Below are positions 1 through 64,000 of a stretch of 64,000 nt of DNA, in pieces. The notes below the pieces were generated by a model. The model saw nothing but the letters and a program-made list of their open reading frames with translations. It had not been told where the DNA came from and made no database searches. The position numbers and the translations under genes were made by a program. Source of the DNA: Cytobacillus oceanisediminis 2691 (lineage in GTDB: Bacteria; Bacillota; Bacilli; Bacillales; Cytobacillaceae). The stretch spans positions 1 through 64,000 of the forward strand of contig NZ_VEEP01000012.1 of the NCBI RefSeq assembly GCF_007678455.1, written 5' to 3'. Numbering within the stretch: position 1 is the first letter of the stretch; every line of letters begins with the position of its first letter.

Positions 1-1024
1 GTCCTTTCCATTTACCTGAACTGGCCTCTGAAAGATGTAATCCAGCATGGCGCAATAGAGAATTACCATGCGCAAAATCACTGAGGTCACCTGATTCTCC
101 AAGAATGCCTGCAAGTGCAATTTCACTAATTCCTTTGATGGCAAGCAAATTTCTTGCGAAAGGAATTTGTTTAAGTAGGGAAGTGACTTCTTGTTCAACT
201 CGTTCAAGTTGCACAGTGGCTAAATCAAACTCTTCAATTAACTGTTCCAAGTGTAGTTTATAAGCTTCGAGTGCTTGTCGAGTGCCGACTGAATGCACAG
301 CTAATTCAATTAACGCTTGTGCTTTTTTTATCCCAGGTTGTCTTTTCATTTGGGATTTCCAGCCTTCAACGATATCGACTGCTTTCATGGAGCGAAGTTC
401 AAGTGGTGTCGGGAATAGGCGAAGAGTCGCCATAGCTCCTTTGCCTTTAACATCTTTGAATACCTGTCGAAGTTCTGGAAAAACAATATCGACCCAACGG
501 TTGATTTGATTGATGGCACTAACAAGTCTCTTAACCGTCATATCACGGTTAGACATTAAAACTCTTAGTTTTTCAAAGGTCTCAGAACTATGACGAATAA
601 AGGAATAATAACCATTCTTGACCATATCAGCGATGACGAGAGCATCTTTTTTATCACTTTTCGATCGGCTATTATCACGGTTTTCTTTATTCTTTTTGAC
701 GAGATGAGGGTTTACAGTTACTGCTTCAATGTCTTGGTCATAAAGCCATTTTGAAAGGTTAATCCAGTAATGTCCTGTAGGTTCCATCCCAACGATAGTG
801 GAAGCAAATCCTCTTAAGGTTTTTAACTGGTTTATCCACTGTAGTAATTTAGCAAAACCTTCTTCATTATTTTCAAATGTAAGTGGATCTCCGACTATTA
901 TTCCACGGAAATTCACAGCTCTAGCTACGTGTAATTCTTGTGCAATATCCACACCAACCACAAGGTGGCTATCTGAAATTCTTTCTATTAGTTGATTTTG
1001 TTTGTCCTGCATTTTAAACTTCAT
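1..1024 (-). CDS. IS110-family transposase, C-terminus cut by window edge
   Basis: This is the first 341 residues of a DEDD-type transposase of the IS110 family, which moves its element through a circular intermediate guided by an element-encoded RNA. The N-terminal RuvC-like domain shows GVDIAQ with Asp26, then GMEPTGHYW and an SDKKDALVIAD segment carrying further acidic residues. Near the window edge a Transposase_20-type stretch appears (LLAIKGISEIALAG followed by GLHLSEASSGKWKG). The start at 1024 is preceded by AGGAGG at a normal distance. The frame agrees at both ends I read, so the visible part looks intact. It is clearly related to the complete transposase at 3094-4389 but is not a recent copy. 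Confidence 0.9.
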   Translation of the reverse strand, partial: MKFKMQDKQNQLIERISDSHLVVGVDIAQELHVARAVNFRGIIVGDPLTFENNEEGFAKLLQWINQLKTLRGFASTIVGMEPTGHYWINLSKWLYDQDIEAVTVNPHLVKKNKENRDNSRSKSDKKDALVIADMVKNGYYSFIRHSSETFEKLRVLMSNRDMTVKRLVSAINQINRWVDIVFPELRQVFKDVKGKGAMATLRLFPTPLELRSMKAVDIVEGWKSQMKRQPGIKKAQALIELAVHSVGTRQALEAYKLHLEQLIEEFDLATVQLERVEQEVTSLLKQIPFARNLLAIKGISEIALAGILGESGDLSDFAHGNSLLRHAGLHLSEASSGKWKG

Positions 1025-1131
1025 AGTAAGGGTTCCTCCTAGGGTTTTGAGTTAGAGTGGTGTCTATACTCATATCTTACTGAGGGACCTTATTTTTTTC
1101 AAAGTTGAGAATTAGCTCTCTACAGGAATTC

Positions 1132-1158
1132 TAAAGGGGCAGTAATGTTGAAGAAGAT
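1132..1158 (+). repeat. Dispersed hairpin repeat, left part missing next to the IS
   Basis: The stretch CTAAAGGGGCAG followed by TAATGTTGAAGAAG matches the right two thirds of the hairpin repeat found between the following genes. The expected left arm (TTCTTATTGAA) is absent. Its place is taken by sequence belonging to the upstream end of the IS110 element, which suggests that the element lies against or inside this repeat. Confidence 0.5.
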
Positions 1159-1191
1159 GAGATGCGACTTTATTAAAAAGGATGGATAGAT

Positions 1192-1599
1192 GTGGATAAA
1201 ACGTTCGAAGAATATATACTTAGTATGAATAAAAGAGCTGTTGAATATGCTAAGTCTTTTGATAAAGACTTTAATTATAAAGAGGATAACATAGAAGATT
1301 TGGAAGAAATATTAGATTATTACTCTAATGATTTAAAGAGTGAAATGCCTACTGAAAATCAAATATATTCAATGGCTTTGATATGGGGTGCTTATCTCGG
1401 ACAAATGATAAAAGAACATGTCAATCCGGCACTAAACTGGGTTAATGAAGATGTATTTGATGATGGAGAAATTATTCACCTTAAATCTGGAGAAAATAGG
1501 ATTTTCCCAATTGATAAGGTCTACAAGAGATTAATAAATGGTAAAGAAGATAACATAATCTCTTTTTATAAGGTCATTAAAGAAGAATTCAATAATTAG
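1192..1599 (+). CDS. Conserved small soluble protein, possibly DUF3806-like
   Basis: An acidic 135-residue protein with no signal peptide and no membrane segment. The GTG start at 1192 follows an AAAAAGGATGG ribosome binding site. The middle (MALIWGAYLGQMIKEH, then NPALNW) recalls DUF3806-type proteins, in which a short helix and a strand carry an N-P-A pattern, but I cannot confirm membership. It is a single gene closed by its own terminator and lies in a run of small accessory genes, several of which belong to families used as immunity proteins in toxin systems. That role here is only a guess from context. Confidence 0.55.
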   Translation: MDKTFEEYILSMNKRAVEYAKSFDKDFNYKEDNIEDLEEILDYYSNDLKSEMPTENQIYSMALIWGAYLGQMIKEHVNPALNWVNEDVFDDGEIIHLKSGENRIFPIDKVYKRLINGKEDNIISFYKVIKEEFNN

Positions 1600-1615
1600 T
1601 TTTTAGGTTAATTAA

Positions 1616-1650
1616 GTGGGTTGATCCAAGCAGGATTGATTCACTTTTTT
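1616..1650 (+). terminator. Intrinsic terminator, TTGATCC/GGATTGA stem
   Basis: GTGGGTTGATCC pairs fully, with several G-T wobbles, with GGATTGATTCAC across a five-base loop, and TTTTTT follows. The TTGATCC stem recurs behind other genes of this region. Confidence 0.8.
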
Positions 1651-1714
1651 AGAAACTACTTTGAAACTAAAGAGACAGTTATGTTTAACAGGGCTTAATG
1701 AGGTGAGGAATTTG

Positions 1715-2077
1715 TTGAAAAGAGAAATGAAATTTTTAAATCGTTTATCAAAAAGAGCCAAAGTATGTGCATCAGGAGTAATCATAAGTTTATTGAGTAT
1801 TTTTATTGCGGATTCTTCCCTTATGTTTTTTAGCGTAGTTTATTTACTTGGAGTATTTTTAATCTTTATCAGTACATTTATTGGTATTGAGAAATTTAAT
1901 AAAAATTCAATAGGAGAGATAATATCAAGTTTTGCTTTGGTATTAATTATGTTAGGAGTATTTGCACCTATAGGTATTAGCCCGAAATTTTATTATGTTC
2001 AATTCGCAGGAGCTACACTGATGTTGGTCGGAACAACATTAAAAAGTCCAAAAAAGACCATCGATAACAATCCTTAA
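1715..2077 (+). CDS. Small four-helix membrane protein of unknown function
   Basis: About 120 residues with a basic N-terminus (KREMKFLNRLSKRAK) followed by four hydrophobic segments, so it should sit in the cytoplasmic membrane. I place the start at TTG 1715 because AGGTGAGG lies six bases upstream; the same frame opens at TTG 1661, but that codon has no ribosome binding site. The protein ends in a short hydrophilic tail (KSPKKTIDNNP). I do not recognise the family. It is a single gene between two intrinsic terminators. Confidence 0.5.
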   Translation: MKREMKFLNRLSKRAKVCASGVIISLLSIFIADSSLMFFSVVYLLGVFLIFISTFIGIEKFNKNSIGEIISSFALVLIMLGVFAPIGISPKFYYVQFAGATLMLVGTTLKSPKKTIDNNP

Positions 2078-2087
2078 ACTAATACAT

Positions 2088-2118
2088 GCGTTGATCCGGG
2101 AGGGATTAATGCTTTTTT
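2088..2118 (+). terminator. Intrinsic terminator, TTGATCC/GGATTAA stem
   Basis: GCGTTGATCC pairs over ten positions, wobbles included, with GGATTAATGC, and TTTTTT follows. A hairpin repeat begins ten bases later. Confidence 0.8.
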
Positions 2119-2127
2119 GTTGAATTC

Positions 2128-2164
2128 CTTTATTGAGCTAACGGTGCAGGTTAGTTGAACAAGA
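2128..2164 (+). repeat. Dispersed hairpin repeat
   Basis: TTATTGAGCTAAC and GTTAGTTGAACAA are near inverted copies around GGTGCAG. It follows the terminator of the gene upstream. Confidence 0.7.
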
Positions 2165-2266
2165 TGATTTTATTTGGTTCAAGAAGGAATTATTTAAAGC
2201 TCGTAGAAAGTCTTAGTGTACAAGAATCATTGATAAGCTAAAAATCCAATTAAAAGGAGATTAAAG

Positions 2267-2641
2267 ATGAAATTCTTGTGTTTGGGTTACCTTAGTCCAG
2301 AGAAAATGAATGTTCTCCCGAAAGGTGAAATCGAAGCTATTATGAGCGAATGTAGCCTCCACCTTCAGAAATTTTATTTGAGCGGTCAAGTGATTATGGA
2401 TGTTGGTGTGGAAACGGAAGTCAAATCCATACGGCGTGAGAAAGGGAATATCAAGGTAACGGAAAACGCTTTAGTCGAGTTTGACGAGAGAATAGGTAGT
2501 GTGTTCCTAATAGAGGCTAATGATATGGAAGAAGCAATACGTATCGCATCTTTACATCCGACCACACAGTTTGATGCTGGAGAGGAATTAGGCTGGAGGA
2601 TAGAAATTAGGCCAGTACACTATTTCGAAAAGAGTGAGTAA
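2267..2641 (+). CDS. YCII-domain (DGPF-type) protein
   Basis: A 124-residue protein of the YCII/DGPF family, small dimeric alpha-beta proteins of unclear activity that are often encoded near ECF sigma factors. The family pattern is visible throughout: MKFLCLGYL at the start, a LxxxGxV turn, VKSIRREKGNIKVTENAL in the middle where most relatives have TDGPF, then VFLIEANDMEEAIRIASLHP and an EIRPV end. The DGPF tetrad itself is replaced by NALVEF, so the usual family signature is lost. AAAGGAGATTAAAG sits directly before the ATG. No sigma factor gene is near. It is a single gene followed by a strong terminator. Confidence 0.8.
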   Translation: MKFLCLGYLSPEKMNVLPKGEIEAIMSECSLHLQKFYLSGQVIMDVGVETEVKSIRREKGNIKVTENALVEFDERIGSVFLIEANDMEEAIRIASLHPTTQFDAGEELGWRIEIRPVHYFEKSE

Positions 2642-2655
2642 AAGAACATAACCTT

Positions 2656-2682
2656 GCATTCCTTAAACGAGGAATGCTTTTT
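2656..2682 (+). terminator. Intrinsic terminator
   Basis: GCATTCC and GGAATGC form a perfect stem around TTAAACGA and are followed by a five-T run that merges into the next hairpin repeat. Confidence 0.9.
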
Positions 2683-2718
2683 CTTATTGAACAATCGATG
2701 CAGTTTAGTTTAAGAAGG
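2682..2718 (+). repeat. Dispersed hairpin repeat
   Basis: TCTTATTGAACAA, then CGATGCAG, then TTTAGTTTAAGAAGG. It is the same repeat as at 2128, with the outer TCTTATT/AAGAAGG arms preserved. Confidence 0.65.
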
Positions 2719-2779
2719 AAAAATCGTCTTTTTCCAGAATAAGTATATATAAGATAATGCTTTGGACAGGAGGATTATT

Positions 2780-2887
2780 GTGAACGGAAAAAAAGCTTTG
2801 TGGAAATCCCTAATAAATAATGGGTTGTTGACTGCACTTACTGTATTGATAATGGGAATTATAGTACTCATTTATGTACTGATTTAA
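2780..2887 (+). CDS. 35-residue single-helix membrane peptide
   Basis: The GTG at 2780 follows ACAGGAGG at six bases, a very good ribosome binding site. The product has a basic N-terminus (NGKKALWKS) and one hydrophobic helix reaching almost to the C-terminus (LTALTVLIMGIIVLIYVLI). It has its own terminator at 2913, so it is probably an expressed gene rather than chance. No family was recognised; such peptides can be regulators of membrane proteins or type I toxins. No antisense RNA gene was identified. Confidence 0.5.
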   Translation: MNGKKALWKSLINNGLLTALTVLIMGIIVLIYVLI

Positions 2888-2912
2888 AAACTCTTACCTA
2901 TAAATATTTTTC

Positions 2913-2947
2913 AGTGTTGATTCAATATGGATTAACACTCTTTTTTT
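2913..2947 (+). terminator. Intrinsic terminator, TTGATTC/GGATTAA stem
   Basis: AGTGTTGATTC pairs with GGATTAACACT over eleven positions, and a seven-T run follows. It belongs to the same stem family as the terminators at 1616, 2088 and 8209. Confidence 0.85.
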
Positions 2948-2950
2948 GAA

Positions 2951-2991
2951 TTTCTTATTAAACAAACGATGCAGCATTCCTGTAATGAAGG
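2951..2991 (+). repeat. Dispersed hairpin repeat, diverged
   Basis: TTTCTTATTAAACAAACGAT, GCAG, then CATTCCTGTAATGAAGG. The left arm and GATGCAG core are normal while the right arm is degenerate. It lies directly upstream of the second IS110-type element. Confidence 0.55.
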
Positions 2992-3093
2992 AAAATGGAG
3001 TTTGAACAAAAAAATAACCTCTTGGTAGAATGAGAGAGTCCTGACGCTGGCCAGCAAAAAGGACAAATATCTCAAATAACAGGAGGCTTTAAA

Positions 3094-4389
3094 ATGAATT
3101 ATAACCAGAATAAGAAGATTGCTCAAATAACTTCTCAGACTCTTATTATAGGAGTCGATATTGCAAAATTCAAGCATGTGGCACGTGCCCAGGATTTCAG
3201 AGGAATAGAGTTTGGATCCCCGTGTCAATTTGAAAATACTAAAGAGGGAATTGAGCAATTTCTTAAATGGATTTCGGAAATCAAAAAAGAAAAGAGAATG
3301 GAAAAAGTGATGGTTGGCATGGAGCCTACAGGCCATTATTGGTTTAACTTGGCCCATATTTTAAAAGAAAACGGGATTAAATTTGTCGCTGTAAACCCCT
3401 TGCACGTCAAAAAAAGCAAGGAGTTGGATGATAACTCACCTACGAAGAATGATGTGAAAGATGCCAAGGTCATAGCTCAACTGGTCAAAGACGGAAGATA
3501 CGCAGAACCTACGATACCGCAAGGTGTTTATGCAGAACTCCGTGTGGCAAAGAAAATACGCGATCTTTTAATTGAAGACCTTCAAACGGTCCAAGGGCAG
3601 GTACACAACTGGATTGACCGGTATTTTCCGGAATTCCTCAAGGTATTTAAGAAATGGGAGGGTAAGGCTGCTTTACAATTCTTAAAGCTCTATGCCTTAC
3701 CCCATGAAATAGCTGAATTCACTGAACAAGAGCTACTGGTCCATTTGAGAAAATCCGTATCCCGGAGTGTTGGATTAAACAAGATCCGCGAGTTAAAACA
3801 GGCAGCCACTAAGTCCATCGGACTAAGGCAAGGTGCCAAGATGGCCAGACTTGAGCTTAAAACCATTCTGGCTAAGTATGAATTAATTCAGTTACAATTC
3901 GAAGAATTAGATTCAAAAATTGATGGTCTGCTTGATGAAATACCTGGTGTACCACAAATGTTAGCGATAAAAGGTGTGGGTAGGGATACAATCGCCGGCT
4001 TCTTCGCGGAAATAGGGGATTTAGGCGAATATAATCATCCCCGGCAAATTATCAAGCTGGGTGGCTTAAATTTAAAAGAAAATACATCGGGTAAGCACAA
4101 AGGAAAAACGACCATCACAAAAAGAGGTCGGAAGAAACTGAGGGCTCTGTTATTTAGGGTTTGTATGATTCTCGTTGCCAAGAATTCCGCATTCAAGGCA
4201 TTACATGTGTACTATACTCAACGTCCGGATAATCCATTAAAGAAGATGCAGTCTCTTATTGCTTTGTGTAATAAACTAATCCGGATTCTCTTTAAAATTG
4301 GTAAAAAGCAATTTGAATTTAATGAAGATAAGATGTTAAAGGACATTCCTCATTTGGCATTAGCCGCGAAGACGGAAATGGCAGCTTGA
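3094..4389 (+). CDS. IS110/IS1111-family DEDD transposase, complete
   Basis: A 431-residue transposase. The N-terminal DEDD domain shows IIGVDIAKFKH (Asp near residue 21), GMEPTGHYWF with the Glu, and DNSPTKNDVKDAKVIAQLVK with the later Asp residues. After a helical middle comes the Transposase_20 domain (LLDEIPGVPQMLAIKGVG, then IIKLGGLNL and GKTTITKRGRKKLRALL) that contains the catalytic Ser region of this family. The ATG at 3094 follows ACAGGAGG. Length and motifs are complete, so it is potentially active. IS110 enzymes cut and join DNA as directed by a bridge or seek RNA; the candidate RNA region here is the downstream flank. Confidence 0.93.
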   Translation: MNYNQNKKIAQITSQTLIIGVDIAKFKHVARAQDFRGIEFGSPCQFENTKEGIEQFLKWISEIKKEKRMEKVMVGMEPTGHYWFNLAHILKENGIKFVAVNPLHVKKSKELDDNSPTKNDVKDAKVIAQLVKDGRYAEPTIPQGVYAELRVAKKIRDLLIEDLQTVQGQVHNWIDRYFPEFLKVFKKWEGKAALQFLKLYALPHEIAEFTEQELLVHLRKSVSRSVGLNKIRELKQAATKSIGLRQGAKMARLELKTILAKYELIQLQFEELDSKIDGLLDEIPGVPQMLAIKGVGRDTIAGFFAEIGDLGEYNHPRQIIKLGGLNLKENTSGKHKGKTTITKRGRKKLRALLFRVCMILVAKNSAFKALHVYYTQRPDNPLKKMQSLIALCNKLIRILFKIGKKQFEFNEDKMLKDIPHLALAAKTEMAA

Positions 4390-4690
4390 CTTGGGTTTAT
4401 CTTAGAAAAGTAATAGTTCTTGTTTTATAGATTTTGATACATTTGAAGCACGGATTAGTCGGCAAAGAAACTAAATTACGGGATTAGACCCTGTGGTGCA
4501 GCATGGCTGACATCCACCTCATGGAAAGGTTGGACGAAGGAATTTGAGAGCGAAGACTCTGTGAGGCATGGGAGGGTTGACCTCCATGAGTAAATGTGGA
4601 CATCCACCAGTGCGGTTATATTTTTACTCATCCACCATTTTCTGTAAGGGATTGGTTAGTGGGTTATGGCTCTTTTTTCTTACTCAGTCC
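4390..4690 (+). ncRNA. Candidate bridge/seek RNA region of the IS1111-type element
   Basis: This 300-base stretch has no credible ORF but several potential stems: CATGGGAGG with CCTCCATG around GTTGA, GTGGA with TCCAC around CA, and the sequence ACATCCACC occurring twice, once near 4511 and again near 4610. In the IS1111 group the guide RNA is made from the region between the transposase stop codon and the right end, exactly this position. The ends, the fold and the targeting loops cannot be fixed from one copy. Confidence 0.45.
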
Positions 4691-4861
4691 AAAAACATCC
4701 TTTCAAGTGTAGATCCTCCATCTATATAGGAATTTACCGTTTGGTAAACCACTATGAAATTCTATGAAAACATGAGTAAATCGGCGTTTTCGCTTCATTT
4801 ATTGAGGGAGGATTGTTCAATAAGAGTTATTTCAAAAATAACTAAAAGGGTGTTTTAATAT

Positions 4862-5008
4862 ATGAGGTTTGAATATAAGTTACAAGGTGCTGGATGGGCA
4901 GATTTTTATATAGAAATTAATTCTCAAAGATTTACTTTTAGTCCCGGATATCTGACTGATGCATTAGGTGGTATTTTAAATGCCATAAAAGAAATCCATC
5001 CATTTTAG
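4862..5008 (+). CDS. 48-residue stub, probably truncated gene
   Basis: The product starts MRFEYKLQGAGWADFYIEIN and continues to NAIKEIHPF before a stop. The beginning resembles the N-terminus of longer bacterial proteins of about 140 residues in which a beta-sheet is followed by a W-rich second half; here that half is missing. The ribosome binding site (AAAAGGGTG) is weak. A hairpin repeat follows at 5038. It is either a remnant or a very short gene. Confidence 0.4.
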   Translation: MRFEYKLQGAGWADFYIEINSQRFTFSPGYLTDALGGILNAIKEIHPF

Positions 5009-5037
5009 CGAATGCTTATGTTTATTTAATCCCTTTT

Positions 5038-5073
5038 TTTTATTGTGCTAAAAGAGCAGGTTTGTTGAACAAG
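5038..5073 (+). repeat. Dispersed hairpin repeat
   Basis: TTTATTGTGCTAAAAGAGCA, then GG and TTTGTTGAACAAGG. The AGCAGG core and the TTGAACAAGG right arm are as in the copy at 2128. Confidence 0.6.
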
Positions 5074-5130
5074 GAATATTTTAAAACGCTATTAAAAGAG
5101 GATAAATAAAGGGGCTGGAGGGCAATTAGT

Positions 5131-6172
5131 TTGTTTCTCAACTATAAACGAAATAATAAATTTTCTTCTATATCAGGACACGTTAATAATACTTTCAATC
5201 AAGTAATTTGTTCCGGAGCTTCAGTTTTTGTTATTCATAATGATTCTATTGTTTTAGAAGAATATATAGGAATGCAATCCAACAAAAATGATGCTAGAAG
5301 AGTGCAGCAAGATACTCAGTTTCACGTAGCTTCAGTTAGTTAGAAAAAGCTATATTGGCTTTGCCGTAGCCTATGCTGTGTATTACGGTTACAAAGAAAG
5401 CATAGATGATTCCGTAATGAAATATTTACCTGAGCTTAAGGAGACTATTTGGGAAGCCACAACCATTAGGCATTTATTAACTCATACTCACGGTTTAAAC
5501 CAAAAGGAGGAGGTTGTATTTCGTGAGTATCCTCCTGGGCAGAACTGGACTTACCGTCAGGTTGGCATAGATGCCCTAACACAAATTGTTAAAAAGACTA
5601 CTTCTAGAACAGTATCTGATATTATTCAAGAGCAAGTATTTAGACCTTTAGGTTTTTCTGAATCCAATTGGTATGCACACAAGCACGAAAAACATGCGGA
5701 TGTAAACCTTAGACATGAGGAAGATGGGAATTGGAAAACAAGTGAAAGCACAGAAGGCGACAAAATGAATATGTATGTTTCCGCACGTGAATTGGCTTAT
5801 TGGGGTTATTTACACCTAAAACAAGGAAAGGTAGATGGAAAACAAGTTGTTTCAAAAGAGATCATAAAATTGGCTACATCTTTACAAAGCCCACTTACGT
5901 TGCATGAAGACCTACCGCAAAATGGTTTCTTGTGGTTTGTAAAAGACTTACCTGCTAAGCAATCAGAAATAGGGGCTGAAGTTCCGAAAGGTTCGTACCA
6001 GATACTAGGATATACAGGTGTTACTTTATTGGTAATCCCCCAGGAAAATCTGGTGGCCGTTCGTATGTTTAATAGTTTTGGCTCTCCTGAAGGATATGAT
6101 TATCTATCTGATGTTAGGTCTTTTGGAGACACTGTAATGAATTGTTTACAAAGAATATCAATTGATGTATGA
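5131..6172 (+). pseudogene. Frameshifted serine hydrolase (class C beta-lactamase family)
   Basis: Two ORFs, 5131-5343 and 5378-6172, are one broken gene of the beta-lactamase/D-Ala-D-Ala carboxypeptidase family of about 345 residues. Joining the frames gives HVASVRKSYIGFAVAYA, in which SVRK is the catalytic SxxK tetrad, and later the family's LLTHTHGL, WTYRQVGIDAL (the YxN region, here YRQ) and GYTGV (the HTG/KTG region, here YTG). The break is a tandem 4-bp duplication, GTTAGTTA at 5335-5342, between the Ser and Lys codons. TTG 5131 is preceded by GGCTGGAGGG. The gene therefore cannot make an active enzyme without a shift. The altered second and third motifs suggest that it was a divergent family member even before the break. 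Confidence 0.85.
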
Positions 6173-6209
6173 CCATTTCACACTGTATCAGGTGCTTAGT
6201 TGAGGTTCA

Positions 6210-6236
6210 GGGCTGTCATTTAGGCAGCTTTTCTTA
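6210..6236 (+). terminator. Intrinsic terminator
   Basis: AGGGCTGTC pairs with GGCAGCTTT across ATTTA using wobbles, and TTC/TTATT follows. It ends the hydrolase pseudogene and runs into a hairpin repeat. Confidence 0.6.
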
Positions 6237-6266
6237 TTTATCTAAGAAGCAGGATAGTTAAAAAAG
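6231..6266 (+). repeat. Dispersed hairpin repeat
   Basis: TTCTTATTTATCTAAGAAGC, AGGATAGTTAAAAAAG. The core GCAGGATAGTT is the commonest form in this region. Confidence 0.65.
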
Positions 6267-6345
6267 TAACCCAGCCAGGTTTTACACAAATAAATGAAAC
6301 TTTTTCCAAAATTTTACGTAATAATGAAGAAAAGGGGGAGTATTT

Positions 6346-6663
6346 GTGGGGAAGATTCTTAATATTGTTATAACTTTGGTTTTGATATTGGGGATAAACT
6401 ATGTAGTATCCCATTTTTTAAATGGAGCCTTTATAGATTACTCTTTTTTTGTAGGACTTATAACTTCAATAATAATTGGATTTTTCACTTCCAGAGGTGG
6501 CCTTACTACTCAAAATAGCAATATGTTGATCCAAGCTCAAACAATGTATAAAATGGCACCTGAAAAATTTAAAATCAGACCAAACTTTGCGTTATATACT
6601 GCAATTGCCTATACCATTCTTTCTTTAATAACAATGATTTTTGTTTACAGAGATTACTTTTGA
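6346..6663 (+). CDS. Small three-helix membrane protein
   Basis: A 105-residue protein. GTG 6346 follows AAAAGGGGGAG. Two hydrophobic helices (residues about 3-22 and 31-48) are followed by a hydrophilic middle (SRGGLTTQNSN to APEKFKIRPN) and a final helix ending in FVYRDYF. The layout suggests an inner-membrane protein with a cytoplasmic loop. I do not recognise the family. It is a single gene flanked on both sides by hairpin repeats. Confidence 0.6.
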   Translation: MGKILNIVITLVLILGINYVVSHFLNGAFIDYSFFVGLITSIIIGFFTSRGGLTTQNSNMLIQAQTMYKMAPEKFKIRPNFALYTAIAYTILSLITMIFVYRDYF

Positions 6664-6682
6664 TTTAGATTCTAATATCCTT

Positions 6683-6720
6683 ACATTTTGAACAAAAGAT
6701 GCAGGATAGTGGAAGAAGCA
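6683..6720 (+). repeat. Dispersed hairpin repeat
   Basis: CATTTTGAACAAAAGATGCA, then GGATAGTGGAAGAAGC. The GATGCAGGATAGT core is intact. Confidence 0.6.
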
Positions 6721-6746
6721 TAACAGTTTATTAGTGAGGGACATGG

Positions 6747-7202
6747 ATGCCCATTATTAAAAATGAACAATTTATCAAAGCTCCAATTGAACTCTGTTTT
6801 GACCTGGCAAGGAACGTAGATATACATACTCAAACTACTACTAAAACCAAGGAAAGAGCTGTTGGTGACATTAAAGAGGGATTATTGAAACAGGGTGATG
6901 TAGTTACCTGGGAAGCAATTCACTTTGGCGTTAAGCAAAGGTTGACTGCGAAAGTGATTATTATGGAAAGACCTCATAAGTTTGTGGATGTTATGGTAAA
7001 AGGAGCTTTTCAATCCTTTGTTCATACTCACCAGTTTATTGAACACCTAGATGGAACTATAATGACCGATATATTTGAGTATAAGTCACCACTTGGTATT
7101 TTCGGATCTGTAGCAGATACGTTGTTTTTAAAAAAGTATATGAGTGAATTTATTGCTACTCGTGCAACAGAATTAAAAAGGATTGCTGAGAAAAGAGTTT
7201 AA
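6747..7202 (+). CDS. SRPBCC-fold protein
   Basis: A 151-residue protein of the SRPBCC (START/Bet v 1-like) superfamily, which bind hydrophobic ligands or act on polyketides. The N-terminus (IIKNEQFIKAPIELCFDLA) is the standard first strand and helix of the fold, the middle has GDVVTWEAIHFG and ERPHKFVDVMVKGAF, and a long C-terminal helix begins near KKYMSEFIATRATELKRIA. This closely follows the subgroup often labelled cell division or cyclase-like proteins. ATG 6747 follows GTGAGGG. The ligand is unknown, and it is a single gene with no pathway neighbours. Confidence 0.8.
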   Translation: MPIIKNEQFIKAPIELCFDLARNVDIHTQTTTKTKERAVGDIKEGLLKQGDVVTWEAIHFGVKQRLTAKVIIMERPHKFVDVMVKGAFQSFVHTHQFIEHLDGTIMTDIFEYKSPLGIFGSVADTLFLKKYMSEFIATRATELKRIAEKRV

Positions 7203-7210
7203 CTTAATTC

Positions 7211-7239
7211 TTTTCAACTAAAGGGAGTTTAGTTGAAAA
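7211..7239 (+). repeat. Dispersed hairpin repeat with perfect arms
   Basis: TTTTCAACTAAA and TTTAGTTGAAAA are perfect inverted copies around GGGAG. It is the clearest hairpin of the repeat family, nine bases behind the SRPBCC gene. Confidence 0.8.
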
Positions 7240-7308
7240 AGGACGAAGTAAATAGAAGGTTATAATACATGGTGTATTCCATATAATCTCGTTTTGAAGG
7301 AGATGACT

Positions 7309-7482
7309 ATGATAATTGAAATGACTCAATTTAATATGGAGGATTTTAATAAACCTAACGAATGTTTTGTTGTTTCGGGGAGAATTATACCTACATTTGA
7401 ACACAATGTTTGGAATTATACGGAGGAGATATTCTCTGAACCTTATTACAAGAAATATGAAGATGATGAGATTGATCCTTGA
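7309..7482 (+). pseudogene. Truncated streptothricin acetyltransferase-like (SatA) fragment
   Basis: 57 residues starting MIIEMTQFNMEDFNKPNECF, continuing through SGRIIPTFEHNVWNYTEEIF and SEPYYKKYEDDEID, then a stop. As I recall the family, this is the N-terminal extension of Bacillus SatA-type GNAT acetyltransferases (about 180 residues, inactivating streptothricin by N-acetylation). The whole acetyl-CoA-binding GNAT core is absent and I could not find it in any frame downstream. GAAGGAGAT stands five bases before ATG 7309, so the fragment could still be translated. It is best seen as a 3'-deleted remnant. Confidence 0.6.
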
Positions 7483-7546
7483 ATTCTACAGTGTTTCAGG
7501 AAGTAATGAAATGGTTCATTCAATTTAATTCAAAAGGGGAAAAATA

Positions 7547-8155
7547 ATGTTAAAAAAACTCGGTATTGGTTTCTTGACGGTTTTAAGTTGCGGACTGAGT
7601 GTATATTTGTTTTTTTCAAATTTAAAAATGGATGAAACAAAATATGGCTCTAGTGAAGTGATCCTCTTTAGCATTCCATTAACATTGGTATTAATTTATG
7701 TTCATCTACTTACTCTCCCGAAAATAATTAAACACCACAACTATGCTAGACTAAAAAAAGGTATGGAGAGTATTTTTTTATCTCTATCGGTTATTCTTTT
7801 TACTCTGCATATTGGGTTACTTCTAGTTTCTACCGGTACAGATTTCGAATTAATACGGTTAATTCCTATATCTATAGGAATTGTTCTTATCACCACTGCT
7901 AACACTCTTCCAAGATTCCATCTAAACATAGTTGAAGATTTCCCTAACGTAATTACCGCATCCAATAAACTCTGGAATATACTGCTACGTCCGATTTCTT
8001 TTCCTCTTTTTTTTGGAGGGTTACTAATGTTATTTTGTGTATTTCTTCAAGGTAATCAGATGTTTATATCGTTCTTCATCATTCTTTTTTTAACGTTAAT
8101 TGTTTCAATATTACGTTCATATAGAGCTTATCAGCTCCATATAAATAATCGATAA
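7547..8155 (+). CDS. Multi-helix membrane protein, possibly SdpI-like
   Basis: A 202-residue protein with about six hydrophobic segments: two at the N-terminus, two in the middle (FLSLSVILFTLHIGLLLV and ISIGIVLITTAN) and two at the end. The stretch LPRFHLNIVEDFPNV followed by SNKLWNILLRPISFPLFFGG has the spacing of the SdpI family, where a conserved PNxxxGIRTPWTL segment precedes two helices, but the signature residues are not present. SdpI proteins protect Bacillus against the SdpC killing factor; that link is tentative. AAAAGGGG precedes the ATG. Confidence 0.45.
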   Translation: MLKKLGIGFLTVLSCGLSVYLFFSNLKMDETKYGSSEVILFSIPLTLVLIYVHLLTLPKIIKHHNYARLKKGMESIFLSLSVILFTLHIGLLLVSTGTDFELIRLIPISIGIVLITTANTLPRFHLNIVEDFPNVITASNKLWNILLRPISFPLFFGGLLMLFCVFLQGNQMFISFFIILFLTLIVSILRSYRAYQLHINNR

Positions 8156-8208
8156 GTCATTTTCCTGCATTTAGACTATATTTGCAAGATTGTATAGAAA
8201 TTAGAAAA

Positions 8209-8241
8209 GTACTTTGATCCACAAGGATTAAGGTGCTTTTT
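8209..8241 (+). terminator. Intrinsic terminator, TTGATCC/GGATTAA stem
   Basis: GTACTTTGATCC pairs over twelve positions, wobbles included, with GGATTAAGGTGC, and TTTTT follows. A hairpin repeat starts four bases later. Confidence 0.8.
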
Positions 8242-8244
8242 GAA

Positions 8245-8285
8245 GTTTCTTATTCCACTAACGATGCAGGATAGCTTAAGAAGAA
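8245..8285 (+). repeat. Dispersed hairpin repeat
   Basis: TTTCTTATTCCACTAACGAT, then GCAGGATAGCTTAAGAAGA. Outer arms TCTTATT/AAGAAGA and inner ACTA/TAGC are visible. Confidence 0.7.
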
Positions 8286-8322
8286 TGTGAAAATATACAT
8301 TATTATTATTGCGAGGTGAATT

Positions 8323-8679
8323 ATGAGCCAAGCAGCAGCTCAATATGAAAATTTCATAAAGGAAATATTAGAATGTAAAAAAGTTTGGACAGTAAAAGAC
8401 GAAAAAGGATTCCCGAGCTCAACAAATCCTAACGGTGAAACTGCACTACCTTTCTGGTCAAAAAAATCCAGAGCTGAAAAAATCATTGAATCCGTTCCAG
8501 CATATGAGAACTTCCTGACCTATGAAATCACATTAGAAAAATTTCTTGCCAGTTGGTTAACTGGTCTTGAAGAAGATGGATTATACGTTGGGGTCAACTG
8601 GAGTGGAAAAAGAGCAACTGGCTATGATATTAACCCGAAAGTTCTTATTGAAAGAATAAAATACGAACAAGTAAACTAG
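8323..8679 (+). CDS. DUF2750-domain protein
   Basis: A 118-residue soluble protein matching DUF2750: an N-terminal helix, the KVWTVKDEKGFPSSTNPNGE hairpin, LPFWSKKSRAEKI, and the C-terminal LEKFLASWLTGLEEDGLYVG followed by NWSGKRATGYDI. The LPFWS and W-L-x-G-x-x-x-D-G-x-x-V-G-V-N-W residues are the family's conserved points. The function is unknown; DUF2750 genes often sit in immunity-gene clusters beside SUKH proteins, as this one does. GCGAGGTGAATT precedes the ATG. Confidence 0.85.
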   Translation: MSQAAAQYENFIKEILECKKVWTVKDEKGFPSSTNPNGETALPFWSKKSRAEKIIESVPAYENFLTYEITLEKFLASWLTGLEEDGLYVGVNWSGKRATGYDINPKVLIERIKYEQVN

Positions 8680-8735
8680 CGTTATTTCACAACTATCAAA
8701 TATAGCCAGGAATTAATTTATGTATTTATCCTGAC

Positions 8736-8777
8736 CTTCTTATTAAGCTAAAGAAGCAGGATAGTTTCAAATGAAGG
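8736..8777 (+). repeat. Dispersed hairpin repeat
   Basis: CTTCTTATTAAGCTAAAGAA, GCAGGATAGTTTCAAATGAA, GG. It stands directly before the SUKH gene and supplies part of its ribosome binding region. Confidence 0.7.
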
Positions 8778-8789
8778 TAGGTAATAAAT

Positions 8790-9251
8790 TTGTATTCAAA
8801 TAAAATTATAGGAACAAAAGAAAAAATTGTTGAGGATGATTTGTACAAATTACAAATGAAATATAATTTTAAATTTCCTTCTTTTATTAGAGAACATTAT
8901 TTATTGTATAACGGTGGCTATCCTGAAAAGTCACTTTTTGTAGGTGGTGACAATCAAGAATATGTAGTGGATTACTTCATTCCAATAAAGAACGATCATG
9001 GACGAAATCTTTTTGAAGTCCTATATTTGCTAATTGATGAAAAGATAATCCCTAACTGGCTAATTCCATTTGCCGATGAACCAGGGGGTAATTTATTTTG
9101 TTTCAGTATTAGTGAAAAAGATAATGGAGCAATTTATTATTATAACCACGAATTTGAGTATGGTGATAATCCAGAAAATCACATAGTGTATTTGGCTGAA
9201 TCATTACCTAATTTTATTAATGCCTTAGTTGAGTATGAAGATGAGCTATGA
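8790..9251 (+). CDS. SMI1/KNR4 (SUKH) family protein
   Basis: A 153-residue protein of the SUKH superfamily, used in bacteria mainly as immunity proteins against nuclease and other polymorphic toxins. Family signs are LQMKYNFKFPSFIREHYLLY with the NGG that follows, the WLIPFADEPGGNLFCFS strand pair near residues 90-106, the YYYNHE segment and a closing helix (LPNFINALVEY). TTG 8790 follows GAAGGTAGG. No toxin gene is adjacent, so it may be an orphan immunity gene. Confidence 0.85.
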   Translation: MYSNKIIGTKEKIVEDDLYKLQMKYNFKFPSFIREHYLLYNGGYPEKSLFVGGDNQEYVVDYFIPIKNDHGRNLFEVLYLLIDEKIIPNWLIPFADEPGGNLFCFSISEKDNGAIYYYNHEFEYGDNPENHIVYLAESLPNFINALVEYEDEL

Positions 9252-9258
9252 TTAAGTA

Positions 9259-9294
9259 ACTTATTGAATTAAATGAGCAGCATAGCAAAAAAAG
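9259..9294 (+). repeat. Dispersed hairpin repeat, degenerate
   Basis: ACTTATTGAATTAAATGAGC, then AGCATAGCAAAAAAAG. It keeps the left arm and a GAGCAGCATAG core. Confidence 0.45.
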
Positions 9295-9329
9295 TTAAAG
9301 TGAAAAAAAGCTAAGATTGTGAACAATTG

Positions 9330-9364
9330 TACTTAAACTATCGGGTGCTTATGTTGAATAAGAG
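9330..9364 (-). repeat. Dispersed hairpin repeat, inverted and diverged
   Basis: Read on the minus strand it begins CTCTTATTCAACATAAGCAC and continues CCGATAGTTTAAG, matching the repeat's outer arms with a changed centre. It marks the end of the repeat-bearing region. Confidence 0.45.
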
Positions 9365-9400
9365 CCATTATATCTAGGATCCGAAAAAACAATAAATAAA

Positions 9401-9442
9401 AAAATGGCGTGTCAAAACCGATGTCAGTTTACACGCCATTTT
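9401..9442. terminator. Bidirectional terminator after qoxD
   Basis: AAAATGGCGTGT and ACACGCCATTTT are perfect inverted copies separated by 18 bases. The minus-strand read ends the qox operon and the plus-strand read ends the accessory region. Confidence 0.85.
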
Positions 9443-9513
9443 CATTGTCATTTAGAAGATTTGCACCCTAAAAAGGATAGGTGTACTTAAATAAATGGCC
9501 AAATTTCTGCTCA

Positions 9514-9813
9514 TTAATGCGAGTGTCCAGATGTCATTACCCAGATGGAGCCTGCCACAATGACGACTGCAATGAAAGCTGAATAAATAATATTGATATT
9601 GTTTGTAACTTTATCATCGCCTTCGTTGATGTGCATGAACATATACAGCTGGATACCAGCCTGGACAATTGCCAGTGTGCCGATGATCCACATGACTGCC
9701 TTCATGGATAGGGAGCTTTGAAGGGCAATCCATGCTGCGCCGAACGTCAATACAAGTGACATGAAGAATCCGATGACATGGCTGATTGGGAAGCCTTTAG
9801 AATGATTATCCAT
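9514..9813 (-). CDS. qoxD: Cytochrome aa3 quinol oxidase subunit IV
   Basis: A 99-residue subunit with three membrane helices (residues about 10-30, 37-58 and 73-93) and the heme-copper oxidase subunit IV pattern, including IVQAGIQLYMFMHINEGDD. It helps assemble or stabilise the aa3-600 menaquinol oxidase, the proton-pumping terminal oxidase of the Bacillus respiratory chain. It is the last gene of qoxABCD and starts one base after qoxC ends. The C-terminus ends in HSH. Confidence 0.93.
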   Translation of the reverse strand: MDNHSKGFPISHVIGFFMSLVLTFGAAWIALQSSLSMKAVMWIIGTLAIVQAGIQLYMFMHINEGDDKVTNNINIIYSAFIAVVIVAGSIWVMTSGHSH

Positions 9814-9814
9814 A

Positions 9815-10420
9815 TTACATCACCAACCCTCTTAGATATACGAAAGTGAAGATGAAAATCCAAACGACGTCAAGGAAGTGCCAGTATAGTCCAAAGATGA
9901 ACGTCTTGCGGGCTGTCACTGGAGTTAGCCCTCTCTGCAGCATCTGGATGATCAACAGGATAGCCCAGCCGATTCCGATGGTGACGTGTAATCCATGCGT
10001 TCCAAGCAGGACGAAGAAACTGGAAAGGAATGCGCTTGTTTGCATCGTTGCACCTTCATGTACATAGTGCATGAATTCGCGGATCTCCATGAATAGGAAA
10101 CCACCGCCGAGCAATAAAGTAAATACAAGCCACATCAGCATTCCTTTAATATTGCTGCGGCGCATCTCGAAAATCGAAATGCCCATTGTAAAACTGCTCG
10201 TCAATAGAAGGAAGGTTTGAATCAAAACGTCTTTTACGATAAAAATATCGCTCTGTGTTGGACCTCCCGCATGGCGCTCACCGAGGACACCATATACACC
10301 GAAAAGGGTAGCGAAAAGTACTATTTCTGCTCCAAGGAAGATCCAGAAGCCTAGGATGTTCATCCTGTTTTGTTCTGTCTGGTATTCAAGCGGCAAAGCG
10401 GCGTTGACTTTAGCTGACAT
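9815..10420 (-). CDS. qoxC: Cytochrome aa3 quinol oxidase subunit III
   Basis: A 201-residue integral subunit III of the heme-copper oxidase. Five hydrophobic helices are present, with the family's conserved FWIFLGAEIVLFATLFG near the N-terminus, FLLLTSSFTMG, GTHGLHVTIGIGWA and FGLYWHFLDVVWIFIFTFVY at the end. The Glu of helix III-type (MEIREFMHY region) is present. The start overlaps the end of qoxB by 11 bases, which indicates translational coupling. Confidence 0.95.
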   Translation of the reverse strand: MSAKVNAALPLEYQTEQNRMNILGFWIFLGAEIVLFATLFGVYGVLGERHAGGPTQSDIFIVKDVLIQTFLLLTSSFTMGISIFEMRRSNIKGMLMWLVFTLLLGGGFLFMEIREFMHYVHEGATMQTSAFLSSFFVLLGTHGLHVTIGIGWAILLIIQMLQRGLTPVTARKTFIFGLYWHFLDVVWIFIFTFVYLRGLVM

Positions 10421-12398
10421 GGTTCTTCACTCCTTTGTTCGCGCCTTTTCTCCATTTGCGTTCCGTTTCAGAGATTTCATCCTTGTGAACATGGAATCCT
10501 TCATCATAATCAAATGAACGGAAAGCCAAACCGGCAAATATTCCAAGAGCGGCAACCCCGGCAGCAATTGTCCATTCAAAAACAAGCAGGAATCCTGAGA
10601 TACCAAATACTACACCCATATAGATCGGAATCCATGTATTGCTAGGCAAGTGAATTTCTTCAATCTCATCTTCACTCAGAGGCTGAATTTCATTGTTCTT
10701 TTTCATGTGCCAGAAAGCATCAAGCTTTGTTACTTCCGGAAGGGAAGCAAAATTGTAATGCTGCACAGGAGTAGCAGTAGCCCATTCAAGAGTTCTTGCA
10801 TCCCAAGGGTCATTGCCGATGTTGCGGTCAGCATGGCGGGCACTCCAATAAATATTGTAAACAAGGGCCGCAAAGCCTGCTGCAAGAATGACTGAACCTG
10901 CTGCAGAAAGCATCATCAATGGTCCAAAGCCAGTTTCAGCTGAGTATGTGTACGCACGGCGGACCGCACCATCAAGTCCTAGGAAGAACATTGGCATGAA
11001 TGTCACGTTGAAACCTACTACGAACAGCCAGAAATGCCATTTTCCGATTTTTTCATTCAGCATATAGCCGAACATCTTTGGCCACCAGTAATAAAGGCCG
11101 GCAAAGATCGGGAACACTACCCCAGGAATCAATACATAGTGGAAGTGCGCCACCAGGAACAATGTGTTGTGATACTGGTAATCGGCTGCAGCCATTGCAA
11201 GCATGACGCCAGTAACACCGCCGATGACAAAGTTAGGAACGAATGCAAGTGCCCAGAGCATGGATGTTGTAAACTTGATTCGCCCTTTTCTCATTGTGAA
11301 CAGCCAGTTGAACACCTTCACTCCGGTCGGAATGGCAATCGCCATTGTTGTGATCGAGAAGAACGAGTTCACTGCGGCATTATTGCCCATCGTAAAGAAG
11401 TGGTGAACCCAAACAAGCATACTCAAGACAGATATCATCACAATTGAAATAACCATTGATTTATAACCGTAAAGCGTTTTGCGGGCAAAAGTTGAGATAA
11501 TATCTGACAGCATTCCGAAAGCCGGCAGAACGACAATATAAACTTCAGGGTGTCCCCATAACCAGAACAGGTTTGCCCATAGCATATCCATACCGCCTCC
11601 GGAAATCGTGAAGAAGTGAGTACCGAATGTGCGGTCAAATGTCATCAATGCAAGTGCCACTGTAAAAATAGGGAAGCTGGCCACGATGATGATTGATGTA
11701 ATGAATGATGTCCAGGTGAACATTGGCATCTTCATCAAGGTCATGCCTTTGGTTCTCATTTTTAACACTGTGACAACGAAGTTAATACCAGTCATCAAAG
11801 TACCGGCACCTGCAATTTGCAGAGCCACAGCATAAAAGTTATTCCCTATGCCCGGACTGAATTCTTTCCCGGCAAGAGGGAAGTATGAAGTCCAGCCAGC
11901 ATCTGGTGAACCACCGATAATGAATGAAATGTTAAAGAGCGCAGCACCGCTCACAGTCAGCCAGAAGCTGAGTGCGTTTAGCTGTGGAAAAGCAACGTCC
12001 CGAGCGCCAATCTGCAATGGTACGGCAAAGTTCATGAGACCGATCAACAGCGGCATCGCCACAAACAGGATCATGATGACACCGTGAGTTGTAAAGACTT
12101 CATTGTAATGTTGTGCATTCAGGAATTCATTTTCTGGAACTGCCGTCTGGCCTTTCATCATCAACCCGTCAATTCCGCCGCGGAAAAACATCACGACACC
12201 AAGCAGGATATACATGATCCCAATTTTCTTGTGATCAACGGTTGTCAGCCATTCAGTCCAAAGGTAATTCCATTTTTTAAAGTAAGTGATTCCAGCTATC
12301 GCTCCTACGATCGTCAGAGCAATACCAATCTGTGATGCAAAAATCAGTGGATCGCCGGTTACAAAAAATTCATCCCATTTAATGCCCACTGTGCTCAC
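10410..12398 (-). CDS. qoxB: Cytochrome aa3 quinol oxidase subunit I
   Basis: The catalytic 662-residue subunit, which holds heme a and the heme a3-CuB centre and reduces oxygen to water while pumping protons. Seen in order: TTHGVIMILF (heme a His ligand), WLWGHPEVYIVVLP (CuB His and the Tyr that is cross-linked in this family), WVHHFFTMG (two CuB His) and LFLVAHFHYVLIPG (heme His pair). About 14-15 helices fit the long form of the family. GTG 12398 is used as start and overlaps qoxA by 20 bases. Confidence 0.97.
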   Translation of the reverse strand: MSTVGIKWDEFFVTGDPLIFASQIGIALTIVGAIAGITYFKKWNYLWTEWLTTVDHKKIGIMYILLGVVMFFRGGIDGLMMKGQTAVPENEFLNAQHYNEVFTTHGVIMILFVAMPLLIGLMNFAVPLQIGARDVAFPQLNALSFWLTVSGAALFNISFIIGGSPDAGWTSYFPLAGKEFSPGIGNNFYAVALQIAGAGTLMTGINFVVTVLKMRTKGMTLMKMPMFTWTSFITSIIIVASFPIFTVALALMTFDRTFGTHFFTISGGGMDMLWANLFWLWGHPEVYIVVLPAFGMLSDIISTFARKTLYGYKSMVISIVMISVLSMLVWVHHFFTMGNNAAVNSFFSITTMAIAIPTGVKVFNWLFTMRKGRIKFTTSMLWALAFVPNFVIGGVTGVMLAMAAADYQYHNTLFLVAHFHYVLIPGVVFPIFAGLYYWWPKMFGYMLNEKIGKWHFWLFVVGFNVTFMPMFFLGLDGAVRRAYTYSAETGFGPLMMLSAAGSVILAAGFAALVYNIYWSARHADRNIGNDPWDARTLEWATATPVQHYNFASLPEVTKLDAFWHMKKNNEIQPLSEDEIEEIHLPSNTWIPIYMGVVFGISGFLLVFEWTIAAGVAALGIFAGLAFRSFDYDEGFHVHKDEISETERKWRKGANKGVKNHVS

Positions 12399-13383
12399 CT
12401 CCGTGAGAATCCTCAGTTTCTGATTCTTTATGATTCATAGTTTTAGAGTCGTTTCCGTCTTTATTTTTGTAATTATTCTCGTCCTCAAAAATCTTACCTG
12501 GCCAGCCATGTCCTCTGTCATACATTTCAGGGTTGGTGTAATTCTTTGAGTGAGGATCGGAATGATCAACCCATTCAAGATGCGTATTTGAGAACGTCTT
12601 CCGGCCAAAGTGTGATGGCTCAAGCATTTTCTCATATTCTTCAAGAGTCATTTTTGGTGCCGTTTCCTTTACGTCCTTAATCCATTGGTCGAAATCTTCC
12701 TGTGTTTGGGAAAGGACTTCGAATTCCATTCCTGCATAGCCCTGGCCATTGAAGTTTGTATTTCGGCCTACATATGAGCCAGGATTGTCAGCGACAAGGT
12801 AAAGCTGTGTCTCGGCATGCGCCATTGTGTACTTTTGACCGGCAAGTGCAGGAATCCAAAAGCTCTGCATCGTACCAGCTGATGTCAGCTTAAAGTCGAT
12901 TGGACGATCTTCAGGGATGTTCACATAATTGACTGTCTCGATCCCTTGTTCTGGATAGCTGAAAATCCATTTCCAGTCAGCAGAAGTAACATTTATGACA
13001 AGCGGTTCTTTATCTTCATAGCCTTTAGGAATTTCATCTATTGCATAAATTGTTTTGACTGTTGGAATGGTCAAAGCAATGATAATCAAAATTGGAATGA
13101 CAGTCCAAATAATTTCCAAGACTGTGCTGCCGTGTTCTTCAGGCGGCTCATAATCCATATTGTTTTTTCGCTCACGGTACTTCCAGACAATGAAAGCGAA
13201 AAGCCCGAATACAACCACTGTAACAAGCAGCATCAAAGCAATCGAAAAGTTGATTAGCTCAAGAATTTGCCTGGCGATTGGTCCCTCAGGGTTAAATACC
13301 ACCATATTGTTTTCACAGCCGCTAAGCAACAGCATAGCCATGATCGAGGTGAGGGAGACCAAAAAAAGTTTTGATTTCTTCAT
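12379..13383 (-). CDS. qoxA: Cytochrome aa3 quinol oxidase subunit II, lipoprotein
   Basis: A 334-residue subunit II. A lipoprotein signal ends in LLLSGC (Cys near residue 22), followed by two helices (about 43-65 and 86-108) and an extracytoplasmic cupredoxin domain. The CuA ligands of cytochrome c oxidases are not seen, as expected for a quinol-oxidising member. The C-terminal tail is hydrophilic and His/Glu-rich (ESETEDSHGGEHSGH), which may bind metal. The ATG at 13383 is chosen because AAAGGAG lies eight bases upstream; the frame continues six codons further. Confidence 0.95.
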   Translation of the reverse strand: MKKSKLFLVSLTSIMAMLLLSGCENNMVVFNPEGPIARQILELINFSIALMLLVTVVVFGLFAFIVWKYRERKNNMDYEPPEEHGSTVLEIIWTVIPILIIIALTIPTVKTIYAIDEIPKGYEDKEPLVINVTSADWKWIFSYPEQGIETVNYVNIPEDRPIDFKLTSAGTMQSFWIPALAGQKYTMAHAETQLYLVADNPGSYVGRNTNFNGQGYAGMEFEVLSQTQEDFDQWIKDVKETAPKMTLEEYEKMLEPSHFGRKTFSNTHLEWVDHSDPHSKNYTNPEMYDRGHGWPGKIFEDENNYKNKDGNDSKTMNHKESETEDSHGGEHSGH

Positions 13384-13498
13384 CACTGCAGCTCCTTTCA
13401 AATTTCAACCTTGTTCATTTTATCACAAACTTATGTTCATTTGTTCACAATGTTGTCAAAAGTAAGCCGAAAATGAACGGTAAGTTGTGGCAAAAAAG

Positions 13499-13516
13499 GT
13501 GTGATAAATATCACAC
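13499..13516. promoter_or_regulatory. Fnr/CRP-type palindrome upstream of qoxA
   Basis: GTGTGATAAATATCACAC has perfect 8-bp arms and contains TGTGA-N6-TCACA, the spacing used by Bacillus Fnr and other CRP-family regulators. It lies about 115 bases upstream of qoxA. Oxygen control of a terminal oxidase would make sense, but the regulator is inferred. Confidence 0.5.
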
Positions 13517-13640
13517 TGCTTTATTTGTAATCATTCTAACATGGAAATTGTTACGGATCTGAAGACAAATGTGAACAAATTATGAAAACAAAAAATGTCA
13601 TCTTCGTGAATTTCGAACGGCAGATATTGACGAAAAAAAA

Positions 13641-13668
13641 CAGGGCCATATTGCAGGCCCTGTAAGGG
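13641..13668 (-). terminator. Intrinsic terminator after the 13688 gene
   Basis: CAGGGCC and GGCCCTG form a stem around eight bases. On the minus strand the stem is followed by a run of eight T (13633-13640 as A on the plus strand). Confidence 0.75.
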
Positions 13669-13687
13669 TACTTCTTTTGTTTCTATT

Positions 13688-13852
13688 TTAAGATATCCTG
13701 TATGTTTCGATATAGGTCTCCAATGCTGGATGGAATTCTTTTTCGTAATGGGCAGATGGACAAACTTTTACAATAATTGTTTTGCTCTCAAGTTGTTTTT
13801 TCACTTTGAGGGTTGCGTCGCAGCGTGGGCATTTCTCTTTAAAAAGATTCAT
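13688..13852 (-). CDS. 54-residue zinc-ribbon-like small protein
   Basis: The ATG at 13852 follows TAGGAGGTGC. The product begins MNLFKEKCPRCDATLKVKK, has a second cysteine cluster beginning VCPSAHYEKEF and ends IETYRIS. The CPRC pair plus the later Cys and His suggests a one-zinc ribbon, although the second knuckle lacks a clean CxxC. It has its own terminator, which supports expression. I do not recognise a named family; small zinc-ribbon genes of this kind occur next to the qox region in Bacillaceae. Confidence 0.65.
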   Translation of the reverse strand: MNLFKEKCPRCDATLKVKKQLESKTIIVKVCPSAHYEKEFHPALETYIETYRIS

Positions 13853-13985
13853 AGTTTGCACCTCCTATAATCCCTATGTGTTTAGTATGAATTAAAAGTG
13901 GTTATTTTTCAATGGTTAATAAGCCCAACTATGGTACGATGAAAGTGGAATGTGATCTGGTATTAATCGGAGTAGAGGTGTCAAA

Positions 13986-14880
13986 ATGTTATTAGAGAAT
14001 TTAACAGGAAAAAAGGCCATCATCACTGGTGCAAACAGTGGAATTGGCTATGAGGCTGCAAAGGACCTTTCTTCAAAAGGAGCATTTGTCATCCTGGCTG
14101 TTAGGAACATGGAAAAGGGCAAGGGAGCAGCAGAAGGCCATCCTTCAGCGAAATCCCCAGGCAAAAATAAAACTTATGAAGCTTGATCTGGCAGACTTGC
14201 AAAGTGTCCGCGATTTCACCGAAGTCTTCATGGAAGAATTCGATTCTCTCGATCTTTTAATCAATAATGCCGGGGTCATGATTCCGCCTTATGGAAAGAC
14301 TAAGGATGGTTTTGAACTTCAGTTTGGCAGCAATCACCTTGGTCATTTTGCTTTAACGGGACTCCTGTTGCCGATTTTAAAAACAACCTCCGAATCCAGA
14401 GTGGTGACTTTAAGCAGTATCGCCCATAGAGGAGCCAAAATAGATTTTTACAATTTAGATGGCTCAAAAGGTTATAAAGCTATGAAGTTTTATGGGCAAA
14501 GTAAACTGGCCAACCTTTTATTCGCCAAAGAGCTGGATAACCGTTTCAAACATCATGGACTGGAGAGCATCAGTATTGCATGTCATCCGGGAATTTCAAA
14601 TACGAATTTATTCCATTTAGGTAAAGGCGAAACTCCTGCATTCATGAAAGGGATGGTCAAATTCTTTTCGCAGCCTGCCGAAAAGGGAGCTGAGACAACC
14701 ATTTATGCTGCTACTGAAGAAAGCCTGCAGGGCGGTGAATATATCGGCCCAAATGGACGAGGGAATCGCAAGGGGAATCCAGCAATTGAAATTCCAGCAG
14801 CAGGTGTTTACAACAAGGAGACCATGGAAAAATTGTGGGCAGTTTCTGAAGAATTAACAAATGTTAGATATACCTTTTAA
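13986..14880 (+). pseudogene. Frameshifted short-chain dehydrogenase
   Basis: The first frame gives the Rossmann start [20 protein letters not shown] and breaks after GKGAAEG. The +1 frame then continues [20 protein letters not shown] and runs to 14880 with DLLINNAGVMIP, the catalytic YGQSK and an intact C-terminus. Removing one G from the GG at 14136-14137 restores a single 297-residue SDR of the retinol-dehydrogenase-like type. All catalytic residues survive, so the indel is recent or an assembly error. Confidence 0.85.
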
Positions 14881-14905
14881 AGGCTCTGATAATAGAGTCT
14901 TTTAT
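14881..14905 (+). terminator. Weak intrinsic terminator
   Basis: GGCTCT pairs with AGAGTC through one wobble around GATAAT, followed by TTTT. Confidence 0.45.
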
Positions 14906-14927
14906 TATATTAATATAATATTAATCG

Positions 14928-14941
14928 TGTAAGCGCTAACA
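14928..14941. promoter_or_regulatory. CcpA cre site
   Basis: TGTAAGCGCTAACA fits the catabolite-responsive element consensus (TGNAANCGNWNNCA) with a central palindromic GCGC. It lies about 125 bases upstream of the small gene at 15067 and about 480 bases upstream of adhE. Confidence 0.65.
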
Positions 14942-14990
14942 TATTCACTTATATTATTGTTATTATAAATGGTAATTTATAGTTCATATA

Positions 14991-15008
14991 TTGTTCAATA
15001 TTTCACAA
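14991..15008. promoter_or_regulatory. Possible degenerate Rex site
   Basis: TTGTTCAATATTTCACAA keeps one perfect TTCACAA half and a weakened TTGTTCA half, with the same four-base spacing as the clear Rex box at 15311. It lies about 60 bases before the 15067 gene. Confidence 0.35.
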
Positions 15009-15066
15009 ACTATTATTGTTTTATTATGATAATCTTTAATTAGAAAGAAGAAAAGGAGTGATTGAA

Positions 15067-15294
15067 ATGATGTACTGCGAATTCAAACCATTCTCCACCG
15101 ATACTGAGACCTATTCACAGGAAATGCTTGAGGAGCTGATCGGTGATGAATTCGAAGCAATGATGTTTAAGGATGATGAGAGAATTCCAGCCTATATCTG
15201 GACAATCAATTTTGTGGTTATTGTCAAAAGAAGTACGAAATTTCTAACAGACATCAGCTTTGAAAAAATCCCCAGGAATCCAGTTTGCGAGTGA
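15067..15294 (+). CDS. 75-residue conserved hypothetical protein
   Basis: An acidic small protein starting MMYCEFKPFSTDTETYSQEM with a hydrophobic centre (IPAYIWTINFVVIVKRS). AAAAGGAG stands eight bases before ATG 15067; the frame also opens at GTG 15058, which overlaps the binding site. I do not recognise a family. It lies between a cre site and two Rex-type palindromes, and adhE follows 127 bases later, so it may share redox and carbon control with adhE. Confidence 0.6.
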   Translation: MMYCEFKPFSTDTETYSQEMLEELIGDEFEAMMFKDDERIPAYIWTINFVVIVKRSTKFLTDISFEKIPRNPVCE

Positions 15295-15310
15295 TTTTTT
15301 TTACAAGTAC

Positions 15311-15328
15311 TTGTGAAATGATTCACAA
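15311..15328. promoter_or_regulatory. Rex operator upstream of adhE
   Basis: TTGTGAAATGATTCACAA has perfect TTGTGAA/TTCACAA arms with four bases between, the Rex (redox-sensing repressor) consensus. It lies about 95 bases before adhE. Rex releases DNA when NADH is high, which would turn on ethanol formation. Confidence 0.8.
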
Positions 15329-15421
15329 ATAAAAACCTTTTATTTACCCTTAAACAAAAAATATGTACTAAAGTATAGCAAATTGAACAATCATCCCAAT
15401 TTCTTAAGGAGGTCCTGAAAA

Positions 15422-18025
15422 ATGGGCACAGTTGAAAAAGTGGTTAATTCGCATCCTTCCGTTGCTGAAATGATTGATGGTTTAGTCGTGAAAGGATTGA
15501 ACGCCTTAACAAAAATGCGTGAGCTTGATCAGGAAGCTGTAAACCAGATTGTGAAGGAAATGGCGCTGGCAGGACTAGATCAACATATGCCGCTCGCAAA
15601 GATGGCAGTTGAAGAAACAAAACGTGGAGTTTATGAAGACAAGATTATCAAGAACATGTTTGCTACCGAATATGTTTACCACAATATCAAGTATGATAAA
15701 ACAGCTGGCATCATTGATAAAAATGACCATGAAGGCATGATTACCATTGCTGAGCCCGTTGGTGTGATTGCCGGAGTGACTCCTGTTACCAATCCAACCT
15801 CAACAACGATGTTCAAGGCCCTGATTTCCATCAAGACACGCAACCCAATCATCTTCGCCTTCCATCCATCTGCTCAAAAGTGCAGCAGTGAGGCGGCAAA
15901 AATTCTTCGGGATGCAGCCATTAAGGCAGGAGCTCCTGAACACTGTGTGCAATGGATCGAAAAGCCTTCACTTGAAGCCACTCAGGCTTTGATGAACCAT
16001 CCTAAGATTTCGATGATTTTGGCTACCGGCGGTGCAGGAATGGTGAAATCAGCATACAGTTCAGGCAAGCCCGCATTGGGCGTTGGTCCGGGCAATGTCC
16101 CTTGTTATATTGAACGGACAGCAAATGTGAAGAGGGCTGTCAATGATCTGATTTTATCCAAAACATTCGACAATGGGATGATTTGTGCTTCTGAGCAGGC
16201 AGTTATCATAGATAAGGAAATCTATCACGAGGTCAAATCTGAAATGGTTGCGAACAGCTGCTACTTTTTAAATGAGGAAGAAAGGATAAAAGTAGAAAAG
16301 CTTGTCATCAATGAACATTCCTGTGCAGTGAATGCTGATATAGTGGGAATGCCTGCACACAGAATTGCTGAAATGGCAGGCGTAGCAGTGCCGGAAGAGA
16401 CAAAAATCCTTGTAGCCGAGCTTAAGGGTGTGGGGCCACAATATCCTTTGTCACGTGAAAAATTGAGCCCGGTATTGGCTTGCTATAAAGTGAACGGAAC
16501 GGAAGAAGGGCTGAAGCGTGCGGAAGAAATGCTGGAGTTCGGCGGCCTGGGCCATTCCGCTGTAATCCACTCGACAAGTGATGAGATTATAAAGTCATTT
16601 GGTCTGCGAATGAAGGCAGGGCGTATTATTGTCAATGCACCATCATCACAGGGCGCAATCGGCGATATCTATAATGCCTATCTTCCATCCCTGACCCTTG
16701 GCTGCGGAACATATGGAGGCAACTCGGTTTCCACAAATGTCGGTGCAGTCAACCTAATCAATGTGAAAAAAGTAGCGAGAAGGAATGTGAATATGCAGTG
16801 GTTTAAAGTGCCTTCTAAAATCTATTTTGAGAAGAACTCTACACAATACCTGGCAAAAATGCCTAAAATATCGAAGGCCTTCATTGTTACAGATCCAGGA
16901 ATGGTAAAGCTTGGCTATGTAGATAAAGTTCTCTATCACTTAAGAAAGCGTCCGGATTATGTCCACTGTGAAATATTCTCAGAAGTTGAACCAGATCCGT
17001 CAATTGAAACCGTGATGAAAGGTGCCGAAATGATGGCGAGCTTCCAGCCGGATGTCATCATTGCTCTAGGCGGAGGGTCGGCCATGGACGCAGCGAAGGG
17101 GATGTGGCTGTTTTATGAATATCCAGAGGCGGACTTCCATGGGTTGAAGCAGAAATTCCTTGATATTCGCAAGCGAATTGTCAAATACCCACAGCTTGGC
17201 CGCAAAGCGCAATTTGTTGCCATTCCGACAACCTCGGGAACAGGGTCTGAAGTGACCTCTTTCTCGGTTATCACTGATAAAAAGGCGAACATCAAATATC
17301 CGCTCGCTGATTATGAGTTGACACCTGATGTGGCGATCGTCGACCCGCAATTTGTCATGACAGTGCCAAAGCATATTACGGCCGATACTGGAATGGACGT
17401 TCTGACACACGCAATAGAAGCTTATGTAAGCTGCATGGCCAATGACTATACAGACGGACTTGCCATTAAGGCCATTCAACTTATATTTGAATATCTCCCT
17501 AGAGCGTACCGAAACGGACAGGATGAAGTGGCCCGCGAGAAAGTGCACAATGCTTCAACGATTGCAGGTATGGCGTTTGCCAATGCATTCCTCGGAATCA
17601 ACCATAGCCTTGCACACAAGCTTGGAGCTGAATTCCATATTGCGCACGGCCGTTCAAATACAATCCTGATGCCGCATGTCATCCGTTATAACGCAACTAA
17701 ACCGAAAAAGTTCACTGCTTTTCCAAAATATGAAAGCTTTGTCGCAGACCAGCGTTATGCTGAAATCGCCCGTATTCTCGGCTTGCCTGCACGTACTTCC
17801 GAAGAAGGTGTCGAAAGCCTTGTCCAGGCAATCATCAGGCTGGCAAACGAAATGGAGATCCCGATGAGCTTAGAAGCAAACGGAGTAGACAAGGCCGAAT
17901 TCGAGGCGAAGGTCGACCAGCTTGCAGACCGCGCATTTGAGGACCAGTGTACAACGGCCAACCCTAAGCTTCCGTTAGTATCTGATCTTGCAGAAATCTA
18001 TCGTTCAGCCTATAAAGGAGTTTAA
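15422..18025 (+). CDS. adhE: Bifunctional acetaldehyde-CoA/alcohol dehydrogenase
   Basis: An 867-residue AdhE, which reduces acetyl-CoA to acetaldehyde and then ethanol and so reoxidises two NADH during fermentation. Residues 1 to about 440 are the aldehyde dehydrogenase half, with GVGPGNVP and the nucleophilic Cys near residue 255 in GMICASEQA. Residues about 450-867 are the iron alcohol dehydrogenase half, with ALGGGSAMDAAKG, DTGMDVLTHAIEA and HSLAHKLGAEFHIAHG holding the metal ligands. AAGGAGG stands upstream of the ATG. The length is normal for the family. A Rex operator upstream and a strong terminator downstream mark a single-gene unit. Confidence 0.97.
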   Translation: MGTVEKVVNSHPSVAEMIDGLVVKGLNALTKMRELDQEAVNQIVKEMALAGLDQHMPLAKMAVEETKRGVYEDKIIKNMFATEYVYHNIKYDKTAGIIDKNDHEGMITIAEPVGVIAGVTPVTNPTSTTMFKALISIKTRNPIIFAFHPSAQKCSSEAAKILRDAAIKAGAPEHCVQWIEKPSLEATQALMNHPKISMILATGGAGMVKSAYSSGKPALGVGPGNVPCYIERTANVKRAVNDLILSKTFDNGMICASEQAVIIDKEIYHEVKSEMVANSCYFLNEEERIKVEKLVINEHSCAVNADIVGMPAHRIAEMAGVAVPEETKILVAELKGVGPQYPLSREKLSPVLACYKVNGTEEGLKRAEEMLEFGGLGHSAVIHSTSDEIIKSFGLRMKAGRIIVNAPSSQGAIGDIYNAYLPSLTLGCGTYGGNSVSTNVGAVNLINVKKVARRNVNMQWFKVPSKIYFEKNSTQYLAKMPKISKAFIVTDPGMVKLGYVDKVLYHLRKRPDYVHCEIFSEVEPDPSIETVMKGAEMMASFQPDVIIALGGGSAMDAAKGMWLFYEYPEADFHGLKQKFLDIRKRIVKYPQLGRKAQFVAIPTTSGTGSEVTSFSVITDKKANIKYPLADYELTPDVAIVDPQFVMTVPKHITADTGMDVLTHAIEAYVSCMANDYTDGLAIKAIQLIFEYLPRAYRNGQDEVAREKVHNASTIAGMAFANAFLGINHSLAHKLGAEFHIAHGRSNTILMPHVIRYNATKPKKFTAFPKYESFVADQRYAEIARILGLPARTSEEGVESLVQAIIRLANEMEIPMSLEANGVDKAEFEAKVDQLADRAFEDQCTTANPKLPLVSDLAEIYRSAYKGV

Positions 18026-18031
18026 TAGTAT

Positions 18032-18069
18032 AAAAAGGAGTGGAATCACCTGATTCCACTCCTTTTTTT
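18032..18069 (+). terminator. Strong intrinsic terminator after adhE
   Basis: AAAAAGGAGTGGAATC and GATTCCACTCCTTTTT are perfect 16-base arms around ACCT, ending in a T run. Confidence 0.95.
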
Positions 18070-18202
18070 CATATAACACCCTCCGCCATTCACGATTGGT
18101 TCTAAATTCCCAGTAAATATAGTAATAATTTAACTAGTTTTTATTTTCAAAATATTATATTATTTATCCTGGTTTACAATTTTCCAATCCAGGAGGTAAT
18201 GT

Positions 18203-19606
18203 ATGAAGAAAAAGCCCTATCTATCAATTGCTTTAGTTGCTGGTCTAGCTGTAAGTACCTTTGGCGCCCAAGCCATATATGCGGAACCCGCAAAAACTGC
18301 GCAGCAAGTGCAGCCATTCAATGTATTTGACAACAAGGTGCTCGACAAAATCAATGTTGAGAATATTTACAACAATATTGATTATCTTTCAAAGACCCCT
18401 CGTGTTGCCGGTACTGAAGCTGAACATAAAGCGATTCAATATGTTAAAGAGCAATTTGAATCATATGGTTATGAAACAGAACTTCAGGAGTTTACTTTCT
18501 ATGGATATACCGCTCCACATACTGTAAAGCTATCGATTGATGGTTTTGCAGATGAAATCAAACCGAAATCATTTACATACGGAATGGACGGGAATGTCTC
18601 TGGTGAATTGGTATATGCCGGTTTAGGACAAGCAGCGGATTTTGAAGGAAAAGATTTAACAGGTAAAATCGCTTTGATTCAGCGTGGAGCTATTTCATTT
18701 GCAGATAAAGTTCTAAATGCTGCAGCGCATGGTGCTTCAGGTGTCATTATCTATAACAATGCACCCGGAGAGCTGAACGGAACATTCGGGACTCCAAATG
18801 AAAACTATGTTCCAGCTGTAGCCATTTCTCAGGAAGCCGGACAAGCATTATTTGACAAGCTTATGAATGGTGAAATCTTGAACGGAGCGATTCAAATTGA
18901 GGGTGCAGAAGGCGGCATAAGGACGTCATACAATGTAGTCGCCAAGAAAGCACCTACAAATAAAAATAAATCAACAGACGGAATCCTTGCTTTGGGAGCT
19001 CACCATGACTCAGTCCCTGGTGCACCCGGTGCGAATGATGATGCATCGGGCACTGCAATGACTCTTGAATTGGCGCGCGTCATGAAGGATCTGCCGACAA
19101 ATATGGAAATGCGGTTCATTACGTTCGGAGCAGAAGAACTAGGTTTGATTGGTTCCCGTTACTATGTCAGCCAACTGCCTAAAGAGGAAAAAGAAAGGTT
19201 TGTCGGATATTTCAATATGGATATGGTTGGCAGCAGAGATGCCGGCGATTTGGTCATCAATACAGTCGACGGCAGCCAAAACATCGTTTCACAAACAGCT
19301 CAGGCATCAAGTGCCCGTCTAAATGGTGAACCGACACCAATCCAGACAGGAGGCAGCAGCGACCATGTTTCATTTTATGAGGGTGGAATCGCCTCCGGAT
19401 CCTTCATCCACAGACCGCTTGAACCATGGTATCATACACCTGAAGATACAATTGATAAAATCAGCAAGGAAAAATTGCAGGATGTAGCTGAGATTGTGGG
19501 CACTGCCGTCTATGATATTGTACGTCCAGAGAATCAGGGGCCAAAAGCCAATAGGGGAGTAGAGCGAAAAGTACCACACTTATATTATGAGCAGGATATT
19601 AAATAA
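18203..19606 (+). CDS. ywaD: Secreted M28-family aminopeptidase with PA domain
   Basis: A 467-residue exported enzyme similar to Bacillus YwaD, which removes N-terminal residues from peptides. A signal peptide covers about residues 1-27, ending near QAIYAEPA. A protease-associated domain follows (GKIALIQRGAISFADKVLNA and GVIIYNNAPGELNG). The M28 zinc peptidase domain starts near residue 245 with GAHHDSVPGAPGANDDASG (metal His and Asp), ITFGAEELGLIGS (catalytic Glu pair), FNMDMVG and GGSSDHVSF (last metal His). ATG 18203 follows AGGAGG. It is a single gene between terminators. Confidence 0.93.
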   Translation: MKKKPYLSIALVAGLAVSTFGAQAIYAEPAKTAQQVQPFNVFDNKVLDKINVENIYNNIDYLSKTPRVAGTEAEHKAIQYVKEQFESYGYETELQEFTFYGYTAPHTVKLSIDGFADEIKPKSFTYGMDGNVSGELVYAGLGQAADFEGKDLTGKIALIQRGAISFADKVLNAAAHGASGVIIYNNAPGELNGTFGTPNENYVPAVAISQEAGQALFDKLMNGEILNGAIQIEGAEGGIRTSYNVVAKKAPTNKNKSTDGILALGAHHDSVPGAPGANDDASGTAMTLELARVMKDLPTNMEMRFITFGAEELGLIGSRYYVSQLPKEEKERFVGYFNMDMVGSRDAGDLVINTVDGSQNIVSQTAQASSARLNGEPTPIQTGGSSDHVSFYEGGIASGSFIHRPLEPWYHTPEDTIDKISKEKLQDVAEIVGTAVYDIVRPENQGPKANRGVERKVPHLYYEQDIK

Positions 19607-19619
19607 TTGTATTTAAACT

Positions 19620-19657
19620 TCAGGTTAACCCTTGGTATGGGTTAACCTGATTTAATT
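19620..19657 (+). terminator. Intrinsic terminator after the aminopeptidase gene
   Basis: CAGGTTAACCC and GGGTTAACCTG are perfect arms around TTGGTAT, followed by ATTTAATTTT. Confidence 0.85.
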
Positions 19658-19800
19658 TTACCCAGAAAGCTATTTATGGTGTCTTACAAGGTTATGATAT
19701 GAAATCATTCAACCTATGAAGCCGTGAATTTCTTTCATACCCCTTGATTCTTTATGGGCAAACTAGGATGTTGAATGGAAGACGGTATCTGGACAAAATA

Positions 19801-19832
19801 AAAAGAAGGTCCCTAAGGAACCTTCTTTTTTC
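19801..19832 (-). terminator. Intrinsic terminator after cspC
   Basis: On the plus strand AGAAGGTCCC and GGAACCTTCT pair around TAAG with one wobble; on both sides A/T runs allow termination in either direction. Confidence 0.8.
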
Positions 19833-19845
19833 AACAAGACTAATA

Positions 19846-20046
19846 TTATAGTTTTGTTACGTTAGCAGCTTGTGGTCCGCGAGCGCCTTGCTCAACGTCG
19901 AAAGATACTTTTTGACCTTCGTCTAATGATTTGAAGCCTTCAGATTGGATAGCAGAGAAGTGTACGAATACGTCGTCTCCACCTTCGCGCTCGATGAATC
20001 CAAAACCTTTTTCTGCGTTAAACCATTTTACTGTACCTTGTTCCAT
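19846..20046 (-). CDS. cspC: Cold shock protein, CspC-like
   Basis: A 66-residue single-domain cold shock protein, a five-stranded barrel that binds single-stranded nucleic acid. RNP1 (KGFGFIE) and RNP2 (VFVHF) are intact, and the [18 protein letters not shown] start and [20 protein letters not shown] end match Bacillus CspC closely. TAGGAGG precedes the ATG. A leader region upstream is AT-rich, as is usual for cold-regulated genes. Confidence 0.96.
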
Positions 20047-20365
20047 TACTGTTACCTCCTAGTGCAATTCGCACAAATGTTACTATCCTTGCCCAAAGTG
20101 ATCATTAAGACGAAATAATTTCTATCCTTTACACCGAACAAAAATAATTCTATTTCATCATATCAGATACTGGAATCAATAGCAAACACAAACAAGAGAT
20201 TTCGTCCTATTGTCCTATCTTGAGCAAGTGTTCCTTTTAAATATCATACAGATAACCTGGTTTTTTCTACCTTTTGAATGATGTAAAACTTCTTGACCAT
20301 TGTTTTTTCCTTCAGGACTCGGAATCAGTAGAATGTCCATCTAAAAAAAACAAATAATAAAAGGA
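20047..20365. other. Leader of cspC and divergent promoter region
   Basis: No gene was seen. The part next to cspC should contain its promoter and long 5' leader, which in this family carries cold-responsive structure. The right part is upstream of the 20383 gene. I could not assign a specific motif. Confidence 0.4.
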
Positions 20366-20382
20366 AAAGGAGGGTGAGGATA

Positions 20383-20565
20383 TTGGGAAAATGGAATGAA
20401 CAGGGTGCACCTAATAATAATTTGTCTGCAGAAACAATAGCGAGTTCCAAGCTTGTAGGAAAAGAAGGGCTGGAGGCGCACGAGTTTTCGGAAGAACTTT
20501 CGGACGAAGGAGAAAGGAATAAAGCGATCGACAAACAATTAAAGGAACACCAGCCAGGAATGTAA
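20383..20565 (+). CDS. 60-residue hydrophilic protein, faintly YfhD-like
   Basis: TTG 20383 is placed nine bases after a strong AAGGAGG; the same frame begins at GTG 20374, but that codon lies inside the binding site. The product is very polar, with NNNLSAETIASSKLVGKEGL and an EFSEELSDEGE segment that recalls the EFSEELAD block of the YfhD family of small Bacillus proteins. No cysteine and no hydrophobic core are visible, so it may be disordered. A second hydrophilic small gene follows 11 bases later. Confidence 0.55.
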   Translation: MGKWNEQGAPNNNLSAETIASSKLVGKEGLEAHEFSEELSDEGERNKAIDKQLKEHQPGM

Positions 20566-20576
20566 ACAAGAAAGAA

Positions 20577-20711
20577 ATGAAGGCAGGAATGAAAAAAGAG
20601 AATCGATACATGGATAAAAGGGGAGACTTCACCGCACACTCTGAGGGTGTGGCTGATTATCCTAAACGGCCGGAACACCGGACGATCAATCAGAATAGTA
20701 AGAAGAAATGA
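20577..20711 (+). CDS. 44-residue hydrophilic basic small protein
   Basis: Begins MKAGMKKENRYMDKRGDFTA and ends TINQNSKKK. The alternative start at ATG 20589 has AGGCAGGA almost touching it. It lies 11 bases after the 20383 gene and is closed by a good terminator at 20716, so both genes form one unit. I do not recognise a family. Its small size and high charge resemble spore or stress small proteins. Confidence 0.45.
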   Translation: MKAGMKKENRYMDKRGDFTAHSEGVADYPKRPEHRTINQNSKKK

Positions 20712-20715
20712 ATTG

Positions 20716-20753
20716 AAAAGTTGCCGGGCTCTTGGATGCCAGGCAACTTTTCT
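20716..20753. terminator. Bidirectional terminator
   Basis: AAAAGTTGCC and GGCAACTTTT form perfect outer arms with a further GGC/GCC-type inner pairing; A and T runs occur on both sides. Confidence 0.85.
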
Positions 20754-20798
20754 TCTATTAAATAGAGAGTCGTTTTCAAAGCACCCCTTCTGGATGCC

Positions 20799-21800
20799 TT
20801 AAATTTCAACTCCATTTTTTTCTTTGTAAAATTCAATTTCAAATCCAAGGTCTTGAAGCATTTTATGGTCAGCAGTTGTATCTTGGCCTGCTGTTGTCAG
20901 ATAATCGCCAACAAAAATTGAATTGGCAGGATAAAGACCTAAAGGCTGTAAGCTTCTGAGGTTAACCTCCCGGCCTCCTGAAATCCTGATTTCTTTTGAT
21001 GGATTAATGAATCGCATCAGGCATAGGACTTTTAGACAGTACCGGGGATTTAATTCATCGGTCCCTTCAAGCGGGGTACCCTCAATTGCATGGAGGAAAT
21101 TAACCGGAATGGAATCGGCATCTAGAACCTTAAGGCTCCTCGCCATGTCAACGACATCCATCTTTGATTCCCTCATTCCAATAATAACCCCGGAGCAGGG
21201 AGAAATTCCGCTGCTTTTAATCAGTTCAACCGTATTAACTCGATCTTGATATGTATGTGATGTCGTGATTGACTCATGATGGCTTGCAGATGTATTAAGA
21301 TTGTGATTATATCGATCCACACCAGCAGCTTTGAGCTTTTCTGCCTGAGATGGTTTAAGGATTCCAAGGCATGCGCATACTTTAAGGCCAAACTTTTCTT
21401 TAATTTCCTGAACAGCCGAAGATACTGTATCAAGTTCCTTTTCGCTTGGCCCTCTGCCGCTGGCTACAATACAATAAGTACCTGCGTTGAGATTGTAAGC
21501 TTGTTCAGCACCCTGGAGGATGGTTTCTTTGTCCATCATTCGATACTTATCGATAGGAGCACTCGAGATACTTGATTGCGCACAGTAGCCGCAGTTTTCA
21601 GGGCATAAGCCTGACTTTGTATTAATAATCATATTAAGCTTAACTTTATTGCCAAAATGATGGTGGCGAATTGTGTATGCAGCCTGGAGCAATTCCAGCA
21701 GTTCTTGGTCCGGACAATCCAGTATACTCAGTGCTTCTTCATCCGTCAGTTCGTCGCCTTCAAGAACGCTAAATGCTAACCTTTTCCAGTATGACATCAA
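20799..21800 (-). CDS. bioB: Biotin synthase
   Basis: A 333-residue radical SAM enzyme that inserts sulfur into dethiobiotin to give biotin. The radical-SAM cluster motif is visible as SGLCPENCGYCAQSS near residues 62-76 (CxxxCxxC), followed by the family's YNHNLNTSASHH, CSGVIIGMRES and IRISGGREVNLRSLQPLGLY. It follows bioY on the minus strand with a 20-base gap and is likely cotranscribed under the BirA operator. No other bio genes are in the window. Confidence 0.96.
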   Translation of the reverse strand: MMSYWKRLAFSVLEGDELTDEEALSILDCPDQELLELLQAAYTIRHHHFGNKVKLNMIINTKSGLCPENCGYCAQSSISSAPIDKYRMMDKETILQGAEQAYNLNAGTYCIVASGRGPSEKELDTVSSAVQEIKEKFGLKVCACLGILKPSQAEKLKAAGVDRYNHNLNTSASHHESITTSHTYQDRVNTVELIKSSGISPCSGVIIGMRESKMDVVDMARSLKVLDADSIPVNFLHAIEGTPLEGTDELNPRYCLKVLCLMRFINPSKEIRISGGREVNLRSLQPLGLYPANSIFVGDYLTTAGQDTTADHKMLQDLGFEIEFYKEKNGVEI

Positions 21801-21820
21801 GAACCCCCCCTATGTTTGTT

Positions 21821-22411
21821 TTAAGCCGCTTTTCTTAAATGTTTAAAGTTCGCCTTTGACAATACTGTTTTTTCCAGTCTGTGACCCATCATACCAGCAA
21901 ATACAGAAAGGAGGATGTCTTTCGGAAGAGGAGCAACCATCCAAAGCCATGCCATTTTATACGTAAATCCTTCTGGAGCAGCAGCCCAGAATTTATAAGC
22001 AAAATACATCCAATTTGTACCGAAAACATAATTAATAATAAGTCCGGCCAGTGATGCCATGATGAACGCAGAAAGTGACCGATGCTTCTCAACCATTTTG
22101 CCTGCAACATAGGCTGTTAAAATAAATGAAAGAATAAATCCGAAGGTTGGACTAATCACTGTAGAAAAGCCCGCACCGAATCTAGCAAAGATCGGTACGC
22201 CGACCAAACCTACGAGGGCGTAGACAGTCATTGATATGGCTCCCAGCCTGCTTCCCAGGATAATCCCTGCCAAAATCGCAAAGAAGGTTTGAAGAGTGAT
22301 TGGTACTCCACCCACAACCATAAAAGGTACAAACGAAGTAATATTTGCCCCAATCGCCATAAGACCGACGAACATGGAAGCAAGAGTGAGATCAAGCGCT
22401 TTAAACTTCAT
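21821..22411 (-). CDS. bioY: Biotin transporter BioY
   Basis: A 196-residue membrane substrate-binding component of a biotin ECF-type transporter. Six hydrophobic segments are visible, with the BioY pattern VPITLQTFFAILAGIILGSR, VGLVGVPIFARFGAG (about residues 66-82) and FILSFILTAYVAGKM. AAAGGAGAG stands before the ATG. The gene is first of bioY-bioB, behind a BirA-type operator that overlaps the -35 box. Confidence 0.95.
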   Translation of the reverse strand: MKFKALDLTLASMFVGLMAIGANITSFVPFMVVGGVPITLQTFFAILAGIILGSRLGAISMTVYALVGLVGVPIFARFGAGFSTVISPTFGFILSFILTAYVAGKMVEKHRSLSAFIMASLAGLIINYVFGTNWMYFAYKFWAAAPEGFTYKMAWLWMVAPLPKDILLSVFAGMMGHRLEKTVLSKANFKHLRKAA

Positions 22412-22444
22412 GTTAATAGCTCTCCTTTTCTATAATATAAATTC

Positions 22445-22496
22445 AGAATAAACTTTCCGAATTATTTATGTCAACCAAAAATTATTTAAGTTAACA
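22445..22496 (-). promoter_or_regulatory. bioYB promoter with BirA operator
   Basis: On the minus strand TGTTAAC, 14 bases, then GTTGACA (22469-22496) fits the BirA operator. The right half contains a TTGACA -35 box, with TATTCT 18 bases downstream as -10. Bound biotinyl-BirA would block the promoter. Confidence 0.8.
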
Positions 22497-22591
22497 TTTA
22501 TATAAAAAAGAAACCAAAACACTTTTGCCATTGCCAGTATTTAATTTATAATTGTCATTATGATCTTCCAGCAATGACAGGGGATGGTAAT

Positions 22592-23359
22592 ATGGAAAAA
22601 ATCCAATTATGCAGCGAAATAGTTGCCAAAGCAAAAAATATTGTTGTGTTGACTGGTGCAGGAATAAGTACAGAGTCTGGCATTAAAGACTTTCGTTCAC
22701 GAACAGGAATCTATAATCATGCCCCGGAATATATCCTTTCAATGGATTATTTTCATGAGCATCCAATGGCCTTTTATGAATTTGCTTTCTCTAATCTTTA
22801 CCATCCGAAGGCCATGCCAAATAAAGGCCATCGTATTCTGGCAAAATGGGAGCAAGAAGGACGTATTGATTGTATCATCACTCAAAATATTGATGGACTG
22901 CATCAAAAAGCAGGGAGCAAGAATGTAATAGAATTCCATGGAACAATGAAAACAGCAACTTGTCAAAATTGCGGTCAAAAGTATAGTGCAGATGATTTAT
23001 TAATTAGGAAGCAGACAGATGAAAAATTTTTTGTTTGCAGGGAATGTGAGGCCGATCGAGATTTATTCCACCTTATAAAACCAGATGTGATTTTGTTTGG
23101 AGATGCGGGTGAGTGGTTTACACCTGAGGGATTCGAAAAAATCTTAAATAGAATTGCTGAAGCCGATTGTTTACTCATTTTAGGCACTAGCCTGAGAGTA
23201 ACGCCGTTTTCTGCATTTCCTCAATATAAAAACAAAAATATCCCCATGATCATCATTAATAAAGGTGACACACCATATGACTATGACAATGACACCTATG
23301 TCATCCAGCATTCCATTGGAAGATGTTTAAGTGAAATTGATGATTACCTAAAAAATTAA
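22592..23359 (+). CDS. srtN: NAD-dependent protein deacetylase, sirtuin
   Basis: A 255-residue sirtuin that removes acyl groups from lysine with NAD. Seen in order: LTGAGISTESGIKDFRS (NAD-binding), ITQNIDGLHQKAG, the catalytic His in EFHGTM, a four-cysteine zinc site (CQNCGQ and CRECEA) and IKPDVILFGDAG, then LGTSLRVTPFS. ATG 22592 is chosen because AGGGGATGG precedes it; an in-frame ATG at 22574 has no good binding site. It corresponds to Bacillus SrtN, which acts on acetyl-CoA synthetase. Confidence 0.93.
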   Translation: MEKIQLCSEIVAKAKNIVVLTGAGISTESGIKDFRSRTGIYNHAPEYILSMDYFHEHPMAFYEFAFSNLYHPKAMPNKGHRILAKWEQEGRIDCIITQNIDGLHQKAGSKNVIEFHGTMKTATCQNCGQKYSADDLLIRKQTDEKFFVCRECEADRDLFHLIKPDVILFGDAGEWFTPEGFEKILNRIAEADCLLILGTSLRVTPFSAFPQYKNKNIPMIIINKGDTPYDYDNDTYVIQHSIGRCLSEIDDYLKN

Positions 23360-23360
23360 A

Positions 23361-23386
23361 AATGGTGCACGGTTATCCGTGCACCA
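23361..23386 (-). terminator. Intrinsic terminator between convergent genes
   Basis: GGTGCACGG and CCGTGCACC are perfect arms around TTAT. On the minus strand ATTTTTAA follows, so it fits the minus-strand gene at 23391 best. Confidence 0.7.
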
Positions 23387-23390
23387 GAAA

Positions 23391-23699
23391 TCATCTTATG
23401 CGGTTATGCATTTCCCGTTCAGGCAGCGGTCTGTCTATATCCAGCTGTTTATCTGTTTCAATTCCCGGATTTTCGGATGGATCATCCTCGTAATCCTTAA
23501 ATGCTGATTCTCCCACATCCAGTTCTCCAGGACTGAAAGCATTAACAGGGTATTCCTTCGTCTTTTTCTTATCGAAGTTATAGCCTGAAATAGAACTATT
23601 GACCAGGTTTTGGTTTTTCTCCTTGATGCCTTCGATTGAATCTATCATTTCTTTTTCATTTTTATATGATTTAAGGATATGCTTTTTCTCGATTTCCAT
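23391..23699 (-). CDS. 102-residue hydrophilic hypothetical protein
   Basis: The start at ATG 23699 follows TTAGGAGG at nine bases; the frame is open for another 33 codons upstream but without a binding site. The product is charged, starting MEIEKKHILKSYKNEKEMID, with a SISGYNFDKKKTKEYPVNAF stretch and an acidic proline-containing C-terminus (YEDDPSENPGIETDKQLDID). No domain was recognised. It is convergent with the sirtuin gene. Confidence 0.6.
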   Translation of the reverse strand: MEIEKKHILKSYKNEKEMIDSIEGIKEKNQNLVNSSISGYNFDKKKTKEYPVNAFSPGELDVGESAFKDYEDDPSENPGIETDKQLDIDRPLPEREMHNRIR

Positions 23700-23846
23700 A
23701 TCGATCAGCCTCCTAACGGTTTTACTTACATATACCCAATATAATACTCGTTTTAACTTTTTGTATTTTTTACCAGAATGGTCTTTTTGTTCTGCCAATC
23801 TGGTAAACTATTTTATAAGATAAGCTTGAATAAAGGGGACGAAGAG

Positions 23847-24830
23847 TTGAAGAAGAAAATCATTTGGACAGTCATTGGGGTGATTTTAACCATAGTCATC
23901 GTATTGATTGCTGCGGGAAATTATTTTTATGATGTGGCGATTAACCGCAGCCATGATGCTGTGGATCTCCATGGAGGGGGCGAGAGTGTAACAGCCGCGA
24001 CTCTTTCAAGCGATGAAGAGCAACAGAGTAAACTTGAAGAGCTTACGGAATGGACCGAAAAGCAGAAGTTTGAAATTGTTGAAATAGAATCTGAAGATGG
24101 TCTTAAACTGAAAGCCAGATATCTGAAAAATAAACATCCAGGATCAAAAGCTGTCATTCTTGCTCACGGTTATAAAGGCAACAGCGAACAAATGCCTGGC
24201 ATAACAAAATTTTATTACGATCAGGGTTATGATGTCCTTAAACCGGATGCGCGTGGCCACGGGTTGAGTGAAGGTGAGTATATTGGGTATGGCTGGCATG
24301 ACCGTAAAGATTTGGTCAAATGGTCACAATATTTAGTTGATCAAAAAGGAGAGGACACCATCTTCCTCCACGGTTTCTCCATGGGCGCTGCAACGGTACT
24401 GATGACCAGCGGAGAAAAGCTTCCTGAGCAGGTTAAAGGGATCATCGCTGACAGTGGCTATACAACAGTTCAAGAAGAGCTGAGCCACCAGTTGAAATAC
24501 CTCTACAATCTGCCCTCTTTCCCGGTCATGCAGGTTACAAGCGCAGTGACGAAAATCAGGGCAGGCTATTCATTTCCTGAAGCTTCAGCCATTGACAGTG
24601 TTAAAAAAAACAAGCTCCCTCTATTGATTATTCATGGGGATCAGGATCAACTGGTTCCAACAGATATGGGGAAGAGAATCTATGATAAAGCAAACAGCCC
24701 CAAGGAGCTATGGATTGTTCCTGGAGCAGGTCACACTGAGGCATACACTATTGCAGAAAAGGAATATAAAGACAAATTGAAATCATTCTGGTCTTCAGCA
24801 ATAGAAAACAAATCGATACAGGATTATTGA
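23847..24830 (+). CDS. yqkD: Membrane-anchored alpha/beta hydrolase, YqkD-like
   Basis: A 327-residue hydrolase. One N-terminal membrane helix (about residues 4-26, IIWTVIGVILTIVIVLIAAG) anchors the enzyme, with the catalytic domain outside. The alpha/beta hydrolase fold shows ILAHGYKGNSEQ (oxyanion region), LHGFSMGAATVL with the nucleophile Ser, IIHGDQDQLVP with the Asp and VPGAGHTEAY with the His. TTG 23847 follows AAAGGGGACGAAG. The architecture matches Bacillus YqkD, whose substrate is not established. Confidence 0.85.
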   Translation: MKKKIIWTVIGVILTIVIVLIAAGNYFYDVAINRSHDAVDLHGGGESVTAATLSSDEEQQSKLEELTEWTEKQKFEIVEIESEDGLKLKARYLKNKHPGSKAVILAHGYKGNSEQMPGITKFYYDQGYDVLKPDARGHGLSEGEYIGYGWHDRKDLVKWSQYLVDQKGEDTIFLHGFSMGAATVLMTSGEKLPEQVKGIIADSGYTTVQEELSHQLKYLYNLPSFPVMQVTSAVTKIRAGYSFPEASAIDSVKKNKLPLLIIHGDQDQLVPTDMGKRIYDKANSPKELWIVPGAGHTEAYTIAEKEYKDKLKSFWSSAIENKSIQDY

Positions 24831-24832
24831 CG

Positions 24833-24862
24833 TGAACACACACATTAGTGGTGTGTTTTTCA
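24833..24862 (+). terminator. Intrinsic terminator
   Basis: AACACACACATTAGTGGTGT, then GTTTTTC. ACACAC/GTGTGT arms precede a T run. Confidence 0.65.
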
Positions 24863-24965
24863 TTTTATGTTTGATTTAGTCTCAATGAGGAACAAAGTAT
24901 AAAATACAGCAGAGGACATATATCTGGTAGAGGAGCAAATTTTTCACCGAAAAGGAGAGGGAGCA

Positions 24966-25415
24966 ATGCCTCAAGGGAAACATGAAATATTAATTGATGT
25001 ACCAATAGAAAAGGTTTGGGATTTCGTCAAGGATATGGATAACTGGGCCCCGTTATTGCCAGGCTATATCAGTCATGAAAAATTGAATGAAAAACAATCA
25101 AAATGGACGTTTAAGGAGACAGTTGGTGTCTTGAAGAAAAAAATCAGTTTGCAAGTCACCATTAAAGAATGGATTGAGCCTGTCAGGGTTACCTTTGACC
25201 TTAAAGGAATCAATGAAAACCTGACTGGGAATGGCTATTTTAAGGCAGATCCGGTGGATGTGAACAGGACGAGGATGACTGGATATCTGGAGATGACGGC
25301 AGAAGGAGCACTCGCCCCGGTCATGAATGCGGTAATGAAAACTTCCTTGCCAAAAAGCGGCCAGGAATTAACAACCGCAATCGCTGAGGAACTCGAGGGA
25401 AGAAAAGCAATTTGA
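24966..25415 (+). CDS. CoxG/SRPBCC-family protein
   Basis: A 149-residue SRPBCC protein of the CoxG type. The first strand and helix (HEILIDVPIEKVWDFVKDMD) with NWAPLLPGYISHEKL, the middle SKWTFKETVGVLKKKISLQV and a closing amphipathic helix (LPKSGQELTTAIAEELEGRK) follow the family. CoxG was named for membrane recruitment of CO dehydrogenase, but Bacillaceae members stand alone and their role is unknown. AAAAGGAGAGGG precedes the ATG. The length is normal. Confidence 0.85.
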   Translation: MPQGKHEILIDVPIEKVWDFVKDMDNWAPLLPGYISHEKLNEKQSKWTFKETVGVLKKKISLQVTIKEWIEPVRVTFDLKGINENLTGNGYFKADPVDVNRTRMTGYLEMTAEGALAPVMNAVMKTSLPKSGQELTTAIAEELEGRKAI

Positions 25416-25453
25416 CAGGGATTTAAACAGGGGGCCTTGCATTGTGCAGACCC

Positions 25454-25756
25454 CTATTCAGCTTTTTCAATTTTAACAGGACCATCAATTCGCCCGCTTT
25501 TATCGAAGTAGACCGTAACCTTATCGCCGGTTTCAATATTTACCCCAGTCTGCACTTTTTCCTTTTTAAAATAAATGGTTTTACCGTTGCCTTCCCCGAA
25601 ATAGCCTGATGAATCTACCTTGCTGATTTTATACTCTTCTGTAAAATAATCATATTTAACTTCGTTCGAGCTTTTCCTGGCATCGCTCATTTCGATCTTC
25701 AGGAAAATCATCAGACCTAGAAAGAGTGTTAATAAAAATAAGACAAGAGCTCTCAT
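25454..25756 (-). CDS. Small exported or membrane-anchored protein
   Basis: A 100-residue protein with an N-terminal hydrophobic segment (residues 2-20, RALVLFLLTLFLGLMIFL) and a soluble beta-rich remainder. The part from GKTIYFKKEKVQTGVNIETG to KVTVYFDKSGRIDGPVKIEK looks like a small OB- or SH3-type barrel. No cleavage site is clear, so it is probably anchored. GGAGG precedes the ATG. I do not recognise a family. Confidence 0.6.
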   Translation of the reverse strand: MRALVLFLLTLFLGLMIFLKIEMSDARKSSNEVKYDYFTEEYKISKVDSSGYFGEGNGKTIYFKKEKVQTGVNIETGDKVTVYFDKSGRIDGPVKIEKAE

Positions 25757-25876
25757 ATTTTTTCCTCCAACGCTTCATCACCAAACAGTATATGTCCGAT
25801 GCTTGTCTATATGACCTCATCCTTTTAAAGTTTGCTATAATTATAGGAAAACTGCAGGATGAACAGAGGTTTGAGC

Positions 25877-26590
25877 ATGACTAAATTATTAGAATCCGAT
25901 CTATACGAACCGATCAGGAAGCATTTTTTAAAACAGGGGTACCGAGTCAATGGAGAGGTCCATGATTGTGATTTAACAGCATTAAAGGATGATGAACTTA
26001 TCATCGTAGAGTTAAAGCTGACATTTAATATTGAACTGCTCCTTCAGGCAACGAGAAGACTGCGCCTTACTGATATGGTGTATATAGCAATCCCAAAACC
26101 GAAGCGGATATCAAGGAGACGCTGGAATGATGTCATCCACCTGGTAAAAAGGCTGGAAATCGGCCTGATTGTCGTAACGTTTGCCGGAAATCGAAAAACC
26201 ATTGAATTTAAGGTTCACCCAGAACCATTCAATCGCAAGTCGAGCAAGAACCGGCGAAAAAAAGCGGCTTTGATCAAAGAAATTGAGGGAAGAAGCGCTG
26301 ACTACAATGTCGGCGGAAGTAATAAAAGCAAGATCATGACCGCATATAAAGAAAATTGTATCCAAATAGCCTGTTATCTTGAGAAACTTGGGCAGATGTC
26401 ACCTAAAGCACTCGTGGCACTCGGGACCGGCGAAAAGACCCCATCAATCCTCCAGAAAAACTACTATAAATGGTTTGAAAGAGTCGAGAGAGGCGTATAT
26501 GCACTTTCAGACCAGGGACAGGCAGACCTAAAGGATTTCCCTGAACTCGTAGCGTATTATTCAGGGAATCTGGAAGAGCCTAGTCAATGA
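25877..26590 (+). CDS. DUF2161 family protein, PD-(D/E)XK nuclease-like
   Basis: A 237-residue protein of the DUF2161 family. The N-terminal half has a PD-(D/E)XK-like core: CDLTALKDDELIIVELKLTF, with an Asp, then the ExK pair in VELK, then a QATRRLRLTDMVYIAIP helix-strand. The C-terminal half (QMSPKALVALGTGEKTPSIL, then FERVERGVYALS) looks like a winged-helix DNA-binding part. The start at ATG 25877 follows AGAGGTTTGAGC; an earlier in-frame ATG at 25859 is possible. Nuclease activity is inferred from the motif only. A tandem hairpin array starts at the stop codon. Confidence 0.8.
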   Translation: MTKLLESDLYEPIRKHFLKQGYRVNGEVHDCDLTALKDDELIIVELKLTFNIELLLQATRRLRLTDMVYIAIPKPKRISRRRWNDVIHLVKRLEIGLIVVTFAGNRKTIEFKVHPEPFNRKSSKNRRKKAALIKEIEGRSADYNVGGSNKSKIMTAYKENCIQIACYLEKLGQMSPKALVALGTGEKTPSILQKNYYKWFERVERGVYALSDQGQADLKDFPELVAYYSGNLEEPSQ

Positions 26591-26988
26591 TATGTGCCCG
26601 GACTGAGAGAGAATCGCAAAAACCGGGCACATACAGAAAGGATATGTTCCCGAACTGACGGGAAAACGCAAAAACGGGGCACATAAAGAAAGGATATGTG
26701 CTCGAACTGAAGGGGAATTGCCAAAACGGAGCACGTAAAAAAAGAATATGTGCCCGAACTGAAGTAAAATCGCAAAACGGGGCACATAAAAGAGGGATAT
26801 ATTCCCGAACTGACGGGGAATCGCAAAAACGAGGCAAATAAAGGAAGGATATGTGCTCGAACTGAAAGTGAATTGCCAAAACGGGGCACGTAAAAAAAGA
26901 ATATATGCCCGAACTGAAGTAAAATCGCAAAAACGGGCCACATAAAAGAAGGATATGTTACCGGAATCACAAAACGGGATAAATAATG
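26589..26988. repeat. Tandem array of 52-bp hairpin repeats (array A)
   Basis: Seven full units of 51-53 bases and one partial unit start at 26589, 26641, 26693, 26744, 26796, 26848, 26899 and 26952. Each has the arm ATATGTGCCCG, a loop close to AACTGACGGGAATCGCAAAA and the arm CGGGGCACAT. Units 2-4 and 5-7 match in order, so a three-unit block of about 155 bases was duplicated. Unit 3 changes GTGCCC to GTGCTC and its partner GGGCAC to GAGCAC, keeping the stem. The array has no credible gene; open frames crossing it are by-products of the repetition. Confidence 0.9.
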
Positions 26989-27003
26989 AAAAAATTAATT
27001 TTA

Positions 27004-27051
27004 AAAAAGCACAGACAGAAAATCAATGTTGATTTCTGCCCGTGCTTTTTT
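27004..27051. terminator. Bidirectional terminator
   Basis: AAAAAGCAC, GACAGAAAATCAA pair with TTGATTTCTG and GTGCTTTTTT as one long stem with few mismatches. It separates the repeat array from the minus-strand regulator gene. Confidence 0.8.
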
Positions 27052-27058
27052 AGTTTAT

Positions 27059-27925
27059 TTATGCTTTTTCAAGAAAATGTTCGTCTATCAAAGCCTGTAA
27101 TTCCTGTATTTCACGATTAAAATCAGATGACATTGAGAATAGGATACTATCAACCAGGAATTTTCTCGGTGCCTTGGAGCGAAGTTCTTCTTCAATGAAA
27201 TTGAGCTTTTGGAGATGATCTTTATTTTCGCAATCAAGCTTTTTCAACCGGGAAATACCAGAATGGATTTTAGACCTCCAGTCTAGAGCTTCTCTATTTG
27301 AAACAGGGAGCCATGCATCAAGGAATTCTGGAGAAAGTAATTGTTCCTGAGACAGCGTCACTTCCTCAATCAAGTTTAGAATTCGGTTTACACTAAAGCG
27401 AACAATTGGAAGCATACTTGCCGAATCACCGTTGGCTTTACGATAAAACCGGACATTTTGAATGAGAATCCCATTAAGCATGATGGCAGCATCCAGAAGA
27501 TATGGCCTGCAAAGATCATCGGTGATATCTGCAAGCCGGTCAGAATACCATCTCAATGTTTTCATTTGGCCTATTTCAATGAATTGCTTCAGTTCTTTAT
27601 CCCCGGAAAAATAGACTTCTTCAAAAAGCGGGATGATTTTATTTTCCCTGTTTGCTGTCATCTGGAGTTCGATTTGCCTCATGAATACTTCTGGGTCACC
27701 TGGATCCTGGCCAAGCAATAAGGCGTCTCGGGCCATTTCCATTTTCCTGAAAGCTGCCCTGAAGATTTCCATGAGCAGCTCATTTTTTGATAAGAAATAA
27801 TTATAAAAGGTTCCTTTAGATATTCCGCTGTAATCAAGGATATCCTGAATAGAGGTAGAGTGGAATCCTTTTTCTATAAAAAGCTCGTGCGCTTTTTCGA
27901 TAACATTCCGTTTTCTGTCGTTCAT
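27059..27925 (-). CDS. TetR/AcrR-family regulator
   Basis: A 288-residue one-component repressor. The N-terminal helix-turn-helix (residues about 1-50) shows AHELFIEKGFHSTSIQDILD and GISKGTFYNYFLSKNELL, the TetR signature. The rest is a helical ligand-binding domain, longer than the usual 190 residues, with an extra C-terminal helical part. It is divergent from the MFS efflux gene at 28111, and two palindromes lie between them, so it probably represses that pump and itself. The ligand is unknown. Confidence 0.9.
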   Translation of the reverse strand: MNDRKRNVIEKAHELFIEKGFHSTSIQDILDYSGISKGTFYNYFLSKNELLMEIFRAAFRKMEMARDALLLGQDPGDPEVFMRQIELQMTANRENKIIPLFEEVYFSGDKELKQFIEIGQMKTLRWYSDRLADITDDLCRPYLLDAAIMLNGILIQNVRFYRKANGDSASMLPIVRFSVNRILNLIEEVTLSQEQLLSPEFLDAWLPVSNREALDWRSKIHSGISRLKKLDCENKDHLQKLNFIEEELRSKAPRKFLVDSILFSMSSDFNREIQELQALIDEHFLEKA

Positions 27926-28007
27926 TTCATCACCTTAACCCTTTTTGAACCGATTGTATAAAAAATATACTACATTAAATTTTCGGACATTACAAACCCT
28001 TTAACAA

Positions 28008-28092
28008 CAATGGTTTAAAACTATTGCAAAAAATGGACCGATGGTATATGCTAGTGTCTATGCAAACACATTGTTGACAAATTTGTGAACAA
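28008..28092. promoter_or_regulatory. Two operator-like palindromes between tetR-type and MFS genes
   Basis: CAATGGTTTAAAACTATTG (28008-28026) is an imperfect palindrome. At 28071-28092 TTGTTGACAAA is followed by TTTGTGAACAA, a 22-base palindrome with one mismatched pair that ends 18 bases before the MFS start and sits on its ribosome binding region or promoter. TetR-family regulators usually bind such sites. Confidence 0.5.
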
Positions 28093-28110
28093 TAGAGGGG
28101 GAAATTCACA

Positions 28111-29649
28111 ATGAATAAAAACTTTCAAGCGCCCGAAAAACCGCCGTACGGTATTCTCGCGGTATTGATTGTCGGGGCTTTTATCGCATTCTTAAATAAT
28201 ACATTGCTTAATATAGCCTTGCCATCCATCATGACAGACTTGAAGGTGGAGGCCACGACAGTACAGTGGCTTACAACCGGCTTCATGCTTGTCAGCGGAG
28301 TCATGATTCCGCTTAGTGCCTATTTGATTCAGAAGTACTCAGTTAGGCGATTATTCTTAACCGCAATGGGATTATTCACTGCAGGTACAATTTTGGCTGG
28401 TGCTGCTCATGTTTTCCCATTATTATTAACCGGCAGGATGATCCAGGCGTCAGGTACCGCCATCATGATGCCATTATTGATGAATGTCATGCTCGTCAGT
28501 TTCCCGATTGAAAAACGGGGAACGGCAATGGGGGTCTTTGGCCTGGTATTGATGTTCGCACCTGCAATTGGTCCAACACTTTCCGGCTGGCTAATTGAGC
28601 ATTACGACTGGAGAATGCTGTTCCACTTTGTAACACCAATCGCAGCCATTGTTTTATTACTCGGCTTCTTTTTGCTTAAAGATAAAAAAGAAAAAGTGCA
28701 TATGCATCTTGATGTTATTTCTCTGACACTATCCAGTATCGGTTTTGGCGGGCTCCTGTATGGATTTAGCTCAGCAGGTTCAAAGGGCTGGGATAGCCCA
28801 AATGTTTACTTAACTTTAACAATCGGTACTGTGTCATTGGTTACATTTATTCTTCGTCAATTGAGACAGGATAATCCAATGCTTAACTTCAGGATCTATA
28901 AATACCCTATGTTCGCCTTATCATCAGCTATTTCGATGATTGTAACCATGGCAATGTTCTCAGGTATGCTTTTGCTGCCGATTTACGTGCAGACCATTAG
29001 GGGAATTTCTCCAATGGATGCAGGATTGATGCTTTTGCCAGGTGCAATAATAATGGCAATCATGTCACCTATTACAGGCCGATTATTTGATAAATTCGGC
29101 GGACGTGCTTTGGCTATTATAGGCCTGACGATTACGCTTGTAACGAGTTATTATTTCAGCAAGCTATCATTGGAAACAACTTATACCCAGTTGATCATCC
29201 TTTACACTGTTCGTATGTTCGGGATGTCCATGGTCAATATGCCAGTTTCTACAAACGGGTTAAACCAATTACCTGCAAAATATTATCCGCATGGTACAGC
29301 TATGAATAATACAATGCAGCAGGTTTCAGGTGCTATTGGTACGGCGTTGTTGGTTACTGTAATGTCTACGCGTGCAAAAAGTTACGGTACGGAGCTGGCA
29401 GCAAATGCTTTTAAACAAGCTGCAGCAGCAGGCAAAGCCGTAACTCCGGCTGCCAAAGCTGAAATGGAACAGCAAATTGCCATGCAGGCAATGCTGCACG
29501 GAATCAATGATGCCTTTTATGTGACAGTATTCCTCTCAGCCCTTGCGTTGGTGCTTGCTTTCTTTATCAAACGCGCGACTCAGGCAGAAGATACAATTGG
29601 CAAAAAGGCAGCTGCAAAGAATCACTCTCATAAATTGGCCAATAATTAA
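28111..29649 (+). CDS. MFS multidrug efflux transporter, DHA2 (14-helix) type
   Basis: A 512-residue transporter of the drug:H+ antiporter-2 family, close to the EmrB/LmrB type. The N-terminus has FIAFLNNTLLNIALPSIMTD and VQWLTTGFMLVSGVMIPLSA, the standard first helices with the family motif D-x-T-x-x-N-V-A-L-P replaced by NTLLNIALP. GPTLSGWLIEHYDWRMLF (motif C region) and about 14 helices follow, with a long C-terminal tail rich in Ala and Lys. AGAGGGGG precedes the ATG. Divergent from the TetR gene. Confidence 0.92.
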   Translation: MNKNFQAPEKPPYGILAVLIVGAFIAFLNNTLLNIALPSIMTDLKVEATTVQWLTTGFMLVSGVMIPLSAYLIQKYSVRRLFLTAMGLFTAGTILAGAAHVFPLLLTGRMIQASGTAIMMPLLMNVMLVSFPIEKRGTAMGVFGLVLMFAPAIGPTLSGWLIEHYDWRMLFHFVTPIAAIVLLLGFFLLKDKKEKVHMHLDVISLTLSSIGFGGLLYGFSSAGSKGWDSPNVYLTLTIGTVSLVTFILRQLRQDNPMLNFRIYKYPMFALSSAISMIVTMAMFSGMLLLPIYVQTIRGISPMDAGLMLLPGAIIMAIMSPITGRLFDKFGGRALAIIGLTITLVTSYYFSKLSLETTYTQLIILYTVRMFGMSMVNMPVSTNGLNQLPAKYYPHGTAMNNTMQQVSGAIGTALLVTVMSTRAKSYGTELAANAFKQAAAAGKAVTPAAKAEMEQQIAMQAMLHGINDAFYVTVFLSALALVLAFFIKRATQAEDTIGKKAAAKNHSHKLANN

Positions 29650-29654
29650 GAATG

Positions 29655-29685
29655 TCCCCCTGAATTCCAGGGGGATTTTTAGTAT
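29655..29685 (+). terminator. Intrinsic terminator
   Basis: TCCCCCTG and CAGGGGGA pair around AATTC, followed by TTTTT. Confidence 0.9.
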
Positions 29686-29721
29686 AATGATGTAAATTAT
29701 TCCGGGGAAAGGATGGCTAGT

Positions 29722-30060
29722 ATGCAAAAGACGCCCGAAAAGCTTGCTCAGCAACAACTGGATGCCTATAATAAACAAAATTTAGATGAGTTTTTGTCCG
29801 TATACAGTGATGATGTGGTAATAATGGAGTTTCCGTCAAATGATATTACCACAAAGGGAATCGAAGAAATGAGGACTCGCTACAAAAAGTTATTTGAGCA
29901 GTATCCAAACAACCATGCAGAATTATTGGCAAGGATTGTCCATGGTAATAAGGTAATCGATCATGAACTGGTAACTGGCAGAGAGAATAGCGCACCCAAA
30001 AAAGCTGTTGCTATTTATGAAGTGACTGAAGGTAAGATAGCAAAGGTTTGGTTTTTATAA
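29722..30060 (+). CDS. NTF2/SnoaL-like small protein
   Basis: A 112-residue alpha-beta cone protein of the NTF2-like (SnoaL, steroid isomerase) superfamily. The first helix PEKLAQQQLDAYNKQNLDEF leads to LSVYSDDVVIMEFPSN, followed by a GIEEMRTRYKKLFEQYP helix, and strands IVHGNKVIDHELVTGRE and AVAIYEVTEGKIAKVWF. Such proteins can be enzymes or small ligand binders; no active-site assignment is possible here. ATG 29722 is favoured over 29713 because GGAAAGG lies eight bases before it. Confidence 0.85.
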   Translation: MQKTPEKLAQQQLDAYNKQNLDEFLSVYSDDVVIMEFPSNDITTKGIEEMRTRYKKLFEQYPNNHAELLARIVHGNKVIDHELVTGRENSAPKKAVAIYEVTEGKIAKVWFL

Positions 30061-30083
30061 TCTATATCTATCTTAAGAAACGA

Positions 30084-30121
30084 GCCAGACCATGCAGTAC
30101 TATGGGTCTGGCTTATTTTTA
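30084..30121 (+). terminator. Intrinsic terminator
   Basis: GCCAGACC and GGGTCTGGC pair around a 12-base loop and are followed by TTATTTTT. Confidence 0.85.
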
Positions 30122-30222
30122 AATCTGTTAATGCAAACCATTTTCGGAATTTGTCTCCCATTATAATTTTTATTCTGCGAGGGAGTCTAACAGTTACAGC
30201 CCTAAATTTAGCTTTTCACGGT

Positions 30223-30250
30223 TTGACAATACATTACGACGAAATATACC
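30223..30250 (+). promoter_or_regulatory. Vegetative promoter of the 30296 gene
   Basis: TTGACA (30223) and TATACC (30245) with 16 bases between, about 45 bases ahead of the start of the small gene. Confidence 0.5.
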
Positions 30251-30295
30251 GATCAAAGTATATAGAACAAAGTATGTAAAAGGAGGTGTTTGAAT

Positions 30296-30454
30296 ATGGT
30301 GAACATGAAGAAAGATTGGGAAGATCCCGATGATGAAAATGGAATCGCCCGATTATTCGGTCTTGATAAAGAAACGAGCCTGCAATCTGTCAATTTTGCT
30401 ACTTCAGAAAGTCTTCTGTTGAATGAACATTTTCAGGAAGACTCTCAAAAATAA
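30296..30454 (+). CDS. 52-residue acidic small protein
   Basis: ATG 30296 follows AAAAGGAGG at nine bases, and a plausible promoter lies upstream, so the gene is likely real. The product starts MVNMKKDWEDPDDENGIARL and continues FGLDKETSLQSVNFATSESL to a polar end. No family was recognised. It is convergent with the SGNH hydrolase gene, 24 bases apart. Confidence 0.6.
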   Translation: MVNMKKDWEDPDDENGIARLFGLDKETSLQSVNFATSESLLLNEHFQEDSQK

Positions 30455-30478
30455 AGAAAGCCAGGCGCATAGCCCAGC

Positions 30479-31315
30479 TTATTTTTCGCGGTTTGCCAGT
30501 ACGGCATCCGCTTTATGCTGTTGTTGGAATTGCTCCAGCATCTGGTTTGAGATGGCGGTATTTCCTAATGGATTGGGATGGACTCCATCAGTAGACAGAT
30601 ATTGCAAATTTTCACTGTTGATGACATTCGTTGTCTGAACCACTATGGAATATGGTGTTTCTTTTGCTGTTTCGTAAATCATTAAATTCCATTTTGGAAG
30701 CAGTTTATCCGCTAATGAGTAAAATTGATGATCAGTTGGCATTGGATTATATAGTTCAAGAAAAACTATAGTCGCCGCTGGATTCAGTTCTTTGATCCTA
30801 GTGGTGATTTCAGAAAGATTTTTTGAAAATCCTCCTTGAAGGCTATCGAAAGACTTAAGTGCGCTGTAGATGTCACTTTTCTTGACGAGTTTAAGGATGT
30901 CATTACCGCCTACATTTAGGGTAATTAAATCGGCCCCTTTGACTTCCTCATCATATATTCCATCCTGTACCAGCACGTTCAATCGTTCGCTAGTTATTCC
31001 TATGATTCCTTCATTCTGAGAAATGACTTGTTTGCCAGTTTCAGCACCAAGCTTGCTTGAGAATTGACTGATGAAATTTTCTTCTTCAGAAATTCGATAC
31101 CCGCGGATTATTGAGTCCCCGAGCGCAAGGTGGTTGACTGTACTGTCAGGGGATGTACGGTAATAATCTATATAAGTAAGCTTATTGGTTTTTTCAGTTA
31201 CAGGGGCACTTTCCTGTTTCATCTTATTTAGCTGGTATTGTGGATAGTAAATCCATGCGGAAAGAGACAAGGCAGAAATGAGAACTAAGAGCATAAAGTA
31301 CTTTATGATTTTCAT
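30479..31315 (-). CDS. SGNH/GDSL-family esterase, membrane-anchored
   Basis: A 278-residue hydrolase with an N-terminal anchor (residues about 2-22, IIKYFMLLVLISALSLSAWI) and an extracytoplasmic SGNH domain. The four blocks are seen: LALGDSIIRGY (nucleophile Ser), a Gly in NEGIIGITS, TLNVGGNDIL (Asn) and STDGVHPNPLGN (Asp and His). These enzymes act on lipid or carbohydrate esters; the substrate is not known. The ATG at 31315 has GAGGAG eight bases before it, whereas GTG 31324 would overlap the site. Confidence 0.88.
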   Translation of the reverse strand: MKIIKYFMLLVLISALSLSAWIYYPQYQLNKMKQESAPVTEKTNKLTYIDYYRTSPDSTVNHLALGDSIIRGYRISEEENFISQFSSKLGAETGKQVISQNEGIIGITSERLNVLVQDGIYDEEVKGADLITLNVGGNDILKLVKKSDIYSALKSFDSLQGGFSKNLSEITTRIKELNPAATIVFLELYNPMPTDHQFYSLADKLLPKWNLMIYETAKETPYSIVVQTTNVINSENLQYLSTDGVHPNPLGNTAISNQMLEQFQQQHKADAVLANREK

Positions 31316-31550
31316 GATGTTCACTCCTCGATATATGTCTATTGTATCAAGGATTTGGAAGAAAATAATTAGGGGGGTATTTCCATTTTTTAAAAAATAA
31401 TAATATTTAGTTATCCGAAAAAAATCCTATCGTACTAATTAGATTTTGATATACTAGACAAGACTGCTTTGACTTTAAGTTTTACTATCGCTTTTGCAGT
31501 CGTTATAGGAAAAGAGACTTATATTACTACTATATTCAAGGAGTCCACAG

Positions 31551-32918
31551 ATGTACCAGACTTTTTCGACAAAAGAAAAAATAAAGCAGATTTTTGTCTT
31601 ACTGATACCAATCTTGATCACACAATTAGGGATGTTTTCCATGGTGTTTTTTAATACCATCATGTCGGGAAAATATAATTCCTCAGACCTTGCTGGTGTA
31701 GCGATTGGATCTTCAATCTGGAGCCCTGTATTCACTGGGCTTAGCGGAATTCTCCTCGCGGTGTCACCAATTGCTGCCCAGCGCTTTGGTGAAAAGAAGG
31801 GAAAAGAGGTATCTTCCATTCTTACCCACGGGATTTATTTAGCTTTAATCATTGCCGTAATTGTCATTATTATGGGGATTTTTCTGCTAAATCCAATTTT
31901 AAATGCAATGAACCTTCCTGAAAGTGTACATGAAACGGCATTTCAATACCTTGCTGGATTAGGCTATGGAATCATTCCCTTGTTTATTTTTAATGTTTTG
32001 AGGTCATTTATTTATGCTCTGGGTAAAACAAGAGTGGTCATGTATATTCTGCTCATGTCACTGCCAGTCAACTTCTTCCTAAATTATGTCCTGATTTTTG
32101 GTTATTGGGGCTTCCCGGAACTCGGAGGTGCAGGTGCTGGTTATGCTACGTCAATTACCTATTACATAATTGCAGCAATGACAGCTGTAGTCATAATCAG
32201 GCAACAGCCATTTTCCGATTTTGTAGGGCTGGAATACTTCAAGGAATTTTCGGGAAAGAAAGTTAAAGAAATCTTGAAAATCGGTGTTCCGATGGGATTG
32301 TCGATCTTTTTTGAAACAAGCATGTTTGCTGTCGTGACGATTTTGATCAGTAAGTTCAATATCACAACGATTGCCGCCTATCAATCCGCATTGAATATAG
32401 TCTCATTTCTTTATATGATCCCGATGAGTATTTCGATGGCATTAACTGTATTGGTTGGATTTGAAGTGGGAGCCCGCCGCTATAAGGATGCCAAAATATA
32501 CAGCTGGCTGGGGATTTATTTGGCAACACTCATCGCAATAGGCGCGGGATTGCTTGTCGTGTTATTCCGTTATAAGGTGGCAGGTTTTTACTCAAATGAG
32601 CCCGCCGTTATTGCGTTAACCGGCCAATTTTTGATTTATGCGTTATTCTTCATGATCTCCGACGCCATTCAGGCTACTGCACTAGCGGCACTTCGCGGAT
32701 ATAAAGATGTGAATATATCATTCGTCATCACGCTGATTGCATACTGGCTCATTTGTCTGCCGGTAGGTTACCTGCTCACCCAAAATACCGGACTTGGAGC
32801 TTCAGGATATTGGGTCGGCCTTACCACAGGATTGCTGGCAGCCGGAATCTCTTTGTCACTAAGATTAATCTTCATCCAAAAAAGAAGATTCAATACGAAT
32901 ATGGCCGAGGCTGTTTAA
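31551..32918 (+). CDS. MATE-family efflux transporter
   Basis: A 455-residue NorM-type multidrug and toxin extrusion protein with 12 helices in two six-helix halves. The first half opens KQIFVLLIPILITQLGMFSM and includes VAIGSSIWSPVFTGLSGILL; the second begins near residue 235 with LKIGVPMGLSIFFETSMFAV. These pumps use Na+ or H+ to export cationic drugs. ATG 31551 follows AAGGAG. A terminator closes the gene. Confidence 0.92.
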   Translation: MYQTFSTKEKIKQIFVLLIPILITQLGMFSMVFFNTIMSGKYNSSDLAGVAIGSSIWSPVFTGLSGILLAVSPIAAQRFGEKKGKEVSSILTHGIYLALIIAVIVIIMGIFLLNPILNAMNLPESVHETAFQYLAGLGYGIIPLFIFNVLRSFIYALGKTRVVMYILLMSLPVNFFLNYVLIFGYWGFPELGGAGAGYATSITYYIIAAMTAVVIIRQQPFSDFVGLEYFKEFSGKKVKEILKIGVPMGLSIFFETSMFAVVTILISKFNITTIAAYQSALNIVSFLYMIPMSISMALTVLVGFEVGARRYKDAKIYSWLGIYLATLIAIGAGLLVVLFRYKVAGFYSNEPAVIALTGQFLIYALFFMISDAIQATALAALRGYKDVNISFVITLIAYWLICLPVGYLLTQNTGLGASGYWVGLTTGLLAAGISLSLRLIFIQKRRFNTNMAEAV

Positions 32919-32948
32919 AGAGGTTCCTTTTGGAATCTCTTTTTTATT
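32918..32948 (+). terminator. Intrinsic terminator
   Basis: AAAGAGGTTCC and GGAATCTCTTT pair around TTTT with one wobble, followed by TTTT. Confidence 0.85.
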
Positions 32949-33019
32949 CCTTTATTTGGAATTATCCGAAGGAATTAATGGTGCTTGTGAGGAATATTTA
33001 AAAAGGGGAGGTGTATTAA

Positions 33020-33541
33020 ATGGCATATTTAAAAATTGCATTTGAAAATTTCCAAAGTATTAAGAATCAAGCCGAAAGAGCGATGTCTCAATTAAGTCTG
33101 GATCAGCTTCATTATTCCCCAAACAAAGAATCAAACAGCATCGCGATCATCTCCAAACATATGAGCGGTAACCTGAAATCAAGGTTCCGTGATTTCCTGA
33201 CAGCCGACGGCGAAAAACCCGACCGTGACCGGGATGGAGAATTTGAAGGCGCTTTTCACTCGAAAGAAGATTTACTCAATTTCTGGAATGAGGGCTGGTC
33301 TGTCCTTTTTGAAACACTTGAAAAATTAACAGAAGGCGATCTTGCTCGAACGGTATATATAAGAAGTGAACCACATAATGCCATGCAAGCCATACAACGC
33401 CAAATTGCCCATCAGGCAAGTCATTCTGGACAGATTGTCTATCTAGCGAAGATGCTTAAAAATGAGGAATGGGAAACACTCAGCATCCCAAGAGGAAAGT
33501 CACGGCAATACAACGAATCCATGAAGCTGGAGGATAAATAA
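33020..33541 (+). CDS. DUF1572 family DinB-like protein
   Basis: A 173-residue four-helix-bundle protein of the DinB/YfiT-like superfamily (DUF1572). The probable metal-binding histidines are His47 in IISKHMSGN and the pair in QIAHQASHSGQIVYL near residues 131-136. The family includes thiol-dependent enzymes and metal-binding proteins of unknown reaction. AAAAGGGGAGG precedes the ATG. It is a single gene. Confidence 0.85.
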   Translation: MAYLKIAFENFQSIKNQAERAMSQLSLDQLHYSPNKESNSIAIISKHMSGNLKSRFRDFLTADGEKPDRDRDGEFEGAFHSKEDLLNFWNEGWSVLFETLEKLTEGDLARTVYIRSEPHNAMQAIQRQIAHQASHSGQIVYLAKMLKNEEWETLSIPRGKSRQYNESMKLEDK

Positions 33542-33544
33542 AAA

Positions 33545-33568
33545 AGAGAGACCAGTGAAGGTCTCTCT
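33545..33568. terminator. Bidirectional terminator
   Basis: AGAGAGACC and GGTCTCTCT are perfect arms around AGTGAA, lying between convergent genes with an A run on the left. Confidence 0.8.
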
Positions 33569-33996
33569 CAAGAAGTTGATGCATGTTTTGCTTTGTATTT
33601 GGTCCACTGGAAACGAATGAAACAGCCGATGCAGAATCCAAGAATCGCTATAAAAGCCGCTATTGCAACCATGATGGTGAAAAAGTAACCAATCGCTGTA
33701 TATCCATTCGCGAAAGAAACAAGTCCTCCTGCTAAACAGATGACAGCTATTTTTTGATTAAACTGCTGCTGCTCCCAGTCTTCAGGGATATATGCGGAAA
33801 GATCTTTCTTCAAGAAATGTCTCGCAGCTTTCATTATCGGGTTATAACCGAAGAATATTCCTGATAATCCTGCAGCTAATGGTAAACCTAATATCCATTC
33901 AAAACCTGTTAACCAGGCACTAATTACACTTATGACAATGAACCACTGATTTGTCCTGACTAACGGCTGAGGAATTGAGCGTAATTGACCAGACAA
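33568..33996 (-). CDS. DUF4395 membrane protein
   Basis: A 142-residue protein with four hydrophobic segments and the DUF4395 pattern: IPQPLVRTNQWFIVISVISA, FGYNPIMKAARHFLKKDL, YIPEDWEQQQFNQKIAVICL and a closing ILGFCIGCFIRFQW with two cysteines. Family members in Bacillaceae are near thiol-redox genes in some genomes; none is adjacent here. Function unknown. Confidence 0.85.
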   Translation of the reverse strand: MSGQLRSIPQPLVRTNQWFIVISVISAWLTGFEWILGLPLAAGLSGIFFGYNPIMKAARHFLKKDLSAYIPEDWEQQQFNQKIAVICLAGGLVSFANGYTAIGYFFTIMVAIAAFIAILGFCIGCFIRFQWTKYKAKHASTS

Positions 33997-34167
33997 AATT
34001 AATCCGACCTTTCTTATTGGTTTATAAGTATTTTACCTTTTTTTATCTGAAATGTTAAGTGTAAAGAAAAAATTCATGAAAACATCGCTGACATTGAAAT
34101 ATGGAAAAGTATCCCTGAATATAATGGAATGCTGCATAAATTATATATAAAAAAGACGGGGGAAAGC

Positions 34168-35175
34168 ATGGGTCGATTTTTTAAAGGTGTATGGGTTTTG
34201 ATTCTGGCAGGGTGCATTGGTGTTTCTGGCTGTGCTCAACAAACTTCGGTGAAGGATGAAACGGAAAAGAAGGTAGTCGAACCAGCTGAGGATCAAAAAG
34301 TCAAAGAAGAACAGGAACCAAAAGAACAGGAACCAGAAGTGGTTGAGCCAATTGTAGTGGAAGTCATTGAGCCAACAACACAGGAGGTTGTCAAATCACT
34401 GACACCAATTGAGTTGGGTTTTGGTACAGATGATGCGAAATACAGGAATGAGCTTGAGAAGTGGGCACGTGAACTGGCACGCGGTACAGAAACGACAGCT
34501 GGCTTTGACAGACGTATGATTCCGGATAAGCTCGGCCCAGACGGTCAGGTGATCAAGGGAAGCCCACTTATTATTTTGGAGGAAGAGGAACTTGTAAATA
34601 GCATCATCGAGGCCTCTAAAGAAGGAGGGGCTGTAGAGCTGCCTCTCTATGTGACTGCGAGCAGCTACGAAATAAGTGATGCAGCCAGACTTGATGAGGT
34701 GGTTGTAGGTAAGTATACAACCTATTTTAATGCAGGGGTTGCCGGCAGGACAAAGAATATTGAGTTGTCAGCAGATGCCATTAACAATGTCATTCTGGGA
34801 GTGGGGGATGTCTTTTCATTCAACACAACGGTCGGTCCAAGTGATGAGGCCCATGGTTACCAGCCTGCCGAGGAGATTGTTAACAAAAAGCTGGTCATGG
34901 GCATTGGGGGAGGAATCTGCCAGACTTCTTCTACCCTATTCAATGCGGTCGATGTTCTTGGGGTTGGATATGTGGAAAAACATCATCATTCGCTTTCGGT
35001 CGGTTATGTGCCTAAGGGAAGGGACGCCACCGTTTCATACGGAGGCAAGGATTTCAGGTTCGAAAACACAACAGGTGTGCCATTATTGCTAAAAGCAATT
35101 GTCAGCAAGGGCAGCCTCACTGTGGAAGTGAGAACTTCAAAAGACTATCAAACCCAAATGAAAAAGGGAATCTAA
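34168..35175 (+). CDS. VanW-family lipoprotein
   Basis: A 335-residue exported protein. A lipoprotein signal ends IGVSGC (Cys near residue 20), followed by a Glu/Pro/Lys-rich linker (EEQEPKEQEPEVVEPIVVEV), a middle region and a VanW domain near residues 200-320: FNAGVAGRTKNIELSADAIN, FSFNTTVGPSDEAHGYQPAE, GIGGGICQTSSTLFNA and HHHSLSVGYVP. VanW occurs in some vancomycin-resistance operons but its function is unknown. ATG 34168 follows GGGGGAAAG. It is a single gene. Confidence 0.9.
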   Translation: MGRFFKGVWVLILAGCIGVSGCAQQTSVKDETEKKVVEPAEDQKVKEEQEPKEQEPEVVEPIVVEVIEPTTQEVVKSLTPIELGFGTDDAKYRNELEKWARELARGTETTAGFDRRMIPDKLGPDGQVIKGSPLIILEEEELVNSIIEASKEGGAVELPLYVTASSYEISDAARLDEVVVGKYTTYFNAGVAGRTKNIELSADAINNVILGVGDVFSFNTTVGPSDEAHGYQPAEEIVNKKLVMGIGGGICQTSSTLFNAVDVLGVGYVEKHHHSLSVGYVPKGRDATVSYGGKDFRFENTTGVPLLLKAIVSKGSLTVEVRTSKDYQTQMKKGI

Positions 35176-35283
35176 GGGCTTAAAAATAATCCGTCATAAG
35201 ACGTAGAACGAATCAACCTAATGGTGAATGTTTCCATCATCGCCTTCCATTATTCTTGAATTAAGAACAGGGAGGCGATTCAA

Positions 35284-35433
35284 ATGGAAATGAATTATCT
35301 TGCATTAGAATATATTTGGAATTCAAAACAGGAAGAACTAAAAAGGAAAGCTCACTTCAAAGAAACTTATCAGCTTTATCCGCAGAGTAAAAAGTTTGAC
35401 TGGGTGAGTGCATTAAGGAGGGAAAATAAATAA
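35284..35433 (+). CDS. 49-residue hydrophilic protein, first gene of a pair
   Basis: ATG 35284 follows GGGAGGCG. The product, MEMNYLALEYIWNSKQEELK to WVSALRRENK, is helical and charged. Its stop codon TAA (35431-35433) overlaps the apparent first codon of the next gene. No family was recognised. The pair is probably one transcript. Confidence 0.6.
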   Translation: MEMNYLALEYIWNSKQEELKRKAHFKETYQLYPQSKKFDWVSALRRENK

Positions 35434-35825
35434 AAATAATTAAATACATTTTATACACGTCAGGTTTTGTGATTTTGCAGGTAATGATAGGGAAGTTCCA
35501 GCTATTTTTTAAGAATATGGGAATGGAAACATATAGCCTCTATCCATGGAGCTTCCTTTCTGTATTATTTTATTTTCCATTAGGTGTTTATCTTGGAATT
35601 CCGGAACTGCTGAAGAAATTTAGCGAAAATGGCAAGTGGAAAATCAATTGGCTTAAAATCTTCTTCATCTCTTTCCCGTTGATCTATATTTCTTTCTTCT
35701 GGTTCATTCCTTTCTCTTATCCAATTCCGAATTTTTTGGCAGACACCAATACAACATTTAAATTAGCAATGATTGCAGCAGGTTTTATCTTTATGAATAG
35801 CATTGAAAAAGAAAACAGCGGATGA
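35430..35825 (+). CDS. Three-helix membrane protein with apparent ATA start
   Basis: The frame opens at ATA 35430 and gives IKIIKYILYTSGFVILQVMI, a normal first membrane helix preceded by a basic start, then YPWSFLSVLFYFPLGVYLG and further helices (FFISFPLIYISFFWFIPF, LAMIAAGFIFM) to 35825. AGGAGGG lies six bases upstream of this ATA. The only earlier standard start inside the frame is GTG 35469, without a binding site and cutting the helix. The codon overlaps the preceding stop as ATAA, as if an ATGA junction had changed. I read the product as 131 residues if ATA is used. Function unknown. Confidence 0.55.
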   Translation: MKIIKYILYTSGFVILQVMIGKFQLFFKNMGMETYSLYPWSFLSVLFYFPLGVYLGIPELLKKFSENGKWKINWLKIFFISFPLIYISFFWFIPFSYPIPNFLADTNTTFKLAMIAAGFIFMNSIEKENSG

Positions 35826-35842
35826 GAACATCCGCTGTTTTC
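35811..35842 (+). terminator. Intrinsic terminator
   Basis: GAAAACAGCGGAT and ATCCGCTGTTTTC are perfect arms around GAGAAC; the left arm overlaps the end of the membrane protein gene. Confidence 0.9.
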
Positions 35843-35863
35843 CCATTAATTCATTTGGAGTTT

Positions 35864-36082
35864 TCATGAGGTACGTTTCTTTTCGTTCACATTCACCAAC
35901 AGTCCCCGCTTGATCCAATAATCCAGATGGTCAACAGGAAAGACGCTTCGATTTTCAGCATTGTTCATTTGGATGATCACACTGCTCTCAGAAACCTCTA
36001 AAACCTTTAATCTGTCAGAGTTATACATATTCGGCATAAACCCATGCCTGATTTCAAACTCCATATTATTTTTATATTCCAT
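35864..36082 (-). CDS. 72-residue soluble hypothetical protein
   Basis: A small beta-rich protein (MEFEIRHGFMPNMYNSDRLK, then VLEVSESSVIIQMNNAENRS and VFPVDHLDYWIKRGLLVNV). The last part looks like a short helix that could be an oligomer or DNA contact. GGAGGG precedes the ATG. I do not recognise a family. Confidence 0.55.
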   Translation of the reverse strand: MEYKNNMEFEIRHGFMPNMYNSDRLKVLEVSESSVIIQMNNAENRSVFPVDHLDYWIKRGLLVNVNEKKRTS

Positions 36083-36182
36083 AAAAAACCCTCCAGGATT
36101 TCTTTATGGATATAATATTTGCTAAAAACAGATGAATTATCCATTTTTGTCTTAACAGATTGCTGGTGAATTAAATAAAAAA

Positions 36183-36207
36183 GCAAGAGGGAGGTTACCC
36201 CTCTTGC
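36183..36207 (-). terminator. Intrinsic terminator of the methionine operon
   Basis: GCAAGAGGG and CCCTCTTGC are perfect arms; a run of A on the plus strand (36177-36182) gives the T run for minus-strand transcripts. Confidence 0.85.
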
Positions 36208-36215
36208 AACTTCTG

Positions 36216-39200
36216 CTAATTCTTCAAAACATTGAAGTACCTTGCTTCTGGATGTGAAAATACAATTGCTGTGACTGATGCTTCAGGTTCCATCATACAG
36301 CCTTCGGTTAATTCTATGCCGATTTCCTCTGGCTTGAGCAGGTTGAAAAGTTTCTTTTGGTCTTCCAAATCTGGACAGGCAGGGTAGCCGAAAGAAAAAC
36401 GCTGTCCCTGATATTTGGCGGCAAATCGGTCTTTCATAGTCATATCCGGTGTGTCGGGGAATCCCCAACGATCGCGGATTTGTCGGTGGAGAAGCTCGGC
36501 AAAGCCTTCTGCGGTCTCAAGAGCCAATGCTTGGAGGGCATGGTTTTCCAGGAAGTTCCCCTTATTTTTCAGATGTTCTGCTGCCTGTCGTATTCCCGCA
36601 CCTGCCGTTACTGCAAACATTCCGACATAATCTTTTTCATCATCTGTTATAGGCCGAACGAAATCCGCCAGGCAAAGTCCTGGAGATACTTCTTGTCGCG
36701 GGAACTCGAAGGTTTCAATAATTTGGTCCTGCTGCTGAGGGTCGAAAATATAGAGTTTATCCCCTTCGGACTGGGCAGGGAAGAACTGATAGACTGCTGC
36801 CGGTTTAATCCAACCATTTGTTTTTGCCTCTGTTAACAACGATTGGACAACCCCTTGCAGCATGACTGCCTTTTCATTTGATTCAGCGAGCAATTTTTCC
36901 ACTTTCCCTTTCAAACCCAGGTGATGTCCCAACAGCATCTGTTGATTGATATAGGGCTCGATATGGGAAAGGGAATAGGATTTAACGAGATGCCTATTTA
37001 AATCCTGCGGTATAAATACCGGTGCCTTTTCAATCACTTTTGGGCGTTCAAGGACAGCGGTAGCAGATTTCCGGCCAGGTATTATAATTTCTTGCTTGTT
37101 TAATGCAGCTTCCTGCTTTTCTTTTTGTTCTTGCAAAAACTGTTCATAGCCGTTTGGTTCCCGTAGTCGATTGGCGAGAGACAGGCCGTTCATCGCATCT
37201 TTTGCATATAATACAAGTCCGTCATATTGCTGCGCGATTTTTGTATCAGTAAACTTCCTTGAAAGGGCGGCACCACCTACCATTATCGGGAGATCGATGC
37301 CTGCTTGCTTCATATCCTGTGCAGTCAGCACCATCTGCTGTGCGGATTTCACAAGCAGACCTGAAAGACCCACGATATCTGGTTTTTCTTTTCTTATTGC
37401 CTCAATGAGGGCATTCGGGGCAACCTTGATCCCAAGATCGACGACATCATAGCCATTGTTGCTGAGGATGATATCGACAAGGTTTTTTCCAATATCATGG
37501 ACATCGCCTTTTACAGTAGCAAGAAGCACTTTACCCTTAGCAGCGGTGGTATCATTTTTTTCCATATGCGGCTCCAGATGAGACACAGCTGCTTTCATGA
37601 CCTCTGCGCTTTGGAGAACCTCAGCCACGATCAACTGATTATCATTGAACAGCCTGCCAACTTCTTTCATCCCATCCATCAAAGGACCGTTGATGATATC
37701 CAGTGGGGCAGGGTAGGTTTCAAGTGCAATATCCAGGTCAGGCAGAAGACCTTCTTTCGTGCCTTCGACCACATAGTAGGCCAGCCTTTCTTCAAGTGTC
37801 ATATCAGGCAGGGTGCTTTTGGCTTCCTTCTTTTTATCCCTGTAAAAATCAGTAAAGTCAGCAAGTGTTTGATCTGTAGTATGGAACAATAAATCTTCAG
37901 CCATTTTTACTTCCTCTGGACTAATTGAAGCAAAACGCTCAAGCTTTTCTGTATTCACAATTGCATAGTCCAGGCCAGCCTGGGTGCAGTGATAAAGAAA
38001 GACAGAGTTCAAGACTTCACGGCCCACTGGTGGAAGCCCAAATGAAACATTGCTGATGCCGAGGATTGTTTGGGTTTCCGGGAATGTCTCCTTGATCATC
38101 CTGATGCCGTCAACAGTCGCTTTGGCTGAACCGATATATTGTTCATCCCCGGTACCGACTGGGAAGACAAGCGGATCAAAAATCAGATCCTGAGCAGGAA
38201 TCTTATATTTATTGACAAGCAGGTCATATGAACGTTTGGCAATCGCCAATTTCTTCTCAGCGGAAACACCCATGCCTTCTTCTTCAATTGTGCCGACCAC
38301 CACCGCTGCACCATATTTGTGGATCAGTCGGGCAACTGATTCAAAGCGATCTTCGCCATCTTCAAGATTGATTGAATTGATGATTGCCTTACCCTGAGAA
38401 TAGCTTAGAGCCTTTTCAATCACTGTATCATCAGTCGAATCGATTACCAGCGGAACCTTTACCTTTTTGACAACTTCCTTAATGAACTGTTCCATATCCT
38501 GAAGTTCATCTCTGTCGGGGTCCGCCAGGCAAATGTCGATGACATGGGCACCGTTTTTAACCTGCGCTCTTGCAATTTCGGCTGCTTCTTCTATTTTCCC
38601 CTCGGAAATCAAGCGCTTGAATTTCCGCGAACCGATAACATTTGTCCGTTCACCAACCATGATTGGTCTTAATGTTGGATCATCATAGATGAAAGGTTCG
38701 ATTCCAGATACCATGTGAAGCTGGTTTACTTCTGTCTGCCTTGGCTCACGTTCTTTCATTTTTTCCGAGATCGCCTTTATATGGGCCGGAGTGGTACCGC
38801 AGCAGCCACCGACAATATTCAGCCAGCCTTGTGTGGCAAAGTCGGATAGTTTCTGTGCAAGGGTATCAGGTGTTTCATGATATTGACCTTCTTCATCCGG
38901 CAGTCCTGCATTTGGATAACAGCTGACTGCTGACTGGGAGAGGGAGGACAGAGAGCGAAGGTGCTCTTGCATGAATTCAGGACCTGTTGCACAGTTCAGC
39001 CCTATGGCAATTGGATTCATGTGCTGAACCGAAATATAGAATGCTTCAATCGATTGGCCGGCAAGTGTAGTTCCCATCGGTTCGATAGTGGCAGAAATCA
39101 TGATTGGAAGTTCTTTGCCGCTCTGTTCGAAAGCCTGCTTGATTCCGCTATAGGCTGCTTTGACGTTAAGCAAATCCTGGCTGGTCTCAAGAAGCAGCAT

Positions 39201-39668
39201 GTCCACCTTGCCATCGATCAGCCCGAGAGCCTGTTCTTCGTATGCTTTCGACATTTCTTCGAAAGTAGAACCGCCGGTAACACTCAATGTTTTCGTTGTC
39301 GGTCCCATCGAACCAGCCACAAATCGGGGCTGGGAAGGTGTAGATGCCTCATCTGCGGCGGCCCTGGCAATCAGTGCTGCTTTCTTGTTGATTTCATAAG
39401 CTTTATGGCCTAAACCGTATTCGTCAAGGACCAGACTGGTGGCACCGAATGTATTGGTTTCTACGATATCTGCGCCGGCAGCGAAATATTCACGATGTAT
39501 ATGTTCAATCACTTCGGGTGCAGAAAGATTCAGGATTTCATTACAGCCTTCGAATTCTTCACCGCCAAAATCATCTGCGGAAAGATCAGCCTGCTGGAGC
39601 ATCGTTCCCATTGCACCATCCATGATGAGGATTTTTTGTTTCATCTGCTCAATTAACAAGGTTGACAT
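36216..39668 (-). CDS. metH: Cobalamin-dependent methionine synthase
   Basis: A 1150-residue MetH, which moves the methyl group of methyltetrahydrofolate to homocysteine. Domains in order: homocysteine-binding barrel (about 1-310) with zinc ligands in GGCCGTTPAHI; pterin-binding barrel (about 330-600) from VGERTNVIGSRKFKR; B12 domain (about 640-860) with GDVHDIGKN, the cobalt-binding His; and the AdoMet reactivation domain (about 890-1140) with RFSFGYPACPDLED. The gene is last of four in an S-box operon and overlaps yitJ by 20 bases. Full length. Confidence 0.96.
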   Translation of the reverse strand: MSTLLIEQMKQKILIMDGAMGTMLQQADLSADDFGGEEFEGCNEILNLSAPEVIEHIHREYFAAGADIVETNTFGATSLVLDEYGLGHKAYEINKKAALIARAAADEASTPSQPRFVAGSMGPTTKTLSVTGGSTFEEMSKAYEEQALGLIDGKVDMLLLETSQDLLNVKAAYSGIKQAFEQSGKELPIMISATIEPMGTTLAGQSIEAFYISVQHMNPIAIGLNCATGPEFMQEHLRSLSSLSQSAVSCYPNAGLPDEEGQYHETPDTLAQKLSDFATQGWLNIVGGCCGTTPAHIKAISEKMKEREPRQTEVNQLHMVSGIEPFIYDDPTLRPIMVGERTNVIGSRKFKRLISEGKIEEAAEIARAQVKNGAHVIDICLADPDRDELQDMEQFIKEVVKKVKVPLVIDSTDDTVIEKALSYSQGKAIINSINLEDGEDRFESVARLIHKYGAAVVVGTIEEEGMGVSAEKKLAIAKRSYDLLVNKYKIPAQDLIFDPLVFPVGTGDEQYIGSAKATVDGIRMIKETFPETQTILGISNVSFGLPPVGREVLNSVFLYHCTQAGLDYAIVNTEKLERFASISPEEVKMAEDLLFHTTDQTLADFTDFYRDKKKEAKSTLPDMTLEERLAYYVVEGTKEGLLPDLDIALETYPAPLDIINGPLMDGMKEVGRLFNDNQLIVAEVLQSAEVMKAAVSHLEPHMEKNDTTAAKGKVLLATVKGDVHDIGKNLVDIILSNNGYDVVDLGIKVAPNALIEAIRKEKPDIVGLSGLLVKSAQQMVLTAQDMKQAGIDLPIMVGGAALSRKFTDTKIAQQYDGLVLYAKDAMNGLSLANRLREPNGYEQFLQEQKEKQEAALNKQEIIIPGRKSATAVLERPKVIEKAPVFIPQDLNRHLVKSYSLSHIEPYINQQMLLGHHLGLKGKVEKLLAESNEKAVMLQGVVQSLLTEAKTNGWIKPAAVYQFFPAQSEGDKLYIFDPQQQDQIIETFEFPRQEVSPGLCLADFVRPITDDEKDYVGMFAVTAGAGIRQAAEHLKNKGNFLENHALQALALETAEGFAELLHRQIRDRWGFPDTPDMTMKDRFAAKYQGQRFSFGYPACPDLEDQKKLFNLLKPEEIGIELTEGCMMEPEASVTAIVFSHPEARYFNVLKN

Positions 39669-41511
39669 TTTGTTTCCTCCTCTTTAGAAGGCTGCTGTAT
39701 TCATTGGCATATCCAGATAATTCGACAGTCATTTCATAGTTCATGAAAGGGGTGATTAAATAGATTCCGTTGAATAGTTCAGCTGCAGCCTCAATCAAAC
39801 CCTTCGTGATAGCAATGCCTTCTTTCTTGGATTGAAGGGGTTCATTATTGAATTTCGCCATCGTTTCGAGTATTTCCTGTGAAATCTTGATGCCAGGAAC
39901 CTCATTATGGAGAAATTCTGCATTCCTGCTGCTCGTAAGCGGCATCAGTCCAATATAGACCGGTGTATCCAAATGCTTTGTGGCTTCATGGACTGCCAAA
40001 AGCATCTTTTCTGAGTAGACCGGCTGGGTAATAAAATAATCTGCACCGGCTTTGATTTTCTTTTCCATCCTCAAGACAGCCTTATCAATGGAACGCACAT
40101 TTGGATTGAAGGCAGCACCGATGGAAAAGGCGCCTTTTTGGCCTAAATCTTTACCAGAGTAGGAGAGTCCTGAATTGAACTGTTTGATCATCTCTATTAA
40201 TTCAAAGGAAGAAACATCAAAAACAGAAGAGGCTCCGGGAAAATCACCCACACGGGCGGGGTCTCCGGTAACCGCCAAGACATCATGAAGGCCAAGGGTA
40301 TGCAGCCCCATTAAATGCGACTGCAGCCCTATAATGTTTCGATCACGGCAAGTAAGGTGCACGAGCGGCCGCATTCCTATCTTTTCTTTTACCAGATGGC
40401 CGATAGCGGCATTTGAAATTCTTGGTGATGCAAGTGAATTATCCGCCAGTGTCAGGGCATCGATTCCTGTTTCTTTTAAAGCTTTCGCACCTTCAAAAAA
40501 GCGGGTCGTATCAAGTTTCCGCGGAGAATCCAGCTCGACAATCACAGAAGGACGTTCTTTTACTAAATCATGAAGTGGAGCTTCTGGCCTTTTAACATCT
40601 ACTGGAGCGACCAAAACTCTGGTTTTTTTCGCGGCTATTTGCTTATCCGTTATTGGCTGTAATCCTTTTAACTCATCAGCTAATGCTTCAATATGTTGAG
40701 GGGTGGTTCCGCAACAGCCGCCAATTAACCTGACGCCCTGATCACGGAAGCTGCGGGCGGATTTCCTGAAATATTCTGGGTCTCCCTCATAATGGAATTT
40801 TCCATCTGTGTAAGCTGGCAAACCAGCATTTGGATACGCAGATAAGAACGCTTTTGCCGGAAGCTCAATTTGTTCAAGGCTTGAAATCATATGGTGGGGA
40901 CCTAATCTGCAATTAAGCCCGACAATATCGGCACCTAGCTCCTCCAGTCTATCGAAAACTTCCTGAAGAGGGGTCTGGTCTTGCATGATGCCAATTTCCT
41001 GGAGAGACACCTGGGCAATGATCGGCAAATCTGTTTCCTTTCTGGCAATTTCAAGTACTGTCTCGATTTCTTCCATATCGTAAAAAGTTTCAAGCAACAG
41101 TCCGTCCACGCCTTCAAGAAGCAGGCAATAGAGCTGCTCCCTGAAGCTTCTCCTGATCTCTTCGATGGGGATGGCCGAGGGCCTGATTCCGCGATTGCCT
41201 CCCATCGTGCCAAGGACATATGCTTCGCTTCCAGCAGCCTGACGCGCGAGCCGGACGGCAGCGCTGTTGATTTCCTTCACCTGGTCTTCAAGTCCATATC
41301 TTTCGAGTTTTATATAATTGGCAGCATAAGTATTTGTCTGGATCAGGTCGGCTCCAGCGTTCATATAGGCTTTATGGATTTTTACAATCGCTTCTGGCTG
41401 AGAGAGATTCAACTCTTCGAAACAGGTACCACTTCCGTAGGAATGGAGGAGGGTACCGATTGCACCATCCGCTATCAAAATTTCATTTTCCATTCGTTTC
41501 AGGAAACTCAT
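39649..41511 (-). CDS. yitJ: Homocysteine methyltransferase/methylene-THF reductase fusion
   Basis: A 620-residue two-domain protein. Residues 1 to about 300 are a homocysteine S-methyltransferase domain with LIQTNTYAANYIKLERYGLE and the zinc motif GGCCGTTPQHI. Residues about 320-600 are a methylenetetrahydrofolate reductase domain with VIVELDSPRKLDTTRFFEGA, LAVTGDPARVGDFPGASSVF and FITQPVYSEKM. It makes the methyl-THF used by MetH and can possibly move methyl groups itself. It overlaps metH at its end and metC at its start (ATGA), so the operon is tightly coupled. Confidence 0.95.
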   Translation of the reverse strand: MSFLKRMENEILIADGAIGTLLHSYGSGTCFEELNLSQPEAIVKIHKAYMNAGADLIQTNTYAANYIKLERYGLEDQVKEINSAAVRLARQAAGSEAYVLGTMGGNRGIRPSAIPIEEIRRSFREQLYCLLLEGVDGLLLETFYDMEEIETVLEIARKETDLPIIAQVSLQEIGIMQDQTPLQEVFDRLEELGADIVGLNCRLGPHHMISSLEQIELPAKAFLSAYPNAGLPAYTDGKFHYEGDPEYFRKSARSFRDQGVRLIGGCCGTTPQHIEALADELKGLQPITDKQIAAKKTRVLVAPVDVKRPEAPLHDLVKERPSVIVELDSPRKLDTTRFFEGAKALKETGIDALTLADNSLASPRISNAAIGHLVKEKIGMRPLVHLTCRDRNIIGLQSHLMGLHTLGLHDVLAVTGDPARVGDFPGASSVFDVSSFELIEMIKQFNSGLSYSGKDLGQKGAFSIGAAFNPNVRSIDKAVLRMEKKIKAGADYFITQPVYSEKMLLAVHEATKHLDTPVYIGLMPLTSSRNAEFLHNEVPGIKISQEILETMAKFNNEPLQSKKEGIAITKGLIEAAAELFNGIYLITPFMNYEMTVELSGYANEYSSLLKRRKQNVNLVN

Positions 41512-42692
41512 GATAATCCCTCCCTATATGCAGCTGCCGTTTCTAATCCGTACAAAGCCTGTTGAAAATCAGAAATCAAGTCATCAGCGTTTTCAAGCCC
41601 CACTGAAAGCCTGAGAAGACCATCACCTATTCCTCTTAGCTTGCGTTCCTCCGGCGGCATCGCTGCGTGTGACATTTTTGCAGGATAAGAGAGGATAGAC
41701 TCTACAGCCCCAAGGCTGACTGCAAAAACCGGTAACTTAACGGAATCAATAAATCCAGGAAGGAGGCCTTCATTTCCAAACTCAAATGAAAGGACAGCTC
41801 CTGGACCACCCGCCTGCTGGGATTGAAGATCCGACTGTGAATGACTTGCCAGTCCAGGATAAAATACATTTTTGATCAAAGGCTGGCCTTTTAGAAATTG
41901 TGCAATCTTTCTAGCACTGTCCTGGGATTGGTTCATTCTTACAGATAATGTCTTAATTCCTCTCATCACCAGCCAGGCATCCTGGACTCCGAGGACCGCG
42001 CCGAAGGAGTTCTGAAGTGAATATAGCCTGTTTGCCAATTGCTCATCCTTTACAACAGCCAGGCCAGCAACGGTATCACTGTGGCCGGACAGAAACTTTG
42101 TGGCGCTATGAAGCACGATATCGGCTCCTAAATCCAATGGCCGCTGCAGGTAGGGAGTCATGAAGGTATTGTCCACAAAAGTATATGCTCCGTGCTTTTT
42201 GGCAATTGAGCTAAGTGCACGAATATCCGTTATTTTTAACAACGGGTTGGAAGGTGTTTCTGCATACAGCAATGCAGTGTTAGGGCGGACAGCCTGTTCC
42301 ACGGCATCCAGGTCTGTCATGTCCACAAACGTATGTTCAATTCCAAAACGATTCAGAACCTGTGTTACCATTCTGTATGTACCACCATAAACATCCTCGG
42401 TGATGACCACATGATCTCCCTGCGAAAGCAGCATAAATGCAGTTGAAATCGCAGCCATTCCTGATGAAAAGGCAAATCCCCTTACACCGCCCTCCAATTC
42501 AGCGATTATATCCTCGAGTGCTTCTCTGGTAGGGTTGAGGCTGCGGCTGTAATCATATTTTCCAAAGTGATCAATCGAAGGCTGATGGTAGGTAGAAGCA
42601 TGCTGGATTGGAACACTCACTCCGCCAGTTGCAGGATCCACCTTATATTTATTATGCAGCAGCTGGGTTTCGAAGGTATATGGTTGGCTCAT
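41508..42692 (-). CDS. metC: Cystathionine beta-lyase
   Basis: A 394-residue PLP enzyme of the Cys/Met metabolism family that splits cystathionine into homocysteine, pyruvate and ammonia. The substrate and cofactor signs are YDYSRSLNPTREALE, SSGMAAIS, YGGTYRMV, the YAETPSNPLL block and the PLP Lys in HSATKFLSGHSD. It follows metI with a 4-base overlap. Distinguishing beta-lyase from the related gamma-synthase rests on operon order as in Bacillus subtilis. Confidence 0.92.
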   Translation of the reverse strand: MSQPYTFETQLLHNKYKVDPATGGVSVPIQHASTYHQPSIDHFGKYDYSRSLNPTREALEDIIAELEGGVRGFAFSSGMAAISTAFMLLSQGDHVVITEDVYGGTYRMVTQVLNRFGIEHTFVDMTDLDAVEQAVRPNTALLYAETPSNPLLKITDIRALSSIAKKHGAYTFVDNTFMTPYLQRPLDLGADIVLHSATKFLSGHSDTVAGLAVVKDEQLANRLYSLQNSFGAVLGVQDAWLVMRGIKTLSVRMNQSQDSARKIAQFLKGQPLIKNVFYPGLASHSQSDLQSQQAGGPGAVLSFEFGNEGLLPGFIDSVKLPVFAVSLGAVESILSYPAKMSHAAMPPEERKLRGIGDGLLRLSVGLENADDLISDFQQALYGLETAAAYREGLS

Positions 42693-43813
42693 TTAACTTT
42701 AGCCTCCTCGTATGCCTTTTTAAAAGCCGCTTCCAGATCATCAATTAAATCTTCGTGATTCTCAATTCCAACAGAGAATCGCAGGAGCCTATCACAAACA
42801 CCTGTTTTTTCACGGACTTCTGCAGGTATATCCGCATGTGTCTGAGTAGCCGGGTAGGTAATGAAACTTTCAACGCCTCCAAGACTCTCAGCAAAAGTGA
42901 TTGTGGATAGATTTTTCAAAAATGGATTGACGATGGCAGGAGACTGTACTCGGAATGAAATCATTCCGCCTCTGCCTGGATAAAGGACATCCTTTACAGA
43001 ATCATGATTCTCCAAGAATTCAACCAGTGCTCTGGCATTCCGCTCATGCCGCTCCATCCTTAATGACAATGTCTTCATGCCGCGCAGAAGTAGCCAGGAA
43101 TCGAAAGGGCTCAACACCGCTCCGCCCCCATTATGATGCAGGGAGAGGGAATCACAAATTTTTTCACCCCTCGCAACAATCAAACCTGCAAGCACATCAT
43201 TATGGCCGCCAAGATATTTCGTGGCACTGTGGATCACAATATCTGCGCCTGAAGTCAAAGGCTTTTGGAGAAGGGGAGTGTAGAAGGTATTATCCACGAT
43301 CAGCAGTATCCCGTTCTCTTTGGCAATCTCCGCAATGGCCTGGATATCAGCCAGTTCCATCAACGGATTTGTCGGCGTTTCCACAAACAGCGCCTTCGTA
43401 TTTTGGTTGATGGCTTGTTTGATTTCATTTAAATTCGACATGTCCGCATACGTACTATGTAATCCCCACTTTTTGAACCCCTGCTCAAGTAGTCTGTAAG
43501 TACCTCCGTACAAATCTTTTGAGACAATCCATTCATCTCCAGACTGGAATAACGTAAGAATCGTCCAAATTGCCGCCATTCCCGAGCTGCAGGCATATCC
43601 TCGGTCACCTTCTTCAAGATCGGCAATCGCCTTTTCCAAAATTTCGCGAGTCGGGTTGCCGGTGCGAACATAATCATAACCGCTGGACTGGCCGATCCCT
43701 TCGTGACGGTACGCTGTTGTTAAATAAATAGGAGGATTGACTGCACCAGTTGCAGATTCACTTCGATTGCCAAGCTGTGCTAACTTCGTATCAATTTTCA
43801 CCAATATACTCAC
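42689..43813 (-). CDS. metI: Cystathionine gamma-synthase/O-acylhomoserine thiolyase
   Basis: A 374-residue PLP enzyme, first gene of the methionine operon. It joins an activated homoserine ester to cysteine (cystathionine) or sulfide. Cofactor sites seen are YDYVRTGNPTREILE, SSGMAAIW, YGGTYRLLEQ and HSATKYLGGHND with the PLP Lys. The length equals Bacillus subtilis MetI. GGAGTGAGT precedes the ATG. A SAM riboswitch with terminator lies about 100 bases upstream. Confidence 0.94.
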   Translation of the reverse strand: MSILVKIDTKLAQLGNRSESATGAVNPPIYLTTAYRHEGIGQSSGYDYVRTGNPTREILEKAIADLEEGDRGYACSSGMAAIWTILTLFQSGDEWIVSKDLYGGTYRLLEQGFKKWGLHSTYADMSNLNEIKQAINQNTKALFVETPTNPLMELADIQAIAEIAKENGILLIVDNTFYTPLLQKPLTSGADIVIHSATKYLGGHNDVLAGLIVARGEKICDSLSLHHNGGGAVLSPFDSWLLLRGMKTLSLRMERHERNARALVEFLENHDSVKDVLYPGRGGMISFRVQSPAIVNPFLKNLSTITFAESLGGVESFITYPATQTHADIPAEVREKTGVCDRLLRFSVGIENHEDLIDDLEAAFKKAYEEAKVK

Positions 43814-43914
43814 TCCTTAATTTTTCGGCAGGAGGCAGGAGGCAATGTTTGTTTTAAATCCTCGCATTTAAACTAGTAAACTACCAGCGTAATTGCGAAA
43901 ATAAAAATTAAAAA

Positions 43915-43946
43915 CAAAAAAGCCTTCTAAAGAAGAAGACTTTTAA
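43915..43946 (-). terminator. Riboswitch-controlled terminator
   Basis: On the minus strand AGTCTTCT and AGAAGGCT pair around a short loop with wobbles, followed by TTTTTT. It stands just after the SAM aptamer, as in other S-box leaders. Confidence 0.85.
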
Positions 43947-43959
43947 AATATTAGCCAAC

Positions 43960-44069
43960 TTCTTATCTGCCAAGTTTTTAAAAACTTGCTGGAATTAGCA
44001 CCTTTTCAACAATGTTGAAGGTTGCTGAAGCTTCATAGGGCCAGGACCCTCAGCTTCTCTCGATAAGAT
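43960..44069 (-). ncRNA. SAM-I (S-box) riboswitch
   Basis: On the minus strand the aptamer reads CTTATCGAGAGAAGCTGAGG, GTCCTGGCCCTATGAAGCTT, CAGCAACC, later AAGGTGCTAATTCCAGCAAG and closes with CAGATAAGAAG. The conserved SAM-I blocks (GAGAGNNGNTGAGGGA-like, ATGAAGCTTCAGCAACC and GGTGCTAATTCC) and the P1 stem CTTATC/GATAAG are present. Bound SAM should favour the terminator at 43915 and switch off metI-metC-yitJ-metH. Confidence 0.96.
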
Positions 44070-44109
44070 TAAATAAAATTGAATTATTAAATTTCTCTAA
44101 ATATTAACG

Positions 44110-44415
44110 CTGTTATAGAAGATTGTCAATCATTTATTTAAAGCGGTGAAGTAATTGGGGGAAAATCACGGCGGTATGATGACCATCAAAAGCGTTTATC
44201 GATTATGACTTGTATCACAAAAAGGATTTTGTCTTAATTGGAGGATTATTAGGGATAACAGGGAGGATTGGTAACCTAAAATTCAGCAATTCTATAAAAA
44301 TGAGCACCACAAGTGGTTATGGGTGACCAAAAGTTCAGGATATCTTTAAAAGAGGGCACCAATGCGGCTTTGACCTCAATCGGAAAGTAACTGCATTTCA
44401 AAAGAGATACATAAC
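44110..44415. other. Intergenic region, no gene seen
   Basis: Between the riboswitch and the protease terminator I see no credible gene or repeat. The promoter of the methionine operon should lie near 44080-44130. A short minus-strand frame at 44276-44461 overlaps the terminator and is rejected. Confidence 0.4.
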
Positions 44416-44418
44416 AAA

Positions 44419-44448
44419 GACTGGCTCTCTTAAAACAAGAGCCAGTCT
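44419..44448 (-). terminator. Intrinsic terminator of the protease gene
   Basis: AGACTGGCTCT and AGAGCCAGTCT are perfect 11-base arms around TCTTAAAACA-type loop sequence. Confidence 0.85.
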
Positions 44449-44465
44449 GACTGAATATCAAGCTA

Positions 44466-46605
<2,140 letters not shown>

Positions 46606-48348
46606 ATGAATTCTTTATGGTTAGCTGTAATCGGAATGATTGTGTTTGCGATTGGCTATCGCTTCTATTCTAAGTGGGTAGCTGAAAAGATTTATCGCCT
46701 TGATCCAAACTACGTCACACCGGCACATCAATATTCTGACGGAGTCGACTTTGTTCCGACAAAGAAAATGATTTTGTGGGGTCACCATTTCACTTCTGTG
46801 GCCGGAGCCGCACCAATTGTAGGGCCGGCAATCGCCGTATATTGGGGCTGGCTGCCTGCATTCTTGTGGGTAACCTTAGGTACCGTCTTTGCAGCAGGTG
46901 TGCACGACTTTGGAACACTGGTCCTATCTGTCAGGAATAAGGGGCAATCAGTAGGTACTATCACAAACAAACTGATTGGCAAACGTGCAAAAATCATGTT
47001 CTTATTCATTATTTTAATTCTTGTTTTGATGGTCAACGCCGTTTTTGCATGGGTAATAGCCAACTTATTTGTCAGCTTTCCCGCAAGCGTCCTGTCAATA
47101 TTCCTGCAAATCCCGCTTGCAATCTGGATTGGCTATGCTGTTTATAAAAAGAAAAAAGGGATGCTTCTGCCTTCCTTGGTTGCACTTGTCGTCATGTATG
47201 GAGCAGCCGTTCTTGCCAGTCGTGTTCCAGCATTGCAAATCGATCTAGTGAAATACTTCGGCGGTGCCGACAATACCTTAATGTTCGGTTTAAGCGGCGT
47301 ATCAATGGCATTCTTTGTATGGATAATTGTCCTGATGGTTTATGTTTACATTGCTTCAACCCTGCCGGTCTGGAAGCTTCTGCAGCCTCGTGATTATATC
47401 AATTCACATCAGTTGGTTGTAGGCTTATTCATCTTATATGCAGGCCTTGTTTTTCTTCAGCCTGATGTTACTGCTCCAGCAATGAATGCAGCGGCAACGG
47501 ATGTGTCCTGGTTTCCATTATTGTTCATTACGATTGCTTGCGGAGCCATTTCTGGATTCCATGGACTTGTTTCTTCAGGGACATCATCAAAGCAACTGGA
47601 AAAAGAAACTGACGCCCGCTTTGTTGGCTATGCAGGTGCAGTAGGTGAAGGTATCCTTGCCTTGATCGCCATTATTTCAGTTGTCACCGTCTTTGCAACT
47701 AAAGCTGACTTCAGTGCTGCATATTCAAGTTTTGCTGCTGCAAGCTCTGGAGGTCTTGGCAATTTCATCAATGGTGCTGCCCAGCTTGCGACTGGAATCT
47801 GGATTCCTGCGGATATCGCAAGGACAATAGTATCCATTATTGTGGTAAGTTTTGCTGCAACCACACTTGATACTTCAGTAAGATTGATGCGGTACATCAT
47901 TGCTGAAATTGGAAGTGAATACAATGTTCAGGCTCTGACAAATCCTCATGTTGCCACTACCGTTGCAGTTGTTTCCAGTGCGGCGCTAGTATTACTGCCA
48001 AAAGGGCCAAACGGGTTCGGTTCAGGTGGATATTTATTGTGGCCACTGTTCGGAACAAGTAATCAGCTTCTAGCTGGAGTCAGCCTGCTGCTTGTTTCCA
48101 TCTGGCTGAAGCGGCAGGGACGAAACTATCTTGTCACCTTCATTCCAATGGTATTCGTCTTCTTCATGACCCTTTGGGCTATGATTCAGCAGGTAGTATT
48201 TCAGTGGTCTGGATATGGAAGCAGCGAGTTGAATATGCTGCTTTTCGGAATTGGCGGCTTGATTTTAATCTTTGTTTTCTGGATTATCCTTGAAGCTATT
48301 ACAGCCTTCAGCAGAAATAATCCACCGCCATTGACAAAGGAAATGTAA
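46606..48348 (+). CDS. cstA: Carbon starvation protein CstA family transporter
   Basis: A 580-residue CstA-family membrane protein. CstA and its relatives take up pyruvate or peptides during starvation. About 15-16 helices are visible, with the family signatures MILWGHHFTSVAGAAPIVGP, FAAGVHDFGTLVLSVRNKGQ and SGFHGLVSSGTSSKQLEKET, then GGYLLWPLFGTSNQLLAG near the end. ATG 46606 follows AGGGAGGG. It heads an apparent three-gene unit with the CC-ending protein and the ArsA-type ATPase. Confidence 0.94.
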   Translation: MNSLWLAVIGMIVFAIGYRFYSKWVAEKIYRLDPNYVTPAHQYSDGVDFVPTKKMILWGHHFTSVAGAAPIVGPAIAVYWGWLPAFLWVTLGTVFAAGVHDFGTLVLSVRNKGQSVGTITNKLIGKRAKIMFLFIILILVLMVNAVFAWVIANLFVSFPASVLSIFLQIPLAIWIGYAVYKKKKGMLLPSLVALVVMYGAAVLASRVPALQIDLVKYFGGADNTLMFGLSGVSMAFFVWIIVLMVYVYIASTLPVWKLLQPRDYINSHQLVVGLFILYAGLVFLQPDVTAPAMNAAATDVSWFPLLFITIACGAISGFHGLVSSGTSSKQLEKETDARFVGYAGAVGEGILALIAIISVVTVFATKADFSAAYSSFAAASSGGLGNFINGAAQLATGIWIPADIARTIVSIIVVSFAATTLDTSVRLMRYIIAEIGSEYNVQALTNPHVATTVAVVSSAALVLLPKGPNGFGSGGYLLWPLFGTSNQLLAGVSLLLVSIWLKRQGRNYLVTFIPMVFVFFMTLWAMIQQVVFQWSGYGSSELNMLLFGIGGLILIFVFWIILEAITAFSRNNPPPLTKEM

Positions 48349-48404
48349 GCATAAGGAGGCCGGGTAACCGGTCTCTATTGTTATTTTTGCAAGGAGGAGA
48401 TTTA

Positions 48405-48668
48405 ATGGGGGTTTTGGAACAATTCAAACGTGCACTAGCTCTGTATGATGAGATACTCAAGCTGCCGCACAGAACGGAGATTGCAAGGGAATTAAGGGAC
48501 GAGGAGGATTTATTTATGCTGCTTTGCTTTTCAGAATTGTTGGGACTCCCAAATCCTGCTTTTTACTATACCCTTGAACTCTACCCCGTCATCATTGAGA
48601 GATTCCATGATTGGCATCTGAGGGCAGGGATGGAGAAGTCCCCTCTGGATGGAATACGTTGTTGTTAG
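48405..48668 (+). CDS. Cory-CC-star type small protein
   Basis: An 87-residue helical protein that begins MGVLEQFKRALALYDEILKL, has EIARELRDEEDLFMLLCFSE and LGLPNPAFYYTLELYPVIIE, and ends GIRCC followed directly by the stop codon. A C-terminal Cys-Cys end is the defining feature of the family that NCBI names cory-CC-star; its function is not known to me. AAGGAGGAG precedes ATG 48405. It lies between cstA (56 bases) and the ArsA-type gene (11 bases), a grouping that suggests the three act together. Confidence 0.75.
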   Translation: MGVLEQFKRALALYDEILKLPHRTEIARELRDEEDLFMLLCFSELLGLPNPAFYYTLELYPVIIERFHDWHLRAGMEKSPLDGIRCC

Positions 48669-48679
48669 GAGGAGTTTTT

Positions 48680-49645
48680 ATGAATATGCTGGAAAAGAAA
48701 ATTTATTTCATCGGCGGAAAAGGCGGGGTTGGCAAAAGCACAACTTCAGCGGCAATGGCGCTTTTTCTCGGCCAAAAAGGAAAAAAGGTCCTTCTTGTTT
48801 CAACTGATCCCGCCCATAATACCGGGGATTTATTCCACAAAAACTTCAGTGGCGGTAAAATTGAAAAAGCAACGAAAAATCTTGATGTACTGGAGATTGA
48901 CTCGGAACAGGAGTCAAGAAATTATATAAATGGAGTAAAAGTGAATCTGAAAGGTATGGTCAAAGCGACCATGCTGGATGAAGTGAACAGACAGATCGAT
49001 ATGGCAGCCGCTTCCCCGGGAGCAGAAGAAGCAGCATTATTTGATAAGATCACTTCGCTGATTCTTGAGGAAATTGCAAACTATGATGCTATCGTGTTCG
49101 ATACAGCGCCAACAGGTCATACTATCAGGCTCCTAACCCTCCCTGAATTGATGGGTGTCTGGATGGACGGGCTGTTGGAACGGCGTAAAAAAGCGAATGA
49201 GAATTATGCACAGTGGATGAATGATGGGGAAATCAGAGAGGATCCATTATATGAAAAATTGAATGAACGGAAAAATCGCTTCAAGCGTGTCAGGGAAATC
49301 CTTCTTGATGAAACACAAACAGAGTATATATTTGTTTTGAACGCTGAACGTCTGCCAATTCTTGAAACCGGAAAGGCCATCGAAACATTGCATCAGCATG
49401 GAATCCATGTGAATACGATCGTGGTCAATAAAGTCATTCCCAGGGAAGCAGATGGCAGGTTCATGGAACAAAGAAGGACAAACGAAAAATTGTATCTGGA
49501 TGAAATAAAAGAGAAATTTGAACATAAGAGACAGATTTTCCTTCCGCTCCTTGAACACGATATTTCATCTTTGGACATCCTGGAACATATTTCAGCTCTT
49601 TTAGGAAAGCAGATTGAAACTTTATATATCCATCATAATCATTAG
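48680..49645 (+). CDS. ArsA/Get3-type ATPase
   Basis: A 322-residue deviant-Walker ATPase of the ArsA/Get3 family. The P-loop GGKGGVGKSTTSAA (with the signature Lys) is at residues about 11-24, followed by LLVSTDPAHNTGDLF (switch I), and VFDTAPTGHTIRLLTLPELM (switch II and the start of the client-binding part). The cysteines that bind arsenite in true ArsA are not evident, and no ars genes are near. In Get3 this fold delivers tail-anchored membrane proteins. AGGAGG precedes ATG 48680. It probably works with CstA and the CC protein. Confidence 0.88.
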   Translation: MNMLEKKIYFIGGKGGVGKSTTSAAMALFLGQKGKKVLLVSTDPAHNTGDLFHKNFSGGKIEKATKNLDVLEIDSEQESRNYINGVKVNLKGMVKATMLDEVNRQIDMAAASPGAEEAALFDKITSLILEEIANYDAIVFDTAPTGHTIRLLTLPELMGVWMDGLLERRKKANENYAQWMNDGEIREDPLYEKLNERKNRFKRVREILLDETQTEYIFVLNAERLPILETGKAIETLHQHGIHVNTIVVNKVIPREADGRFMEQRRTNEKLYLDEIKEKFEHKRQIFLPLLEHDISSLDILEHISALLGKQIETLYIHHNH

Positions 49646-49742
49646 CGTTTTCCCTTCCATATTTAGGGTTATATAACTACATGGATAATTATTGAAGCAA
49701 AAAAGAACTAAAACTATTGCTATAGAGAAAGGGGCTCGCAGA

Positions 49743-50420
49743 GTGAGACGGATTTTTCCCGGTTCGATTACATCATATAGCCAATTCGGGCATTTGAAAG
49801 TCCCCAAAAGCATTAAAAATGTTTGCCCGGTTTGCAAAGAGAAGGTTGAATTTATCCTCAAGTCGACTTATCAAAGCAGCAAACATGGATTGATGACTGA
49901 AAGTGCCTGTCCTTCGTGTAAAAATAGTGTTCCGTTTATCATCATTACAAAGGGAAACGACACGCATCTTGATGTGTACATATATGACCCACAACGTTCG
50001 ACTGACGCGTTAAGCCAAATCGAACATATCCCGGGGATGCCGGAAGAGTTAATCCGGGCTTATAAGTCCGCCGTCAGCGTCTATCTTTCGAAAGAAAATG
50101 CGGCGACCGCTGTATTGGCTAAGAGGGTACTGGAAAATGTATTAAAAAACTTTTTAGCAGAAAAAGCGAATGGCCAGCCCCTTGACAAGCAATTCGAAAT
50201 ACTGCCGGAACATATCAATTTAGTAAAGTCTGTAACGTCATTAAGTCCTTTGATGGCATCAGATAAAGGACTTCATCGGATGCTCGAGCTTGAAGCAGAG
50301 ATGGATGATGAAATGGCAGAATTAGTAATGGATCTACTGGAAAATTTGATTCAATACCTGTTTGTATTACCGGGAAAAATAGAGATGACCAGAGAACAAA
50401 TTGAAAAGAAATTGACTTGA
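49743..50420 (+). CDS. Zinc-ribbon protein with DUF4145-like domain
   Basis: A 225-residue protein. The N-terminus holds two knuckles, CPVCKEKVEFIL and CPSCKNSVPFII, which should bind one zinc. After a strand region comes a helical part (SVYLSKENAATAVLAKRVLE, NVLKNFLAEK) that resembles DUF4145, seen in several nuclease and defence-associated proteins. GTG 49743 follows AAAGGGG at eight bases; an upstream TTG at 49692 would add 17 residues without a binding site. Function unknown. Confidence 0.75.
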   Translation: MRRIFPGSITSYSQFGHLKVPKSIKNVCPVCKEKVEFILKSTYQSSKHGLMTESACPSCKNSVPFIIITKGNDTHLDVYIYDPQRSTDALSQIEHIPGMPEELIRAYKSAVSVYLSKENAATAVLAKRVLENVLKNFLAEKANGQPLDKQFEILPEHINLVKSVTSLSPLMASDKGLHRMLELEAEMDDEMAELVMDLLENLIQYLFVLPGKIEMTREQIEKKLT

Positions 50421-50510
50421 CTTGTGGCAGCTTCCGGATGGGGCTGTTTTTTTATATTCAACATCAGGAACTATTTTGATATAGTAGGAGGGATTAAAGG
50501 GGGAGCAGCA

Positions 50511-51587
50511 GTGAATCATAAAAAAACGGTGAAAATATTACTCGCCATCCTTATGGCTTATTTTATTTTGCCAAATCTAGTTTCAGCTCATAATGGTTCA
50601 CGAGATGAACTTGGTGGGCATTTCCGTAATGCGGATTGCACCTATTTCCTTCATGAACCAACTTCATTGGCGAAAAGTGCAGCAAATATAGATGAACTGA
50701 TCCGTCTGATACAGGTGTATAACAATAATTCCGGTTGTGCCGATGGGTTGAGTGAAGGAAAGATCGATCTGGAGGGATATACTTTTCAGGGAGAAGGAGG
50801 AGCGGCTTCAAAACCAACTGAAAACTCGGTTCCTAAAGCAGCACTTGCAACTGGCAAATTGCAAATTGGCAAAACGTATGAAGCAGAATTAAAAGATTGT
50901 ACTGACGGGGATACCGCCGTCTTTACGATCAACGGAAAAGACTATAAAACTCGTTTTCTATACATAGACACTCCAGAAAGCACAAGGACAAAGGAGCCGT
51001 TTGGACATGAGGCTGCTCAGTATACCTGTTCCTTTTTAAAACAGGGGGAAATCACACTAGAAACTGATGGCTCCAGCCTGTTCGATAAATATGAACGACT
51101 TCTGGCCTGGGTTTGGGTAGATGACAAACTTCATCAGGAAGCAATCACGAAAGCAGGTCTTGTAGAAGACTTTTACGATTACGGCAGCTATAAATACGAA
51201 AACCGGATCTGGTCAGCGATGGAGTTTGCAAAAGAAAACGGAAAAGGAATGTATGCCGGGGAAGGAAACACATCCCGCCCAAAAGATTCTGCAGACGATT
51301 CACCCAAAGGGCAGGAAAGCGAAAATAGTGAAGGGACAAAAGATGCTGACGAGCTAAATTGTGGATTTTTAAGCGGCCTTTTGTTCGCACTGTTATTTTA
51401 CCTGACAGTCCCATTCAAGAAATCCCTAGGAAAGCCAACACTGATCGCCCACCGAATGTGGGGTGAAAAATGGTGGCTTAACCTATTGCTCGGAATTCTT
51501 TACGCATTATTGTGCTACATAACATTACTTTTATTGCTTGTGGAATTACTCCCTCTTCTAAAAAGTAATAAGCGCAGACGGTCATGA
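50511..51587 (+). CDS. Exported, membrane-anchored thermonuclease-family protein
   Basis: A 358-residue protein. GTG 50511 follows AAAGGGGGAGCAGC. A signal peptide ends near NLVSAHNGS, followed by a short module with HNGSRDELGGHFRNADC that resembles a degenerate YHYH-type segment. The SNase domain (about residues 120-250) has CTDGDTAVFTI, TRFLYIDTPESTR, EPFGHEAAQYT and YERLLAWVWVD, holding the Asp, Arg and Glu expected for activity. A polar linker leads to two C-terminal helices (FLSGLLFALLFYLTVPF and the LLLGILYALLCYITLLLLLV stretch). It should sit on the cell surface. A repeat array overlaps the stop. Confidence 0.85.
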   Translation: MNHKKTVKILLAILMAYFILPNLVSAHNGSRDELGGHFRNADCTYFLHEPTSLAKSAANIDELIRLIQVYNNNSGCADGLSEGKIDLEGYTFQGEGGAASKPTENSVPKAALATGKLQIGKTYEAELKDCTDGDTAVFTINGKDYKTRFLYIDTPESTRTKEPFGHEAAQYTCSFLKQGEITLETDGSSLFDKYERLLAWVWVDDKLHQEAITKAGLVEDFYDYGSYKYENRIWSAMEFAKENGKGMYAGEGNTSRPKDSADDSPKGQESENSEGTKDADELNCGFLSGLLFALLFYLTVPFKKSLGKPTLIAHRMWGEKWWLNLLLGILYALLCYITLLLLLVELLPLLKSNKRRRS

Positions 51588-51737
51588 CGGACAAATATCT
51601 CCGGGATTCTCGCAAAACTGTCCGTCATTGAGGGCATGATGGACAAAAAACTCTAGGATACTCACAAAACTGTCCGTCATCGAGGGCATGATGGACAAAA
51701 AACTCCGAGATACTCGCAAAACTGTCCGTCATCATAA
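51582..51737. repeat. Tandem array of 52-bp hairpin repeats (array B)
   Basis: Three units of exactly 52 bases start at 51582, 51634 and 51686. Each has the arm ATGACGGACA (or ATGATGGACA), a loop ending in GATACTCGCAAAAC and the arm TGTCCGTCAT. The loop shares AACT, a G-rich purine step and TCGCAAAA with array A at 26.6 kb, and the period is the same, but the stem sequence is entirely different. The first unit begins within the stop-codon region of the nuclease gene. Confidence 0.9.
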
Positions 51738-51754
51738 TGTTGACGGACAGTTTA
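51722..51754 (+). terminator. Intrinsic terminator made from the last repeat arm
   Basis: CTGTCCGTCA and TGACGGACAG are perfect arms around TCATAATGT, followed by TTTAATAAACTTTT. The left arm is the right arm of the third repeat unit. Confidence 0.75.
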
Positions 51755-51791
51755 ATAAACTTTTAAAAAGAACCTCCAGCTCTTAAACACA

Positions 51792-51953
51792 TTATTGATT
51801 ATTATCATCCTGCGAAAGTAGCATATTCTCAATGTCCTCATTGGTTGGCGGTGTTTCTGGTTTCAAAAAATGAGTGAGCTTATCTATTTTTCTATGTAAT
51901 CTTACGATATCAATCAAAATCAGCAGCAGTAACACAATTATTATCCAAGACAT
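51792..51953 (-). CDS. 53-residue single-helix membrane protein
   Basis: ATG 51953 follows GGGGGAGG. The product starts MSWIIIVLLLLILIDIVRLH, one membrane helix, and continues as a charged tail (RKIDKLTHFLKPETPPTNED). This type-III-like layout, a short helix and a cytoplasmic tail, is common among small Bacillus membrane peptides. It lies on the opposite strand between the nuclease gene and the kinase gene. No family was recognised. Confidence 0.6.
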   Translation of the reverse strand: MSWIIIVLLLLILIDIVRLHRKIDKLTHFLKPETPPTNEDIENMLLSQDDNNQ

Positions 51954-52083
51954 CGTTACCTCCCCCTTCTATAATTTCTAATATAAGGTAAATATTATGG
52001 AATGGATAGGCTAAAATGGATAAAGTTTGCGCTGGTCACTGGTTTATAATACTATTTTAATGACTATTTATGGTGGTGTTGCA

Positions 52084-53337
52084 GTGGAAATTACCAAGCA
52101 TTTATTAATGAATCTTTCACTTCTTCTTGTCCTTCTTTTTTTTACGCAGTTAATCATGGAAAGGCAAGTGAAAGAAGAAAGTCGAAAAAATCTTGAATTA
52201 GTCTATTTCGTTATTGCCATTTTTACATGTTATATTTTTTCAGTGCAGGTCCAGGATGGTATCAGCTTTGACCTTCGCCAGGTGCCAATGATCTTAGGGA
52301 GTCTATATGCCGGCCATAGCTTTCTGTTTGCAGGTCTAACCATATTGATGAGAGGGTTTTTAGGGATTAATGATGGGTTTTGGATATCGGTCTTGGTGTT
52401 TACCACTCTTGCTTTCATTTTAAAATGGATGCATTCGTGGTTTAACAGGCTTACCATCAATCAGCGCGTCGGTGTATCAATCATTTTGACTGTCATGACT
52501 TCGTTCGTTTTGATGCAAATGGTGACGGTGGTCAATCAACCTATCAGGCACCCTGAAGCTTGGCTCAGCTTTATTTTGATCCCGGCGCTTACATCTGGCC
52601 TGGTCAGTTATTCAATTGAAACCATCAAGCAAACATTGATCATTCGCCAGCGGCTTGCGAAGGCTGATAAAATTGAGGCTGTCAGCCATCTGAGTGCAGC
52701 TATTTCCCATGAAATCCGCAACCCTCTTACAACGGTAAAGGGATTCCTGCAGCTTCTCAGCGAACAGGATTATCCTGATGAAAAGAAGAAAGAATTCATC
52801 CATATTGCAGTCGAGGAACTGAATCGCGCAGAAGAAGTCATCAATGATTATCTTACTTTTGCCAGGCCAGCGTTTGAAAAGGTCGAAGAAATCGACATAG
52901 AAAAAGAATTGAATCAAGTACTTAACGTGTTGAACCCGCTCGCTAATCTTAACGGTGTGGAAGTCAAGAAAAAATACACTTCAGGTTTGACGATTTCGGG
53001 GGACCGGTCAAAGTTTCAACAGGCATTCATCAATCTGATAAAAAATGCCCTTGAAGCGATGCCAAATGGAGGAGAATTGACAGTGCAGACCTTTCCTACA
53101 GGAAGTGTTGTCCATATTCTCGTCAAGGATACGGGAATTGGAATGACCAACGAACAAATCACCCGCCTTGGTGAACCATACTACACAACAAAAGGCCAGC
53201 AAGGAACAGGTCTGGGAATGATGGTGACATTCAGCATCATTCGGGCAATGAAGGGGAAAGTCGAAATAAAAAGCCAGGTCGGCAAAGGGGCGACTTTCCA
53301 TATGCGTTTTAATCATTTTGAGAATAAGCCTGATTAG
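52084..53337 (+). CDS. Sporulation-type sensor histidine kinase, KinB-like
   Basis: A 417-residue kinase. The N-terminal half has about six helices with a 5TM-LYT-like pattern (QVPMILGSLYAGHSFLFAGL). The cytoplasmic half holds a HisKA domain with the phosphorylated His in AISHEIRNPLTTVKGFL and a HATPase domain with NLIKNALEAMPNGG (N box), DTGIGMTNEQ (G1), KGQQGTGLGMMV (G2). GTG 52084 follows GGTGGTG. No response regulator is adjacent, as is usual for kinases feeding Spo0F. It resembles KinB of Bacillus subtilis in length and layout. Confidence 0.88.
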   Translation: MEITKHLLMNLSLLLVLLFFTQLIMERQVKEESRKNLELVYFVIAIFTCYIFSVQVQDGISFDLRQVPMILGSLYAGHSFLFAGLTILMRGFLGINDGFWISVLVFTTLAFILKWMHSWFNRLTINQRVGVSIILTVMTSFVLMQMVTVVNQPIRHPEAWLSFILIPALTSGLVSYSIETIKQTLIIRQRLAKADKIEAVSHLSAAISHEIRNPLTTVKGFLQLLSEQDYPDEKKKEFIHIAVEELNRAEEVINDYLTFARPAFEKVEEIDIEKELNQVLNVLNPLANLNGVEVKKKYTSGLTISGDRSKFQQAFINLIKNALEAMPNGGELTVQTFPTGSVVHILVKDTGIGMTNEQITRLGEPYYTTKGQQGTGLGMMVTFSIIRAMKGKVEIKSQVGKGATFHMRFNHFENKPD

Positions 53338-53389
53338 ATTAAATCGGCTCAATACAGCCGATTATGAAGGAGTTGATTTTCCTGAAGGA

Positions 53390-53419
53390 AAAAGCCTGCC
53401 AGAAAACCTGGCAGGCTTT
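53390..53419. terminator. Bidirectional terminator
   Basis: AAAGCCTGCCAG and CTGGCAGGCTTT are perfect arms around AAAAC between convergent genes. Confidence 0.9.
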
Positions 53420-54261
53420 TAACGTTGGATGATTTTCCTGACAACATTCTGAAGATTTCCTTCGGTTGTAATATCCGAAAAGTTAATTCCGAGCTGTACC
53501 GCCGTTTGAGCGACTTCCGGCCGGATGCCTGTTACAATTGTTCGCACCCCAATCAGTTTCAAGGCGTCCATTAATTTAAAAATCTCATGGGCGACCATAG
53601 TATCTACCATCACGACCCCTGAAAGGTCGAGGATCAGCGAATTGATTTTGGCATCAATACTCTGGGTTAGCGTAGATTCCATCAAGCCTTTTGCTCTGGT
53701 TGTATCGATTTCTCCGATTAATGGCAGAAGGCCAACTTCTTTTGTAAGGGTTATGACAGGTGCACTTAACTCCTTGATCAAAGTTGCCTGGGAGGCAAGC
53801 CGGTTCATGAGAATTTCCATGAAAACGATAATAAAGGTTTCAAATACATAATCAAGCGTATAATTCAGCTTTTTTTCCCAGGTAAAGACATCATCCAAGG
53901 TAATTTCCAGATCCGTCTCTCTGACAAACTTTTGCACATACTCCCAATAGACGCGCCGGAATACACCTGAATTCCAGGCAACTTCCGTCAAGTCTGTTTT
54001 GGACTTGATCCGATCTGAAGCAGTCTGGCTCGTCCAAGCCGAAATGGTCTCCTTCATCTCTTCCTCGGTCTGGTAAAGCGACTTAGCCACCAGGCGTACA
54101 TAATTCGAATTTTGTTCCATTACCCTGTTCATGATTTCAGGCGGAGCATCAGCAGAGTAATCTGAGCCTGTTATGATCCGCTGGCGTTTTAGCCAATCCT
54201 GGGTGAAGTCTGCAGCATTATCCACCAAAAACTGGTATAACGCCATTGTTTTTTGATCCAT
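53419..54261 (-). CDS. rsbRD: RsbR-family stressosome protein
   Basis: A 280-residue RsbR paralog. The N-terminal 150 residues are a divergent globin-like sensor; residues about 165-275 are a STAS domain with ITLTKEVGLLPLIGEIDTTR, INSLILDLSGVVMVDTMVAH and GIRPEVAQTAVQLGIN. The DLSGVVMVDTMV segment carries the phosphorylatable Thr region. RsbR proteins form the stressosome that controls sigma-B by holding RsbT. The length and sequence style match RsbRD (YqhA), but rsb operon genes are not in the window. Confidence 0.88.
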   Translation of the reverse strand: MDQKTMALYQFLVDNAADFTQDWLKRQRIITGSDYSADAPPEIMNRVMEQNSNYVRLVAKSLYQTEEEMKETISAWTSQTASDRIKSKTDLTEVAWNSGVFRRVYWEYVQKFVRETDLEITLDDVFTWEKKLNYTLDYVFETFIIVFMEILMNRLASQATLIKELSAPVITLTKEVGLLPLIGEIDTTRAKGLMESTLTQSIDAKINSLILDLSGVVMVDTMVAHEIFKLMDALKLIGVRTIVTGIRPEVAQTAVQLGINFSDITTEGNLQNVVRKIIQR

Positions 54262-54382
54262 TTCAATCCCTGCTTTATTTAATATTGGATAACTCTATTC
54301 TTCAAGACTGCTTCCTAAAAGTCAAATTTCAATGTTTTCATTTACGGTGGTAGATGGCTTGATCATCTGTTAAAATCAAACA

Positions 54383-54396
54383 AGAACGCTAGTTCG
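54383..54396. promoter_or_regulatory. LexA (SOS) box upstream of sbcDC
   Basis: AGAACGCTAGTTCG contains GAAC-N4-GTTC, the core of the Bacillus LexA/DinR box. It lies about 45 bases before a TATAAT (54442-54447) and 120 bases before sbcD. A partial second copy (GCATATGTTTC) follows at once. Confidence 0.5.
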
Positions 54397-54518
54397 CATA
54401 TGTTTCCTTAATTTGAGTGCGCACTAAATTTTTGTGTTTGATATAATAATAGCATTCAAATTACACACTACAAAACAAGAGATATAGATAAGGAAATTTT
54501 ACTAGGGGGAGGATGAAC

Positions 54519-55664
54519 ATGAAATTTATTCATACAGGTGATTGGCATCTTGGAAAGCTTGTCCATGGCATCTATATGACAGAAGACCAGCGGGAGGTAT
54601 TGAATCAATTTGTTGATCTTGTTGCTGAGGAACAGCCTGACGCAGTTGTGATCGCTGGGGATCTATATGACAGATCTGTTCCGCCGACTGATGCAGTTGA
54701 GCTGCTCGATGAAATTCTTTTCAGGATCAATGTCGAGTTGAATACGCCAGTAGTAGCGATAGCAGGGAACCACGACAGTGCAGAACGACTGTCATTCGGC
54801 AGCTCATGGTACCGTCATAATCATTTTTACCTTACTGGCAAATTGACCAATGATTTTAACCCTGTACATATCAACGGGGTCAATTTTCATCTGATTCCGT
54901 ACGCTGAACCCGGTGTAGTGCGCCACCTGCTTGGCGATACTTCGATCCATTCCCATCAGGATGCTATGAAAGCACTTATCGGTAAAATAGAAGAAAACCT
55001 GAATCCGAACGAACCGAATGTTTTTGTCGGACATGCTTTCGTTCTTGGAGGGGATTCCTGTGACTCTGAACGCGCGCTTTCAGTAGGTGGTTCTGGCTGT
55101 GTGACACAGGATTTATTTGATCCATTCTCGTACACGGCACTGGGGCACCTACACAGTCCTGATGCGATAAAACATGACAAGGTCAAATACTCCGGATCAC
55201 TCTTAAAATATTCGTTTTCAGAGGCGAAACAGCGAAAGTCTGTCTCAATTGTCGAAGTGAATGATAATGGAAGCTTCGAAATGAGATATAAGAGCCTCAA
55301 ACCCAAGCAGGATATGCGTGAATTGGAAGGACATCTTGAACAGCTTTTGGACCCTTCTTTTTATGAAAAAGAAAACACAATGGATTATTTGAAAGTGACT
55401 TTGCTGGATGACGGAGCGATGATTGACCCAATGGGCAAGCTGCGCCAGGTCTTTCCTAATGTCCTGCATCTTGAACGAAAAATCGAATCCATCGACCAGA
55501 AGCACAGGCAGCGCTTCACCTCCATCAGGGAAGAAAAAAAATCCGAGCTTGAGCTTTTTGAACAGTTCTACAAGGAAATGACGACTAGTGAATTCACTGA
55601 GGAGAAGCGCGGTATCATGACTGACGTGATTGGTAAAGTGTTAAAAGAGGAGGGACAGAAATGA
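54519..55664 (+). CDS. sbcD: Exonuclease SbcCD subunit D
   Basis: A 381-residue Mre11-type nuclease, the partner of SbcC, which cuts hairpins and processes double-strand breaks. The metallophosphoesterase motifs are HTGDWHLGKLVHG, VIAGDLYDRSVPP, AIAGNHDSAERL, FVGHAFVLGG and LGHLHSPDAI. ATG 54519 is chosen because GGGGGAGG ends six bases upstream; ATG 54513 would touch it. It overlaps sbcC by four bases (ATGA). SOS control is suggested by the box upstream. Confidence 0.96.
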   Translation: MKFIHTGDWHLGKLVHGIYMTEDQREVLNQFVDLVAEEQPDAVVIAGDLYDRSVPPTDAVELLDEILFRINVELNTPVVAIAGNHDSAERLSFGSSWYRHNHFYLTGKLTNDFNPVHINGVNFHLIPYAEPGVVRHLLGDTSIHSHQDAMKALIGKIEENLNPNEPNVFVGHAFVLGGDSCDSERALSVGGSGCVTQDLFDPFSYTALGHLHSPDAIKHDKVKYSGSLLKYSFSEAKQRKSVSIVEVNDNGSFEMRYKSLKPKQDMRELEGHLEQLLDPSFYEKENTMDYLKVTLLDDGAMIDPMGKLRQVFPNVLHLERKIESIDQKHRQRFTSIREEKKSELELFEQFYKEMTTSEFTEEKRGIMTDVIGKVLKEEGQK

Positions 55665-58600
55665 AACCTCTTAAACTGACGATGCAGGCTTTTGGCCCAT
55701 ATGCCGGTACGGAAACGATTGATTTTAAAGAGCTCGCAAACAGGACAATGTTTGTCATTTCCGGTAAAACTGGTGCCGGGAAGACAACGATATTCGATGG
55801 TATCAGTTATGCGATTTATGGAAAGGCAAGCGGGGAAGACAGGAATGGCCCTGACTTGCGCAGCCAGTTCGCTGATGATGATGTCCTCACTGAAGTCTCC
55901 CTCGATTTTTCCTTGCGCCAAAAGACATACCGGATCACGCGGTCCCCGCAACAGGAGAGGAAAAAGAAATCTGGGGAAGGAACAACCACCGTCGGAGCAA
56001 AGGCAGAGCTTTATCTGATCGACGGAAATGGTGATATCCAGCTGCTGGCTTCCAATGTTCGTGAAGCAGATGAAAAAATAAAGGAAATTATGATCATTGA
56101 CAGCAACCAATTCCGCCAAATCCTGATGATTCCGCAGGGAGAATTCCGGAAGCTGCTGACTTCTGACAGCAAAGAAAAAGAAGTCATCCTGCAAAGGTTA
56201 TTCCATACTGAAATTTATAAAAGAGTGGAAGAAAAATTAAGAGAAGAAGCAACACTCTTAAAAAAGACGGTAGAGGACCAGGTAGAAAAAAGGAACGCTC
56301 AGCTGCGAAGCATTAAAGCAGTTGAAAACGATGAGCTCAAAGAACTGATTGATGCTGGTAGTGTGAATGACACCCTTATTCTTCCGCTTTTGAAAAACGA
56401 AATCGATGCTATGGAGAGCAAGCTTCGGGAACTTGCTAAGGACCGTGAAAAGCTTCAAAAAGACCGCGATCAAATGCAGCAGCGCTTGTTCGAGGCCGAA
56501 GCCACTTTGAAACAGATTCAATCCCTTGATACCTTGAAAACAGCGAAGGAAAAACTGGAATCCCAGCAATCCTTGTTTGCAGAAAAAGAAACGCAGACTG
56601 TACTTGCCAAAAAAGCTGCCCTGCTCGATGCCCAGGAACAGCTTTGCCACAGGCTGAAGGCAGATTTTGATTCAATGACGAACCAGGTCTCACAGATAAC
56701 CCAGCGAATTGGACAGTTATCAGGGAAACTGAAAGAGGCTGAACAGGAAAACCAAAGACAAATTGAACGTGAACCTGAGAGAACAGCTGCAGCAGAACAA
56801 GTGAACCTGCTTAAGAATATGAGAGAAGAAGTCCTGGCATTTGATAGTACCGATTCCAGGGTCAAGGAAATGAAAGCATCCCTTGATTCCAAAAAGCAGG
56901 AACGTGAAAAGGGTGAACATTCCCTGAAGACAGCAGAAGAGCGTCTAAAGGTTCTGCAAATGGAGAAAGAAGAGGCGGAAAAGGCTCAATTTACTTTTCT
57001 TGAGAATGACCGGCAATTAGAAAAGCTGCTGCGCGAGTTGGACAAGCTAATTAAATTTAAAATCCAGACTCAGAAAACTCAAATGGCACAAACAAATTAT
57101 GAAAAAAACAGAGGACAACTTAACCAGGCTGTTGCTCATCACAATGATGGAAAAGCCGCAGCAGAAGAGCTGGAGCAAAAGTGGCTGCATTCCCAGGCGG
57201 CCGTTTTGGCCGGGAAACTGCAGGAAGGCAGTGCCTGCCCGGTCTGCGGATCCAAACATCATCCGGTTCCTGCAAGAGCAAGCGAAGGCTTCATCCCAAA
57301 CGAAGAGGATTTAAAAGCCGCACGGGAGAAGGTTTCCGTTCTCGAGAAAGAAAAGAGTACTTTTGAAAAAGCCTTTATTGAAGCAGAAACAACTTTAAGG
57401 TCATTAAACGCAAATAGCGACGAATTAATGGCTGAAATCATTGGTTTCCGTCCTGGCTTTGAAATTGATCAGACATCGGATGTCATCCTGATGACAGAGG
57501 CTGATATTGAAAAGCTTAAAAAAGAGCAGAATCGACTCTCCATAAAGCAAAAAGAGCTTGAAAAAATCAGAGCAGAAATCAAGAGATATGATGAAGGCAG
57601 GGAAAAATTGCAACAGCAATTAAAAGGGCTTGAAGAAGGATTCCAAAAACTAATCATCCAGTATACCGAAAAAAAGACCACGCTGGAGAGAATGACAGAC
57701 AAAATACCGGAACAAATCCGTTCACTGCAAGCATTCGAAGCAAAGCTTCAATCTGCAGAACTGCAGCAGAAACAGCTTGACCAGGAAATGGAACAGGCCC
57801 GAAAGAACTTCCAGGATGCCAGGGAATTGCTAGGGACTGAGAAAGCCCGTCTTGAAGAGGCTGAGAAGCGTTTGAATGAAATCGAAGCGAAGTTGGTCGA
57901 AGAACGGGAAACGTTTAAAAACAACATGACAGCCCAGGGATTTGAAAATTACCAGGCATATCACCAGGCGAAGGTCCCTGAGCAGGCAATCCTGCGACTT
58001 GAAACAGAAGTAAGAAATTATCGCGAAGAATTGAGATCTGTCAGGGACCGTTTTACAGAACTCTCGGAAATGTTGAAGGATGTTAAAAAGCCTGATCTGG
58101 AAACACTTCAAACTAGTTTCGCAGAACTGAATCAAAAGATTAAAGAAGCTGATGAGGCATTCCAGGATCTCAATCTAAAAAAACGTGATAATCAGTCTAT
58201 TTTTAAACAGGTTATCACATTGAATGAACAAATGAAGCAGCTTGAGGAAAAGTACAAATTAGTCGGTCATCTATTCGAAATCTCCAAAGGACAGAACACT
58301 TATAGAGTTACATTTGAACGCTTCGTCCTTGCTGCTTTCCTCGATGATATTCTTCGGGAGGCCAATGTCAGGCTGCATAAGATGACAAGCGGCCGATACA
58401 GATTATTGAGGAAAACGGACCGTTCAAAAGGCAATGTTCAAAGTGGTCTGGAACTGCTGGTACTTGATGCTTACACAGGGCAGGAAAGGCATGTCAAGAC
58501 CCTTTCTGGGGGTGAGAGCTTCAAGGCGGCCCTCTCACTGGCCCTAGGCCTTGCGGATGTGGTACAGAACTACGCCGGCGGAGTTTCGCTTGAGACCATG

Positions 58601-58798
58601 TTCATTGATGAAGGATTCGGAACGCTTGATCCAGAATCGCTTGATCAGGCAATTGAAGCATTGATCGATATCCAGAGCAGCGGACGCCTTGTCGGCATCA
58701 TATCTCACGTTCCAGAACTAAAGGAACGAATTGATGCAAGGCTTGAGGTTATCTCTACACAAACAGGAAGCAAAACTCAGTTTATGTTAATGAATTAA
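55661..58798 (+). CDS. sbcC: Exonuclease SbcCD subunit C
   Basis: A 1045-residue Rad50-type SMC ATPase. The P-loop GKTGAGKTTIFDG lies near residues 35-47, the zinc hook CPVCGSKHH near residue 526 between two long coiled-coil arms, and the C-terminal head carries LSGGESFKAALSLALG (signature) and TMFIDEGFGTLDPESL (Walker B). The head binds SbcD and ATP opens the nuclease. Length is normal. The gene is translationally coupled to sbcD and closed by a good terminator. Confidence 0.97.
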   Translation: MKPLKLTMQAFGPYAGTETIDFKELANRTMFVISGKTGAGKTTIFDGISYAIYGKASGEDRNGPDLRSQFADDDVLTEVSLDFSLRQKTYRITRSPQQERKKKSGEGTTTVGAKAELYLIDGNGDIQLLASNVREADEKIKEIMIIDSNQFRQILMIPQGEFRKLLTSDSKEKEVILQRLFHTEIYKRVEEKLREEATLLKKTVEDQVEKRNAQLRSIKAVENDELKELIDAGSVNDTLILPLLKNEIDAMESKLRELAKDREKLQKDRDQMQQRLFEAEATLKQIQSLDTLKTAKEKLESQQSLFAEKETQTVLAKKAALLDAQEQLCHRLKADFDSMTNQVSQITQRIGQLSGKLKEAEQENQRQIEREPERTAAAEQVNLLKNMREEVLAFDSTDSRVKEMKASLDSKKQEREKGEHSLKTAEERLKVLQMEKEEAEKAQFTFLENDRQLEKLLRELDKLIKFKIQTQKTQMAQTNYEKNRGQLNQAVAHHNDGKAAAEELEQKWLHSQAAVLAGKLQEGSACPVCGSKHHPVPARASEGFIPNEEDLKAAREKVSVLEKEKSTFEKAFIEAETTLRSLNANSDELMAEIIGFRPGFEIDQTSDVILMTEADIEKLKKEQNRLSIKQKELEKIRAEIKRYDEGREKLQQQLKGLEEGFQKLIIQYTEKKTTLERMTDKIPEQIRSLQAFEAKLQSAELQQKQLDQEMEQARKNFQDARELLGTEKARLEEAEKRLNEIEAKLVEERETFKNNMTAQGFENYQAYHQAKVPEQAILRLETEVRNYREELRSVRDRFTELSEMLKDVKKPDLETLQTSFAELNQKIKEADEAFQDLNLKKRDNQSIFKQVITLNEQMKQLEEKYKLVGHLFEISKGQNTYRVTFERFVLAAFLDDILREANVRLHKMTSGRYRLLRKTDRSKGNVQSGLELLVLDAYTGQERHVKTLSGGESFKAALSLALGLADVVQNYAGGVSLETMFIDEGFGTLDPESLDQAIEALIDIQSSGRLVGIISHVPELKERIDARLEVISTQTGSKTQFMLMN

Positions 58799-58802
58799 CA
58801 AA

Positions 58803-58838
58803 GAATACAGCATCTTGAAATAGGTGCTGTATTTTCAC
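58803..58838 (+). terminator. Intrinsic terminator after sbcC
   Basis: AATACAGCATC and GTGCTGTATT pair around TTGAAATAG, followed by TTC. Confidence 0.85.
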
Positions 58839-58924
58839 GCTTAAAGAAAAGTCTATAAAACTCAGCAAAGCTAAATCAGCTTTTATTGAGCAATCATCAA
58901 ATATAGTCAGCAGGGAGATAGATC

Positions 58925-59986
58925 ATGGAATTTGGAGTTCAATACCTTTCATTCTACGTTGTGCAGGTAGAAGGCAAAGGCGATCAGGCAGATAAAAGGT
59001 ACAAGCATTTCCAGACATTGAACGAGGAAGAGTATGAAAATAGTCCTTTAAAAGATTTCCTGGATGGTGAGTTCACAAAAATCGTAAAACGAAAGGTCGA
59101 AAGACATCCCAAAACGGATGAAGTTCCGACAAAGATCGGCTACTTCATTGTTGAGGAAGGGCATGACCTTACCTCAAACCCAAACTATAATCTTTTTCAC
59201 CGGGCACGGTTTGCGGAATCAAAGGATGATTTCCAGCAGGAGAGTGAGAAGTTCGCTATTGCCTATGTGGATACAAGTGCTGTCCGCGGAGGTGCATTCA
59301 TTGTAGCAAGGGCGAAGCTACGCAAATATTTTGATGATGCGTTTGTTTTCATCCTGAAATGTGACTTCGAACCAAAAGTAGCTTCCATTTCTGATGAATC
59401 CACATTGATCCGTCAGGTAGAAATGGCCATTACGACGAAGAATATGAAGTCAATCCAGTATCCTTTCATGCCTGAAGAAGGGATGATCCAGGATAATGAA
59501 CTTAAAATCAACCAGTCTTCTCATGCACGTTATTTTGAGGATTTTCTGAAATATGTTGAATATGGCCAGTCGATGCCCGAAATCGTGAAAACTCAAGTCA
59601 TCGAGATGGTCCGCGGCCACATGGAAGATACATTCGAACCGGAAAGTGAAGAGCGTGAGCATCTCGAAAACGCCATGGAAATCTGGGCGGCCAGCGAAAA
59701 ACGGGAGCTGCAGGAGCGGTTTGAACCAGAACAAGTCATCGAGGCTGCGGCGCAACTAATCGAGCATACACCCGAGCTCGAGTTAAAAATGAAGCTTGAT
59801 CATGTTTCAGTAAAAGGATTGCTTGCAGACTATGGTGACAGCATTCACCTGGCAAAATTAAATGGAAAATATGTCTTAATAATTGAAGCAGATACAGTTA
59901 CCTTTGAAAAAGGTTTTTCGCCAGTCGAATTTGCGAAACCTGATGAAATCGGCACAGTAGTTGAAAAAATAAGACAAAAAGGCTAG
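58925..59986 (+). CDS. DUF3900 family protein
   Basis: A 353-residue soluble protein. The sequence from VQYLSFYVVQVEGKGDQADK through RYKHFQTLNEEEYENSPLKD, GYFIVEEGHDL, YVDTSAVRGGAFIVARAKL and CDFEPKVASISDESTLI follows DUF3900, a family found in Bacillus. It looks distantly like the 37-kDa nucleoid-associated (NdpA) proteins in fold pattern, but I cannot show that. GGGAG precedes the ATG. A single gene behind sbcDC with its own terminator; function unknown. Confidence 0.8.
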   Translation: MEFGVQYLSFYVVQVEGKGDQADKRYKHFQTLNEEEYENSPLKDFLDGEFTKIVKRKVERHPKTDEVPTKIGYFIVEEGHDLTSNPNYNLFHRARFAESKDDFQQESEKFAIAYVDTSAVRGGAFIVARAKLRKYFDDAFVFILKCDFEPKVASISDESTLIRQVEMAITTKNMKSIQYPFMPEEGMIQDNELKINQSSHARYFEDFLKYVEYGQSMPEIVKTQVIEMVRGHMEDTFEPESEEREHLENAMEIWAASEKRELQERFEPEQVIEAAAQLIEHTPELELKMKLDHVSVKGLLADYGDSIHLAKLNGKYVLIIEADTVTFEKGFSPVEFAKPDEIGTVVEKIRQKG

Positions 59987-60010
59987 AGACAAGTTCATAG
60001 AATATTGTGG

Positions 60011-60038
60011 GTATCGATGATTCGATGCTCTTCTTTTT
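60011..60038 (+). terminator. Intrinsic terminator
   Basis: GTATCGA and TCGATGC pair around TGAT with one wobble, followed by TCTTCTTTTT. Confidence 0.7.
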
Positions 60039-60100
60039 ATATTGTCAACCATTCCATTTTATGGGTATACTTGGTAAGTAGAATGATAGAATAAGTTAGT

Positions 60101-60610
60101 ATGAGGTGGCACAGATTGGTCTCTACATATGTGAATTGGGGAGAGTCGAGAGTAAAATTGACCTGGAAAGAAACTAACCAGCTGCCGCCGGTCAATTTGA
60201 TCACCAGTGTCCACGGTTTTTGCTTTCTTGGAAAAAACCTGCTGTTGGTAAAGCTGAACCACCGTGGCTGGGATATGACTGGCGGACATATTGAGCCTGA
60301 TGAGTCTCCTGAGGAGTGTTTCAGGCGTGAGACGATGGAAGAGGCCTATGTGGAAGGAGACTGCAGCCTCCTGGGACACGTGATTGTAGATCATAGTGAA
60401 AATCTTCATTGGAATGAAAATAGTCCATATCCAAAGATTGGTTTCCAGGTTTTTTACTCAATGAACATTACCGAAATCCATGATTTTGAGGCAGGATTTG
60501 AATCAACTGAAAGGATTTTTATTGACCAAAATAGGGTGCAGGAATTTTATCACGACTGGCATGATTTGTATGAACATATTTTAGGCTGTGCCACGAAAAA
60601 ACGAAACTAA
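60101..60610 (+). CDS. Nudix hydrolase
   Basis: A 169-residue Nudix-fold pyrophosphohydrolase. The Nudix box runs from GHIEPDESPEECFRRETMEE to AYVEG near residues 65-90, matching GX5EX7REUXEE, although the Gly that usually follows the EE is a Tyr. The conserved hydrophobic strand before it (LLLVKLNHRGWDMTGG) is normal. Substrate unknown. The next gene, a methyltransferase, starts 20 bases later on the same strand, so both may be one transcript. Confidence 0.88.
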   Translation: MRWHRLVSTYVNWGESRVKLTWKETNQLPPVNLITSVHGFCFLGKNLLLVKLNHRGWDMTGGHIEPDESPEECFRRETMEEAYVEGDCSLLGHVIVDHSENLHWNENSPYPKIGFQVFYSMNITEIHDFEAGFESTERIFIDQNRVQEFYHDWHDLYEHILGCATKKRN

Positions 60611-60629
60611 GATAGTAAGGGTGAAATGT

Positions 60630-61409
60630 ATGGATGCAATTAAGCAAAACAGCCGGGCCTGGGACAAGAAGGTTGAAGAAGGAGCTGTTTATACTAAAGC
60701 GGTGTCAAAAGACGTGATTGAAAAGAGCCGGGCAGGCGATTGGCAAATCACCGTAACTACCGGAAAGCCCGTACCGCGAAGCTGGTTTCCAGATTCTCTG
60801 GCAGGATTGAAGGTACTTTGTCTTGCTTCAGGCGGCGGACAGCAGGGGCCAGTTTTGGCAGCAGCTGGAGCTGATGTAACTGTTGTCGACATTTCTGCAA
60901 AGCAGCTGGAACAGGATGAATTCGTTGCAAAAAGAGATGGGCTTAACCTGAAGACACTGCAATGCAGTATGACTGATCTTTCAGCATTCAGTAATGAGGA
61001 GTTTGACCTCATCGTCCATCCTGTGGCAAATGTTTTCGTAGAAGATGTAAGACCAGTCTGGAACGAAGCTTCAAGAGTACTGAAAGACAAAGGGACGTTA
61101 ATTTCTGGTTTCACAAATCCGCTGTTATTCATCTTTGATGATGATGAAGACAGAAAAGGAAACCTGGTAGTTAAAAACAAAATACCAGGTTCGACACTTG
61201 ATAATTTGACCATTCAGCAAAAAGAAGAATATATCAGATTAAATGAAACAGTGGAATTCTGGCATACATTAGAGGACCAAATACAAGGCCAAATCGATGC
61301 CGGAATGATGATTACCGGTTTATACGAGGACGATTTCGGGGGCAGAAGGCCACTGGATGAGTATATTCAGTGCTTTGTCGCTACCAGAGCAGTCAAACTA
61401 AACGTATAG
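60630..61409 (+). CDS. Class I SAM-dependent methyltransferase
   Basis: A 259-residue enzyme with a Rossmann SAM-binding site: VLCLASGGGQQGPVLAAAGA (motif I), VTVVDISAKQLEQDE (motif II), then FDLIVHPVANVFVEDV and a VLKDKGTLISGFTNP segment. The start is placed at ATG 60630 because AAGG lies about eight bases upstream; the frame opens earlier, inside the Nudix gene end. The substrate is not predictable. It follows the Nudix gene and is closed by a strong terminator. Confidence 0.9.
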   Translation: MDAIKQNSRAWDKKVEEGAVYTKAVSKDVIEKSRAGDWQITVTTGKPVPRSWFPDSLAGLKVLCLASGGGQQGPVLAAAGADVTVVDISAKQLEQDEFVAKRDGLNLKTLQCSMTDLSAFSNEEFDLIVHPVANVFVEDVRPVWNEASRVLKDKGTLISGFTNPLLFIFDDDEDRKGNLVVKNKIPGSTLDNLTIQQKEEYIRLNETVEFWHTLEDQIQGQIDAGMMITGLYEDDFGGRRPLDEYIQCFVATRAVKLNV

Positions 61410-61419
61410 TTTTAATAAT

Positions 61420-61457
61420 GCTGCCTTAGAACTTTTCTAAGGCAGCGTTATATTTTT
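61420..61457 (+). terminator. Intrinsic terminator
   Basis: GCTGCCTTAGAA and TTCTAAGGCAGC are perfect 12-base arms around CTT, followed by GTTATATTTTT. Confidence 0.9.
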
Positions 61458-61473
61458 AGAATATTTAGACTAA

Positions 61474-61535
61474 TAGTTGAATATTTCAATATAAACGTTA
61501 TAATAAAGTTAAAATTACATACCGACCGGTTAGTA
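61474..61535 (+). promoter_or_regulatory. Promoter with palindromic operator before the SDR gene
   Basis: TTGAAT, 16 bases and TATAAT (about 61498) form a vegetative promoter. At 61520-61535 TACCGACCGGTTAGTA is an imperfect palindrome centred on ACCGGT, lying at or just after the expected start of transcription. Palindromes with a CCGACCGGT core are typical TetR-family operators of fatty acid and acyl-CoA genes. Confidence 0.55.
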
Positions 61536-61557
61536 GATTATGATAAGGGGGAAGTCA

Positions 61558-62310
61558 ATGAGATTAGCCAACAAAACAGCCATCATTACTGGCGGTGCCA
61601 GCGGAATTGGCCGAGCAGCCGCCATGGTCTTTGCAAGAGAAGGAGCGAAGGTTGCCATCGCAGACTTAAATGCAGAAGGTGGGAGGGAAACAGCAAAGCT
61701 GATTGAGCACCAGGGAGGAACCGCTTTTTTTTACGAAACCAATGTAAGCGATTCCAACCAGATGCAAAGTCTTATATCCGCGGCTGTGGATTCTTTCGGA
61801 CAGCTGGATATCCTCTTTAATAATGCCGGCATCGGACATCCTGATGTTAAAAGTGTCGATCTTGATGAAGAAGAATGGGATCGGATCATCGATATTAATC
61901 TTAAAGGGGTTTTTCTCGGAATAAAACATGCTGTTCCTCATCTGAAAAAGGCTGGCGGCGGTGCAATCATCAATACATCAAGCCTGCTTGGGCTCAAAGG
62001 CCAGAAATATCTCGCTGCCTATAATGCATCGAAAGCAGGGGTAGTTCTGCTGACTAAAAATGCAGCACTGGAATACGGCAGTGACAACATTCGTGTGAAT
62101 GCCATTGCACCAGGAGTCATCGATACACAAATCATCGAAGGCTGGAAGAATGATGTTAGGAAATGGCCGATCATTTCAAGGGCAAATGCACTGGGAAGAA
62201 TCGGGACACCTGAAGAGGTTGCGAACGCGGTTTTGTTCCTTGCCTCTGATGAAGCAACTTTTATAACTGGTGCGACGTTGTCAGTCGACGGCGGTGGGCT
62301 GACATTTTAG
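61558..62310 (+). CDS. Short-chain dehydrogenase/reductase
   Basis: A 250-residue classical SDR. TGGASGIGRAA (NAD binding) is at residues about 12-22, NNAG near 88, the catalytic Ser in NTSSLLG and YNASK near residues 155-159, and the C-terminal LSVDGGGLTF is the classical end. AAGGGGGAAG precedes ATG 61558. It is followed within 28 bases by an acyl-CoA ligase, and the shared operator suggests a lipid-derived substrate such as a 3-hydroxyacyl compound. Confidence 0.93.
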   Translation: MRLANKTAIITGGASGIGRAAAMVFAREGAKVAIADLNAEGGRETAKLIEHQGGTAFFYETNVSDSNQMQSLISAAVDSFGQLDILFNNAGIGHPDVKSVDLDEEEWDRIIDINLKGVFLGIKHAVPHLKKAGGGAIINTSSLLGLKGQKYLAAYNASKAGVVLLTKNAALEYGSDNIRVNAIAPGVIDTQIIEGWKNDVRKWPIISRANALGRIGTPEEVANAVLFLASDEATFITGATLSVDGGGLTF

Positions 62311-62338
62311 CATAAAATTTATGAATGGAGGAATAGAA

Positions 62339-63952
62339 ATGAGCGAGAAAAACGTCTGGCTTTCCAAGTACCCTGACTCCATTGCAGCCACTATCACTCT
62401 GCCTGAAAAATCTTTGCCGCAAATGCTCCGTGAATCTGCAGGAAAGTATCCTCAAAACAATGCACTTTCGTTTTATGGCAGGAAGATCAGCTATGAACAA
62501 TTATTACAAAGTGCAACACATTTCGCATCAGCACTTCAGAACAGGGGTGTTGAATCAGGTGACAGGGTGGCGATCATGCTTCCAAATTGTCCTCAATATG
62601 TTATTTCTTATTATGGCACCCTGACTGCCGGGGCAGTCGTCACCCAGGTTAACCCTATGTCTGTGGAACGTGAGCTGGAATATATCTTGAATGATTCTGG
62701 CGCAGAAACAATTGTTGTTTTTGATGCTCTTTATCAAAAAGTCAAAAGTGTTCAGGCATCTACCAAATTAAAGAATATTATAGTAGCCAGCCTCCAGCCT
62801 TCTGAGCATAATTTTAGTCCTGACACAAGATTTGAGGCTTTTCTATCAGAAAGCAGCGGCAGGATCTCAGTCGTGGATGTGGATCCTGCCGAGGATGTGG
62901 CAGTATTGCAATATACAGGCGGAACGACAGGAAGATCCAAAGGTGCTATGCTGACCCACCATAATCTTCTTGCAAATGTACTGCAGTCACATCAGTTTTT
63001 CAAGCATGATATAAAATTTGGAAAAGAGCGTTCCTTGACAGTCATTCCGTTATTTCATGTTTTTGGCATGACCGCTTGTATGAATCTGTCAATCTATACG
63101 GGAGCAGAGATCATTTTGCTGCCTCGTTTTGATCTGGAAGAGGTACTTAATACAATTAAAAATGAGCAGCCGACGATGTTCCCGGGCGTCCCGACAATGT
63201 ATGTTGCGATCACAAACCATCCAAAAGCCGAGGAGTACGGAATCGGCAGCATTGAAATATGCAACAGCGGCAGTGCGCCCATGCCTGTTGAGCTTCTTCG
63301 GGAATTCGAAAGGAAAACTGGTTCGAAAATTCTGGAGGGCTACGGCCTTTCCGAAGCATCGCCGACAACACATTGCAATCCAAGTTTTGCCGAGAGAAAG
63401 CCAGGAAGTGTCGGAATCGGCATGCCATCAACTGAGTACAAGGTCGTGGACCTGGCTTCCGGGACAGAAGAAGTACCAGTGGGGGAACTAGGGGAAGTAA
63501 TCATAAAAGGTCCACAGATTATGAAGGGTTATTGGAATATGCCCGAGGAAACAGCAACCACCTTGCGAAATGGCTGGTTATATACAGGAGATATCGCAAG
63601 AGTTGATGAAGATGGCTACCTGTATATTGTCGACCGAAAAAAAGACATGATTATCGCGAGCGGCTATAATATCTATCCCCGTGATATAGAGGAAGTACTC
63701 TATGAGCACCCTGCCGTACAGGAGGCAGTAGTCATCGGAATTCCTGATGATTATCGGGGTGAAGCCGTGAAAGCCGTCATCGTCCTGAAGGAAGGTAAGG
63801 AAGCGGATGAAGCTGGAATCAAGGAGTTTTGCCGAAAGAATATGGCGGCCTATAAGGTGCCTAACGTGGTTGAATTCCGTGATCAGCTGCCAAAAACAAG
63901 TGTTGGCAAGATATTGCGCAGGGCTCTGAGAGAGGAATTATTAAAAAGTTAA
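62339..63952 (+). CDS. Fatty acid-CoA ligase (AMP-forming)
   Basis: A 537-residue acyl-activating enzyme of the AMP-binding family. The P-loop-like YTGGTTGRSKGAMLTH is near residues 194-210, followed by EGYGLSEASPTTHCNP, GELGEVIIKGPQIMKGYW, LYTGDIARVDEDGYLYIVDR with the hinge region, and KTSVGKILRRALRE with the C-terminal catalytic Lys. It activates a fatty acid with ATP and CoA. GGAGGAAT precedes ATG 62339. Its similarity is to long-chain or medium-chain ligases such as YhfL; chain length is not predictable. It probably works with the SDR upstream in fatty acid degradation. Confidence 0.93.
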   Translation: MSEKNVWLSKYPDSIAATITLPEKSLPQMLRESAGKYPQNNALSFYGRKISYEQLLQSATHFASALQNRGVESGDRVAIMLPNCPQYVISYYGTLTAGAVVTQVNPMSVERELEYILNDSGAETIVVFDALYQKVKSVQASTKLKNIIVASLQPSEHNFSPDTRFEAFLSESSGRISVVDVDPAEDVAVLQYTGGTTGRSKGAMLTHHNLLANVLQSHQFFKHDIKFGKERSLTVIPLFHVFGMTACMNLSIYTGAEIILLPRFDLEEVLNTIKNEQPTMFPGVPTMYVAITNHPKAEEYGIGSIEICNSGSAPMPVELLREFERKTGSKILEGYGLSEASPTTHCNPSFAERKPGSVGIGMPSTEYKVVDLASGTEEVPVGELGEVIIKGPQIMKGYWNMPEETATTLRNGWLYTGDIARVDEDGYLYIVDRKKDMIIASGYNIYPRDIEEVLYEHPAVQEAVVIGIPDDYRGEAVKAVIVLKEGKEADEAGIKEFCRKNMAAYKVPNVVEFRDQLPKTSVGKILRRALREELLKS

Positions 63953-64000
63953 TAACTCCATTGATCTAGAAGGGACAGGGGGTAAAATATGGTATAATTT

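What the first reader, a model, noticed from the sequence alone, without database searches (positions are those of the whole stretch)
51582..51750. A second 52-bp hairpin array shares the loop of the first but has a different stem
Array B has exactly the same 52-base period as array A 25 kb away. Its loop (AAACTCCGAGATACTCGCAA, AAC) shares AACT, a purine step and TCGCAAAA with array A's loop, while the stem is GACGGACA/TGTCCGTC instead of GTGCCCG/CGGGGCAC. A constant loop and period on exchangeable stems at unrelated loci suggests a repeat family in which the loop is recognised and each locus carries its own arm. This resembles neither CRISPR nor REP elements that I know. Both arrays start at the stop codon of a gene with nuclease features (DUF2161 and SNase), which may be chance.
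Basis: partly seen in the sequence, partly recalled or inferred. Interest (0 to 1): 0.78.

Follow-up and report, generated by a model that had tools for sequence, protein, structure and literature searches.

The report
Five-turn palindromic satellite array in Mesobacillus
This is one of many short repeat arrays, all with the same 52-base unit, in this soil bacterium's genome; the class is published but unexplained, and here its odd fixed length looks like exactly five turns of the DNA helix carrying paired protein-binding half-sites.

Summary
The array is real: three 52-bp units plus a half-site at 51584-51749, built as arm 10, gap 25, arm 10, linker 7. It belongs to a published class, the constant-52-nt tandem repeats of Bacillus (Subirana & Messeguer 2021, PMC8161180), which names selenatarsenatis, boroniphilus and subterraneus; the same arms occur in these Mesobacillus species, so the window is probably Mesobacillus. 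That paper leaves function and length unexplained. But different-stem families share a design. A/T runs recur once per helical turn, five per unit (z 10.3 in 40 other-stem arrays; z 5.1 on 27 published consensuses). G(A/C)C(A/C)-25 bp-(G/T)G(G/T)C half-sites occur in 21 of 39 other-stem arrays. B arms show no compensatory change and no significant G-U strand bias; one superfamily keeps a fixed-polarity mismatch. 37 of 55 gene ends facing an array have a terminator in between; 3 of 48 arrays lie between divergent genes. Best reading: DNA-level docking or wrapping arrays, perhaps like BIME-2 gyrase sites. That function is inferred; modelled net curvature was not clearly above control.

The parts
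51584..51628 (+). Array B unit 1: ATGACGGACA, 25-bp gap, TGTCCGTCAT; its TGA (51585-51587) is the stop codon of the SNase gene
51636..51680 (+). Array B unit 2: ATGATGGACA, 25-bp gap, TGTCCGTCAT
51688..51732 (+). Array B unit 3: ATGATGGACA, 25-bp gap, TGTCCGTCAT
51740..51749 (+). Terminal half-site TTGACGGACA, in register (fourth 52-bp step)
50424..51587 (+). Upstream gene with a staphylococcal nuclease domain (PF00565); arrays with the same arms follow its orthologue in nine other genus members looked at besides the same-species genome
52027..53337 (+). Downstream gene, sensor histidine kinase (HisKA, HATPase_c)
26589..26963 (+). Array A: same 52-bp period, stem TATGTGCCC/GGGCACATA with 25-bp gap (GCCC-25-GGGC core in the consensus); four relatives elsewhere in this genome by DNA similarity over 100 bp or more
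25859..26590 (+). Gene before array A, DUF2161 (putative PD-(D/E)XK)
27004..27052 (.). Hairpin with A-run before and T-run after, a likely bidirectional terminator beyond array A (read by eye)
   Evidence: sequence; my script's stricter rule did not call a terminator here

Best explanation
Array B is a member of the constant-52-nt tandem repeats of Bacillus. Shown by computation: the unit is a piece of double helix with inverted half-sites (in about half of the other-stem arrays G(A/C)C(A/C) and its near-complement, 25 bp apart) and short A/T runs recurring every 10.4 bp, so that a unit is five helical turns and successive units present the same face. The constraint looks like DNA sequence and helical phase, not base pairing. 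Most gene ends that face an array have their own terminator before it, and spaces between divergent genes are avoided. Inferred: a protein (a dimer that polymerises along one face, or an enzyme that wraps DNA such as gyrase) docks on the half-sites and bends or wraps the phased segment, making a topological or nucleoid-organising site between transcription units; copy number changes by unequal exchange while arms are kept by selection. Which protein binds, and the biological effect, are not shown.
For: Class membership: period 51-53 is the commonest array period in 864 kb of this genome (35 arrays: 1 at 51, 29 at 52, 5 at 53) and in 400 kb of G018 (13), and the published class names selenatarsenatis, boroniphilus and subterraneus. 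Phase: 5th harmonic (10.4 bp) of A/T runs of 3 or more, against tandem-preserving block permutation: z 11.6 in 72 B arrays, 6.8 in 17 others, 10.3 in 40 non-B arrays with k=5 the largest harmonic in 20 of 40 against 11% expected; published consensuses of other species z 5.1, k=5 largest in 11 of 27. Half-sites: GMCM-N25-KGKC in 15 of 28 own non-B arrays and 6 of 11 in G018; any other gap from 12 to 40 gives at most 2 in either set; permuted 0.23 and 0.09. Published consensuses: GACA-25-TGTC in 4 of 27, GAC-27-GTC in 6 of 27 with at most 2 at any other gap; inverted arms in 21 of 27 against 5.6 shuffled. Not pairing: Watson-Crick cells 3077 against 3079.7 (sd 4.2) after within-array shuffling, G-T 53 against A-C 52 (327 units); GCCC-25-GGTC with fixed polarity in 33 of 37 units of 8 arrays, the other 4 symmetric, none reversed. 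Selection on arms: 0.88 against 0.54 identity. Place: intrinsic terminator between gene and array at 37 of 55 facing 3' ends; divergent spaces 3 of 48 arrays against 23% of intergenic bases, p 0.005.
Against: A recalled dinucleotide wedge model gives hardly more net bend than tandem-permuted controls (65.5 against 60.5 degrees per 104 bp, 23 of 40 non-B arrays; 63.1 against 55.8, 6 of 9 B arrays), so strong intrinsic curvature is not supported. With runs of 4 or more the signal is weaker (k=5 z 4.4, k=6 z 3.8). In B arrays other harmonics rise too (k=6 z 6.0, k=1 z 5.0, k=3 z 3.3), and B arrays share ancestry (several of the loci are orthologous). 13 of 28 own non-B arrays, 5 of 11 in G018 and 21 of 27 published consensuses lack the half-site geometry. 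The two arrays of G082 (another family of the order) have GACA at 27, not 25, and no k=5 maximum. Terminator frequency before arrays is not significantly above control genes (37 of 50 against 385 of 641, p 0.07). Arrays A and B themselves begin at stop codons, so they probably are transcribed. With one random unit per array, Watson-Crick cells are slightly more than after shuffling (886.3 against 883.3, higher in 81% of 500 draws). Array A has one compensated stem pair in unit 3 (by eye) and a symmetric GCCC/GGGC core. The arm-against-gap comparison is biased upward for arms, because units were found by their arms (up to 3 of 10 substitutions allowed); gaps too are above the shuffled level (0.54 against 0.31). 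The E. [quoted passage not shown] No binding protein was identified.
Confidence: 0.52

Rival explanations
1. RNA-level: the arrays are transcribed in 3' regions and act as tandem hairpins (transcript stabilisers, antisense-facing terminators, small RNAs or protein sponges).
For: Both window arrays follow a stop codon and their first three units fold strongly as RNA (array B z -6.1 on + and -4.0 on -; array A -5.3 and -5.5). Satellites of this class were found in RNA-seq of B. coagulans (PMC8625621, section 3.2). In co-directional B arrays the purine strand is sense in 18 of 22. The pyrimidine strand of the B consensus reads hairpin then CTTTTTC.
Against: No covariation within arrays and no G-U preference in 327 B units; T-G against C-A 27 to 17 arrays, p 0.17. 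A fixed-polarity mismatch in the second superfamily. 37 of 55 gene ends have their own terminator before the array. Purine sense 23 of 35 over all families is like control 126 of 204. No terminator called in array B. Strong folding follows from any palindrome.
Confidence: 0.2
2. Neutral or selfish satellites: a replication or recombination process favours amplification of segments of whole helical turns, and arrays persist where they break no promoter.
For: Copy number and gap sequence turn over at one site (1 to 9 units); avoidance of divergent spaces fits tolerance.
Against: Arms kept across species while the gap between them changes; the same half-site spacing recurs in several stem families and in other species, which slippage alone does not predict.
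Confidence: 0.2
3. REP/BIME-type mobile palindromes moved by a REP-associated tyrosine transposase.
For: Extragenic palindromes in many copies.
Against: The genome holds one Y1_Tnp match and its 3.3-kb locus holds no B arm, no GMCM-25-KGKC core and no 52-bp array; a 52-bp period and a 25-bp gap are not REP features (PMC3733652 passages: elements tagged GTAG or CGTC, loops of 4-5 bp in CGTC families).
Confidence: 0.04
4. CRISPR-like array.
For: Regular direct repeats with intervening segments.
Against: The intervening segments are alike within each array, and the period and palindromes recur at many places.
Confidence: 0.01

Closest known systems
Constant-52-nt tandem repeats of Bacillus (Subirana & Messeguer 2021, PMC8161180)
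   Same: Period 51-53, many families per genome, non-coding, a short sequence and its reverse often in one repeat; same genus listed, with repeats shared by selenatarsenatis, boroniphilus and subterraneus.
   Different: The paper finds no sequence conservation and no explanation of 52, and a word search of its text finds no curvature, A-tract or terminator. Here a shared phase, a recurrent half-site spacing and a genomic placement are found. Array B (3 units) is below their four-repeat threshold.
BIME-2 / REP elements as gyrase sites in E. coli (PMC6379681, passages)
   Same: Extragenic palindromic arrays; gyrase there prefers DNA with phased 10-bp G/C variation and binds some BIME-2 independently of transcription.
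   Different: No sequence kinship was looked for beyond the REP features tested; Gram-positive host, fixed 52-bp unit, no evidence here of gyrase binding.
Phased A-tracts of bacterial nucleoids (PMC3940949, start of abstract in a search listing)
   Same: A/T runs in phase with the helix.
   Different: Here seen in the tandem arrays and not in 530 other intergenic segments of these stretches.
20-21-nt tandem repeats (same paper, PMC8161180)
   Same: Whole number of turns (two); present in this genome too.
   Different: Different sequences and period; not analysed here for half-sites.

Membership tests
Constant-52-nt tandem repeats of Bacillus | Repeat length 51-53 nt | tested here: met
Constant-52-nt tandem repeats of Bacillus | Several families of different sequence in one genome | tested here: met
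   about nine stem types, sorted by eye, among 35 arrays
Constant-52-nt tandem repeats of Bacillus | Non-coding, intergenic | tested here: met
   1 of 48 arrays overlaps a called gene by more than 40 bp
Constant-52-nt tandem repeats of Bacillus | Short signal and its reverse in the same repeat | tested here: met
   window arrays A and B both; over all, inverted arms at p<=0.05 in 32 of 49 arrays
Constant-52-nt tandem repeats of Bacillus | At least four repeats (the authors' detection threshold, not a biological criterion) | tested here: not met
   array B has three units and a half-site; array A has seven copies
REP / BIME with RAYT | Unpaired GTAG or CGTC tag at one end, small loop | tested here: not met
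   by eye: B gap is 25 bp in one register and 7 in the other; no unpaired GTAG tag; a CGTC does occur, but inside the paired arm
REP / BIME with RAYT | Transposase flanked by the repeats | tested here: not met
   one Y1_Tnp match in the genome, no repeats in its 3.3-kb locus
BIME-2 gyrase sites (works like) | Gyrase binding | not testable with these tools
   needs Topo-Seq or a binding assay
CRISPR array | Unique spacers | tested here: not met
   intervening segments alike within arrays
CRISPR array | Adjacent cas genes | not tested
   only the eight neighbouring genes were scanned against Pfam; none of those is a cas gene
RNA structural element | Compensatory changes or G-U strand bias | tested here: not met
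   a slight excess of pairs with one unit per array and one compensated pair in array A by eye

The most novel reading that the evidence does not exclude
All 52-nt arrays of the Bacillaceae are one kind of DNA device: a five-turn ruler in which a protein, perhaps gyrase or a single polymerising nucleoid protein, reads GRCM-type half-sites 25 bp apart across helically phased A/T runs, giving these bacteria a self-made counterpart of BIME-2 that separates transcription units topologically; stem families differ because the outer bases of the half-site drift while the core and the turn count are held.
Probability: 0.25. Interest if true: 0.85.

Novelty: new member of a known kind. Interest (0 to 1): 0.55.

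Why it matters
[quoted passage not shown] A shared five-turn phase, a recurrent 25-bp half-site spacing, arms conserved without pairing and a place usually behind terminators turn that into a testable DNA-binding problem, with a ready substrate (B-type units) for pull-down and half-turn spacing tests in harmless soil bacteria.

Tried and rejected
Rejected: locus-specific stems; nuclease co-occurrence; RNA hairpin selection as the main constraint; transcription-strand orientation as a general rule (B 18 of 22, but 23 of 35 over all families against control 126 of 204); strong net curvature; comparison of 10.4-bp power with non-repetitive DNA as proof, because tandem repetition alone raises all harmonics of 52 (the tandem-preserving permutations were used instead); convergent placement as a general rule (35 of 73 in a set largely picked by B arms, 10 of 48 in the unpicked set; 16 arrays at contig or locus edges were dropped from the first set); REP/RAYT; presence or absence of B arrays as a lead to a protein (G008 lacks B but holds other 52-nt arrays). 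A loop matrix alone does not find the right register in 32 of 42 arrays.

Cautions: the GMCM-25-KGKC pattern was formed by eye on the arrays, G018 included, so searches are not blind. Table 1 of the paper was read after the pattern was fixed (then 62, 64), though I had compared some of its rows by eye before running. The array set contains the C221 and window arrays already used. 'Non-B' means no TGACGGACA within one mismatch. In one search only arrays with two or more matching units were counted, which leaves out window array A. The 93 B arrays are not independent: several loci are orthologous, although no two multi-unit arrays are identical. (0.89 against 0.54 over 268 pairs) included the same-species genome and one chance match in G017; one search redoes it without them.

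Searches in print. The 2020 J. Bacteriol. paper of the same authors is not held, so whether it mentions A-tract phase is unknown to me.

Full report
WHAT IS THERE. At 51584-51749 lie three units of arm (10), gap (25), arm (10), linker (7), and a fourth-step half-site. The first arm holds the stop codon of a gene with a staphylococcal nuclease domain. Array A at 26589-26963 has the same period with another stem.

HOW COMMON. The B arm pattern has 48 matches at 15 places in this genome and none for the reversed control. It occurs in 21 of 121 genomes searched including its own: 17 of 20 of the genus counting its own, and 4 of 101 outside the genus (64, 3, 1 and 1 matches). A scan of named genomes returned 86 stretches, of which 80 were listed; the names are Mesobacillus subterraneus, selenatarsenatis and boroniphilus, several Bacillus sp. 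isolates, Metabacillus litoralis SaN21-6 and one isolate labelled Chryseobacterium. From this the window is probably Mesobacillus. Without choosing a stem, Tandem Repeats Finder gives 35 arrays of 51-53 bp in 864 kb of this genome, 13 in 400 kb of G018, and 1 in 638,759 bp from 40 pieces of 40 genomes outside the genus. Scaling up, some 200 arrays per genome (inference).

ALREADY KNOWN. Subirana and Messeguer (PMC8161180; abstract and all five parts of the main section read) describe exactly this class: repeats of 52 nt (and 20-21 nt), many families per genome, short signals often with their reverse in the same repeat, no explanation of the length. They list selenatarsenatis and say its repeats are shared with boroniphilus and subterraneus. 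A second paper (PMC8625621; abstract, sections 3.2 and 4 read) reports transcription in B. coagulans. A word search of the first paper finds no curvature, A-tract or terminator.

STEM AND LOOP. In 373 B units of 93 arrays the arms are nearly invariant, with one position that varies often (a CG step, mostly to TG or CA), while the gap varies. The purine-strand consensus over 93 arrays is ATGACGGACA GAAAT nnnn GGAAA nnnn GAAAAAG TGTCCGTCAT CAAGG. Downstream of the SNase orthologue in the genus, arrays with the same arms stand at the same place in G121 (same species), G013, G018, G007, G006, G019, G001, G005 and G017 and, degenerate, in G009, with 1 to 9 units; G008 has none there. The remaining loci were not examined at this site. 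Between species arms are 0.88 and gaps 0.54 identical over 202 unit pairs, arms above gaps in 28 of 28 species pairs, shuffled gaps 0.31; units were found by their arms, which favours the arms. So the arms are what selection holds most.

ONE DESIGN BEHIND SEVERAL STEMS. A/T runs (3 or more, no TA step) in the B consensus fall about 10 bp apart. Against permutations of the unit that keep the tandem repetition, only the fifth harmonic of 52 (10.4 bp) clearly stands out in other stem families: z 6.8 in 17 arrays, z 10.3 in 40 arrays (next k=7, 2.1), with k=5 the largest harmonic in 20 of 40 against 11% expected. In B arrays k=5 is highest (z 11.6) but k=6, 1 and 3 rise too. In G008 and G011 it is largest in 4 of 5 arrays, in G082 in 0 of 2. 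On the 27 published consensuses of other Bacillus species z is 5.1 and k=5 is largest in 11. With runs of 4 or more the signal is weaker (z 4.4, with 3.8 at k=6), and a recalled wedge model gives no clear excess of net bend. Hence helical phase is shown, strong curvature is not.

HALF-SITES. G(A/C)C(A/C)-N25-(G/T)G(G/T)C is present in 15 of 28 own non-B array consensuses and 6 of 11 in G018; any other gap from 12 to 40 gives at most 2 in either set. In the published consensuses GACA-25-TGTC occurs in 4 of 27 and GAC-27-GTC in 6 of 27 (coagulans twice, litoralis twice, oceanisediminis, alkalitelluris); 21 of 27 lack it. In the GMCC type, units read GCCC-25-GGTC on the purine-rich strand in 33 of 37 cases in 8 arrays; 4 are symmetric and none is reversed. 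This is a conserved mismatch in the supposed stem. Window array A, with a symmetric core, is not among the 37.

DNA OR RNA. Within B arrays, Watson-Crick pairs are no more frequent than after shuffling right arms among units of an array (3077 against 3079.7, sd 4.2; 327 units), and G-T equals A-C (53 and 52). With one random unit per array there is a slight excess of pairs (886.3 against 883.3, higher in 81% of draws). One compensated pair was seen by eye in unit 3 of array A. RNA folding is strong on both strands of both arrays, as any palindrome gives. No terminator is called in array B.

PLACE. Of 48 arrays in unpicked stretches, 35 are co-directional, 10 convergent, 3 divergent; divergent spaces hold 23% of intergenic bases (p 0.005), while convergent placement is not in excess (p 0.33). 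Of 55 gene 3' ends facing an array, 37 have an intrinsic terminator in between, 13 with room have none, and 5 are closer than 25 bp; control gene ends 385 of 641. Genes and terminators were called by scripts of mine, so boundaries are approximate.

MECHANISM. Sequence-conserved arms without pairing constraint, a fixed distance, whole helical turns and placement mostly behind terminators together favour a protein that reads double-stranded DNA and needs its sites on one face. E. coli gyrase prefers DNA with phased 10-bp G/C variation, is enriched downstream of termination sites of active units (though the authors say this seems not hard-wired in the sequence) and binds some BIME-2 independently of transcription (PMC6379681, passages); this makes gyrase, or a polymerising protein as the discoverers of the class suggested, the first things to test. 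This last step is inference.

Noticed in passing
own genome, for example C221:253478-253677, 205231-205362, 129787-129909: Many 20-21-bp tandem arrays (TATAGCGAC, TCGCCAATAAA types), the second published length class, two helical turns; 25 arrays in 864 kb.
   Followed up: partly
C221:390496 and C111:331554 arrays (L062:9500-10444, L256:10578-11486): Two of 20 genes preceding arrays encode NERD (nuclease-related) proteins.
   Followed up: no
window 19800-20229 (-) and 43960-44069 (-): cspA thermoregulator and SAM riboswitch matches.
   Followed up: no
L073, L076, L079 and others: Contigs labelled Chryseobacterium sp. ISL-80 carry Mesobacillus-type B arrays; probably a mislabelled or mixed assembly.
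   Followed up: no
L261, L263, L268 (G008): A genus member without B-pattern matches has its own 52-bp families with a different unit (GTAACGCAAGAGC type), k=5 largest in 3 of 4.
   Followed up: partly
L209:6590-6903 and the G082 stretch: 52-bp arrays with ATGACAATCT/AGATTGTCAT arms in another family of the order: GACA core again, but 27 bp apart.
   Followed up: partly
SNase orthologues downstream of which B arrays stand (for example L175, L177): In several species the gene's stop codon TGA is part of the first arm, so array and coding end overlap (read by eye).
   Followed up: partly
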